Notes under the pieces: model-generated
What the model was told of the DNA's origin: nothing
The model's input: only the letters and a program-made list of their open reading frames with translations
Databases searched by the model: none
Position numbers and translations under genes: made by a program
Shown here: positions 1 to 64,000 of the stretch, piece after piece
Numbering within the stretch: the stretch's first letter is position 1
Layout of the letters: each line of letters begins with the position of its first letter
Assembly: GCF_032854445.1 (NCBI RefSeq)
Contig: NC_088304.1
Location: forward strand, 13,343,704-13,407,703
Reading direction: 5' to 3'
Source of the DNA: Liolophura sinensis
Lineage: Eukaryota > Mollusca > Polyplacophora > Chitonida > Chitonidae
Length of the DNA: 64,000 nucleotides

Positions 1-248
1 AATACAGTGTGAGGATCGGATATCCAGCTGGATGAAGAAAAATTATTGGTCAGCATGCATGTTACGTGTTAGTTCAGACTCCACACACAACACAACTCAT
101 TTTGTTCTTCTTTCTCTTTATAGTTCTCTAACTACTTTTACCGAATCCTTAATTATTCGTTTATAAACAATTAGTAGTTTTATAAAAGGGAAAAAACAAT
201 CTTTGGGACTATTTGGGGCTAAATGATTAACTGTTGAATTTTTGTTAT

Positions 249-427
249 TCATTTATTTATTTATTTGATTGGTGTTCTATGCTGTACTCAAGAATATTTC
301 ACTTATACGACGGTGGCCAGCATTATGGTGGGTGGAAACTGAGCAGAGCCCGGGGGGAAAACCAACACCCATCCGCAGGTTGCTGGAAACCTTTCTCACG
401 TGCAGCCGGAGAGGAAGCCAGCATGGA
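249..427 (-). mobile_element. SINE A copy, head missing
   Basis: Reads as the reverse complement: an ATTT-rich tail, then CAAGAATATTTCACTTATAC and the core up to GAAGCCAGCATGG. The tRNA-like head is absent. Confidence 0.9.
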
Positions 428-496
428 ATTTTTGTTAGAGGAGTTGCAATTGGTCGTAGTGTTGATTCAGTACGGTACTGGGACGTTAGAGAACAG

Positions 497-712
497 GGAC
501 TGAATCCCCAAAGACATTCCGGCTTAAGTCAAATTTGAAATACAATCTTAAAGCTTATTTTTCGGTTTTAAAAAGTAAAATTTTGTCAACCTCATTTAAT
601 GTTATATTAAGGCAAATGTATCCAAAATTCTACTTTCAGTACCAAAAACTGAGCGTTTTGGAAAGATTTTAAATTTTGACCGAAGTCAGAAATGGCTTTG
701 TGAATCGGTCGC
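497..712 (+). mobile_element. Palindromic MITE, copy 1
   Basis: The ends (500-540 and 669-709) are inverted copies of each other around a CTTAAGTCAAATTTGA-type motif. The whole unit is a diverged reverse complement of 37188-37388: the interior GTTTTTGGTACTGAAAGT stretch occurs here on the minus strand and there on the plus strand. Confidence 0.75.
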
Positions 713-1540
713 AGAGCAATGTTTTGTTCTTAGTTTCAGACTGATTGCTGTACACGGAAACTCCAATGATTACAGTTCTTTAACAAGCAACCATATCTGC
801 ACATAGAATGAATCCAAATGCTGAACGTGGTGTACATTTTAGCCACTTTGCATGCTGACTGAATCGCCGTGCCTTACGTTTCTACCTCAAACCAGCTTTA
901 CTATACAAAAAAGGATATTTCTATGACAAGGAATGACTCTTGACCAAGCGAGAAGTTCACACAGATGCATTAAAATATATAATTCCTAATTTAAAATTTT
1001 CTTGTTAGTCGCTCAACTTCTGACTTGAATAACGTTTCATTCCAGGCGCACATTTCCGTGCCATCCTTACCATGGGTGAGATTTCATGTAGACTCATAAC
1101 TCTTTAACACCGAAAAACGATTCACACTGAACGCCTATACCCAATTTCTTATCATGAGCCGTAACGAATCCCTCTACATGTCGACTCGGTCTGCATGTTT
1201 ATTTCACGGTTGATTGCTTTTACTTAAATCACTCTTGACTCATGTGTAATTCCTTAATCTATATTATTCATGGTCCATGCAAGATTGCTTCACCAAAACT
1301 ATTCTTGGTTCACAAAAGGACTCCTTTACCTAAATTATTCATCGATTCTGAGTGATTCCTCAGCCGTTATTGTTGCCTTCCCTACCAATATAGCATTACA
1401 CTTTGAGCTTAATCAGCGGATAAACCTGTCTGAAAGTTCTCCAGCTATTTGCCAATGTCTGATGACTTACCCGTGGAACGGCAATTTCTTTTACCAATAA
1501 AACTGACCAGTTTGAATCTGAATGGATGAATGAATGAATG

Positions 1541-1785
1541 ATTGCTTAGGGTTTAACATCGTTCTTAGCAATTTTTCAGTGTTATGACGACGAGGAGTCA
1601 TTAGGTTTGTGTTCATATATTGTGTGTTCTTGTGGCAGGGCGGCCAAAGTATTACACTGAAGTATCATACCAAGGCACATACATGAAACCACACCCAGTT
1701 ACATTATACTGACACCAGGTCAGTCAATCCTGTTTCCTCGCTCTACCCTGTTAGTGCTGAGCGCCAACAAGGTAACAAGAATTGC
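1541..1785 (-). mobile_element. SINE B-related copy (variant with GGCAGGGCGGCC)
   Basis: Shares GGGTTTAACATCGTTC..CAATTTTTCAGT with SINE B but differs after GACGACGAGGAGTCATTAGG. It continues to GTTAGTGCTGAGCGCCAACA. This is a subfamily or sister family of B. Confidence 0.75.
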
Positions 1786-1840
1786 AACGATTTACACAGG
1801 TTCTCCCCAAATTCGAGGTGGGCTTTCAAATTAATTTTAC

Positions 1841-1976
1841 TTATTGATTTATTTGATTGGTGTTTTACGCCTACCCAAGAATATTTCTCGTATACGACGG
1901 CGGCCAGCATTATGGCGGGAGGAAACCCACGACCATCCGCAGGTTGCTTCCAGGCCTTCCCACGTAGGGCCTGAGA
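1841..1976 (-). mobile_element. SINE A fragment
   Basis: Tail and core (GATTGGTGTTTTACGCC to CCACGTAGGGCC). About 35 bp of the usual GGGCAGAGCCCGGG region is deleted. Confidence 0.88.
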
Positions 1977-2380
1977 GAGCTTTGAATAATGTGAAATATT
2001 CTTGAACATATGGCGTTATTTTATAACGCCATATAGTTATCAACAAAATCAACTTACCGGTAACGTAACTCAATTATATTCCCTACCCATCTATCAATCT
2101 GCTCCATTTCGCCACATTTGATCGTAAACCAGAAGAGATGGTGCCCGAATGAGAATCGTAATCGTCAAAGAACCCCGACGTTTGCTTCTTCTCTGAGGTA
2201 TTCCGTCTCTAACAGGACGGACTATAGGACATATCCCAAATGGCGCAGACTTCTCACTTGTGACCAAGGTAAAACATTTCAGATTACTGAAGTGCACGTT
2301 TTGTTTAAAACGTGACCGTGTGGTAAGCGAGCTTACTAGCCTCTTATCAACTGACGCAGTTGCTTATGCTGCCGCCCTCC

Positions 2381-2466
2381 CCTTGAGAAGGTAAGCAACC
2401 TTGCCGTCGTGGGTTTCTCCCCAGTTCCCTCCCACCATAATGCTGGCCGTTGTCATATAAGTGACA
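2381..2466 (+). mobile_element. SINE A core fragment
   Basis: Only the middle of the core: GTCGTGGGTTTCTCCCCAGT through CATAATGCTGGCCGTTGTC. Confidence 0.75.
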
Positions 2467-2606
2467 TATACAAAGTGTAATACTTTGTTTATGAAATGTA
2501 AATTTGGATAAGTATGTTATCACCACTGTTCATGATTGTTTTTCAACGCTAAACTCAGCTCAACTTGACCTTTGTTATATTAATTACATTTTTTAATAGA
2601 TAAGGG

Positions 2607-2829
2607 AGGGCCTCCGTGGCCGAGGTGGTTAGCACGCCAGCACGGTGGAATGACCCAAGAGTCTCTCACGAATGCGGTCGCTTTGAGTTTTGCAACAGCC
2701 TGCGGATGGTCGTGGGGATTCCCCCAGGTTCTGCCAGGTTTCCTCCCACCATAATGTTGACCGTCGTCGTATAAGTGAAATATTCTTGAGGACAGCGTAA
2801 AATACCAATCAAATAAAATAAATAAATGA
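2607..2829 (+). mobile_element. SINE A copy with tRNA-like head and tail
   Basis: The head GGCCTCCGTGGCCGAGGTGG is followed by TTAGCACGCC (A-box-like) and a degraded B box. The core and an AAATAAAATAAATAAATGA tail follow. The flanks ATAGATAAGGG and ATAGATAGGG look like a target duplication. Confidence 0.92.
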
Positions 2830-2848
2830 TAGATAGGGCAATGTATGT

Positions 2849-3160
2849 AAGTGAGTGCTTGGGGTTTAACGTCGTACTTAACAATTTTTCAGTCATTTGA
2901 CGACCAAGGAGCCCTTAGAGTGCATGTAATGTGCCTCCTTGCCGCAGGACGGATTTCCACCGTTGTTTTATCTTTTGCTTTCCGAAGGCAAGTAAGACGC
3001 CCCGCCCGAGCCATTATACTGATACGTGTCAACCAGTCGTTGCACTATCCCCTTCATGCTGAACGTCAAGTGAGGAAGTTACAACTTCCTTTTTTAAGGT
3101 ATTAGGTGTGACTCCACCCAGGAATGAGCCTGGATCTACCGCTCCCGAAACGGACGGGTA
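2849..3160 (-). mobile_element. SINE B copy
   Basis: GTGAGTGCTTGGGGTTTAAC through GGATCTACCGCTCCCGAAAC. The tRNA-like head of this family is on the minus strand, at the high-coordinate end; here the head is cut short. Confidence 0.88.
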
Positions 3161-3286
3161 ATGTTTGTGAGCCACATATATTACATATTATACTTTTCCC
3201 TAAGGGAACATATACAACTGTTCTGACATGACTTTGGTGTTGAACACTAATCAATTCATCGAACATTCACACCAATCAATCAATCG

Positions 3287-3434
3287 ATGGCTTCCTCTGT
3301 GGAAGGTCTGCCATCAACCTGTGGATGTTCGTGGGTTCCTCTGGGCTCTGCTCAGTTTCCTCCCACCATAATGCTGGCCGTCGTCGTATAAGTGAAATAT
3401 TTTTGAGTACTTCATAAAATACCAATGAAATAAA
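3287..3434 (+). mobile_element. SINE A copy, head missing
   Basis: TGGCTTCCTCTGTGGAAGGT through the GTATAAGTGAAATATTTTTGAG core, ending in CCAATGAAATAAATA. Confidence 0.88.
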
Positions 3435-3589
3435 TACTAAGTCGATAAATCAATCATGAGTACCATACCTTACTTCGACGGCGCAATTCTGAGTTCAATT
3501 CCTAGTAAAGACATCGTTAATATTTTAAATTTCAGCAACCTTATAACACGTCTTTCTTTCTTGACGCGGTATCCGGTGAGTTGGTGACG

Positions 3590-3745
3590 GGAATATTTCG
3601 GTTTTGCAGGTTACCTATTTATATTACTTTTGAATAGCCTAAATAATTACCTTTTCACAAAATATCAGCGTCGAAAGTTCAAATCGGGGATACAGTTCTT
3701 AAAATTTATCAATCGGGTCGCATAACTTTTTCAAACTTTTGATTT
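3590..3745 (+). repeat. Unnamed interspersed repeat, copy 1
   Basis: Shares GAATAGCCTAAATAATTACC and ACAAAATATCAGCG with segments at 42290-42475 and 60400-60655. No ends or coding capacity recognised. Confidence 0.6.
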
Positions 3746-3825
3746 GACCCCGTATGAGTAGCACTCAAGTAACGTTTAAACAACGCGCGAGCAGACTTAA
3801 TAGATTCAGATAGAAGTTCTGTAGT

Positions 3826-4005
3826 CTTTGCCCATGAGGTCGAGGGTTCAATCCCATCTCCCTTGAGTCAGAAGGTTTGTCAGGTCATACTGAGGTGCGG
3901 TGATTTCTCGTGGTTTCCCTGTCTTTTTTTTTTCACCTATTCATAAGACTGTCATCATACAAGGAAATTAGTTTTCAGTATGGACGTTGAACACCAATGT
4001 TTTGA
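3826..4005 (+). mobile_element. tRNA-derived SINE of a third type
   Basis: A B-box-like GAGGGTTCAATCCCATC follows TAGTCTTTGCCCATGAGG. The body GTGATTTCTCGTGGTTTCCC then leads to CATCATACAAGGAAATTAGT, a weak match to the SINE A core end. Confidence 0.55.
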
Positions 4006-4233
4006 CAACAATTCACCAAGCCCTTTCATTTTTCGTTTATAATATGTCCTAAAATATTGCTTTACAATTTCTACACAATGGACGTATTGAAATGAATCAT
4101 TGCATTTGCTAGTGAAATAGAGCATCAATGATTTTTTGTCCTTAAATCATGTGCTGGTTTTAAAATATAACTTTTACCCCTAGCCAGTATTTCTCTTGGC
4201 GCATGCGAACTTGCTTGCCTCGGCTTTGATATT

Positions 4234-4249
4234 GGGGGGGGGGGGGGGG
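4234..4249 (+). repeat. Poly-G run
   Basis: Sixteen consecutive G residues; prone to length error in sequencing. Confidence 0.95.
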
Positions 4250-4985
4250 TGATATTTAGACATTCAAACTTTACAATCAAGGGGAGGTAAACATTCTCTG
4301 AGGTTTGGATTTCCCCAACGCCTCTGTTGTCTCCCTTTCAATGGCTGACAGCACAACAAGTGCGGATGACTGGCACGAGTACATCTACTTGTATATCCGA
4401 GCCTGTATGTACAGTTATTGTTTACAGACAGATATACGATGATAGGAAAACTAATAAGTCACACTGGTCTCGATCACAGTTTAGATGTAGACTGAAGTCT
4501 TCGTCCATGTTTTAACGATGCATGTCTTTTTCGGACACGACATCATTACATCTACTTCGTTGTTTAACAGACTGTTCTATTACGCTTTACACAAAGGTGT
4601 TTCACTGATATGGCGACTGTCATTTTACAGGGGGAGAAAACCGGACAGTTCTGGGTAAATTACCGCCCTCTGGCAAGTTACTGACAAAACATTCTCCATT
4701 TGCTGTTCAGTAAATCGGTTCCACCAGCGTCTTCCATTGCTTATTGTCACTTAAGTCCAACGAACAGCGAGATTGGGGAAATCTACAAATACACTGCCCA
4801 AGGTTGGTTTTGAACCCGTACCTCGTGTGTCATAGCGATTGCATATGTAGAAAGACACGTCTTCTCCGATTTTCGTATGCCACTCGTAGACCATGGTTTA
4901 AGGGGTTCACATATTCACTTTTGTCGTAACTTCCAATCCCTAAAATACGCCAAAATGCCACACTTTGCATGATAGACATAGAATC
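4250..4985. other. No gene seen; SINE A' remnant
   Basis: About 4620-4720 has GGAGAAAACCGGACAGTTCT and CTGGCAAGTTACTGACAAA, a variant SINE core also seen near 17880, 18690 and 28550. The rest is unassigned. Confidence 0.45.
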
Positions 4986-5039
4986 ATGTAGCTAAATGAA
5001 CGATTCACGTCCACACTCTTTGTATTCTACTGTGAGCCC

Positions 5040-5262
5040 TCGCTGGCTCTGTTGTTGAAGGCGCCGGTTTTAATTTCCTGTAGCTTTTTGGCTCCCTGAT
5101 ACAGGGGGTCGCATGTTCAAATCCTGCCCTGGCCTTTTCGGATGCATTCTTAAGCCAGGAGATTACCGGGACTAAGGATTGCTCCACATATAAATCAGAC
5201 AGGCGTAGTATAAGAGAAACTGTGGCTTAAAATGCCAAACAAATAATTGAATGAAAAAATAA
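5040..5262 (+). mobile_element. tRNA-headed SINE, SINE A-like tail
   Basis: The B box GCATGTTCAAATCCTGCCCT follows CTCCCTGATACAGGGGG. The end GTATAAGAGAAACTGTGGCT then AAAATGCCAAACAAATAATT is a diverged form of the SINE A end. Confidence 0.6.
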
Positions 5263-5404
5263 ACAAAAAAATAGTTGTTTGTGTGGCTCCTTCCTTGAGT
5301 ATCAGTTTTACAGGACACAATCTCTGACAGTGTCTTGATGGGAACCACATAACACTTTTTTTCTAAGGACAAAATTCAGTGTCAATCAGAAGGTAACATT
5401 TTAC

Positions 5405-5655
5405 CCGATAAACCAATATGATAATGGTCTGATTGATTTGCATTAATGCATTTTGGATACTTTTTTGATCACAACTCCATCAATCTCGGAGACAATGGGG
5501 AAAATAAACGAATATGATAATGCATGGTCTCCTAGATTTGCATTAATGCATTTTTTGACCATTTTTATCAAAACTCTATCAATCTGGGAGACAATAGGGA
5601 AAAGAAACGAATATGGTAATACATAATCTGCTAGATTTGAATTAATTCATTTTTG
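5405..5655 (+). repeat. About 110-bp tandem repeat, 2.3 copies
   Basis: Units share AATATGATAATG..GTCT, GATTTGCATTAATGCATTTT and ATCAATCTGGGAGACAATGG. The palindrome ATTAATGCATTAAT-like core recurs in each. Confidence 0.85.
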
Positions 5656-5708
5656 AAAATCTCATTTCTATACAACACTACGTATGAGTATTGAGGTGGA
5701 GGATCCTT

Positions 5709-5776
5709 TTTATTTATTTTATTTGAATGTAGTTTTACACCGTACTTAAGAATATTTCACTTTTACGACGGCCGAC
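5709..5776 (-). mobile_element. SINE A tail fragment
   Basis: TTTATTTTATTTGAATGTAG to TTCACTTTTACGACGGCC only. Confidence 0.8.
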
Positions 5777-6131
5777 TCCGCTGTTTAACGCTGTTCGTTG
5801 TTGTTGTAACTCAGGTTAAATCTTGGACTGTTTCTGAAGTGGCTTTCCTTGATGTTTTGTGGAATGTTCTCTTTGTGTATGTACGTAATACTTGTTTTAA
5901 TTACTTATTCTCCGTAATTCTGGAGAGTAGTGAGAGAGGATCACTTTGGCTTTCCCATCGATATATTCCAAAACTGCTGACGTTCCTGAAAACAGAAGAC
6001 CAAAAACGAGTTTCAACATACACGTAAAATAACAAGTGAAAATTCGCACCAAACACAACATCCTGCCAAACGTCCAAACCGACAAATCCACCTAGTCGTT
6101 GATTACAAAATTGTAGCTCTCTTTTTTATAT

Positions 6132-6234
6132 GCTGTTGATTGTGGTGTTTTACGCCGCACTCAAGAATATTTCACTCATACGACGGCGGCCAGGGTTATG
6201 GTGGAAGGAAACCAGGCAAAACCCGGGAGAAACC
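6132..6234 (-). mobile_element. SINE A tail/core fragment
   Basis: GTGGTGTTTTACGCCGCACT through GGAAACCAGGCAAAACCCGG. Confidence 0.88.
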
Positions 6235-6838
6235 TTTATGAGATGAACAGAGAGCTACAGTAAAAAAAGCTGGAGACATTGGGCGGCTCAAGCCCATTCG
6301 AAAACGAAGCTATAATACAATATGGTGGGTTTCAGTTGGAGAGATGGTTGCGTGAAGCAAAATATTTGCAATATGTGGAAGCTATGTTGGATAACTGTAT
6401 ATTGAAATGTGGCCTCTTCTCATAGAAATAAGGCGTTTATATTTACTTTGTTTTTTTGCAATGTTTAGCCAAGGATCCGTACATCTAAGCAGCTAAGGTA
6501 CTCGCCCAATGTCTGCAACTTTTTCTCTGTAACGCTTTGTCTATCAGCATATAAAAAAGGAGATCTGCAGTTCTGAATCAATCCTTTGTTTAGAAAGTCC
6601 CATTTCGTGACGGTACAATGAACCCACAACAAAAAGTCCATTCAAGGCAAAAAACCCAAAAAACAAAAACGGACGGAAACATCAGGATCAGTGCAACCCT
6701 AGAGGTAATAAACCAGAATTTTGGTACTTTAAATGAAACAGTACTTCAGATGAAAAATGTGATTTCAGTCGAGATCTTGAGAAGAAACGTCTTCCCGGAC
6801 ACTAATAAAATAAAAGCGATAGTATTTGAAGTGATTTA

Positions 6839-7016
6839 CCTATTTATTCGATTGAAGTTAACGGAATACTCAAGAACATTTCACTTGCGGCCAGCATTGT
6901 GATGGGAGGAAACCGGACAGAATCCAGGGGGAAACTTGTTGTTGGCAGAACTTGTCACGTACGACCGCGGAGGATGCCATCATGAGCTGGACATGAACTC
7001 ACAGTGATCGCATTGG
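6839..7016 (-). mobile_element. SINE A copy, degraded
   Basis: CTCAAGAACATTTCACTTGC through CATGAGCTGGACATGAACTC. The B-box part is retained and the head end lost. It lies just beyond exon 3 of the NTF2-like gene, in its next intron. Confidence 0.85.
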
Positions 7017-7138
7017 GAAGAGGCTTCTTGATCATTGATTCTCTTTATATGACGCATTCTCCACGACTTTACATTGGCATGTTACCATGACGAATGGTTT
7101 GGACGTCCCCATTATACATGTAAGCTATACTCACAAAC

Positions 7139-7285
7139 CAGTTTCCAAGATTTTCCCTTCGTAATCCATGGTAACAGCGCGGTGCCATTCTACGGCGTAT
7201 TTGCCGAACGTTGACACAATGACGGGGTTAGTGTCTTGAACACGCCCACCTCGCGCAACCAGATCGGTGTAGCTCTTCTCTAAAG
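7139..7285 (-). CDS. NTF2-like gene, exon 3
   Basis: The acceptor is ...CATTTTCAG and the donor GTTTGT; the exon is 147 bases, phase 1 in and out. It encodes LEKSYTDLVARGGRVQDTNP, then VIVSTFGKYAVEWHRAV and a short turn GKILETG, which looks like the middle beta-sheet of the fold. Exon 4 is needed and not seen. Confidence 0.78.
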
Positions 7286-10200
7286 CTGAAAATGAAAAAA
7301 GAGCTAAAAACGTCAGAACATATTCATGAACTGATCAAAAACAGTGTGAATGACTAAAGCACACATGAGGTAATTTTGAACCAACAGGTGATCTGACCTT
7401 TGACCTTGACTTTAAATGCAAAAACACTAAACTCATGCATGTGGCCGATGAATACATGCATATTAAAGACTCACAGCATACTGAGTAAAACCAGAACTGC
7501 GGCAGAGAAAGACCATTAGACATTGTCCTCGACAGTTATATTTTTTCTTCCTTTTTTTAAAATTTTTGGCAATCGACTAAAATGCTTTAAGAACATCGAA
7601 GTCTATATTGATCTGTTAGAACCCAGAGGGTATATTGACGTCTCATCGGTGCTTTTTGCTTAATACGGTTTCGTTTTCAATGTTCATTCCGCGAATGCAT
7701 TCATAGTTCTAACTGAAGATGCATTTTGAATGCTAAACTCTGTCAGTCTATGTGTCTAAGTTTCAAAAAACCTGACGTGACGTGACATTATCGTGGAAAA
7801 CGGCTACTGAAAAATCCAAAGTTTCGCAAACATTTTAACCAGTTGAAAAAAATGAATACTGACTTCATTTCTTGCAGAAATAGTCAAAAGTCGTGGTAAT
7901 GCTTGACTGAATTGTTCATGTGACATAGCACCCACGCAAGAGTATGGGCATTTTTTGTTGCTTTTTAATGTTTTTGATTTTATTTATTTATTCATTTATT
8001 TATTTGAATGGTGTGCCGTACTCAAGAATATTTCACTTATACGACGCCGGCCAGGGGTACGGTGGGAGGAAACTGGGCAGAGGGAGAGCCCGGGAAAACC
8101 CACGACCATCCGCAGGTTGCTGCCTGACCTTCCCACGTACGGCCGGTGAGGAAGCCAGCCTGAGCTGGACTTGAACTCACAGCGACCGCATTGGTGAGAT
8201 GCACCTGGGTCATTACGCTGCGCTAGCGCGCTGTTTTTGATTTTAAGTTCAGATACATAAATATTTACTACGTAAATACATGAATACGGCACTTTGATAT
8301 TGTTGGCAAATAGCTACTCAGGACTGGTGAAAGGACGGCCTCTTATCAGTCTACCCCCTTTAACGTCGCACTTGACAATTTTTCAGTGATATTATGACGA
8401 GGAGTCAATATATATATCGGATGGGCATAAAAAAATGGGCCGTACTTTGACACTCAATATCTCCGAAACCCTCTTACGTCAGCTTCTAAAAATTTACACA
8501 CTCAAAAGACATTATGTCCTAAGTATACAGACTGCATTTCAATTTCATCCTTATAGATTTCCGTTCAGGGAACCAAAATCAAAATAGAGTCAAAAACGCA
8601 TGTTCCAGACATTTCAAAATGATGTTCTACCTTGTTTTACTTGAAAAGGTGATCAACTGGTCCTACATCTTCTCGGTAGACTGCACGCAAACGTTTCTTC
8701 CACGAACTGAAAGAGTCCGCAATCTCCTTAAGAGTATTTTTTTCCAGCAGTCCTTGATGCGCTCTTTTAGTTCATCCTCAGTGAATTTTTCCGTGCGACC
8801 CTCATGACACCTGACAGGTGATGCAATGTGGGTCACCGGAACGTGCGTTTTTGAGGCTATGTTTTCATTTTAACCCCGTGTACAGAATTCTCAAGGTATG
8901 ACCTTGAAAATTGGTCAGTATATTAACAAAATCATGGTTTAAAGGGTTTGTAATAAAGTACGGCCCATTTTTTATGCCCACCCGATATAGACCGCGTCTT
9001 CCTGTGGCATGCCGCCAAAGTGCTGCCATAATTTATTTCAGTTACGGTTTTATTCCAACTATTCACGTAAATGCTTAAATAGTATATGTAGCAACTCATA
9101 CAGCCCCTTGCGCCATACCTTTATACAGGATTAGGTAAATAAATATGCATTTATGTTAATTGTAATATTTTAGACGTCACTTGTCTAAAATTACTCAAAT
9201 TTCACTCAAAATAAACAATTTCATGAAAACAATGCAAATGGACTAGGCCTTGGGCACGCATGCTTCACCAGCAGAAGATCTGTATAGCGACATACCGTCA
9301 AAGGATCCTCGAATCACCCAGTTGGGACCGATAGCCGTGAACCCTGGAGCGAAAACGCGCTGCACCATCTCTCTCACACGTCCGTTATTTAAGCTGTCCA
9401 GAAATTCTTCCATAAGCCCTGCGACAGCCGAGTCCCAATCTGCCAGTGAAGATTTGAGAACAAATAAAATATATACTTTACGAATGTCACCACAGTAGAA
9501 CGTAGAGTGAAGTATTATTGTTGTCTTGGTCATTGTTGGGCCTTGGTTTTTATTCTGTACGAGAGATATAAAGATGCATGTTCACAGAAAAGAACCGATT
9601 GTTTATCCCTGTCTTTATACTCTTTTATTGTACAGTAACATGACATTTTCATCTCCTGAATTAAATTCATTGCTTGTTCCTTCATCTTGGAGGCAGCCGT
9701 GCTTTTTTGTTTATGAAGATCATTTGATTCTTTGCGGTTTTTGATTGACTGTTTTTCTAACAACTTAAATCAAGTTTAGGGGGCACACGTGACCGAGGTG
9801 GTTATCGTTTTAGCAATTATCCAGGAGAACTCTCCTCACCAAAGCGGCCGCTGTGAGTTCAAGTCCAGCTCATGCTGGCTTCCTCTCCGGCCGTACGTGA
9901 GAGGGTCTGTCAGCAACGTGCGAATGCTTGCGGGTTTCTGCTATTTTCGGGCTTTGTCTGCTTTTCTGTCACTACAATGCTGGCCGCCGTTGTATAAGTG
10001 AAATATTCTTGAGTGCGGCGTAAAACACCAATTAAATCAAATAAATTAATAAATACATTAAATTTATATATGTCTGGCACCAGGTTTGCGAAAAAACATG
10101 CAAACATATTTTAGCAAAGGTCAAACAACTAATTCACGCGAATTTGAAAGTAAATGTTCGCCAGTGTACGCTACGTTTTGCTGGCTAACGACTTGTATGG

Positions 10201-10558
10201 TCAAGTGGTATGGTCAGTACCGACTTGACCTTGGCAGTTTTTATAAAATGGCTGAAAGTCGATCCCCACGATACTCATGTAAAGACAAATATGGCACAGG
10301 CGAACAATATGGGGCACCTTTTTAGAGCGTGAGTAATGCGTTGCCAATTTGCCCACAAAACGTCTCCGAAATGGCAAAAAAGAGCAATAGGCCAAGCAGT
10401 TGAGGATACTGCATCTTATGTGTATACGAATCAGCAACAGTGCAGACACTTCAGGACATCGATATATCTTTCACCATAAATACATTTAAATTGAACTCAC
10501 CGATTTTTTCCGCGTTCATCTGGGGGGCAAGCAGGAAGACCAACAAAGCTCGAAACAT
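7139..10558 (-). CDS. Secreted SnoaL/NTF2-like (DUF4440-type) protein, 3 exons, 3' end missing
   Basis: Three exons read on the minus strand: 10501-10558, 9296-9439 and 7139-7285. All junctions are GT-AG and every intron is phase 1, so the exons join into one open frame of about 116 residues. Residues 1-16 (MFRALLVFLLAPQMNA) look like a signal peptide, so the product is probably secreted or luminal. The mature part has the layout of SnoaL/DUF4440 NTF2-like folds: a helical start (AGLMEEFLDSLNNG), then VFAPGF, the turn VIRGSFDG, and a strand pair around VSTFGKYAVEWHR. The usual last strand, a 'VWKK..G.W...D.FN' type segment, is absent. I found no matching exon down to position 1, so the last exon is probably outside the window. 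The fold occurs both in enzymes and in ligand-binding proteins; no substrate or catalytic role can be read here. The introns hold SINE and DNA-transposon copies. The family call is from motif memory. Confidence 0.72.
7980..8234 (-). mobile_element. SINE A copy, nearly complete
   Basis: Tail, core and most of the head, including GGACTTGAACTCACAGCGAC (B box complement) and GGTCATTACGCTGCGCTAGC. It lies in the intron between exons 2 and 3 of the NTF2-like gene. Confidence 0.93.
8345..9040 (-). mobile_element. SINE B-related copy split by the Tc1/mariner-like element
   Basis: Left part 8350-8412 (AACGTCGCACTTGACAATTT then TTCAGTG...GACGAGGAGTCA) and right part 8989-9040 (CTTCCTGTGGCATGCCGCCA) are contiguous pieces of the SINE seen intact at 1541-1780. 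The TIR element therefore inserted into an older SINE. Confidence 0.72.
8413..8988 (-). mobile_element. Deleted Tc1/mariner-like element with long TIRs
   Basis: The ends are inverted: the left reads TATCGGATGGGCATAAAAAA then ATGGGCCGTACTTT. The right is its complement (AAAGTACGGCCCATTTTTTA then TGCCCACCCGATA), differing by about two bases over 33. The internal minus strand at about 8650-8810 has a transposase-like tail (FTEDELKERIKDCWKKI, then in another frame TLKEIADSFSSWKKRLRAV). This recalls the C-terminus of Tc1/mariner transposases. At about 575 bp it is far too short to be complete. TA-rich flanks agree with TA target sites. Confidence 0.8.
9050..9185 (-). mobile_element. Single-arm fragment of the foldback element
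   Basis: AATGCTTAAATAGTATATGT to TTTAGACGTCAC matches the left arm of the 18.4 kb element. It directly follows the SINE split by the Tc1/mariner-like element. Confidence 0.6.
9296..9439 (-). CDS. NTF2-like gene, exon 2
   Basis: The acceptor is ...CTGGCAG and the donor GTATGT; the exon is 144 bases, phase 1 in and phase 1 out. It encodes DWDSAVAGLMEEFLDSLNNG through VFAPGFTAIGPNWVIRGSFD, the first helix and strand region of the SnoaL-like fold. Confidence 0.78.
9779..10056 (+). mobile_element. SINE A copy, full length
   Basis: The head GGCACACGTGACCGAGGTGG, B box GTGAGTTCAAGTCCAGCTC, full core and an AAATTAATAAAT tail. It lies in intron 1 of the NTF2-like gene. Confidence 0.93.
10501..10558 (-). 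CDS. NTF2-like gene, exon 1 (start codon and signal peptide)
   Basis: The ATG is at 10558-10556 on the minus strand. Nineteen codons plus one base precede the donor GTGAGT at 10500. The exon encodes a hydrophobic leader (FRALLVFLLAP) followed by MNAEKI. This ATG is chosen because it opens the leader and the exon leaves phase 1, which the next exon needs. Confidence 0.7.
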
Positions 10559-10696
10559 GATCGCACAATTCAAAACCTGGGAAAAGGAATTAAGATACCA
10601 TCGGGGACCAAACAGTAACAAATGAACTCTTTATTAAGGGAAGGTCAGAATTCTCATCCCTTAGATGCTACTGAGTAGTTAGTGTCCTAGCGTAGA

Positions 10697-10860
10697 GCAA
10701 TTGCCCAGAAGGCTTCACTAGCTGTGAGTTTAACTCCAGCTTAAGCTGTCTTCCGATCTGGTCGTACTTGGGAATATCTGTCAGCAACCTGCTTAGCTCG
10801 GTTTCCTACTAAAATAATGCGTCGTATAAATAACCTATATTTCAGTACGACCTTGGCCTG
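10697..10860 (+). mobile_element. SINE A copy, old and diverged
   Basis: AGCTGTGAGTTTAACTCCAG and GGAATATCTGTCAGCAACCT remain recognisable. The tail is lost. Confidence 0.65.
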
Positions 10861-11110
10861 TTGGCAGCTGGTTCCAAATGAGCACTAAAAGGAACTTGAA
10901 ACCACTCGCTAACTAAAGCATACTAGTCTGCCTTGACCTGTTGGCAGCTGGTCCCACTTGAGTACTAAAGGGAATTTGAAGTCCCAAGGTACCTAAAGCA
11001 TACCAATCCGCCTTTTCCTATTCGTAGCTAGTTCCAAATGAGCACTAAAAGGAACTTGAAACCCCCAAGGGAACTAAAGCATACTAAAGGGAACTAAAGG
11101 GAATTTGGAA
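10850..11110 (+). repeat. About 80-bp tandem repeat, three copies
   Basis: Units begin at about 10851, 10932 and 11012 with CCTTGGCCTGTTGGCAGCTG-like text and carry GAGCACTAAAAGGAACTTGA and CTAAAGCATAC. Confidence 0.85.
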
Positions 11111-13026
11111 CCTCAGGGAAAAAAAAAACGAGCACGACCTGGTTAACAGACTTAAAAAACACCTACATTAAATTAGTGTCTAGTTGAAGGGCATGCCAAG
11201 AGGTTTGTACGATGTACGTGGCAAAAGTCGAAGGAATTCATCGGAATCCGTTGATTACCTCCACTTGTAAGTTTGGCAACCGTCATATAAGGGAAAAAGC
11301 TTGAATACTTCGTCAAACACCTGTCAGATAAATAAACTAGAGCACAATCCTCCGCCACAGCTAAATGTGCAAATTCCCGTACTATATGCAGACAGAATCG
11401 CTACCCTGCAATACGGTCTTATCTTGTATACTTGAGAAAAAAAAGACTTCCGGGATCCTCATCACAATTCTGATCACCGCCAAAATTACCCGCCAAATGG
11501 CCCTTCGCCAAATGCCTTCTTGTGCCCAAAATGTCATAGCTTTTCCCGTTATGATGCCAACAGACACACTGACGTACACGCAGAGACGGACACAAACATA
11601 GGCAAAACATAGCCTCATTCGGGAGATAATAAGTCAGAATTTAGATATAATACCACCACTAAAAATGGCTCACTGCTCTTCCCATCATTTATGTGTTTGC
11701 TGAAATATATTTCGACCAGCATTACCGTAATGAGAGATGTATATGAAAATTTCACTTTTGTATTATGTTTTTTGGGGTTTGTGGACCTGAATGGTCGTCA
11801 TATACCATAAGTTGAAACCTTACAAGTGCCGTAGCATACACAATCGAGCCCAATGAAAATGTGCAGCGAGAGATGGGAAATCGAAGGAATTTGTACCCTG
11901 TAAAAAAAAAAACAGTTATAAATTTACAGCTGTAAAAGTGCTGTAAAAGTTTAGACCGGTGAATTCCACCTTTTTAGGTGTAGCTACTGATACATGAGTA
12001 ATACCCAATAGTGTCTTTCATAAATAATAAAACCAATAAATTGTTTGGGTTTTTTTTGTTCTTTTTTTTTTCTTTTTTCTTCTTTTTTTTTTTGAGAACA
12101 TTATGCTGGAAATTTCCTGTTACTGGGTAGTGAATCAGACATATCAAACCAAGTGCCCTCTCCCCCCTGAACATAAATACATATAAATACCCCTTTTTGA
12201 TAGAGAAATCAATATCTTAATAACTTGAGTGAAATATAATTTACTTTCCTTGTTTGTTTTGTATTACTAAACATATGAATTATCCGTAGTTATAGTCCGG
12301 GTATCGTAGGATCGCTGAGTTCAATTTCACGGACACCTTAATCAAAGGGAAAGTGCTCACATGTTATTAAGATTTGGTACCGATTATGACGTGTTTCAAT
12401 TAACAGTGGATTTATTTATTGATATTATCTCAAATGTTGCCATAAGAAAGTGTATATTTCGATAATGCAAAAAGCATTATATATTATTACATTTTTTTAT
12501 TATTTTTTTCTTGTTTTCTTCATATTTTGTATTTGACAATCATTTGCAGTTACAATTTACGTAATTTTACTTAAGTGAAGTGTTCCCTTAAAGCATATCA
12601 TGACAATGAGTCCAATACGGAATGTTTGAAATCGCCAGTATTATATAAAGCGCTGTAAAAGTCTATAAGTCAGTTATAAAACTAAAAGTGTCGAGTTACT
12701 TCGCAACATTTTACTTCATGTAAATAAAGTCAACGTTATAGTAAACGCTAAATTAAACGAAGCGTTGGTTCATTAACATTACTAGCCAAGGTATTTTCAA
12801 GATTCCCGCGCTTGCTTTGTTTTCGAGGGGTGGTGGTGGTGTGTGTGTGTGGGGGGGGGGGATTGCAATAAACGGTACTCTATTTGTGTAGCTTTACGTG
12901 AATTTGCAAGAGATACACCCATATGTGGAAACGTTTGCCAGTATAACAAAGATCAGAGAATGTCTATATTGAAAATATTCAAACTAGATTGATGTGACCT
13001 CGATGCCAATGTCCCCGAGTGAATGA
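11111..13026. other. No gene seen
   Basis: AT-rich DNA with short poly-T/TTC runs (12053-12094) and a (TG)n/(G)n run at 12828-12862. Short open frames here show no domain or splice support. Confidence 0.5.
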
Positions 13027-13214
13027 GGAGTGAGTGACTGGGGTTTAACGTCGTGCCTAACAATTTTCCAGTATTATAACGACGAAGGAGTGCCTCCTTG
13101 TTGCAAGGCGGATTTCCACCTTTTGTCCAATGCTGCATCACTGAGACGACTTACGGATGGCAAGTAATCCTCCCCGCCCGAGCCATTATACTGTTACGGG
13201 TCAACCAGTAATTG
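13027..13214 (-). mobile_element. SINE B copy, head missing
   Basis: GAGTGAGTGACTGGGGTTTA through ACTGTTACGGGTCAACCAGT, then a break. Confidence 0.88.
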
Positions 13215-13225
13215 GTTAAATCATC

Positions 13226-13562
13226 GAGTGAGTGATTGGGGTTTAACGTCGTGCCTAAATATTTTTAAAAAAAAAAGACGACGAAGGAATCCTTAGAGTG
13301 CATATAATGTGCCTCCTTGTTGCAGGACGGATTTCCATCGCTCTTTTATCAAGTGCTGCTTCACTGAGACGACTTACCGAGGGTAAGTAATCCGCCCCAC
13401 TGGGGCCATTATACTGATAAGGGTCAACCTTTCGTTGCACTATCCTCTTTATGCTGAACGTCGAATTACAACTTCTTCTTAGGTGTGAACCGACCCAGGA
13501 TTGACCCTAGATCTACCGCAGGCCGAAGCGGACGCTCTACAAACTGAGCTATCGAGGCCCGG
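13226..13562 (-). mobile_element. SINE B copy with tRNA-like head
   Basis: On the minus strand it starts GGGCCTCGATAGCTCAGTTT-GTAGAGCG (A box) with a B-box-like GGGTCAATCCTGGG. It runs to the GTTAAACCCCAATCACTCAC end. This copy shows that family B is tRNA-derived. Confidence 0.9.
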
Positions 13563-13854
13563 TTCCAATATCCTCGATGAAAGACAATAGATACACCGGG
13601 CCTATTGTTTGGAAAAGGTAACATCTTGGTAAATACGTCGATGGTTTCGCATCATACCAAATTGCTCGTTTCTGGACTAGAAACATCAATGTCAAGAGTC
13701 TAATTGCCCGAAATAAATATCATACTTTCAGCCAACGACATGTGCAGCGAAACGGGAGGTAGACTTAACCTCGAACGTGTATTACTACACGGACGATAAG
13801 AAACAACACCGTCCAGTGGTGGTCTCAGTGGTGGCAATTTTCAGCTCTAGAATC

Positions 13855-14000
13855 AAGGGCCAATTTCGCGAAGCCATTTCTCACTTAAGACAAAATTTGA
13901 AATACGATCATAAGCTTTGTTCGGCTTTGGAAGTTAAAATTTCATGTGAAAGTAAATCTTTCCAAATTTCAACTTTTGTAAGTTCTATATACACGACAAA
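13855..14000 (+). mobile_element. Palindromic MITE family, partial copy
   Basis: Contains GCGAAGCCATTTCTCACTTA and ACAAAATTTGAAATACGATC, matching one arm of the family. The far end (AAATTTCAACTTTTG) is weak. A similar single arm lies at 29685-29745 (AAATTTTGATTTAAGTCCAC). Confidence 0.5.
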
Positions 14001-14521
14001 CGGTGGTAGCGAGGAAATGGGCTAGTAATACACGTAATATTTGTTGGTATACCTTCGGGAATGGTGAATCGTCAGTGTAACGTAGCCCAACAGGACGTCG
14101 AACTTAACGTTGAGCCCGTTGCCCCTTCCTATGCCAGCTGAACGGGACCGGGTCGTCTCAAGTTCAATTAGACACCTTTCCTCGGGCTTTGTCGGCGCGG
14201 TTCCAAGCGGAACTGATCATAGTTCTCAAGCGGCGCGTGCGTAAAACGTGACCAGATTGTCCACAAGATGTCATCGAAAAGGCAGAAATAAACAGTAGAC
14301 TAGACACTACTTAAGATGGGACAGGTTCCCGGAAGAAACAATGCACTTTAACGCCGTACTCAAGAATAACTGTACAAGACGTAGCGTATGAAACTGGCTA
14401 TGATGTACTCGAAGTATATAGTTCTTAAGATGGAGGCGTTCACGAGGATGTTACGACTACAGGCGTTGATAGATAATCCAGCCAAGGGTGTTTTCGTACT
14501 TCGTTGTTTAAGGTTGTACTC

Positions 14522-14712
14522 TGGGGAGCCCCGTGGCCGAGGTGGTTAGCGTGCCAGCGAGGTGCAATGACCCAGGGGCCTTACAAGTGCAGTTGCTGTG
14601 AGTTCAAGTCTAGTTGTTGCTGCTGCCTTCCTGTCTGGCCGTACGTGGGAAGGTCTGCCAGCAGCCTGTGGTTTGACAGTTTCCTCCAACCATAATGATG
14701 GCCGCTGTGGAA
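14522..14712 (+). mobile_element. SINE A copy, tail missing
   Basis: GGAGCCCCGTGGCCGAGGTG, TGTGAGTTCAAGTCTAG (B box) and the core to CATAATGATGGCCGCTGTGG, where it stops abruptly. Confidence 0.9.
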
Positions 14713-14925
14713 GCCGATAAAGGACATCTCCCTATCTCGCTATCGCAACGTTTCCACTAGAGGGTGAGGCAGCAAGGTAGCCAAGCGCGGTAACTTGCCA
14801 TCGAGGTAGCGATGCGAGCAGCGAGGCAGCTAGATAAATATAATCTCGCTTCCTCGCTTCTTCCTTTCGCTACATCGCTACCTAGCTACTTCGCTACCTC
14901 GCAAATTAGCTGGCGTATATATCTC
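14713..14925 (+). repeat. Foldback segment of CGAGGTAGC motifs
   Basis: GAGGTAGCGATGCGAGCAGC (from about 14803) faces CGCTACATCGCTACCTAGCT and ACTTCGCTACCTCGC (14869-14903). The two halves could pair into a long imperfect hairpin. It abuts the broken end of the SINE. Confidence 0.7.
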
Positions 14926-15756
14926 AGTGTATCTCATTCGAGTGAGAAATTACAGTATTGAGGAGTTCAGCTCAGTGAGATTCGCCAGCTTCGGACAGGA
15001 GCAAGTAATGATCTGATAAGAGACATGGCTATGTTAATTTGCTCGAGGCCAGGGGCCGATTTTATGAAACGTACATAGTGTTAAGTAGCCCCTAGCTTAG
15101 TGAACCTTTTATTTCTACAAGATACGTTGTAATTGTGGTTAAGGTTTTTCTAAGATGGTTGAGCTCAATGAAACCGGCCCCTGTGCAGATGTAGCACGCT
15201 TTTGTGACGTCACTAAACACATCTGGATGGATTTTAGGGCCATTAAATACCCTTTTGACATGTTTTTTAAAAATATTCTTATCTTACGGACAGTGAACAT
15301 AATTCGCTCTTTAAAATTCAAAGCGTATTAAAATTAGAGTAGCCGTTAAGGCTGAGGCGGATTCAACTTGTTGCATCTTCCATTGACCTCGCGGGGCTTA
15401 TACAACGCGCTTGTGTGAAAAACGTGGCCATTTTTATTAAGTATTGCTAATGAGCTGATTTTATCTTGTGTAAATTAAAAACACATATATAGGTTAACTA
15501 CTTGTATAGTCGATATGCATCAGGTTCACACAGGTGATATACGGTCGGGGAGATATATATATATATATTTTTTTTTTCAACAAAGCAGCCTGATTTCATA
15601 CGTCACTCAACAGAACCAGCTCATCTCCTCACGGGCGATATGTGGTCGTAATCTGCTGTTCCGAGGGCACGGCGACTGCTAGTGATCACCCGTGATCATC
15701 GGTGCGTGAACAAACCAGTCTCTGGGTGTTATATACCTATACTTCTAAGATATTTT

Positions 15757-15935
15757 TGTATACTGGTAATGCGCAGTGCACAGTTCTACTTAGTGATTTT
15801 TTGAAGATATTATTGTACCTGGGTATTGCGCAGTGCACAGTTTTATATACTGATTTTTTTAAAGACATTATTGTACTTGGTTATTGCGAAGTGCACAGTT
15901 CTACCGATTTTTACGATATTATTGTACACGGCCAA
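15757..15935 (+). repeat. About 60-bp tandem repeat, three copies
   Basis: Units share GCGCAGTGCACAGTTCTA and GATATTATTGTAC; starts fall near 15768, 15828 and 15886. It lies directly upstream of a SINE A copy. Confidence 0.85.
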
Positions 15936-15951
15936 CGTCCAGTACAGGTTC

Positions 15952-16107
15952 TATATTTATTTATTTTCTTTGGTGTTTTACGCCGTACTCAAGAAGATTT
16001 CACTTATACGGGTGGATTATGGGCATTATGGTGGGTGGAAACCGGGAAGAACCCGGGGGAAACCCACGACCAACCGCATGTTGTTGACAGACCTTCCCAC
16101 GTCAGGG
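15952..16107 (-). mobile_element. SINE A copy, head missing
   Basis: ATTTATTTATTTTCTTTGGT through ACCTTCCCACGTCAGG. Confidence 0.9.
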
Positions 16108-16439
16108 TTCTTTGACATGCCATTCCAGTGAGGCAACACTACAAGTGTCGACACTGAGGCTTGTCCAGAACAAGGATGAAGTCATCCTGGGATATTACAT
16201 GTATACTCCATATTGACCGCTGTCATACATGTCTGGAATATTGTTGCAACCACTCAACATCCCCACCCCCCACCGTCTTCAGTCTATACTGACGATTGCC
16301 TACAGTGAAAAAAAACAAAACACTTTAGCTCAATGAGTTTGCTGAAAACGACTCTGCATGGCCATATGTCGTTCGTTTGTTTTTCTACTTCAGGATCACT
16401 TGTGCTTCTCACAATATTTTAGTGACTTTGCTACAATGT

Positions 16440-16618
16440 TTCTATTTATTTATTTATTTGGTAGGTGCTTTCCACCGTACTCAAGAATATTTCACTTATA
16501 TGACGGTGGCCAGCATTATGATGGAATGAAACTGTACAGGAGCTGGATTTGAACTCACATCGACGGCATTAGGGAGAACCTGCCGGGTTGTTGCGCCGCG
16601 ATGGCACGCTAAGTGGCA
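16440..16618 (-). mobile_element. SINE A copy with internal deletion
   Basis: Tail and core end, then a jump from GGAATGAAACTGTACAGG to AGCTGGATTTGAACTCACAT and the head region TTGCGCCGCGATGGCACGCT. Confidence 0.85.
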
Positions 16619-16619
16619 G

Positions 16620-18360
16620 GAGTATCCATCAGTTGTGCAGCATTATCTGTATTTTTGGAATTTCCCCAAGCAGTATAACATGTATTTTCACTTACGTCAT
16701 TTTCTTTAAACCTTTCAACCTCTTGACATTTTATGTCCTAAATAGAGACTGTGTTTTGTAGTGCAATTTAAAGAAAGACGCGCTCTTATTTAGACGTTTT
16801 TATATTAAATAGTTACATCATACAGAGCACTAATGGAAGCCTGTATCTCGCTATTTTTCATTAAATTTACTGTATTATTTTGAATAATACCTTTTTAAAT
16901 ATCTTTCCATTAATCGCTTTTTTTCCACTGAAGCCTTTTCAAGGTGACGGAATTTATTTTTAACCACTTAGTTTTGTATTGTTTTAACGTCTACAATAAC
17001 AACAATGTCACAGTAACATCACAGGACAAAACAAATCAGCTGTTGTTGATTTAAAAAATCATTGTAGTCGTACGAAGCCAAAAAGCTTTGGCTGGGAAAA
17101 CAAGAATAGACGGGGAGATAACATTACCTTGTCTTACAACCTTTGGGCGCTTTTAAAACTATCACATGCCATTTTCATATTTTTAATAATGCTTGCAACC
17201 GTCGTTTGGGGAGAACATTACAGGCTTGTTTAGCAAACGTGTCCCCGTGATGCTTTGTTTTGGCATGTATATATGTATATCTTACGCTTTCTGTGTGATG
17301 CCATACACATAGCACAAGCCCACCGGAAATGATAAACTAATGAAAATGACATGCATGTATTTACTTTTGTGGTCGAGCGTTTCTGTTTTCAGGTTAATCC
17401 CAGCTTTGCTCATCATGTGATGATGGGTTTTTGCCACTCCCACAAAAGTATACGGCTTCATGTCTTCATAGGTTTAATTACGTGTCCGAGAAGTTTTCCA
17501 GTGTTTATACTATTATATAGCAGTAACTAGATATGGAAATTTCTCCTTATAATAGCGATGAGTTTTGGATAAGCTTTCAGATTTCAAATCCGAGTGTGAC
17601 CGTCACCCCTGCACAGAGAAAACATTTTTACCCATTAATACGCATGTACAGGTGGTAAAATCATTTGGTTTCCACCCACGCTGCTTTGTTTCCTTTATCC
17701 CCAGCCACAGTAATGAAAAATGTCGCGTTGCTCCAAAGTTCATTTAATCTTTTCAGTCATACTTTGTCATTTCATCGTTCTTTTTTAAAGGGGTTAATTC
17801 ACCTAAAGGTTGCCTAACGCCATGCTAAAAATTTTCACCTACATAATGCTTGTCAGTTATTATGAAGATAGGTTAGTGCCCGGGGTAAACCACCAACCTT
17901 TGGCGAGTTACTGTCGAACTTTCCCACGGGTGATTCACAAATATGCACACGATATTGATGAATGACAAGTGCTGTTTAACACACGTCACGGCCCAAATGG
18001 CCACACCAGCATTGTCGACAGCTTAATCCCACTAAGGCGCCAAGAATAGCGAGAATGTATCTATAATGAAGTCAAAAAGAAACGTTACCAAGGCTTTGAG
18101 AGACGACTGAACAAAAGCATACACTTGTAGCATATGCAAGAGATAAGTATCGTTTCTGTTGGACGTCAGTATACAAAAATTCACAGTCAAAAGTCGTCTT
18201 TAGGTAGGCCTTATTTACATAAGTTAGTGTCGCTATCATTTATGTGTTGTGAGGAAACCGTTAAGGGCACAACGAAACCACCTCACTTCATGAATTAGAC
18301 AAGATGAAAGACTGCAGGATGGAGAGCAAAGCTTTGCAAAGCAGCAACGACGGTGTTATA
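16620..18360. other. No gene seen
   Basis: AT-rich. One SINE A'-type remnant at about 17875-17930 (GCCCGGGGTAAACCACCAAC, GGCGAGTTACTGTCGAAC). No supported exon. Confidence 0.5.
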
Positions 18361-18362
18361 GT

Positions 18363-18992
18363 TGGTCACACATAACCAGTGAAATACGACCTCTTGTCAA
18401 ATGACCTTAAGTATAGGCTTTTACTCTACCTGTTCATTAAATGCTTAAACAGTAGCAAGTTACATGCCCCCTAGCACCTTGGCTTAAGCAAAATCAGGTA
18501 CCAGAAAATTTATTACACCCAATGATGTTAACTACAATGTATTAGACGTCACAGGGCTAGTGATCTTAACGACATTTAACTGAAGCGGTGTAGTCCGTTT
18601 TGCCAGCAGCGAAGAAGATTGTTATATCTTACCTCCACATTAAAAATTGTTTTCCCTTTATACCACCGCTATACAGTTTATTTGTGGAGGAACCCGGCCT
18701 CCCAGAGTAAACCACAGCCCTCTGTCAGATACTTGACAAATCCTGACATAAAGCAGCAGCCGGTGAATGCCTCAGCATGCAATGTTATCGCTATGTTAAA
18801 TATGGTGACAACACAGTATTTTGAGTAATTCTAGACCAACGACGTCTAAAAAATTACAATTAACATCACTGCTAGTTTTCTTTACCTAATTCTGCTGAAG
18901 CCATGGTGCTAGGGGGCGTGTAAATTGCTGCTATTTAAGCATATTAACTGAGACAAGAGGCCGTATTTCACCCGTTACATGTTACCATTTGC
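18363..18992 (+). mobile_element. Foldback DNA element with about 160-190 bp inverted arms
   Basis: Arm 18363-18556, reverse complemented, matches 18833-18992 throughout: GACGTCTAA, GCTTAAGCCAAGGTGCTAGG versus GCTGAAGCCATGGTGCTAGG, TTTAAGCAT, and ACAAGAGG..GTATTTCAC. The loop is about 275 bp. Single-arm relatives lie at 9050-9180, 30075-30420 and 47275-47530. No transposase frame. Confidence 0.78.
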
Positions 18993-19294
18993 TACCTACC
19001 ACTGTCGTCGCTGCTCTGGTTTTGACCTCTGTGCCGTATGTCTTTGATTATATTACCTCACTTTCTGTGACATGAACGTAGCAATATTACCGTATCCACC
19101 CGAATTAATTTCTTACACATTTGAAACATCTGTGCTAAAATCAATACACTGTACACTACAAACTGTTAGAAGTTACATGTGATATTAAAGGCATTTTCAT
19201 GGAGGCGTAAAAAGCCTTCGTGCATATAGTATCGACGACACGAACACTTAACTTCATGAGTATAATCATGTATTTCCTTTCAGTTCCATTTAGC

Positions 19295-19297
<3 letters not shown>

Positions 19298-19351
<54 letters not shown>
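19298..19351 (+). repeat. (AT)n microsatellite
   Basis: About 27 AT dinucleotides. Confidence 0.97.
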
Positions 19352-19355
<4 letters not shown>

Positions 19356-19837
19356 ACACCTTTAAGGGTCGATGATAGTTTCTTACACATCAGAAGATTC
19401 AATATATGGTGAAACAAACATCAGAAAACAAAATTATATATCATGAATAGTGTACAAAACAAAATGGGCAAAAAAAGGCATGGAAATCATGTTGGGTTCA
19501 TCAGAAAACCAATTAACTATTAACTAATTAAATAAACTTATTAATGAGAAATGTGAAATGAAGTACATGTACATCCTAGATGGGCGGTTAGTTCATATAA
19601 AGCCCAGCTTTTCCGGAGACGGCATAAAAATATTGCCCTGCAAAAATTAACACAACTGCCAGTTCTAGGGCGTTCTTGCATAGGAATTAAGACTTGGTAC
19701 AACATAGGAATTAAAACCGTTGGGAAAATAAATTGCATCGGAGTTCACACACGATATAAACGAAATAAAGGCGCAATGCGAAGAAATATGAAAACATATA
19801 CATGTTAACAAGAACAAAGAAGTGACTGCTGACTTAT

Positions 19838-20365
19838 TGGTGTACATATATGTCGTTGGTGTACATGTATGTCGTTGGTGTACATTTACGTCGTTTACTT
19901 TAATGTAGATACTGCACTACATTCGACACTATTTATTTCACGGTAAATAAGTCCACGAGTCAACGAGTGATCGACCAATGAGATCAGTCAACGACCCATG
20001 AGGTGAGTCCCACAAAGTTAGTCAAGGACCCATGTAAATACATGTAAGTCAATGACCTATGGAATGAGTCAACGAGTGATCGACCAATGAGATCAGTCAA
20101 CGACCCATGAGGTGAGTCCCTTAAAGTTAGTCAAGGACCCATGTAAATACATGTAAGTCAGTGACCTATGGAATGAGTCAACGACCAATGGGACGAGTCA
20201 CCTGTCCATTGTAAGAGTTAATTATCCTTGAGGTTAGTCAACTTCCAATGGGATGAGTCTACGAACCATGGGACGAGTCACCTGATTGAGTTAATGACCC
20301 ATGAAGTTAGTCAAGAGCCCATGGGGTGAGTCAACAAGCTATGGGATAAGTCAAAAAGAGTTGTG
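19838..20365 (+). repeat. Tandem GAGTCAA-type repeat region with a 107-bp duplication
   Basis: First GTTGGTGTACAT units (19840-19895), then about twenty units around AGTCAACGACCCATGAGGTG. A segment of about 107 bp starting with GAGTCAACGAGTGATCGACC at 19957 is repeated almost exactly from 20064. Confidence 0.85.
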
Positions 20366-20884
20366 CATCTTGGTACAGGTCTGAAATGAAAACCAGCTAG
20401 AAAGACACGTATGTACTGTAGCAATAGTTACGTGGGACTAATAGTACCAAGACAAAGGATCACTTAAAATATTGAGAAAACCGTGTTGAGCAAGGGCATT
20501 ACATGTTCTACCAATGGTATGCTTTGGTCAGGTCACATGAAAAGGAATGGATTCGGAGGAATGTAAATTTCTTGTTATCCCCACAGGGAATTTTTAAAAA
20601 GGTTTTGTTTGGTCAAATTTCTCACTCCAGTCTGGAGTAACTGTTTTTGTAGGACTGGACCTGGAGATGTGGCCATGGTAGGCTATATCGTACCTTCTGG
20701 GCTAATCATGAACAAACTTAAAAGGACGAATCTCAATTCATTATCCATAGCTACGACATGCTCAGTGCCTATAACAGCGAGAATAAAACTACCATATGTA
20801 TATCAATGTGTGAACCGGAATAAATCATACTCTTGTCTCCGCTTCGGTTTAGCTAATATTGCATACATTTATTCTAAGTATTAA
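20366..20884. other. No gene seen
   Basis: A 91-codon open frame at 20609-20884 has no recognisable domain and no splice or start context. I see no support for coding. Confidence 0.4.
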
Positions 20885-20943
20885 ATTTATTTGGTTGGTG
20901 TTTTACGCCGCACTCAAGAATATTTCACTTATACGACGACGGA
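20885..20943 (-). mobile_element. SINE A tail fragment
   Basis: TTTATTTGGTTGGTGTTTTA through TTCACTTATACGACGACGG, then the match stops. Confidence 0.85.
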
Positions 20944-21679
20944 TGCTTCCAGCATGAAGCATCCGTTGTTTCACCGGTTACCTCCGCAACTACCCATTCC
21001 TATTAAACAAATAATAAATATCTTTTTCATAGTTCTATGAAACTAACTGTGGATCTTTGTCAAAGTTTACATTACCCAAGTTCACTTAGATCATGTTCAG
21101 CTTTCTCAAATACAAAGAATAATATCAGCTTAATTCTTCTACAGTTCAACAATTGTAACGGTTAAAAATATCTTTACGATATACAGAATTGTGTTTTTTT
21201 TTTAATATAAGATATTTTTTGAAAATACAAAAAGTTAGTCTGCCTTATCTGGAATATTTTTATGGCACTGAAACAAATTGCAATACAAAAATATAGCACT
21301 AGTCAGTGTGCATCTGTTAATCTCATTTACAAAAATTCCAACATACGACAGCACATCATGAACGGGACAAAAGTCCTCGAGATATTCTGTTAGTGGAGTT
21401 AAAGAACAAATCAACACAGCATCAGTTTGTCCTCTCCGTTATTAAAGCCGTAAGGTGTTTGTGTCTGTTATACAAGGATGCCTTCACGTATGACACAATT
21501 GTATACGATTCCGTTAATGATCGTCACAATAAAACTGCTCATGTGGAACTTGTGCAAACCTGTGCTACTCCCAATAGTTGGCGTGTACAAGTAATCCCAC
21601 TATTTAGCATTATATATTGCAATATATAACCGTAAAAATGTATTAAACATACGGGTGACTCTTTTGGGGGGGATATATT

Positions 21680-22110
21680 ACCAAAAATATACGTCATTTT
21701 ATCAGAACTTTTGAAATGGCAACACAGAGGTGTATAAGTGTGTTACACATGTGACCATAGGCAATTCAACATCAACAAAAAAACACATTGGTTTACCACA
21801 AAAATACTGTTTCTTCACCAGAGGAATACCCTTATTTACCACAAAAACGGGTTATTTTATCAAGAGCTGTTGTAATGGCAACATACAGCGTGTAAAAGTG
21901 TGCACTGGAATGTAAATAGGCATTTCAACATCGAAAATTAGAATACATCCCATTTACCACAAAACAAATTGTTTTTCTTTACCACGGGATTACACTTATT
22001 TTACCACAAGACAAACAGGTTGTTTTATCTCAGCTGTTGTAATAATAATGCGCAGAGTGTACAGCTATGTACTGGAATACACGTATTTACCCAAAACATA
22101 TACGTAGACA
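21680..22110 (+). repeat. About 160-bp degenerate tandem repeat, three copies
   Basis: Each unit has TTTTATCA..GCTGTTGTAATGGCAACA-like text, a GTGTACTGGAAT end and TTTACCACAAAA. Starts fall near 21694, 21850 and 22018. Confidence 0.7.
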
Positions 22111-22812
22111 TAATTACAACACTGTGGGAGAATGAGTAACCTATCGGAAGATGAAATAGCACCATTAGTATACCGACTACACATTACACAGGAATAAGCT
22201 GCAATAAGGCACATCTTACATGTTACACGTGACTGAACATCTGAAACTACGTAAACAATGACTCACGTCATCTAATTTCGCATTAGTGTTTTTGTTGTGC
22301 GACACTCACAAAAAAATCTAAACATGTTAAACGTGTTATACTTTCACTTACAGATAAAAAAAAAACAAACATCAAAAGTGTTCTAGCGTTTGTATCAAAT
22401 TCAAAGCACTGGATATTCAAACAGCGTATCCACACAAAAATAAACAAAAATAAAGGAGAGGCACTAACAATGACATAAAGTGTTCACAAGACTTCAAACT
22501 TAGCCAACAAATTAGGCTACTCTTGGACACGATAATCGTTCGCTGAGTTCATGAACTTGGTGGGATATGAACAAATAATCGACTGGTAATCCTTATTTGG
22601 CAAATAGCAAAGAAAACAAACACAGAACAGGTGGACGTATCAGATAATCCTCTAATCTCAGGCTTGGGCTACTTTCGCACCAGTTTTGTCCACACGCTCC
22701 TAGACCCCTTTTTGTCAAGTCGCCAGTAAACGAACGGCACAATTATAACAGGCAAGTGCGGAAATTCCCCTCCACAAACTGTTGACATAAAGGAATCGTA
22801 TGCGTATGGACT

Positions 22813-22888
22813 TAACCTACACAATAACCTACACAATAACCTACACAATAACCTACACTATAACCTACACTATAACCTACACTATAAC
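22813..22888 (+). repeat. 12-bp minisatellite
   Basis: Six units of AACCTACACAAT, the later ones AACCTACACTAT. It lies about 350 bp beyond the stop of the 600-aa gene, possibly in its 3'UTR. Confidence 0.93.
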
Positions 22889-23227
22889 AAGAGTAAAATC
22901 AAGGTATAGTGCCGAGCGCCGAGGAATGGACACTACTGACGTTTTGAAAACAAAACAACAGGACTGACCTGAAAAGCTGTAACTATCAGAGAAAATGGAC
23001 CACACAGCAGATGTAAACCCAACACGAGCTGACGTGAGCTCAGTAAAGCTTTCCATAGCAAATTTTGACAAAAGTATGTGTAATACAGTAAAGCCTGAGA
23101 TTCTTGGTTCACTCGAGATTTCCATGTTCCTATCTCGATCACACAAACCATCGCCGACATATCGTCCATACATCCAAATTCACAAACACATGGCGTCTCA
23201 TTTAACAACATTAAAAAGTCTCAGTTT

Positions 23228-25030
23228 TCAATGGCAGGATAATGCAGGCAAAACTAGGGTATTGTTTGCGGCAGCAATACCACTTGCCAGTACACCATTT
23301 GGTACTTCAGAATCAGTAGAGTCTTTCGAGGACGGAGGACGATTGGATGTCGATATCTCCTTATTTGTGGGGCGTTCGCGGTGAGAATCATCACTAGGTT
23401 CGTTATCTTTCACAACAATCTCATGACACGGTAACTGTTTAACAAGGCCCTTAGTTTTTTTCGCTGCTGAGTTCTGCTCCAGAGGGTCATTCGGACGAGA
23501 GTCTGTCTCTGTGTCAGTACCAGCTGAGACTTTGGCAGAAGCCGCTGCTGTCGGTGGGTTGTTGTCATCGTCAACGACGGTCAGGCTAAACTTCCGTCGC
23601 ACGTTGGGACCTTTCGATGAAGGTTTACGAGGAATCTCAACATATTTGCCAGAGAATGGTCTAATCGGGGACGAACGAGGACTTCTGGTTTTCGGCGGGT
23701 TTGTCTTGGAATCAGCGACAGCATCTTCAAATGTAACGTTCAACGCTTTTGTTTTTCCAGAGCTTCGTAGCCTTGACCGTGGAGTCCTATCACCCGGTCC
23801 TTCTGGAGTGGAACTCTCTGACGAAGAACAGGTCGAGGTCTGGGAACTGGGCCTCTGAGAATCATCTTTCAATTTGACGTCGTTAACCAGGACGATCGGT
23901 GACAACGTCTCTGGTGAGGACTGGCGATTTGGACAGGAGGTACTTCCGTCATCTCCGGGGCCGAGAAGAGCCTGGGACTCCTCCAAATGAGTTTCCTCGG
24001 CGGTGGGATGCGGAGACTCACGATGATTCTCCACTTCAGCCTTAACAATAGAGCGGTTAGCGGCCTTTGAATCCAAGAGATCATCAGCACTTCTGAACGG
24101 TTTCTTGCGCATCTCGGTACTGGTAGAGCTTTGAGGTCTTCCCGTCGAATTCCGAGTGCGAGGGGATGATCGAGGTGACCTTGGGTACATCACAGAGTTC
24201 ATTGCGGGCGACAGACTGTTTTTGTTTTTAAATCGTTTCACTTCTTCAGCGACGGTACCTAGGAGATTGCGATCTTGACTGAAGTCCGGTACAGAAGATC
24301 CTCGAGCTTGACGCATGGTCTTCCAGATATCGCGTGGTTTCACCATCGTCCCAGCGTCTTTCGTTTCGGACATGGTGGACACGTCGCTCATCATGGTGGT
24401 CACCGTGTTGTATGGGTTGTACCCGCTTGTCTGAACGGTGGAGTAGGCGTTGTATCCCGATCCCACCGTAGAATAAGCGTTGTACCCTGAGGTGACAGTG
24501 GAGTACGCATTATATCCGGAGCCTATCGAGGAGAGGTAATCCTTATGACTCTCCGGTTCTACACGGAACAGGGGTTTTCCGTCCTCTATGTATAAATCCC
24601 TATCTTTGATGACGTCCGCTTTGACCCGGTTACAACACTTGATGCATACAAACGTAACGATGAAGAAGCCGGCCAGTACGGGGATAATGGCCAGATTTAA
24701 GGGCATATCTTTGCCCCCAGTGGAACTATCACTTCCGTTCGTATGGGTAGAGCTGTTATTCACTTTGAATATATAATTGGTCTGAGGCGCCGGAGAACTC
24801 TCGTTGTCCTTCCTATCAATTTCACTTGAGGGTAAGATTTTCAAACCTGCCTCTTCCACGGAAATGTTGTTCTTTCCGCCAGATAAGTAAACGTTATCTC
24901 TCTCGGTGATCTTATCGGGATCCGCCCGGGTTGGAGGGCTCCCTGTAGGAGACGTGGCTGCGTCTGCGAAAGGGAGTAACAGAACCATAGAGAATAGGGG
25001 TACAAATCTGTTCAGAAGACAAGAATCCAT
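23228..25030 (-). CDS. Unrecognised type I single-pass membrane protein, 600 aa
   Basis: One open frame of 600 codons with no internal intron; the stop TGA is at 23230-23228. Residues 1-24 form a signal peptide (FVPLFSMVLLLPFADA). The short ectodomain (about 25-109) has Asn-glycosylation sequons near 55, 76, 91/92 and 98 and no cysteines. A membrane span (about 111-130, LNLAIIPVLAGFFIVTFVCI) is followed by a basic stop-transfer KCCNRVK. The cytoplasmic part opens with four tandem tyrosine repeats at 171-210 (three SGYNAYSTV and one SGYNPYNTV). YSTV fits a YxxPhi sorting signal, and the tyrosines could also be kinase or SH2 sites. The remainder is Ser/Pro/Arg-rich and probably disordered (SPRSSPRTRNS, TRSPRSSPIR). 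Upstream, 25031-25119 looks like 5'UTR after an acceptor TTTCTGTTTACAG. I do not recognise the family; the layout suggests an adaptor-type receptor, which is inference. Length, composition and topology all argue that the frame is real. Confidence 0.85.
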   Translation of the reverse strand: MDSCLLNRFVPLFSMVLLLPFADAATSPTGSPPTRADPDKITERDNVYLSGGKNNISVEEAGLKILPSSEIDRKDNESSPAPQTNYIFKVNNSSTHTNGSDSSTGGKDMPLNLAIIPVLAGFFIVTFVCIKCCNRVKADVIKDRDLYIEDGKPLFRVEPESHKDYLSSIGSGYNAYSTVTSGYNAYSTVGSGYNAYSTVQTSGYNPYNTVTTMMSDVSTMSETKDAGTMVKPRDIWKTMRQARGSSVPDFSQDRNLLGTVAEEVKRFKNKNSLSPAMNSVMYPRSPRSSPRTRNSTGRPQSSTSTEMRKKPFRSADDLLDSKAANRSIVKAEVENHRESPHPTAEETHLEESQALLGPGDDGSTSCPNRQSSPETLSPIVLVNDVKLKDDSQRPSSQTSTCSSSESSTPEGPGDRTPRSRLRSSGKTKALNVTFEDAVADSKTNPPKTRSPRSSPIRPFSGKYVEIPRKPSSKGPNVRRKFSLTVVDDDNNPPTAAASAKVSAGTDTETDSRPNDPLEQNSAAKKTKGLVKQLPCHEIVVKDNEPSDDSHRERPTNKEISTSNRPPSSKDSTDSEVPNGVLASGIAAANNTLVLPALSCH

Positions 25031-25119
25031 TTTTTGACTCTTCTCTTTAAGAAACCGTTAAAAATTCCCTGCAGATGAGTCCACCAATTTAAGTCTCGTC
25101 CAACCAGGAAGTGAGACAC
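25031..25119 (-). other. Probable 5'UTR segment of the membrane-protein exon
   Basis: A pyrimidine-rich acceptor (TTTTTCTGTTTACAG) ends at 25120 on the minus strand, 89 bases before the ATG of the 600-aa frame. The exon probably begins here, with a further non-coding first exon at higher coordinates that I could not identify. Confidence 0.45.
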
Positions 25120-26543
25120 CTGTAAACAGAAAAATTATCTTTCTGTTAAAGCGTGCATGGACAAGGTTCCCTAAGGAGATCTTTTATCTTTTAAGCACAA
25201 AACAGGTCATTACCGTCATACATGGTTGAGATGCAACAGTCGATCATCTACATTATAGCACGTCGTATTATAACCGTCCTGCTCCCTAACCAATAAAGTT
25301 AAGCCGACGATCATATTACCTTCGCATTCTGAACAAGACGTATAAATTAACACATGGGATCATCCCACGACCAATTACAATACCAGTTTGTTGAATAGAG
25401 AGCGACCACATAAAAGCCAATTTGAGACGTCAAAAACGTCAGAAAAATGCTTCATTAACGACCTCGGAAGTTAAAAGTGGAATAGGTTTCTGGTAACATA
25501 CAGATTGTTCAGTGTCAAGTGTAATATTGTTTAGTGTAATATTGTTCAGTGTAATATTGACTCCTCGACATGTTTAAAGCATGATTCCAATTTTAGGTTT
25601 AATATCAAAAACCTAAAGTTTGTATCATGGGTTTGACGAACAGTCCAATTCTGCAGCACACTGGTTGACCCTGAAAGGTGTACTCAAGAAAACAATTTTC
25701 AGTGTATCAATTTCTTTTGGACACACACAGCCCTTAAAATTCAATCGTTTATCACATAACAGACATATCTTTTCCCTTTTCACTGGTCAGCCTATAACAG
25801 GTACAGCAGGCATGGTATACTGCCACACTCTGTCGAGATGTGTAGCTCACGGAATGTTACAAGACTTTCTTGGACACACTTTTTGCTGTCAGCCCTTATT
25901 TATCAAACGTCTGAAGTCTTTTACAATTAAAGTGGTTTGCTCTAGAGCTTTAAATTTGTACACTGATTCTTAAAGCAGAATTATGTACAAACCACAATCT
26001 GAGATCTCGCTCTGTCCTAACTTAAGTTTTAAGCTGACAGACAGACAGATATAATATTATTGGCGTTCCATTCATTGGAATGATTCACGCCAAAGCAATA
26101 CAACAGCATCAATTACAGTTCATGGGAAAAGACACAAAAGGTAGTCACACAAAAAAACAGTCCATAACAACAGCACACAAACGCAAATGGACTAAACCAG
26201 AAACATGCAGAGTGGAATTCTGTTCATGCAAAACAATAATAAAACACACCATTTTACACGAGTAGCATTTCATGAATAAAAGAAAATGAAACAAGATTTC
26301 AGCTCATGACAACAGGCACAAGTAGATTAACCCAACACCAGATTCCATACACGGTCTACGGAATCTGTGCTTAAGCCGGTAACGTGCAAAAAAGTGTTCC
26401 AAGCATTTGGAAGCTACACTGTCAGTTGCCACAGGTTTTGATTTCTTTTTTTTTTTTTTTTACTTGTTTAGTTTTAGTTTTAAGTTACTTGAAAACATAT
26501 GAGCCCTTGTATACAGTGCGTTCATACTGCGGCAAGAATATTC
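25120..26543. other. Probable 5' intron of the membrane-protein gene; no exon seen
   Basis: Upstream of the acceptor at 25120. A 117-codon open frame on plus (25620-25973) has no domain and is probably chance. Confidence 0.4.
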
Positions 26544-26815
26544 ATTTATTTATTTATTTGATTTGGTTTGTGTTTTACGCCGTAGTCAAGAATATTTCAC
26601 TTATACGACGGCGGCCAGTATTATGGTGGGTGGAAACCGGGTAGAGCCTGGGGGAAATCCACGACCATCCGCAGGTTGCTCACAGACCTTCACAAGTACG
26701 GCCGGAGAGGAAGCCAGCATGAGCTGGACTTGAAATCACAGCGACCGCATTGATGAGAGACTCCTGGGTCATTACGCTGCGCTAGCGCGCTAACCAACTG
26801 ACCCACTGAGGCCCC
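26544..26815 (-). mobile_element. SINE A copy, full length
   Basis: A complete reverse-complement copy from the ATTT tail to the head complement (AGCGCGCTAACCAACTGACC, CACTGAGGCCCC). Confidence 0.95.
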
Positions 26816-27110
26816 TGCTGCTACAAGAAGAGCAACGATCTGTAGTGTTGGAAAACCACACATCAGGGAAGTCCCTCCGAGATGAATATGACACGAGATG
26901 AACATGACACGGGCTAATGAGGGCTCACATTTACTTCCTTACTAGATGATTATCACTACGCTACGTAGTTCCGCAACTATAAATCGTCTGACGTACAAGT
27001 TGCAAATAAGAGCAAGTTTCTAGATTCATAATCTGGTACACCTGTAATCACAGATGGACTGTATTCTGTAACTTAAAACTTAACCATCATTCAATCATTC
27101 AACAGACATT

Positions 27111-27297
27111 CGGTGGCTGAAGTAGGTCGCACACCAGCGCGGCACAATGACCCAGGAACCTCCTACCACTGCGGTCGCTGTGAGTTCAAGTCCAGCTCAT
27201 GCTGGCTTCCTCTTTGGCCGTACGTGGGAAGGTCATGGGTTTCCGCCGGGCTCTGACCGGTTTCCTTCCACCATAATGCTGACCGCCATCGTATAGA
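27111..27297 (+). mobile_element. SINE A copy, tail missing
   Basis: CGGTGGCTGAAGTAGG head remnant, B box GTGAGTTCAAGTCCAGCTCA, and the core to GACCGCCATCGTATAG. Confidence 0.9.
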
Positions 27298-27299
27298 TA

Positions 27300-28462
27300 A
27301 ACTACACAGTTCCCACGAAAAAGTGAGAGAAAGTAGGACGTAATTCCCTCGAAGAAGTGTAAGTTGGACGCAATTTCTCACGCCCTGAAAACTTGCACTT
27401 TGTTTTCACTTTCACAGGAAGCCATTTTAAATTCGTTACCTTGAGAAAGAAGACGCCTGCAAGGCTTCACAGTGATCCATATAAAGCTGACATCAACTTA
27501 ATTGGACCACAATCAACGTACACCGATGGCAATCTGTTTAAAACTGATCAATCAAACTTCTAAATATATGCAGGTACTTTATACAGGGATCGTGGACGTC
27601 CCAGGTATTTCTGTCGCTTTTCAGGTCAACGCGACTGGAGATTAGAGTCTAACGTCAAGTTTGCTCGGTCCACACGGCTCGTACCTGTTCACGTAATCAT
27701 ATCATCCAGTGAGATACGAATACATACCTCTTTGTACGCCGGTGTTAATGGCTGTCTAACATAGTGCACAGAGCAGTTCAGTAAATACGGGATAGAACAA
27801 TGCTTGGCTTCACGCACTCAGCGGGAGAGCACACAACCTTAAATTATCATTCTCCACTCGTCACAGAATCCTGAGCTGTTAACAATACACTGTCTCATGT
27901 TAACTTTCCCTGAACGAACTTTCGTTTCTTATTTCTTTTCATATTAAAATAGCACCTGTGTGATAGCGGCAAAACAAGGAATTTTTTAAGCCTGAAAACA
28001 AACTTAAGTGAGCTCGATACAAAAGGACGAAACTCAAAACGAGTATACTGAGCCGTTTTACTGTAAAGTGTTTCACTGCCCAAGGACACAATAAAAGAGG
28101 TACGCAGATTAAATACTTGTTGGTGGACTCTTTAAGTGTTGATCTATACCATTCCCATCACCAAGCGTGAATATATCCGAAACATGGGGGAAAGCCCATA
28201 GCAGGAAAACGTTTTGGGAGCAATCACCAATGCAGTTCAATATGTTCAATAAGTCTGTGGTCAATGGCAGAGTTCCATCATCAGAATCAAACTGTTTTGG
28301 GAATTGGTGTTTGTTCGAAACATGCTCAGTGACATCGTCGACTATGGTTTGTTTACAGTAACTGAATTTGTACCTCCGTTATATGCCAGAAGTTGAGCTT
28401 CCGTAATGCTGCCATAACGTTAATGGGGCACGTTTTTCCTACATTATAGGTGCACTGCATCT
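27300..28462. other. No gene seen
   Basis: A 64-codon open frame at 28167-28361 has no domain. No repeats recognised. Confidence 0.4.
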
Positions 28463-28720
28463 ATTTATTAATTTATTTATTTATTTAGTCCATTGGTGTT
28501 TAATGCCGTGCTCAGAAGTTGTTCACTTATGAGACGGCGGTCAGGTTTATGGGTGGAGGAAACCGCCTCCACCTTACTCAGAGCCGGAGTAATCCAGCGA
28601 CCTTTGGCAGGTAACTGACAAACACGCTGACTTAATGCCATAGCGGAACAAGAAAGAGATGGATTCGACTATACGACCAGTCACCTCATTGGTCAGTCAG
28701 CAGCAGTATTTTACGATTTC
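28463..28720 (-). mobile_element. SINE A' variant copy
   Basis: The tail ATTTATTTATTTAGTCCATT, then TGCCGTGCTCAGAAGTTGTT and a variant core (GAGCCGGAGTAATCCAGCGA, CTTTGGCAGGTAACTGACAA) differing from the main family. Confidence 0.7.
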
Positions 28721-30074
28721 CTGGTTTCGTATTTGTTGAATTGTACCCTGTGGAATGCAGGTATCCAATCGCTGTTCGCTGTTATATAAACCGACTGTTT
28801 TGCCTTTATCCAAACTTGGGACGTTGTTTCAATACACACTCATGCAGCCTCGAGTAAAACAACCACAGAAACTATACAGACAAAAGTTTTGGGATAAATA
28901 AATCAAAGGTTTTCAGAAATACAGCACTGGGGGTATCCATGAATTGCCTCATATATAAAATCTTAACATATGTTTCTGGGTGAGTTAACCGAAGGGTTTC
29001 GCTTGAACAAGGTCAAGGTCAATATCTCAACATCAATACCGGTCGCAGGGTTTCCAGAAAATGCAAATACAAATCTGTCTATTTTCAATCCTGTAGTTGC
29101 AAATAATTCGGAATACTCTGCTCATGTAACATAATATCATCGTCATTTAGCTGCCTATGCTTTTTAGTCCTGACTTTTCTCCAATTCTTAACGACATCGC
29201 AACTAAAAAAGATGTATAGATACAGAGTTACCTTGACCGCATTATAGGGATAAATTTATAGCCTTTGAGAAACCAAAATACATTAGAATTACTCATGCAG
29301 AAAAGGTCTCACATCGCTGTGGACTGACAAAGACGAGAGGATCTATGTCCACCCTCTTGGTGGCGCCTTGCCGACATCGCTGACTTTTACCGATTATTTT
29401 GCTCTCTCCCTTTTGACATTTTTAAAACCTTTCATTATTGACTAATCATCTGTTATGGATCCATGTTCACCGTCTTTAATATGCAACTTGGCTCCCCCTT
29501 GCAGACATCGATGACTTCTAGACTACTTTACTGTAGCTCAGATTCGATTTTTTTTTTAACTTTCATTATTGATTGATCATCGATTTTTGAGCTGAAATTT
29601 CTTGTACAATAACCTACCCAGAATCAACGTTGTCAATCAATATTTTGACTTTGTTATATCAAACATAACAATTTTAACGTGATGTGAAATTTTGATTTAA
29701 GTCCACGATCGCTTCGTGACACTGCGGGCCTGGTCTCCCGACGATGCAAAATGACATAAAATCTTGTACTCTTCGGCTTCAGAGGTCTCTCTTATGATTG
29801 ACCCCATGCACCTCAACCACATAACGTTGATTGCAACCATTTTGTTACAACAAGGAGCGTGAGAGTGATTGTTCATCGCGACAACGTGGTGACAGTTCCT
29901 TTGATAAGAAGGCTTTACCGAGTATTAGCCATACAGTTTCCTTGGCGCTCAATACTTGAATATGCATGACCTCACATGCCAACACGATCTATACAGAAGA
30001 CAAACCCGTAGGTCTAGACCCTGGATGTCTAATAAACTGCCGGCAACATCACTAACCTCCTTTTTTTTTAAATC
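28721..30074. other. No gene seen
   Basis: A diverged internal repeat: TTGGCTCCCCCTTGCAGACATCGATGACTT-like text at about 29490 resembles about 29360. One MITE arm lies at 29685-29745. Confidence 0.45.
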
Positions 30075-30420
30075 TAATTATACTTGAGCCATAGTGCTAG
30101 GTGGCGTGTATGTTGATGCTTTAAGCATATACATGAATTTGTTTATTTATTTAATGGGTGTTTTACGCCCTTCTAAAGAATATTTCACTTATACAACGGC
30201 GATGAGCAGTGCTGGGGGGTGGGGACCCACGACCATCCACAGGCCGGCAAGGAAGCCAGAGTGAGCTGGAGTTGAACTCACTGCAACCGCACTGATGTGA
30301 GGTTCCTGGGTCATTGGGCCGCGCTGGAACATATACATGAACAGTAAGAATACATCCCTTACTTTGGTACTGTCAAGAGGCTGGATTTCACCGGTAATAA
30401 ACATAGCAACTATCACTCTT
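30075..30420 (+). mobile_element. Foldback-element arm interrupted by a SINE
   Basis: TTGAGCCATAGTGCTAGGTG precedes, and GTCAAGAGGCTGGATTTCAC follows, a SINE A copy at 30138-30329. A 12-bp target duplication (CATATACATGAA) lies on each side, at 30126 and 30330. Confidence 0.75.
30138..30329 (-). mobile_element. SINE A copy with 12-bp target duplication
   Basis: TTTGTTTATTTATTTAATGG through CATTGGGCCGCGCTGGAA, flanked by CATATACATGAA at 30126-30137 and 30330-30341. It is inserted in a foldback element arm. Confidence 0.93.
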
Positions 30421-31964
30421 TCGCCACTGCTTTGGTTTTACTCTCTTTGCTCCAGTCTTTTATACACACGAACATAACTAATATCAGTTCACCGAGGATG
30501 AGCTCACGGTATGGACATTTGTGACGCCCACGACACCAGACTGCACATGTATCAACGGCAAAGCAAACAAGGAGACTCTTCATACATAGGTCTGTGTGCA
30601 TCGGCAGTCATCTTGACCCATTTACTCATGGTTATTTTCTGAAATTACCAGTATATAGTGCTTTACACATGGTGGAAGATGCTACAGGCGAAACGCTGGG
30701 GCGGGTGTGAGGGTGTGTGCACATTTCTAGTTGTCAATTATATTCTCGTAGATCTTCGTCTGTTTTGCGTTATTTTGGCGCACAGTGGAGAGTAGGATAG
30801 TTAAAAAGTTTCAAACACGCGAAAGAAAATTCACAATTAGCTCGTGAACGTTTTCTGAAAGGAGGGGTTAACGTGTTCCAGTGATGTCAGAAAGAAATAG
30901 GTCTAGTATGCGATATCCCAGGCAACATCTAAAGTATCAAATTTGTTACATATCCCCAGGCAGGTGTCTGATCTTAAATTAGGTAAACTTGCCTGCATCG
31001 GATTACCCAAACACAAAAAAAGAAAACTTGACACCCAGTCGTTACTTACAGAAAAAAAAGCGAGAGAGGACACGGTCTGAAAAATTTATGTCTTAACACA
31101 TATACTGACAAGTTGCGCTAGCTACAAATGTTGTTCCTTCATAAATACATACCCTGAAAAGGTTTCACTCCTGACTATGACTTCGTGCTATTTTCAGTTA
31201 ATCTCGTGTAGGGTCACTTTACAAAGTGCTAGTAACGTCAGCAACATGACACAGCGACCATGCATGCACTACTGACCAACCTAAACTAGAATCCCCCCTA
31301 TAGTTACTGCTTTCATCGAGGCGACTCTATAACAATGTACACGGTCATTTTGTTTTCCATGTAAGGAGCCTCGTCATGCGCTGAATGGTTTGACATTTGA
31401 ATCGCCGGCTCCCGCATTTGATTGGTCACGTCCGGAAGACACAGATAGAGTATCCAGTGAAATAGAAGCAGACACTGTGGTCAAGAGTGTAGAGTTATAC
31501 TGTAGAAATCAACTCCACGAAGACAATATCAAATACTTCATAATGACCATAATAAGGTGTAGGACTTTGGCACTTCAAATAACAAAACTTTAAGCTTACA
31601 TGTACATGACTGGTTACTGGGTTGAAAATAATACCTCCGAAAGCGAACAATTCAATCATTTTTATATACATAGTGCAGACCAAAACCAGACATAAAGTCG
31701 ATAGGTCACATTGTTCTTTGCTATTTGTGCTAAATGGTAGAAGTTTATAGTGAAACCTAAATCTACTAAGTGTAATGAATCTCCATGCTATAAGGCATTC
31801 TTTATACTACTCCAAGTGTTACACGCAGGCCATGCAGCGAACGTTGAGCAACCGGAATGTCTGTATCTCTGATAGCACAGCATTAAAGAATATATGACGC
31901 AATAGAAAACTGTAAGTAGCCATTGAAATACTTCTGTGTGTGCGTATGTTGGTGGGTGTCGGCG

Positions 31965-31966
<2 letters not shown>
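30421..31966. other. No gene seen
   Basis: No domain-bearing frame. The segment near 31380-31520 is open on plus, but I see no splice or family support. Confidence 0.4.

Positions 31967-32004
<38 letters not shown>
31967..32004 (+). repeat. (TG)n microsatellite
   Basis: About 18 TG repeats. Histidine/threonine-rich frames on the minus strand come from it. Confidence 0.96.
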
Positions 32005-33961
32005 GTAGGGGAGGGATGGTACTTCACCCTGTTGTCTGTTTTTTTTATGCATATATGCATGACTGACGCCGGTCAGCTTTCGTTTAGGTCTTCTATTTGA
32101 ATGAAAATGTATAGGTTTGATTATATGACTGATGTTTAACGACGTGTTCAAGAATATTTTCACCTACGCAGTTTCGTTTATGTATACAAATACCAATGGA
32201 AGAGAGACACTGGAATGTAGCACAAAATCCGTCCATTTATACACTACACCCATAATTGTCATGCCACTATTCTATTTCACATCCTGATTATGATATCAAC
32301 ATACCTTATACTTGAAATGTTGGTATCCCGGTTTACAACTCCTCAAGACTTTGTCTACCAGTTATCTTGCCGTTGTTCGCTAACTTCCTGCCAGTTCTCT
32401 TCTTTAAATTACAAGGTCGTTCGCTGGCGATTTGATAAGTCCCCCACGCTTAATCCCTTAGTCCATAGTTCACCTTGCCAATGGTCAGCTCCACAATAGT
32501 CATAACTGCCTCTTTTTGAACAGCAATGTCGCCTCCGATTTCTCGAGGTCCTGTGTCCAGCTAGGTAGCCTAAATGGAGCCGATTCAGCTTCTCCTGTTA
32601 AATATTTAACAGTAAAAACACAGTTGATAACTCCTCATACGGCCGAACGACAAATCACACAGGGGACAAACAGCGACTAAATATAGAGGCACACTTTAGT
32701 GAAACATATCAGAATCAGTCAAGTGAAAATACCTTCGGGCTGTTATATATATGGATCGGCCAATGCAGCCATCTTCTTACACAGACTGTAAGATTTCGTA
32801 TACCACGTTAAATGACCTTTGAACAACGCGGATTGCTGATATAAGTATGCTTATTCTTCAACCGGCGATTTAATTCCGGGTCATAGAGGTAACAAGGAAA
32901 AACAGCCTAGATAAAACGGACAGCTGACCACGAGCGCTTGATTAAGCTGCCAGGTGACACAGGCGCTTTGGGAACCCTATAAACCCAGATACATGCTCGT
33001 AATGCATGTCTGCATACTTGTTAAGAAAACAACACACACTTTATATTCACGTAGGTCGCACATCAAGAGGTTTAGACCCGTCTTTCGACAGCCAGGACAT
33101 ATATGAGGTGTGATTTCGATCTCGGCCATGTGCAGGGAATTTCTCGATTCCCTCGCTGTCACTGATCGCGCATGAAGCATTGGTGACAACGCGCGGCCTA
33201 TAACGCTTGTGTGACTATTTGCACAGTCTAGAATGCGAGTTGCCGACCACCTGTCTTTTACAAAAACGGTGTGCATATTACGTATGTACGTCACGGGAGG
33301 GAAAGTCATCAAGTAACATGCCGAAGGCTGCGGAGGTTTATCCCTGTTTTCTCCTCCCTAACAACTGACCGCCATCGCTGAAATGAAAAATTGTTGGAGT
33401 ACAACGGTAAATGTAGGGTGTTCAAAATATGATGTTTCAAAAACACCCACCAGACACACTTAACAAACATTGCAAACAATTTAGTACAAAACACGGGTAG
33501 CTTGAGTATTGACGGTCACGTTTCTCTCAATATCGATCCTGTTTTTAGTAAAACGCATGACGCGATTAAGTTCAAACACACTAATTACACATATCATTCG
33601 TTTTTTTTTTTGTTGTTTTTTTTTAAAAATGTCATGTTTCAGGAAGTGTTTTCCTGAAATACGCCTGTTTTATAAGAAAACAAATCCATTTAATCAGGAT
33701 TGCTGATTAAACATGTGTCAGTTTTTAAAAAACATATTTGTTTCTAACAGCGTTTTTCAAAATGTCAGAGGAAAACTTACACGTCCCTCTGATAGTCATA
33801 TGGGATTGCGCTAGCTTTTGAAACATGCATACGTCCTGAAAAGTATTGAATTTTGTACCAATAAACATAAACATTCTGTTTAAACAAAGTTCACTGCAAT
33901 ACCTTAGCCTTAATTGACATCCGATTTACTGTTACACTGATTCATTCATACTGTACAAGTA
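32005..33961. other. No gene seen
   Basis: A SINE-end-like TTCAAGAATATTTTCACCTA lies at 32148. The 111-codon minus frame at 32977-33312 is not recognised. CpG-richer stretch at about 33110-33240. Confidence 0.4.
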
Positions 33962-34221
33962 TTATTTATTTATTTATCTGATTGGTGTTTTACGCCATAG
34001 TCAAGAATATTTCACTTATACGATGGCGGCCAGCATTATGGTGGGAGGAAACCGGGCACAGCCCAGCGGAAACCCACGACCATCCGCAGGTTGCTGCAAT
34101 GACCATCCCACGTACGGACAGAGAGGAAGCCAGCATGAGCTGGACCTTGAACTCACAGCGACCGCACTGCTGATAGGCTCCTGGGTCATTACGCTGCGCT
34201 AGCGCGCTAACCAACTGAGCT
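33962..34221 (-). mobile_element. SINE A copy, near complete, 11-bp target duplication
   Basis: Tail to head complement (CTAGCGCGCTAACCAACTGA). Flanked by CTGTACAAGTA at 33951-33961 and 34222-34232. Confidence 0.95.
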
Positions 34222-35417
34222 CTGTACAAGTAACATCAGCGTGAATTTGAATGTAATACATCGGAAATGATGCGCCAGCTAATCAGAATCGATTCAGCAC
34301 ACCCTTAATCATATAAAACTCACAGCAGACAAACAACATTTGTTGCCGAAATTAGATTTACACACCCCGATTCATGATTTGGATTATCAGTTACCTGCAG
34401 AAAATGTTGCCCGTTTTTTGAAGACTGGGCGACGAAACACGATCAATCAAAAGATTTTTCTGGAACAAATGTTGTCTGTGTGCGCAGGGCTGAAAATGAC
34501 CGTCCAAGCAATACAAATAAACGCATGCTGCCGAATGGGAATACAGTAATTAATAAACAGAAGTAAGAACGTTTGTGCGATTTGAACTAAAAGTGAATAA
34601 ATTTATTTCGTTCATCAGCGTGTTCAGTTAATCTCGAAGAAAAGTTTCTAGTTCCACGGTTAACTTCAATTACTCGGAAGACCTTTGTTCGATGGATGGT
34701 TCCTGGGTAACAACTTCCTCGCACAATACCTTATCTGAGAGCAGATTCGTGGGAAACTCATACCCACGGTGTAATAAAATATTAAACATGAAAGAAGGGG
34801 CTCCTTGAGGTCAGTGGGTTTCGCGGTAAATAACCAGCTGTAACAATGATCTCCTGAATGTCGCTCGTAATTACGAACATTCGCAGACTTGGTGGCTGCA
34901 GAGTTTCGCACCCACACACTGTTTGACCTGGACTGCAGTGTACTTCCTATTAAAGAAAATGAAAATGGGTTAAACAGGTATATTTATAGGAATGTTATAC
35001 TGCTAGATGTCATCAAATAAGTCATCAGTCAGTTTATGTCGATTTTACATTGCCTGACGTTACGAATTCATCAATATGGTACGTCATTAATACTCTGGCC
35101 TATTCATGACCTACTCACACAATTGTAGGCTACTTCTGTCTCCATAAGTCCATTGGCTCTTTCTGCTTATATATGTTACATCACACTTGTTTAAGCACCT
35201 TTTATCCTAACATGAGATTTAGCGTCCTAAATCATGCATACAAGCTGTACTTTAATACAGTAGCTTTTATGCCAGTGCGATATATTTGCTTAATTCATGT
35301 GGACACACCGCTATAAATGGTGGTAATAAGTAACACTAATATACGTCATGACTAACTTACCGTGTTGTTGTTGGATCCCTGTTGGAGTGTTTACCCACCA
35401 ACTGCTATACAACGAGA

Positions 35418-35607
35418 TTTATTTATTTATTTATTTATTTATTTGATTGGTGTTTTACGCCGTACTCAAGAATATTTCACTTATACGACGGCGGCCAGCA
35501 TTATGGTGGGTGGAAACCGGGCAGAGCCCGGGGGAAACCCACGACCATCCGCAGGTTGCTGCCAGACCTTCCCACTTACGGCCGGAGAGGAAGCCAGCAT
35601 GAGCTGG
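35418..35607 (-). mobile_element. SINE A copy without tRNA head, 14-bp target duplication
   Basis: The tail and full core end cleanly at CCAGCATGAGCTGG. GCTATACAACGAGA occurs at 35404-35417 and 35608-35621. The copy therefore inserted already lacking the tRNA-like head. Confidence 0.95.
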
Positions 35608-35649
35608 GCTATACAACGAGAAGGCTGATCATAAACGGCCCATCCACAA

Positions 35650-37080
35650 TTACAAAACACTAAACTTAACTTATGAATACCTACCTGTTCACGGTATTTA
35701 CGGTTAATTTTATAATAACCTTCAGTCAAACTTTCCCCGTCCTTTCCACTGCCGCTGACATGAAAGAAGCAGACGATGAGATATTAAATCGCATGCGCCG
35801 TCAAAGTTTATCACCACGTGGCAATAAACACGCGTGTTTTGTTTTTTTTTTTTGTTGTTGTTGTTGTAATAACAAACGCGCTCGATTGAGACTTCCATGT
35901 AACGCAAGCCATTTCCCGAAAAATGTGGACATGCTTTTCTGAAAAATGGTCGTCTTTTGAAAAACCCATCCGTTTTTTTGATGACGTATTGTTTCATAAA
36001 ATCGCCATCTACCGTGGAGTGAAGGGGAGTGAAGGATAACAGAAATCAAAAGCTTGTTCCACGTTAGTGTTTATGTCACGCACAGATGCACGGGGTCAAG
36101 CCAAAAGTCACAATGGAGATGGAGATGAGAACGCGTTTGACTTTTGACCTGTTTGGTGTTTAAGAGTAAAATGTAGACGATTAAGTCAGCCGTGACTGAA
36201 AAACAAGTTCGTCAAGTGAAGCGTTTTCTGGGCGTTTGTTTAAAAACGCTAACAATTATTTTTTTTCAATATAGGCTTGCTGACTACGCTACAGTATGTG
36301 TGGAACAAATAAAAACGCCATTTTAACACTCACACATTTTGAAAAAAAAAAAACACTCTATCGATTTTTTTCACAACGCCAATATTTTTTCCGTAATTGG
36401 CAGTGATTTGTTTAAAACACAAACGTTTTTAATCAAATCATTAACATTTAAATACAAACGCGTCATCCGTCGCGGTTTTTTCTGTGCATGTCGTTAAACA
36501 AAAATCAAATCATATCAAATAAATAAATAAATAAATAAGTACATAAAAGGTCGCCACGATATGCCTTATAATACTGCCCTTGTCCATGGTATTAAGCCTT
36601 GTAGAGTCATTGATTCTTATAGCATTTATCAACATACATACCAGCACTCACATGCAGGTCCTATGCATAAATGCACACATCGGCAGATACAGATCTATAT
36701 ATAAATGGATTTTCTTTAATCTCTGTAACATTTTGTTGTTGTTGTTCTTAATCTGCATTTTCTTACACTTCTTCCATTCTCGTGACTTTATTTCAGTCAC
36801 GTGCATCATCTTGGCATTTTTTTGTACTAGGGGAATCAGTGGACGATGCGCTGACCAAGACAGCTCAGATGAGCCAATCAACGTCTGACCATGTGTCGTT
36901 AAGGAAATAAACACACTAATGAAACAGTGAGCCTTTAATGCCTGGTCTACATAAAAAAGCAAATGTTTATGTTTTGTACATCTGTGTATGTGTATTACTC
37001 AATATGAATACAAGGCCCATGTGTACAGTACATATTTAAAGTGTATATACATGTATACAAAAATACGACGTATGCAAGGT
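35650..37080. other. No gene seen
   Basis: AT-rich with poly-A/T and GTT repeats (35838-35866). Open frames on both strands show no domain. Confidence 0.45.
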
Positions 37081-37084
37081 ACGT

Positions 37085-37165
37085 AAGACTAATTTTGAGA
37101 CCACAAGTCTTTGGCCACTGAGGTTGCGTGTTCGAATCCAGCATTCATTTGCTTGACAACTGCAT
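37085..37165 (+). mobile_element. tRNA-like SINE head fragment
   Basis: ACAAGTCTTTGGCCACTGAG followed by TTGCGTGTTCGAATCCAGC, a good pol III B box. It is related to the SINE head at 3826. Confidence 0.55.
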
Positions 37166-37187
37166 GCTCATAACGTCAGGAGATCTG

Positions 37188-37388
37188 GAACTAATTTCTG
37201 ACTTAAGTCAAAATTTAAAATCTTTCCACTGAGCTAAGTTTTTGGTACTGAAAGTCGAAAGCTGGATACATTTGGCTTATTATAACACTGATGTAGGCTA
37301 ATGGACAAAATTGTACTTTATAAAACCGAAAAATAAGCTTTAAACTCGTATTTCAAACTCAGAAATGTCTTTGTGAATGATTTCCCAT
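37188..37388 (+). mobile_element. Palindromic MITE, copy 2
   Basis: Left arm AATTTCTGACTTAAGTCAAA and right arm TTTCAAACTCAGAAATGTCT are inverted relative to each other. The interior matches the complement of the unit at 497-712. No coding capacity. Confidence 0.75.
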
Positions 37389-37884
37389 GTTTAGGCCTAC
37401 TGGTTTGAGCCGTCACAATAAAAGCTATGTTTCTTAATCAGTAGAAAGAAAATAGGAAAATTGTATTTCTTAAGCCGAGTTTCTAGGATGCATGCTATTT
37501 GATTGCTTGGTTGAAGTCTACAAATCACATGAAATATGAAATAGATAATAGATAACATTCATTCCACTATAGGTGTATTCGACGAGTCCATGGCGTAGTT
37601 TGAATGTACATATATAAGGAGATCTGAATGGCGCGATAAAGGCTTAGGCCTACTGCAATTAGTCAATTCCGTTAAAAATACCGGGTATGTTCACAGCGTC
37701 ATTGGCAGTGTAAATTGTAATATAATTACAAAAGGATTCAGTGTAAAAGTTATATGAGTACAATGAGCGTTCGTTTTTCTCCATAACATTAGTATATATT
37801 ATCGTGATGTGGGATTCACAATTTCTGAGTAGAATTCTGGCGCTGAAGACTGGCCGAAGTCATGCATGCACTACACTTCCGAGT

Positions 37885-37965
37885 ATAGTGCGGTCGGTTA
37901 GGTGCTTGACGCGGACAGGGTTTCCGGTTCGAAAATCATAGAGTGGTCAGCCGCTAGAATCACAT
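37885..37965 (+). mobile_element. tRNA-like SINE head fragment, another type
   Basis: TAGTGCGGTCGGTTAGGTGC and GGTTTCCGGTTCGAAAATC are spaced like A and B boxes, but no tRNA cloverleaf closes around them. Confidence 0.45.
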
Positions 37966-39138
37966 ATATACACAGTTACATTAACCATTTTCTAGATGAT
38001 ATCAGTTCATTTCTCATCTTCATTTACATAACTTGTACATCTAATCTGCATTGAGTTTCAGTACAGCGCCATTATGAGGGCGCACGTGCACACGTGCATG
38101 CCTGCGCATGTGTACAGTGAGCCTCATTTTTTTTTAATTGGCGGACTGAACGGAAAATTACCCAGAATTTTTATCCTGTTGTGTAATTTATGAAAGAGTA
38201 TAAGGATATCCTGGAGGTGCATGGCCGCACTTTTGCGGAAATGTACATGCAGCTGTAAAAGCAAGTGTATGCGTGGTCTTATCAATTGTATACCCAAAAC
38301 CGCACAGTATAGCGGCTCGAAGTAAAAGTAGAAAGGGAACAAACAAAACAACCCCCCCCCCTCCCAAAAAAAAGTCCACTACTATCAGGCAGGTTTTTAT
38401 TCTCATATTTCTTATTACTTAGATATATTTCATAATAAAACGGAATGGTCTGGTTTAGAGACTCACCAGAGTGTGCAAATTTGCGCAAATTACGCATGAG
38501 TAATCCCATGCAGTTAAATTCGATATTATATATAGGCCTATATTTTCGAAGTTTATGATCCTTTGTTTTGTTTTTCTTTTTCTTTACTTTTTTTTATTTA
38601 CTTCTTATTCCATGGGTAGCTGATAAACAAAGAAATTAGTGCCAGCTGGGCTATTTTCGACCTACACAGTATGATGTCTATAAAACAGGTCTTAATTCGA
38701 ATAAAAAACGAATTACCCACGAACCCCACGACCCTGGCGTCATACTGAATTTTCCGCTGTTTTCGTTCAAAAAAAACCAAAAAAAAAACAGATATATAGA
38801 CTACTGATCAGGATTGTAGGCCAAGTAAAAAGCTTTTACACTCACAGATGACATCATACGGCCAGTCTTTGTGTATCAAAGCAAGCACCTCTCTCAACTC
38901 ATCGAACGAAGGTGAACAGAGGCAAGCCTATATCATGAAGCACAACAATATCAACGTACTGGGGAACAAAAAAAAGTAGGCTAACACATTCCACTCCATG
39001 CATTTTAACATACAACACTTTTCTGAATGAGAAGTATTGAAGCATCATGGGAAATATTGTACTAGCATGGCAGAGACATCTTGCATCCATTTGTAGCGCT
39101 AAGCATATACCATATAGAACCAGATAATTTGTCATAAT
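37966..39138. other. No gene seen
   Basis: AT-rich, with a poly-C run at 38352-38361 and several T/A runs. Confidence 0.45.
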
Positions 39139-39275
39139 TTTATTAATTTATTTATTTGATTGGTGTTTTATGTCTTACTCAAGAATATTTCGCTTAGACG
39201 ACGTCAGCCAGCATTATGGTGGGAGGAAACCAGGCAGAGCCCGGGGGAAACCCACGACCATCCGCAGGTTGAATT
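39139..39275 (-). mobile_element. SINE A copy, head missing
   Basis: TTTTATTAATTTATTTATTT through ACCATCCGCAGGTTG. Confidence 0.9.
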
Positions 39276-40319
39276 TCTCATAAAGAGATTTCAAACACAA
39301 CCATAGATTATTCCATTGGTGTACTTGAAGTTTATTTCAACCTTCTTCAGCCTTAGTTCTTGTAGCAAGGTAGATTGAAGGCCGTCATATTTAGTTTCAA
39401 CACCTCCTAAGCAGCATGCCAAACCATCTAGGGGCCTATCCTGTATATCACAGCAATTTCTATCTAGGCCCATTTATTTATTTTGCAAAAAATAAAAGGC
39501 ATAAACAGGTCATCCGTGCGTCAAGGGATCCTCACATAATTTAAAAGCTGGTCTGTACCGGTTGAAACACGACAGATGCGCCACGAAAACTTAGACAATA
39601 TGGACTTAATTAAAGAGAGAGATGAACTGATAACCTGGATAACTACGGTAACAAAAGTGTGTTAATCTAGGCTACTACACATAAAGTGTGACAACGCAAA
39701 CGTGAAAACCGTTCATGAAGTCAGATCCCAACTGGCTTCTTGTAACTCTTATCAGAGCAGCATTTATTATGGAAGATCAAGATAGCGTATTTCACGATCC
39801 CTTCTCACAAATTCATAAACATCAGTTCACTTTTCCTAGTGGAAATTTTCCACACATGTGAGGCGAACTCCGTCGCACGTTACACACAAAGCAGAAAAGA
39901 ACACCCAACAGCATCTGCGCGGAGAACACCTTTGTTTACGTGTTTTTCGCTCGCGCGGGTGCGAATGAAAACGTTTGTAAGTTTAAAAATACAACGATTA
40001 AGTTCAGCACCGAAGACGGAATTAAACTCATCAATATTATTTGAACAAGATTTGGTGAACATTTTGAACTTGTTTTCGGATTGTTTTGTGAAATTTGTCA
40101 AGTTGGGGAGATCTGACCTCAATATCATCAACATCACGTCACACAGCATTCGTCAGCCTGCACAACAACAACATGTGAAGTTCAGATTTATTTAGGTGAC
40201 AAAGAAGCACGAATTTCCGACACTAGTACAGTTAGGTCATTTGTAGTACATTTTAAATCTTCACACGATGCCAGCTGGTGTTCCTGATAAGTTCAACCTC
40301 CGAAATAAACACAAAGTTT

Positions 40320-40475
40320 GACCTACCTCAGCAGTAGACGTCATTCGTCCGGCAGACGTGTCGGTGACTGAAGGACTCGCGTGTGATCAGCCGCCGCACA
40401 ACAAAACAGTGTTTCATCCGCCGTGGTCTCCTGCTGCCGCGAAGCGTCACCGTGCTCGCCTGACCGGCTTAGCAC
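40320..40475. promoter_or_regulatory. CpG-rich segment, possible promoter or first exon
   Basis: About 16 CpGs in 150 bp (GACGTCATTCGTCCGGCAGA, GCCGCGAAGCGTCACCGTGC) in otherwise CpG-poor DNA. No gene can be assigned; the open frame over it is unrecognised. Confidence 0.3.
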
Positions 40476-41090
40476 AAAGATATATAGTTTTCGAACTTTA
40501 TTTGAAAGTGAAGAAAACAATCGTAAAAAGTTTTGAAGTCCTACTTCACTCTAAACAAAACAAGCAAATAAATAAATATATAATAAATAAATTAAACTAA
40601 AAAAAAAAACAAAAAAACTTTTAGCATTGACAAGTTTTAAGACTGAAGCCTTAATGAGCTCTTTGGCATCACGTATGTTAGGCCTATGCCTATATATAAT
40701 CATGTTCAGTATATGGTGTACATTTATACAGTTAAATTATGGACAGTTAGGAATTGAATAAGCGGGGTAAGCCTACTGCAAACGCATGAACTGTTCCCAG
40801 GTGTGTCGCCGCTAAATAGTGTAACAAGATTATACTGTAGGCCTATACACAGAGAAGTAAAATCTACTCTAATCTCAGCTGGCTTTTAGCGTTAACTGAA
40901 ACTGCAAGAAGCTACATATAACCTAGGCGTAATATGTACATACATGTACACTGTACGTGTAAGCCTACACGTAGGCCTATGCGACTCTACGGCGTACTTA
41001 ATTAGACTGTATCTACAAACACGACGGTGACCAACTTTATGGTGGGACGAAACTGCCGATAAGGCAACAATTGTAGGCATATATGCAACA

Positions 41091-41290
41091 TACACTCAAA
41101 AACTTAATCTGTTCTATTTAACAGAGAGAATGTACTCTGTTATACATAATGCCCTGTGAGTCTAATAGAATCTTTGTGTTCAATTGAATATGAACATGTG
41201 TGTTATATTTAACAGAATAATCTGACATTCCAGCACCACTCAGATAACAGACTTTTACACAAATTTTACACATTTTTTTTTGAGAGTACA
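41091..41290 (+). mobile_element. Small TIR element (ACTCTCAAAAA family), copy 1
   Basis: The ends are ACACTCAAAAACTTAATCTG and the complement-like TTTTTTTTGAGAGTAC. The interior is rich in TTAACAGA motifs and has TTCCAGCACCACTCAGATAA, matched at 48250 (TTCCAGCATCACCCAGGCAA). Confidence 0.7.
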
Positions 41291-41341
41291 AACAAATCTG
41301 TATAGTCATTTTGAATTAAAAGCAACTGAAAGTGAATTTCG

Positions 41342-41617
41342 TATTTATTTATTCATTTATTTATTTATTTGATCGGTGTTTTACACCGTACTCAAGAATA
41401 TTTCACTTATACGTGAACTATGGTGGGAGGAAACCGGGAAGAGCCCGGGGGAAAACCCACGACCCTCCGAAGGTTGCTAATAGACCTTCCCACGTACGGC
41501 AGGAAAGGAAGCCAGCCTCTGCTGGGCTTGAACTCACACCGACCGAATTGGTGAGAGGCTTCTGGGTCATTACGCTGCGCTAGCGCGCTAACCAACTGAG
41601 CCACGGAAGTCCCCGTA
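41342..41617 (-). mobile_element. SINE A copy, full length, target duplication
   Basis: Tail to head complement (GCTAACCAACTGAGCCACGG). AATTTCGTA flanks it at 41335-41343 and 41618-41626. Confidence 0.95.
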
Positions 41618-42289
41618 AATTTCGTAGAAACCGTATATATATGTAATTCTTGATACCGATAAGTGTATAGCGAGGCGCGTATCTTGTACATAGCAGTCCT
41701 GTATGTACAGTCTATACAGCAGAGCTTTAGACACACAAAGGAAGCTTTTAATTCCCCACAAAGCCGCATAGCATACTGCGAGCTAAATAGAGAATATAGA
41801 GTATTTAGGAAGAGAAGCTATAGAATGCGACGCTGACATATTGTCATGTAATATGTACATATTTCAGTGGATGAGGCAGAATAAAACACATAAGAACGTA
41901 TCATTCACACACAGACATCTCTAGATTTTTCAAGAAATATTAAAGAAATAAATAAATTAATCAAATGAAATGAAATTCCCAAGTATGTGATATTGCCGGA
42001 TGTATCACGTGTATTCCGGTGTATGCGGTGTATAAGCTTGTAATGTCTACCATGACATTTACGCTTGCCATACAAAAACAAGTAATCTGTTAAAACAGTA
42101 TTAACACACAGTCTATTGTTTAGGTGATGTTAGGATGTATTATGTTATAATAAAGTAATATATACTGTGTTATATTAAACATTATATCCCGTTACGGTCT
42201 AATACAGCTTTTATGTTGAATCGTATAGAGAATATGTGTGCTATATTTAACGATGCGACACCGGAGATTTTTGAGGGGAACAAATCGAT

Positions 42290-42475
42290 ACGCGGAAATA
42301 TGATCGAATTTTTGCCATCTTAGAATAGCTGAAATAATTACCTGTCACAAAATATGCACGTGTTACCGTTCAAAATCGGTAATGAAGTTCCTGGAATTTA
42401 TAAAGCGCATCTTTTGTAATACTTTCATAATTTTTTGAAATTATGCAATGTAAGGCCTAATTTGAGCTGTTCTTG
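42290..42475 (+). repeat. Unnamed interspersed repeat, copy 2
   Basis: TAGAATAGCTGAAATAATTA and CACAAAATATGCACG match the copy at 3590 and the one at 60400. Confidence 0.6.
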
Positions 42476-42539
42476 GTATCTACAGAAATTTTTTTTTTGG
42501 TTCGAGTCTGTGTAATGTGTCCCTTAGGCTTAGGCTTTG

Positions 42540-43830
42540 TCTGTTTGTCTGCATGGCGAAGGTCGTAGGTTTCTCTGCATGGCGAAGGTTGGAGGTTTAT
42601 TTGCTTGACGAAGATCTGTGGTTTACTTCAGACTGTCTTGGCGAAGGTCGGAGATTTGTCTGCATGGCGAAGGTCGGTGGTTTGTATGCTTGGCGAAGGT
42701 CGGAGGTTTGTCTGCATGGAGACCGTCGGCGGTTTGTCTGCTTGTTGAAGGTCGGAGGTTTGTCTGCATGTCGAAGATCGAAGGTTTGTCTGCTTGGCGA
42801 AAGTCGGTGGTTTGTCTTCTTGGCGAAGGTCTAACGTTTGTCTGCTTGGCGAAGGTTGGAGGTTTATTTGCTTGACGAAGATCTGTGGTTTACTTCAGAC
42901 TGTCTTGGCGAAGGTCGGAGATTTGTCTGCATGGCGAAGGTCGGTGGTTTGTATGCTTGGCGAAGGTCGGAGGTTTGTCTGCATGGAGACTGTCGGCGGT
43001 TTGTCTGCTTGGTGAAGGTCGGAGGTTTGTCTGCATGTCGAAGATCGAAGGTTTGTCTGCTTGGCGAAAGTCGGTGGTTTGTCTTCTTGGCAAAGGTCGA
43101 AGGTTTGTCTGCTTGGTGAAGGCCGGAGGTTTCTCTGCATGCCGAAGGCCGGTGGTTTTTATGCTTGGTGAAAGTCGGTGGTTTGTCTGCTTGGCGAAGG
43201 TGGAAGGTTTTTCTGCTTGTTGAAGGCCGGAGGTTTGTCTGTATGTCAAAGATCGAAGGTTTGTCTGCATGTCGAAGGTCGGTGGTTTTTCTGCTTGGTG
43301 AAAGTCGGTGGTTTGCTTGGCGAAGGCCGGAGGTTTGTCTGCATGGCGAAGGTCGAAGGTTTGTCTGCATTGTGACGGTCGGTGCTTTGTCTGCTTGGTG
43401 AAAGTCGGTAGTTTGTCTCCTTGGCAAAGGTCGGAGGTTTGTCTGCTTGTCGAAGGTCGGAGGTTTGTCTGCTTGGCGAAGGTCGGAGGTTTGTCTGCTT
43501 GGCGAAGTTCGGAGGTTTGTCTGCATGGTGAAGGTCGAAGGTTTGTCTGCATGGCGAAGGTCGGTGGTTTGTCTGCTTGGCAGATGTCGAAAGTTTGTCT
43601 GCTTGGCGAAGGTCGGAGGTTTGTCTGCTTGGCGAAGTTCGGAGGTTTGTCTGCATGGTGAAGGTCGAAGGTTTGTCTGCATGGCGAAGGTCGGTGGTTT
43701 GTCTCCTTGGCAGATGTCGAAAGTTTGTCTGCTTGGCGAAGGTCGGAGGTTTGTCTGCTTGGCGAAGGTCGGAGGTTTGTCTGCTTGGCAAAGGTCGGAG
43801 GTTTATCTGCTTGGTGAAGATCTGTGGTTT
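42540..43830 (+). repeat. 26-bp minisatellite with higher-order repeats
   Basis: About fifty units close to GAAGGTCGGAGGTTTGTCTG-CTTGGC. A 267-bp block (42589 onward) is repeated at 42856, and a 130-bp block of five units (at 43501) is repeated at 43631. Long open frames occur on both strands (up to 272 codons on minus) because three units make a 78-base cycle. The right end runs into a SINE A tail. Confidence 0.94.
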
Positions 43831-43847
43831 ACGCCATGCACTATGGT

Positions 43848-43942
43848 TTACCGCTTCCTCCACCCAGAAACTTGACCCCCGTCCTATATATAAGTGGAAC
43901 ATTCTTGAGTATGGCGCTAAGCAATAAACAAACAAATAAAGC
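43848..43942 (+). mobile_element. SINE A tail end at the edge of the 26-bp minisatellite
   Basis: ACCGCTTCCTCCACCCAGAA through AAGTGGAACATTCTTGAGTA and an AACAAACAAATAAA tail. Confidence 0.75.
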
Positions 43943-44027
43943 AGGTAAATAAATACATCCAAATGAGGGACCGGATGTGGCCTATAGATGATGGCTCCAA
44001 CAACACGGCTGACACACGTGGTCTGGT

Positions 44028-44227
44028 CCTGTGATCACGAAGTGATCTTAGATTTAAGTCAAAATTTCAATCATTAAATCTGGTATGTTCCTTCTCGTTA
44101 TTTTAGCTGAAAATGGTTTTAGAATAACTTTGATCAATATTATGATCGCGTTACGTAAAAAATAACAATTTGCAAGTCATCTGAAATTTTGACTTCAGTC
44201 TACGATTGCTTTGTGATCACGGGGCCT
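44028..44227 (+). mobile_element. Palindromic MITE, diverged copy 3
   Basis: Left arm CCTGTGATCACGAAGTGATC then TTAGATTTAAGTCAAAATTT. The right arm is its complement (AAATTTTGACTTCAGTCTAC ... GTGATCACGGGG). The interior is diverged from the copies near 0.6 and 37.3 kb. Confidence 0.72.
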
Positions 44228-44629
44228 GGGTGCTCAGAACACTCAAATGAAGTATATATGAGATGAAAAACTATTAAATACTGTCCAGGAAAATAGTTCT
44301 ATTTATTTTCCAACCGAGTAAAATGGCTCTAAAACATCAAATTCTTCAGTGGTCTGTGGTGACATCACATCGATACTTTTGGCTCATAGATGTACATATG
44401 TATATGCATTTGATGAAATCATTCAGTCTGTGCATTTGGTGACGTCAACACCTGATGTGACGTCAGTGGTTTCGATACGGTCATAAAAGGCCACTGTATA
44501 AAACGGATGGTTCAAAGTGCATTTAACTAGGTTGAAAAAATTCGAACTATTTTTTCTGCACAGGGCCTGATCTTTCATCTCACATACACTTCATATTAGT
44601 GGTTTCTTTGAATTATATGTAGATAGGGA

Positions 44630-44798
44630 GCTCATGCTGTCTTCCTCTCCGGCCGTAAGTGGGAAGGCCTGCAGCAACCTGCGGATGGTCGTGGGTTTCC
44701 CCAGGGCTCTGCCCGGTGTCCTTTCACCATAATGCTGGCCGCCGTCGTATAAGTGAAATATTCTTGGGTAATCAATCAAATGAATAAATAACTAAGTA

Positions 44799-44826
<28 letters not shown>
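44630..44826 (+). mobile_element. SINE A copy, head missing
   Basis: GAGCTCATGCTGTCTTCCTC through the core, ending in a long AATCAATCAATCAAT tail. Confidence 0.92.
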
Positions 44827-44829
<3 letters not shown>

Positions 44830-44912
44830 ATAGATAGGGAATTTCTGGATTCCTCCGCTGTTTGTGGAGAACATAAGCGATCGACAGCGATAGTGTGGAA
44901 ATCTCATGTCAG

Positions 44913-45155
44913 TTGAGTGAGTGAGTGCTTGGGGTTTAACGTCGTACTTAACAATTTTTTCAGTCATGTGACGACGAAGGAGTCCTTAGAATGCAAGTAA
45001 TGTGCCTCCTTGTTGCAGGACGGATTTCCACCGCTCTTTTATCTAGTGCTGCCTTCACTGAGCCGCCTTACCTAAAACAAGTAAGCCAACCCGCCTGAGC
45101 ATTATACTGATACGGGTCAACAAGTAGTTGCACTATCCCCTTCATGCATGTTAGC
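44913..45155 (-). mobile_element. SINE B copy, head missing
   Basis: AGTTGAGTGAGTGAGTGCTT through TTGCACTATCCCCTTCATGC. Confidence 0.9.
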
Positions 45156-45529
45156 TGAAAACCACTTCCACCATGTAATATGGCAATTGCATGGTAGCAA
45201 ACCTGTATGTCACACAATGTTCATCAGTAACTTGTCAAATGCCGGTATAGTTTGCCTAAACACAGGCATTCCGGTTTCCTTCAACTTCCCGCCCATCGTA
45301 TAGGCCTAAGTGAAAACTTTTTTGAGTGTACATTGCGTTATAGGCAACAAACAATCAATCAATAAGTCAGATAAAGAAATAAATCCACCCAATATATGTA
45401 TACAAAGAGAGACAGGGTGGGAGATGAGTATACTACACAAAATGAATGGTATTGCATGTACAGCCCTTAAAATGTACGCCTACACTGTATATTTTAGCCC
45501 ACATGTAAAAGCCACCAAACATAAAATAA

Positions 45530-45797
45530 TATTTATTTATTTATTTAGTTGTTTATGTATTTATTTATTTGATTGGCGTTTTACGTTGCATACACTCAAG
45601 AATATTTCACTTATACGACGGCGGCTAATATTATGGTAAGAGGAAAGGGGGGCATAACCCAAGGTGAAACCCACGACCATCCGCAGGTTTCGACAGAATC
45701 CCCACCCCCACGCAAGGGAGGGGGGGGGGGGGAGCCACCAGCGGCCGAATTGGTAAGAGGCTTCTGGATGATTGCGCCGCGCTGGCACGTTCTACAC
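45530..45797 (-). mobile_element. SINE A copy, rearranged
   Basis: Tail and core (CAAGAATATTTCACTTATAC) to CCACGACCATCCGCAGG, then a G-rich stretch, then head-side text (TTGGTAAGAGGCTTCTGG, GCGCCGCGCTGGCACG). Confidence 0.88.
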
Positions 45798-45911
45798 CAC
45801 CAAAATATAATAAATAACACAGTCAGTGTAAATGAACACATGTATAGGCACAAATATACAGCTAACTCTGTATACACCATACTTCCCGGCCACGACTATC
45901 TATGATCATGT

Positions 45912-45949
45912 CAAAAAAAAAAAAAAGAAAGAGAGAGAGAGAGAGATAA
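45912..45949 (+). repeat. Poly-A and (GA)n run
   Basis: AAAAAAAAAAAAAGAAAGAG followed by a (GA)7-type run. Confidence 0.9.
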
Positions 45950-45959
45950 AAAATATAAT

Positions 45960-46762
45960 TGAAAATTATGTAACATGTCGGATCGGGTTCCTGTGACCGG
46001 TTGCACTCTTCGTCTATATTTACGTACACAGCGTTGCACTGAGCCAGTACATAAATGTTTCAAGTCTTGCTGCTGTGGGACGGATACTCAGCTAAAAGCT
46101 GTCCTTTAAAGGGCAAATTATTTCTTCGAAAGAGTGAGACAGTGACATCCGGAGACATGCATGAAGACCCTATTATTTAATGTGAGATTTTTTTTATATC
46201 TTTCCCACGTTTATTTGACAGCCCCAACCCAAGGCATAAAGTGCAAGCTTTATAGATAGGCTATCTTCTTTCAGTTTATATTCCTTTACACCTAGGGGTA
46301 TTATAACTTTAATCCGTTATGTGCGTTTCGAACTATATAAATTTGTTCGTGTATTATAAGGCTCACGTCTTCGTTGCGTCGGCAAGACGTCTGAATTATT
46401 CGACGAGTCTAATACGGCTATATATATTACCCTTCTACTGTGAGTGCATTCGAACTCCAGCAGGCTCCAGTCCACAGCATTGTCTCTAAATCTCCGAGCC
46501 CCGACACCCCTGCACTTTTAGTGATTAGGTTTAAAATTATAGCTGAGTTCGTAAAGGGATACCTTATCCGGCATAATATAGCGACTATGTAGAAAACAGA
46601 GCTTGAACCCGAATGGCTTCAGCCGGGAAACGTCCCTCATTATAGATGTCATCAAATACGACATGTGTCAAATGCTCCATTGTAGCAGTGCACAAAAATT
46701 ATTAGAGTGATTGGTGACATTCAGCATGCCATAAAAATATCAATGGTTTGTTAAGAGAAAAT
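45960..46762. other. No gene seen
   Basis: No domain-bearing frame and no recognised repeat. Confidence 0.45.
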
Positions 46763-46985
46763 CCGTGATGACCCAGGAGTCTCTCACCAATGTGGTCGCT
46801 GTGAGTTCAGCTCATGCTGGCTTCCTCTCAGGCCGTACTTGTGAAGGTCTGTTCACAACCTGCGGATGGTCGTGAGTTTCCCCGGGCTGTGCCAGTTTCC
46901 ACCCACCATAATGCTGGTTGCCGTCGTATAAGTGAAGTATTCTTGAGTACGGCGTAAAACACCAATCAAATAAATAAATAAATTA
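46763..46985 (+). mobile_element. SINE A copy, A box missing
   Basis: Begins TGATGACCCAGGAGTCTCTC, keeps GTGAGTTCAGCTCATGCTGG, the complete core and an AAATAAATAAATAAATT tail. Confidence 0.93.
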
Positions 46986-47274
46986 AGAGAAAATATGTTC
47001 AACAACAACATTGTCATTATAATTAGTGATTACGCTATCTTGGCCTCGTGAGCATTGCTCATAGCCACACAAAGTGAAATTCCGCACAATATAAACGGAT
47101 TTATCCCATTGCTGTCGTCTTTGGTCTGGTTTTTTACACCATCGTAGCTACTGTGGTTTTACTTTCTTTGCTGTACGTCTTTAATTATATTGTGTTCCTG
47201 TACAAACCAGTATGCTGTCTGGTGGACTAAGAATCCCCGAGGCCTGATCCCTTTGTATTGTTTTAATGTGATTG

Positions 47275-47530
47275 TATGTTAAATGCGATGACAACACAGC
47301 ATTTTGAGTATTTCTAGACCAGTGAGGTTTAATAACTTGCAAGTAACATCCCTGCATTTTTTCCACCTTATTCTGTTTAAGCCATGGTGCCGTGTGAATT
47401 GCTACTATTTATTCATTTACATGACAATATAAAAGCCTGTCTGACGTAAACTAACAAGAGACCCTATTTCACCTGTCGTCACTGCTCTGGTTTTACTCTC
47501 TATGCTGTACGTCTTTACATTATCACTTTT
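47275..47530 (+). mobile_element. Single-arm copy of the foldback element
   Basis: Shares GACAACACAGCATTTTGAGT, TTTAAGCCATGGTGC and the ACAAGAGACCCTATTTCACC end with the 18.4-19.0 kb element. The opposite arm is not seen. Confidence 0.65.
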
Positions 47531-47664
47531 ACCAGCCTTTATTTGTCTGTCAGTCAACAACTTTTCAGAAAAAGGGTGGATTTTGATGAAACATGGCGGA
47601 CTGCTTTGTGTCCGTTACTTTGCAACTACCAAACGTTTGCTTAACATCGAAGGAGTACGTTGGG

Positions 47665-47790
47665 AGGTCGTCAGCAACCTGCGGATGGTCGTGGTCTCCC
47701 CCACCATAATGTTGGTCGCCGTCATGTAAGTGAAATATTCTAGAGCTGGGCGTAAAAATAAATCAAATAAATAGATAAATACATGAAATA
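47665..47790 (+). mobile_element. SINE A core/tail fragment
   Basis: GAGGTCGTCAGCAACCTGCG through AATCAAATAAATAGATAAAT. About 17 bp of the GGGCTCTGCCC region is deleted. Confidence 0.88.
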
Positions 47791-48050
47791 AGTAAATAAC
47801 GTCGGAAGAGGTGTTAGGTTTTTACGGGCGTTTATCTGTCTGTCTATCAGCAAATTTACAGGAAAAGTCAAGCAAAAGGACGGATTTCCCTTAAAATTTG
47901 GCGCACAGCTCAGCCTTGGGCGAAGCAAAATCCATTATGACTTACTCTCCTTTATAAGGAATTATAAACTTACTGGTATAATTAATGCGCACATGCGCAC
48001 TTACTGTTTCCAGGAATTTTTAGTTCAAAATGACCATAAAGGTTTGTTCG

Positions 48051-48310
48051 TACTCTCAAAAAAGAAAATCATGTGTTAAATTTAACAGAAAGTCTGTTAT
48101 CTGACTGGCGCTAAAATGTATTCTGTCATTGCAGCAGAGTATTCTATTAAATGTAACATACATTTTCTATTAATTCAACATAAACATTGGACTAGTTATG
48201 TATTATGTTGAATATGACACAATATTGTGCTCGAATAACAGAGTACATTCCAGCATCACCCAGGCAACAGACTCTCTATTAAATATAATAGATTAATTTT
48301 TCTGAGTGTA
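48051..48310 (+). mobile_element. Small TIR element (ACTCTCAAAAA family), copy 2
   Basis: Starts TACTCTCAAAAAAG and ends TTTTTCTGAGTGTA. It shares the TTAACAGA-rich interior with the copy at 41091. A third, end-less relative may lie at about 42085-42250. Confidence 0.7.
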
Positions 48311-48529
48311 AATATTGGTGTTAATATTTAATTAATCCGGCTCTAGATCCTCAACCAGGTAATTTTTAATAATAAAACCTTTTTTTACCACCGTCAAATG
48401 CCTGTCAGCCACTTTAAAGTTACTGACGCACTTTTGAAGAAAATGTATGCACCGCTTGGCTTTGGCACAACTACAAACCGATTAACCGATTTCATTTTGG
48501 TGGTGACCCGGAGCGGGTGAAATATAACG

Positions 48530-48805
48530 CCATCGTTCGCAAACACAAATATCGCTCTATCGTTTCCTAACACAAATATATTACCCTATCGTTCTCTCAC
48601 ACAAATATCGCTTTATCGTTCCCTAACACATATATCACACTATCGTTCACTAACACAACTAATATCACTGTATCGTACGTTAACGCCAATTTAACTCTTT
48701 CTTTCGTTAACACAAGCATCGTTCCATCGTTCCCTAACACAAATATCGCCCTATCGATCCCTAACACAACTGTCACTTTTTAACACAAATATCACTCTAT
48801 CCTTG
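48530..48805 (+). repeat. About 27-bp degenerate tandem repeat
   Basis: About ten diverged units of CTATCGTTCCCTAACACAAA-TATCGC. Spacing and sequence vary, so this is an old array. Confidence 0.85.
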
Positions 48806-49321
48806 GCTCACACAACACATTCCTCCGACTCTCGTAAGAATGCAATTATCAGTGGTAGTAAGCCTTGCAAGTGTCCCTGCATCTTGAAAAAAGAATCTAT
48901 TCACTTAACAGATGTTTTGACACGAACTTTATCATTTTCTGAGCACACACACACAGGTCCACACATGTCTGCAAATATCATACTCCTACATATAGCCTAA
49001 AATGGTTAAAATAACATAACAAATACCAAACATTAGAATCTTTGATATAATTATTTGCACTGAACTGAACCATAGGCGTTTTTTATCCATTTATAAGAAT
49101 ACTGGCTAAACACAATATTATATATATCGACATTTACGTGCCAATCTGTTACCAGAAGACATGCACTTCAAAGATCAAATATCTTATTACGATGTACCAA
49201 TCAAACGCATACAATTCAGTTCTGCACGCACGATTTTCCAACTTACTCACAAATTTAAACGGACGTTGGTTTACGTGAAGTTGGTATATATAATATGTAC
49301 CGTATAGGAAAAAATTTGTAT

Positions 49322-49452
49322 ACGTGGGAGGGTATGTGAGAAAATTGTGGATGATCGTGGGTTTCTGTCCGGTTTCCCCGCAACCACCATGCTGGTCGCC
49401 GGTGTACAAGTGAAATATTCTGACTTACAACAGCAATCAAATAAACAAATAA
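49322..49452 (+). mobile_element. SINE A fragment next to the DIRS-like element
   Basis: GTGGGAGGGTATGTGAGAAA through GGATGATCGTGGGTTTC and AATCAAATAAACAAATAA. It ends seven bases before the gag-like frame begins. Confidence 0.8.
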
Positions 49453-49458
49453 CACGAA

Positions 49459-50220
49459 ATGTATGTATCTACGTCAAATTTATCTGCTCATAAACTCCGT
49501 GAAAAGCTGGAGAAGTACGGACGCCCCGACAACTGTACCAAGTTACAAGTGCCTCGGGAAAATATTGACGTCTGGCGTATATTCAAGGCAGTCAACAAAT
49601 CAACTGACCTACGCCTAGCTAATGTTCAGCAAGCTAGTGTTAAAGCCGCACTTGCGGATGTTGAGACGGCTGAGGTTTTGACACGCCCCAAGGCAAACAG
49701 ATCTCAGCACAATAGTTCTTCGGGCCTGGTTGTTCAAAACTGTTTTAAGACTTAAAACCAGATTTATCTTTAAGCCAAGTCTTCCATTTGGTACTTAGCC
49801 TAAAAATAATTGTGTAACAGTACATTAAATGTGAAGTAAATCAGTTGCTCTTACACTTCGACTTTGAACAGCTGCTGAGGTTAGCTAAAATTTCTAATTT
49901 AAAATATGACTTAATACCAGTATTAGCTAATACATTTTCGAACAACTGGCCCCTGGTTCGTGGAGCCGCGGATGCTATAACCTTGCTTGGTTATGCAAAT
50001 TACGAACTTTCTTTACGTAGACGTAGAGTTACGAGCAATATGTAATCAGTAGATCCCGATCACAGACCTGTTTCCTGGTGATGATATAGCCAGCAATCTA
50101 AAAACTATTTCTGACGGTAACAAGATTGGTAGTGCAGTTTAAAACAAGAGGCTGAACTAAAGACAACATAAAGGCCAAAGCCAAAGGCCCTTTTTAGGCC
50201 AGATGCGCAGAAATTACCAC
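49459..50220 (+). pseudogene. DIRS-like gag remnant
   Basis: Two open pieces (49459-49755 and 49845-50045) and a tail to about 50220 carry RPDNCTKLQVPRENIDVWR, RGAADAITLLGYANYELSLR and DDIASNLKTISDGNKIG. Such stretches occur in the first frame of DIRS-like elements. Stops and frame changes separate them. Confidence 0.72.
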
Positions 50221-51145
50221 ACCACACCACACCAGGTTGGCACAAGGTAAAATGGAATGTGAAGAAGACAGAAACAGCCTAACTCTTCAAGACACACTGA
50301 AATCTGTACAAATAGATGTGAGGAAATTTGAGTTGCTATACTCTGATTTAATATGGTGCCTTAAGTGTGAAGAAGGAATTTCAAAGGTGGCGGACTCGAG
50401 CATTTTTGTCAACATTGGCGGATATTGACATCTTGATGCAGAGATTTTGGACATGGCTGTCTGGTACAACCATAGAGTCTGACTCGATACCAAATTAGTC
50501 TTTTATACCAGGTGTCATGTGTCTAGTTGTACATTTCCTAGCGCGGTTTAGTCATGTGACATGTTCATTTCAGTCTCCTCCTGGTAGTCTAAATATAGAA
50601 TATCTTGTAAATTTCTAGCTTAATCAGTTTCGATTGACCGATGCTTCTGGAAAATGACCTTGTTTATGTTTTTCCTTTGTTCTTGCTCGAAGCTTCGATG
50701 ACAATATATAAGGCGGCAGATTTGTAGGATGTGAGAGTGTCAGTGATAGTTGTGAACAGTGAGAGACACCGATAAGATAATGATACGACGGTGATATTTG
50801 GAAAGCTATACAGTGCTGGTTTACTTGAGTTACGGACGATACATTATAGCCATAGTTAGAAGAAATCGTTAGTACCTTTGGAGTGAAAAAGGCAGTGTAA
50901 TTTGGATTAGCCTGACTGGGACTAACGGGTGATTGTTGGAGGACATTCTGCCATTTGTGAACTGTGACTATCGTGTATACTTGCTGGAGGATTTGTAGTC
51001 TCGATATCAGAAGAGCATCAATCTCCCTTCGTAAGACGAGTCCGATGATTCAAACGTGTTATAGTTGGGGGAGATCAACAAACTGCGCCAGTATCGAGGC
51101 AACGGACGACCAGAAACAGGATTGGAATATTCCAGGGCCGAATGG

Positions 51146-51148
<3 letters not shown>
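50221..51148. other. Unassigned segment inside the DIRS-like element
   Basis: No domain is recognised. It could be element sequence too decayed to read, or a later insertion. A run of CACACCACACCACACCA-type repeats lies near 50218-50234. Confidence 0.4.

Positions 51149-51210
<62 letters not shown>
51149..51210 (+). repeat. (AT)n microsatellite
   Basis: About 31 uninterrupted AT dinucleotides. They sit in the unassigned segment between the gag-like and RT-like parts of the DIRS-like element. Confidence 0.97.
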
Positions 51211-51212
<2 letters not shown>

Positions 51213-51424
51213 TGTGCATTGCTATTTGCAGTTTAATCCATTATTTTTTATTTTCCTGTTCGATTTATTAAATTGTGAAATCAGCCATTTGAGTGTTTGA
51301 GAATGTTACTCCGTTTGACCCAGGTTAGGCTCGATAGCAGGAATTGATTTCGGCTTGTTATACCGATACCTTTAATTCACAAAGGTGTGTTGGAAAAGTC
51401 TTCTCATGAAAAGGGGAAATATAT

Positions 51425-52085
51425 ATCTTCAATATTTTTATCCCAAAGCCAAACGGGTCACAGAGAATGGTATTAAATCTGGAATCGGGAAAGACTGAAT
51501 GAACATGTGACTTGGCCCCATTCTAAAATGGATACGCTTAGTTCTCTGGTAAAATTAATGAAGCCAGATTGTTTTATGGCTTGCATAGATTTGGAGGATG
51601 CATATTACTCTGTACCATTAGGAGAGAGTTGCCATGAATATCTGAAATTTCATGACAAATGAGCAGTGTGTAAAAATGTTGTTGATACAATGGAGACCTT
51701 AGTGCACTCACTGAAATCCGATCTTAGACCATCAAAAGAACAAATATATCTGGGATTGTGAAAATATGACTGTGCGTTTAAGTAAAATGAAGGTTTTAAA
51801 GTTAAAGCTAGCCTGTCGCTCTTTGGTGGTCACGAAATCCCCATCAGTACATGATGTAGTCAAGATCCTAGGAAAAATAATTTCCAGCTTTCCAGGTGCC
51901 ATGTGTGGACCGCCAAGCTGAAATGCGAAAATCGTTAGCTTTGAATAATGCCTATGATGACTTTGATCAGCATATGTCTTTAAACACACTTGTCCAAAAT
52001 GAACTAAACTGGTGGATAAATAATGTTGAAACCTGTTTTAATTTTGTAAGCCATGAATACCTGAAGAATCTTCTTTTCACATAAA
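51425..52085 (+). pseudogene. DIRS-like reverse transcriptase/RNase H remnant
   Basis: FIPKPNGSQRMVLNLE is fingers-like; KMDTLSSLVKL is replaced here by MDTLSSLVKLMKPDCF; IDLEDAYYSVPLGE is the palm motif A region with the catalytic Asp of 'DLEDAY'. The thumb-side text (SKMKVLKLKLACRS, SVHDVVKILGKIISSFPG) and NELNWWINNVE follow after frameshifts. Confidence 0.8.
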
Positions 52086-52973
52086 GTATTTTGAGCTAAA
52101 GGCAGCCTTTTTGGCATTGTGTTCTTTTGAATCGATGCGTATAGGTAAGCATGTGTAAATCTTGTGTAAATCACATAGGTATAAGTCATTCTGATTTATG
52201 TCATGGCATTGTTAATAAGATGTGTGTGTTGGTATCAATCCAAAGATACCTGGCTCACCACTGTCCATATAGCAGGTACGCTCAAAACAGAAACATATCA
52301 TAAATGGTGTAAACGTAATGGACGCTAGATAAAGCTAGATCGAAGAAAGCTTCAGCTCCGTTCAGAGTTACTCCATATGTCGATTTCTTTGCCTCAAGGG
52401 TAAATAAGCGGTTTCCCCAATTAGGTCATACAGGCCGGAACCTGGAGCTATGACCATTGATGCGTTTTCACACAAAGGGTAGAATATTGGCTTGTATGCT
52501 TTTCCTGCATTCAGGTTGCAGAAATGGAGGGGGAGGGGGCAACAGGAATAGCAGCGCTGCCCAACTGGCCAACACAGCCTTGGTATTCCAAAGCGATGGG
52601 TTTGCTGATAGACTATCCTGTCCTGCTGGAGACGTGCAGACAAATCTTTTACCCTGCCAACTCAACCAAACCAGCTACGCCCACTTTGGCGGAAACTATA
52701 ACTGTTAATATGCCATTTGTCCAGGAGCAGCGACAAAATTTTGGCATTCATCAGAGGCTTCTGACATCATCATGGACTCATGGAGAGACAGCACCAAAAG
52801 ACAGTAGGCTTGTTACTTTTTCGAAATGAAGACAGTTCTGTGTTGACAGAAAGATACATCCCCTTTCAGTTGAAAACCAAATAGCTTTTGGTGCTCATTC
52901 TTTGGTTAAAAGATTTGTGAAAGTGGGGTTTCAAAAGAAAACGACATTACCCCGATATCAGTCAACATCACGC

Positions 52974-53097
52974 GTGGGAAGGTCTACCAGCAACCTGCGG
53001 ATGGTCGTGGATTTCCCTTGCCCTGCCTGGTTTCCTCCCACCATAATGCTGTCCGCCGGACAGAGCCCGGAGGAAACCCACAACCATCCGCAGGTTG
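52974..53097. mobile_element. Head-to-head pair of SINE A fragments
   Basis: A plus-strand piece (GGGAAGGTCTACCAGCAACC through CATAATGCTGTCCGCC) joins directly to a minus-strand piece (GGACAGAGCCCGGAGGAAAC through CATCCGCAGGTTG). The result is an imperfect palindrome. Confidence 0.85.
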
Positions 53098-53099
53098 AA

Positions 53100-54429
53100 C
53101 ATGAAATGCATGAAAGAACGCTCAAGAATCCATTTCCACAACAACAACAAAAATCAGATGACAATTTTCAGCAGGAGCTCTATATATGCAAGTCAATCAT
53201 TCCATCGGTCAGTGCATAAACATTTTGACATCTTGTCTTTCAACATGGGCTTTCCCTAAGTTTTAACGAAGAACCTAAGTGCAAGACGACATGATATTCT
53301 ATCTCGTGCGTATTGACATGACATTTCTTTTTGCGCCTGGTCCGCGATTCGGTTTTTTGTGTTCGGGCTTGTAGAGAGGTAAAAGTTAGAACGCTCTCCT
53401 ACATCATCCCAATGCAAACTCGACATTGGGACAAACAATAGCATTTTAGAACAGGCGTTAAGTAGCGAAAATCAAGTTTTTTTCAAATAACTTTCCAAAA
53501 ATGCGTTGACTTGGTTTGTTACACTAATCATCATGTAAAAGCAAACCCATGTCGCCTGAACTTATAATCTTATTTCAAAAAGAAAAAAAAACTCTCGTGT
53601 TACCGTAAATCGACCGTATTGATCACCTGTACATGTATTCCTACACCAGAGTGTGTGAATTGGAAGAGCTAGTACAGTTCACACTGTAATCTGCCTTATA
53701 CACGCCATTCAGCGTTACAAGTACAATTCACATATACTGTTAAAGTTTCCACCAGTATTCTTCCTCGTCCTGCTGACATAATCGTTTTATAATTTGGCTT
53801 TTTTTCCCTGTTTAGCACGCGTAAAGACTGGTGGTAAAACAGTTATTTGTTATGTGGGTAATATATGATAGTTATCTCGTAAAACCAATGCGGAAGATTG
53901 GATACAAAGCACTAGAGCTTGGATCTAGTGTGCTTGAATAAGGTGAGAGGCTAGTTATCACAAGTATGTAACAAAATCCATGAGGTAACACTGAGGTTTT
54001 AAGTCACTGACCAAAGCGATCGGCAACTTAAGGAAAGCAGACAATTTCAAAGTAAATTCCTTGTTTATTTTTATTTTATTTTTTTTTATTCTTTTTCTGT
54101 TCTTTTTTCTTTCTTTACATTATTTTGTTGATACATAGGTAGATAAATATTTTCCAACGTGTAGATTGTACATAGCTTAATCCATTCATTAACACCGAGC
54201 CATTTACTAGCATAAATTAACATGGCAACAAAGCATTGCCTACATGCACAGTTTAGAAAAGAGCTGATCATTTGTCCATCAGTGTCCCCTGGCTCAGCGA
54301 GGAGTTTAATGGTGACTCGTCATTAACAATAATCAGCTCATTTCAAGGACAGTCAAAATACACTTCATTTATTAACACACCTCATTTAGTGCGTTTCAAT
54401 CCACGAGTTCACTTAACTTTCTGTTGGGT
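53100..54429. other. No gene seen
   Basis: AT-rich, poly-T stretches near 54070-54110. Nothing recognised. Confidence 0.45.
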
Positions 54430-55140
54430 GCACATTCCCTTCACCGACCATCCTCACTGCACCCCATTCACTGAAACCTTCTGTTGTGGCTAGACCCCTT
54501 CCTGGGACACTTCACTGAAACCTTATGTTGTGGCCAGACCCATTCGAACACACTTCACTCAAACCGTCTGCTGTGTCTAGACCCATTCGAACAAACTTCA
54601 CTTAAACCCTCTGTTGTGGTCAGACCCATTCAAACACACTTCACTCAAACCTTCTGTTGTGTCCACAGTGCTTCTAATACACTTCACTCAAACCTTCTGT
54701 TGTGTCCAGAGTGCTTCACTCAAACCTTCACTCAAACCTTCTGTTGTGCCAGAATCCCTCAAACACACCTCACTCAAACTTTCTCTTATGTCTAGAGCCC
54801 TCTGAACACACTTCACTCAAACCGTCTGTTGTGCCAGAATCCCTCAAACACACCTCACTCAAACTTTCTCTTATGTCTAGAGCCCTCTGAACACACTTCA
54901 CTCAAACCTTCTGTTGTGCCAGAATCCCTCAAACACACCTCACTCAAACTTTCTTCCGTGTCCAGATCCCTCTGAACAAACTTCACTCAACCTTCTGTTG
55001 TGTCTAGAGTGTTTCTAACACACTTCACTCAAACCTTCCGTTGTGTCCAGGCCCCTTCCTTGGACACTAAATTCAAACCTTCTGTTGTGTCCAGATCTTT
55101 TCAAACACAATTTACTCAAACTTTCTTTTTTTGTCCACAC
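54430..55140 (+). repeat. About 43-bp degenerate minisatellite
   Basis: Some sixteen units built on ACACTTCACTCAAACCTTCT and GTTGTGTCCAGA, with variable spacing. Two unit types alternate near 54750-54960 (CCAGAATCCCTCAAACACAC and TCTAGAGCCCTCTGAACACA), giving a longer period of about 85-90 bp. The open frames here are products of the repeat. Confidence 0.88.
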
Positions 55141-55855
55141 AACCTCCAACATACATTCTCTACACACTGATTGGGTCAAATCTATTCCCTGTCCCACACA
55201 AGCATATATACAGCACACAGCTAATACACTCATACACTCAGTTTTTACACTCATCTTCAATAATAAATGAAGTACTGCACTCAGTCTGGATCATTTTGAA
55301 TCTCATGACACTCCTCACTTGGGAAGAACATCTTGGAATATCTTTATGTCGTTACCTACATGTATGTGTGGACAAAATGAAGAGTTTTGACTGCCCTATA
55401 AGCCGTTTTCCTAACTTTTCCACAAACGTATAAATTAACTTACATTTTAAAAGTAGCTTAAAATGTGCTAAGATAAGCTACTAGCCTGCACCCCAAATTG
55501 TCTAGAACTGCATACATTGACTTCAGCATAATGTACGTTTGTGAAAAGGTTGAGAAGATTAGGTCATAAAATACCAAGCTTATGTACCCCAGGGTTTCCA
55601 CCACCCTCACTCCACCATGTCCAAATGCTTACAGGGTTTGTCTGTAAGAAAACAGTTCTGCTACATGTAATGGGTATCTCTCACAGCAGTCAAAGGTCTG
55701 GAATAACATTAGGTCCCTGTACAACCCATGCAGACCCTAGTGACTGTAGCTTTTGCTGCCACTTTCATAAGCTTCATAATTCTACTTTTTATCACCATCT
55801 TTGATTGTAAACTGCAATAATATTCACCTGCATAGGTTTGTAGATGAATCTCAGG

Positions 55856-56630
55856 CCTTAGAGGCCCAAGATCCTTGTGTTACCAGACCTCAGAGTCCCA
55901 AAATCCTTGTTTTGCCAGACCTTAGAGTCCCAAGATCCTTGTTTTGCCAGACCTTAGAGTCCCAAGATCCTTGTGTTGCCAGGCCTTAGAGTCCCAAGAT
56001 CAATGTGTTGCCAGACCTTAGAGTCCCAAGATCCTTGTGTTGCCAGGCCTTAGAGTCCCAAGATCAATGTGTTGCCAGACCTTAGAGTCCCAAGATCCTT
56101 GTGCAGCCAGACCTTTGAGTCCCAAGATCCTTGTGTTGCCAGAGCTTAGAGTCCCAAGATCCTTGTGTTGCCAGACCTTAAGAGTCCCAAGATCCTTGTA
56201 CAGCCAGACCTTTGAGTCCCAAGATCCTTGTGTTGCCAGAGCTTAGAGTCCCAAAATCCTTGTGTTGCCAGACCTTAGAATCCCAAGATCCTTGTGTTGC
56301 CAGAGCTTAGAGTCCCAAGATCCTTGTGTTGCCAGAGCTTAGAGTCCCACGATCCTTGTGTTGCCAGACCTTAGAGTCCCAAGATCCTTGTGTTGCCAGA
56401 CCTTAGAGTCCCAAGATCCTTGTGTTACCAGGCCTTAGAGTCCCAGGATCCTTGTGTTCCTAGACCTTATCCTTGTGCTGCCAGGCTTTAAGATTCCCAA
56501 GATCCTTGTGTTGCCAGACACAGTCCCAAGATCCTTGTGCAGCCAGACCTTAGAGTCCCAAGGTCCTTGTGTTGCCAGACCTTAGAGTCCCAAGGTCCTT
56601 GTGTTGCCAAGGCCAAATATGTTGGTGTAA
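55856..56630 (+). repeat. 32-bp minisatellite downstream of thioredoxin reductase stop
   Basis: More than twenty copies of a 32-bp unit, CCTTAGAGTCCCAAGATCCT followed by TGTGTTGCCAGA, with a few short or altered copies. It starts about 230 bases past the stop codon, so it probably lies in the 3'UTR or just beyond. Confidence 0.92.
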
Positions 56631-56861
56631 CCAAACCTGAAGAGTCAGCAAATACAAATGGTGTTGCCAGACCTCAGAACTATTGTATACGTATCTTGAA
56701 TTTGCAAGACTTAGATTCCTCAGACCTTGTTACCAGTCCTCACTGACTGGCGGAGACATCATGTTCCAGACCTAAGAGGTCCCAGACCTTGGTGTTGCCA
56801 GAGTCTGAGTTACAGGTGGAGCTGTTCTTTACACAGGTGGTGGTACCTGCTGGGGTACAAG

Positions 56862-62817
<5,956 letters not shown>

Positions 62818-63011
62818 CTAAAAAGAAAAAAAGATTGACTTGTTATTTGACTGATTTTTCCAAAAATGAAATCGGCCTTGCCCTCCATGTTGTCTCTGAC
62901 CAACCCAGCCAAAAATGAATAAATCAATTGATCTATTCATTGAGTTTTATAAAAACTTGCTGTCATGGCCCTGAATATGGTCTGTGACCACCCCAGCCAT
63001 CTGCTAACAAA

Positions 63012-63278
63012 GATTAATAGATTGTTTGATTGGTTGATGTTGATGAACTGTGGTTGATTGGTTGATGTTGATGAACTGTGGTTGATTGGTTGATGTTGAT
63101 GAACTGTGGTTGATTGGTTGATGTTGATGAACTGTGGTTGATTGGTTGATGTTGATGAACTGTGGCTGATTGGTTGATGTTGATGAACGGTGGCTGATTG
63201 GTTGATGTTGATGAACTGTGGCTGATTGGTTGATGTTGATGAACTGTGGCTGATTGATTGATGTTGATGAACTGACCT
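63012..63278 (+). repeat. 28-bp minisatellite in thioredoxin reductase intron
   Basis: About nine near-identical copies of a 28-bp unit with core TTGATGTTGATGAACTGTGG. The array starts next to the third exon-edge copy, where GATTGTTTGATTGGTTGATG could be the seed. Open frames across it (FININQ repeats) are a by-product of the repeat. Confidence 0.93.
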
Positions 63279-63456
63279 GAAAATCCATGGCCAGTTCCAT
63301 CTGATATGTGCAGTGAACCACACTCTAGAATAGTGTTTGCACAAGTGCATTCGAACGGTGATTAAACCGAACTTGCCCTGAGGAAAATATCTGTCTCGCT
63401 TGATGTACATGTATGTGCTACTGGTAAATATCTTAGATTATATTTCTCAATTTTTA

Positions 63457-63530
63457 ACGCCATACTCAAGGAGAATTTTTCACTTCTATCACAGCTATCA
63501 AGCCTGTGAATGGAAGGAAGAAACTGGAGT
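63457..63530 (-). mobile_element. SINE A tail fragment, diverged
   Basis: AACGCCATACTCAAGGAGAA then TTTTTCACTTCTATCACAGC; the core is barely recognisable. Confidence 0.6.
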
Positions 63531-63604
63531 GACAGGATTAAGTTGCTATGTCTGCCAGGTACATGACAAAATGCCTGAGCTAAAGCTTCAGTCTAATCAA
63601 CAAC

Positions 63605-63944
63605 AGGTGAGTCAGTGAGTGCTCAGGGTTTAACGTCGTACTTAACAATTTTTCAGCCACATGATGATGAAGGAATTCTTAGCGTGCATGTACGTGTAAT
63701 GTGCCATCTTGTTGCAGGACGGATTTCCACCATTCTTTTATCCAGTGCTGCTTCACTGAGACGATTTACTGAAGGCAAGTAAGCTGCCCCACCTGAGCCA
63801 TTATACTGATACAGGTCAACCAGTCATTGCACTATCCCTTTAATGCTGAGCGCTAAGCGAGTAAGCTACAACTTCCAGTTTTTAGGTCTTAGGTGTGACC
63901 TGACCCAAGATTGACCATGGATCTACCACCCCCGAAGTGGAATT
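63605..63944 (-). mobile_element. SINE B copy, near full length
   Basis: GGTGAGTCAGTGAGTGCTCA through TTGACCATGGATCTACCACC and CCCGAAGTGG. The A-box part of the head is replaced by other sequence. Confidence 0.9.
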
Positions 63945-64000
63945 TGATTTCTGAGACAAAACTAAAATTGGTTGGAATGTCCAATCTTAGTGCTTCCCAA

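Follow-up and report, generated by a model that had tools for sequence, protein, structure and literature searches.

The locus considered here raises two linked questions: whether a long open frame in the chiton Liolophura sinensis encodes a genuine membrane protein of no known family, and what the four tyrosine-containing repeats in its predicted tail might do. The frame lies in a stretch of 64,000 nucleotides of contig NC_088304.1 (forward-strand positions 13,343,704 to 13,407,703), referred to below as the window, whose numbering is used throughout. A sequence-only reading had placed an undescribed protein of 600 amino acids on the minus strand at 23228-25030, and these coordinates are confirmed.

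Open frame, gene model and protein layout

The length of the frame is beyond chance. It spans 609 codons, compared with a longest frame of 349 codons among 80 random sequences; the longest frame averaged 174 codons (maximum 232) for 40 copies of the window generated by an order-2 Markov model and 241 codons (maximum 349) in 40 sequences with the composition of the ORF itself. The start codon sits in a good context (A at -3, G at +4), and ten codons upstream of it the frame is closed by a TAA. The locus at 23228-25030 is very probably a real protein-coding gene. The open frame and the layout of its product, both observed directly, comprise the following features outside the repeats.

23228..25030, minus strand: coding sequence, 600 amino acids and stop (ORF call and length beyond chance)
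25119..25121, minus strand: splice acceptor-like site, ...TTTTTCTGTTTACAG followed by G, with exon start at 25119 (consensus only, 11 of 15 pyrimidines)
24959..25030, minus strand: signal-peptide-like N terminus, residues 1-24, MDSCLLNRFVPLFSMVLLLPFADA (sequence and hydropathy)
24704..24958, minus strand: polar ectodomain, approximately residues 25-109, about 85 residues (composition, taken over residues 25-106, and sequons)
24641..24703, minus strand: membrane span, approximately residues 110-130 (hydropathy)
24632..24646, minus strand: CIKCC, residues 129-133, cysteine cluster where the span ends on the inner side and a candidate for palmitoylation (sequence)
23231..24400, minus strand: long polar tail, residues 211-600, 390 residues (composition: S, P, T and charged residues)

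The acceptor-like site points to a 5' UTR intron, in which case the exon would start at 25119. No AATAAA or ATTAAA is present within about 2 kb past the stop, the nearest being at 21206. The transcript ends of the gene are not fixed because of this acceptor-like site and the distance to a polyadenylation-type signal. The earlier description as a single exon is accurate for the open frame, but a 5' UTR intron would speak against it for the transcript.

The N terminus is hydrophobic and ends in ADA followed by A, which places alanine at -3 and -1 of a putative cleavage site after residue 24. Residues 25-109 contain no cysteines and five N-glycosylation sequons (N55, N76, N91, N92 and N98), and the hydropathy of the span peaks at 2.45 (19-residue window, residues 112-130). 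The signal peptide, the cysteine-free, glycosylatable ectodomain and the single span that had been proposed are thus borne out by sequence, hydropathy and sequon count, and the predicted arrangement is a type I topology with the tail on the cytoplasmic side. Cysteines 129, 132 and 133 adjoin the span as a CxxCC cluster, and CIKCC is probably palmitoylated. The tail also contains an additional YxxPhi-type site, YVEI (Y463), and a dileucine-type ESQALL at residue 351. The tail had been called disordered, a description that, by composition only, fits residues 213-600; in the charge-hydropathy comparison these residues and the ectodomain are on the disordered side, whereas residues 129-170 and the repeat segment (residues 171-212) cross the line by a small margin into the folded region.

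Tyrosine repeats and selection on their codons

The translation contains three copies of SGYNAYSTV and one of SGYNPYNTV, just as had been reported (all identified from sequence).

24494..24520, minus strand: repeat 1, SGYNAYSTV, residues 171-179
24464..24490, minus strand: repeat 2, SGYNAYSTV, residues 181-189
24434..24460, minus strand: repeat 3, SGYNAYSTV, residues 191-199
24401..24427, minus strand: repeat 4, SGYNPYNTV, residues 202-210

Seven residues of the nine-residue unit are identical across all four copies, and all nine are identical across three. Within residues 129-600, repeated words reach a length of 10 residues, compared with a maximum of 6 in 1000 shuffles, and this part of the protein has 12 tyrosines, 8 of them within residues 171-212. 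Each unit supplies two tyrosines, one in YNAY and one in YSTV (YNPY and YNTV in repeat 4), and neighbouring YxxV sites are spaced by 6, 6 and 7 residues. The first repeat begins about 40 residues past the span and the first YSTV is about 46 residues from it, so that the phrase "next to the membrane" in the sequence-only reading was loose.

The strongest result of the analysis is the codon-position selection test on the three identical repeats. Third positions vary in all nine codons while none of the 18 first and second positions does (P ~2e-7 by placement of the variable sites, with sites treated as independent). The pairwise base differences among these copies are 9, 6 and 7, with no amino acid change, and at least 13 changes are needed among them, all silent. 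In simulations of random substitution with an equal number of changes, the identical peptide was retained in 0, 21 and 4 of 200,000 trials. Repeat 4 has two residue differences from the others (A to P and S to N), and its first- and second-position differences are confined to those two codons and a silent TCN/AGC serine switch. A 45-bp minisatellite in the window serves as a contrast, the variation among 16 of its units over the nine codons compared being distributed 0/5/4 across the codon positions. Conservation of the repeat unit at the protein level is therefore observed directly between copies inside the gene: the peptide was kept while the DNA changed. Since the differences between copies are silent, the array is probably old, with its peptide kept, and the same silent-only pattern argues for translation of the frame.

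Two other accounts of the frame have to be weighed against this evidence. The frame could be the last exon of a larger receptor, in which case the apparent signal peptide would be a translated polypyrimidine tract, the true exon would start at 24963 (phase 1) and the ectodomain exons would lie upstream. Among the acceptor-like sites listed for 22000-25200, the strongest (13 of 15 pyrimidines) does sit at 24963, the end of the signal peptide. However, the 83 other acceptor-like sites provide 249 frames, 31 of them with a suitably placed in-frame ATG, and none contains an equally hydrophobic ATG-led stretch; 3 of the 249 reach a 12-mer hydropathy of 2.0. Because none of these frames is equally hydrophobic, a signal peptide is favoured over an acceptor at 24963, and the good start context and in-frame upstream stop also disfavour the larger receptor. 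C-terminal exons of thioredoxin reductase lie upstream of the gene on the same strand (56865-62817, minus), with a reading that ends TVTGC-TGA-G; its GC-TGA-G, at 56865-56876, is the selenocysteine end typical of that family, and the exons were recognised by peptides of the family as well as by Pfam. The thioredoxin reductase end at 56865 therefore leaves the membrane protein gene no more than about 32 kb on its 5' side. The Pfam scan of 25-64 kb covered 12 of the 102 minus-strand frames of at least 60 amino acids (in batches of two and ten) and yielded, above the cut-off or otherwise, only two thioredoxin reductase exons and a sub-cut-off minisatellite match. We consider the larger receptor, whose ectodomain could be encoded in small upstream exons, to be improbable. 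A non-coding or decaying frame, which would agree with the lack of a relative in the collections searched (Pfam, PDB and viral contigs) and of a nearby AATAAA or ATTAAA past the stop, is scarcely credible given the length of the frame and the exclusively silent differences between its repeats.

Possible roles of the tyrosine array

The reading that we tentatively prefer, with confidence slightly below even, is that of a membrane-anchored scaffold whose phosphorylated YSTV/YNTV array docks SH2 proteins cooperatively. The short glycosylatable ectodomain and the span would place the protein at the surface, and palmitoylated CIKCC would concentrate it in ordered membrane. The repeat tyrosines, most likely Y176, Y186, Y196 and Y207 (YSTV/YNTV), would then be substrates of a Src-type kinase. 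Once phosphorylated, the four evenly spaced sites would be bound cooperatively by SH2 proteins (Csk- or SHP2-like, or tandem-SH2), which would set the level of kinase activity nearby or seed a cluster. The topology, palmitoylation, phosphorylation, binding partners and output of this scaffold are inferred. Cooperative SH2 docking would explain why several evenly spaced, near-identical sites have been kept, and the silent-only codon changes, the clustering of the tail tyrosines and the regular YxxV spacing are all in its favour.

The motif content of the tail is mixed in this respect. Three of the four repeats (YSTV) match Y[TAS]x[MIVL], a Csk-type preference; nothing was found in the literature linking YSSV to Csk and SH2. 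Residues 129-600 contain no match to the patterns used here for ITAM, ITIM, ITSM, Grb2, PI3K, Nck, Crk and NPxY sites. The ITAM consensus, YxxI/L-x6-8-YxxI/L, has no match there (three if V is allowed), nor does ITIM, [IVLS]xYxx[ILV], or ITSM, TxYxx[VI]. The lack of a match to any of these eight patterns counts against docking, as do the conserved S, G, N and T positions and first tyrosine (YNAY), all superfluous for a bare YxxV, the slightly folded-side placement of the repeat and juxtamembrane segments, and the equally good match of the sites to YxxPhi sorting. The earlier suggestion of a multivalent phosphotyrosine or endocytic signal is a reasonable guess, and either half of it may be right: YxxPhi is matched in all four repeats, and YSTV, close to the YSSV of SCIMP, is present in three.

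YxxPhi sorting cargo has Y-x-x-bulky hydrophobic on the cytoplasmic side. It is possible, though rather unlikely, that the array is such a signal, with four unphosphorylated motifs (YSTV three times and YNTV) that bind the mu subunits of AP-2 or other adaptors and lead to fast endocytosis or endolysosomal delivery. The pattern Y[^P]x[LIMFV] is matched by all four repeats and by Y463, and the dileucine-type ESQALL is found further along the tail. Sorting and docking fit this pattern equally well, but the extra conservation is less well explained by sorting: a single YxxPhi generally suffices, with Y and Phi its sole requirements, whereas the repeats, unlike cargo, retain far more than the pattern, and the distance of the first site from the span is a further point against sorting. 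If the repeats do form a sorting array, it is an unusually strict one. Alternatively, the tyrosines could act as stickers, as in FUS-type G/S/Y/N-rich segments, such that the tails self-associate without phosphorylation. The unit is rich in S, G, Y and N and both tyrosines of every unit are kept, but in sticker regions spacing and composition are usually free to vary, so that the unit and its STV would not be expected to stay strictly the same, and we regard this reading as improbable.

Comparison with known systems helps to place the preferred docking scaffold. The best-known transmembrane phosphotyrosine scaffolds are those of vertebrates (LAT, PAG and nephrin); this kind of mechanism is already known, and it is the tandem dual-tyrosine build that appears unusual. 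In ITAM receptors, such as CD3 and FcR gamma, the motif spacing is 6-8 residues, and the 6-7 residues between YxxPhi sites fall inside this range, but V replaces I/L, there are four sites and the consensus is not matched. In layout, rather than by any sequence relationship found, the protein resembles the palmitoylated transmembrane adaptors (PAG/Cbp, SCIMP, LAT and NTAL), which likewise have one span, an inner-face cysteine cluster and a long multi-tyrosine tail. According to a review, these adaptors have a short outside part of a few amino acids, one span and a long tail with several tyrosines, and most have a juxtamembrane palmitoylation motif (PMC4861716). The single span and the long tail with several tyrosines are present in the chiton protein, but its outside part differs: led by a predicted signal peptide, glycosylatable and about 85 residues long without that peptide, it exceeds the few residues described in that review, a further point against docking. 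It also differs from the adaptors in its tandem near-identical repeats and in having no Grb2-type YxN in residues 129-600. The SCIMP Y96 peptide contains YSSV (PMC5253658), which the repeat YSTV resembles, and Cbp/PAG1 is retained in rafts via palmitoylation and binds the SH2 domain of Csk (PMC3968143). Nephrin has three phosphotyrosines (YDEV, YDEV and YDQV) whose binding to Nck can cluster a membrane protein (PMC4238058). The likeness lies in several YxxV sites in a flexible tail; the nephrin sites, however, are YDEV/YDQV and unevenly spaced, and nephrin has Ig-like domains outside.

A bolder proposal, which we consider unlikely, is that the protein is an invertebrate adaptor independent of the vertebrate ones, in which tandem YNAYSTV dual-tyrosine units would form a counted, evenly spaced phosphotyrosine ladder at ordered membrane for cooperative SH2 recruitment. 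If true, this lineage built a phosphotyrosine scaffold by tandem repetition of one unit, with the peptide fixed while every third position changed, and the protein would be a simple natural system for asking how site number and spacing set signalling.

Relatives, copy number and neighbouring features

The earlier statement that no family comes to mind is upheld by database searches. A Pfam profile search with the protein found no families at E up to 1, and a sequence search of the PDB found no plausible relative, its one match (E 0.87, a pentatricopeptide-type protein) being taken as chance. Among viral contigs, none of 11 candidate stretches was confirmed as a relative. In the 609-Mb genome of the species, the whole protein matched only its own gene (12 candidates scored). 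A 103-amino-acid juxtamembrane and repeat piece gave 22 matches at E up to 10 (38 candidates scored), of which 21 were weak (best E 0.22), none besides the gene itself being under E 0.2. In the cluster at 9872 kb of contig C1, the one locus read (L014) is a minisatellite and was rejected as a paralogue. The pattern GYNxYxTV occurs at eight places in the genome, four of them in this gene; the other four were rejected as relatives because their open frames are just 42-57 codons and the reversed pattern is equally frequent (four places). The gene thus very probably encodes a real membrane protein, present in a single copy and assignable to no known family, with a tyrosine array kept by selection. 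"Orphan" here means without a known family in its own genome, Pfam, the PDB and the viral contigs; it does not mean without orthologues.

In the literature, the string YNAYSTV occurs in none of 5.39 million open papers, nothing was found on lophotrochozoan orphan genes, and no title among the matches listed was on point for transmembrane adaptors or ITAM in invertebrates or molluscs. On ITAM-type signalling in mollusc hemocytes, the one paper found concerns worm CED-1.

Several other features of the window were noted. Of the three thioredoxin reductase exons given to Pfam, two match: Pyr_redox_2 at E 2.8e-4 (below the curated cut-off) and Pyr_redox_dim at E 3.9e-6 (above it). Eight further open frames gave one bacterial match below the cut-off and seven without any, and Rfam and ARAGORN found nothing over the window. 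The 45-bp minisatellite (57979-58713) lies between thioredoxin reductase exons and is open on both strands; it reads as a KR-punctuated peptide repeat that could pass for a neuropeptide precursor, and its variation extends beyond third positions. A 26-bp minisatellite at 42543-43830 has about 49 copies and is open in several frames. An exon-like open frame on the minus strand at 9246-9581 (SSLADWDSAVAGLMEEFLDSLNNGRVREMVQRVFAPGFTAIGPNW...) is without a Pfam match. A dispersed repeat of about 200 bp (e.g., 35401-35640) gives 36 rows when searched by blastn against the window, with the query itself among them; some rows are pieces of one copy. Elsewhere in the same genome, contig C99 contains seven COX1 matches about 15.5 kb apart, compared with one in contig C632 (15,209 bases), and C99 presumably consists of copies of the mitochondrial genome concatenated in assembly.
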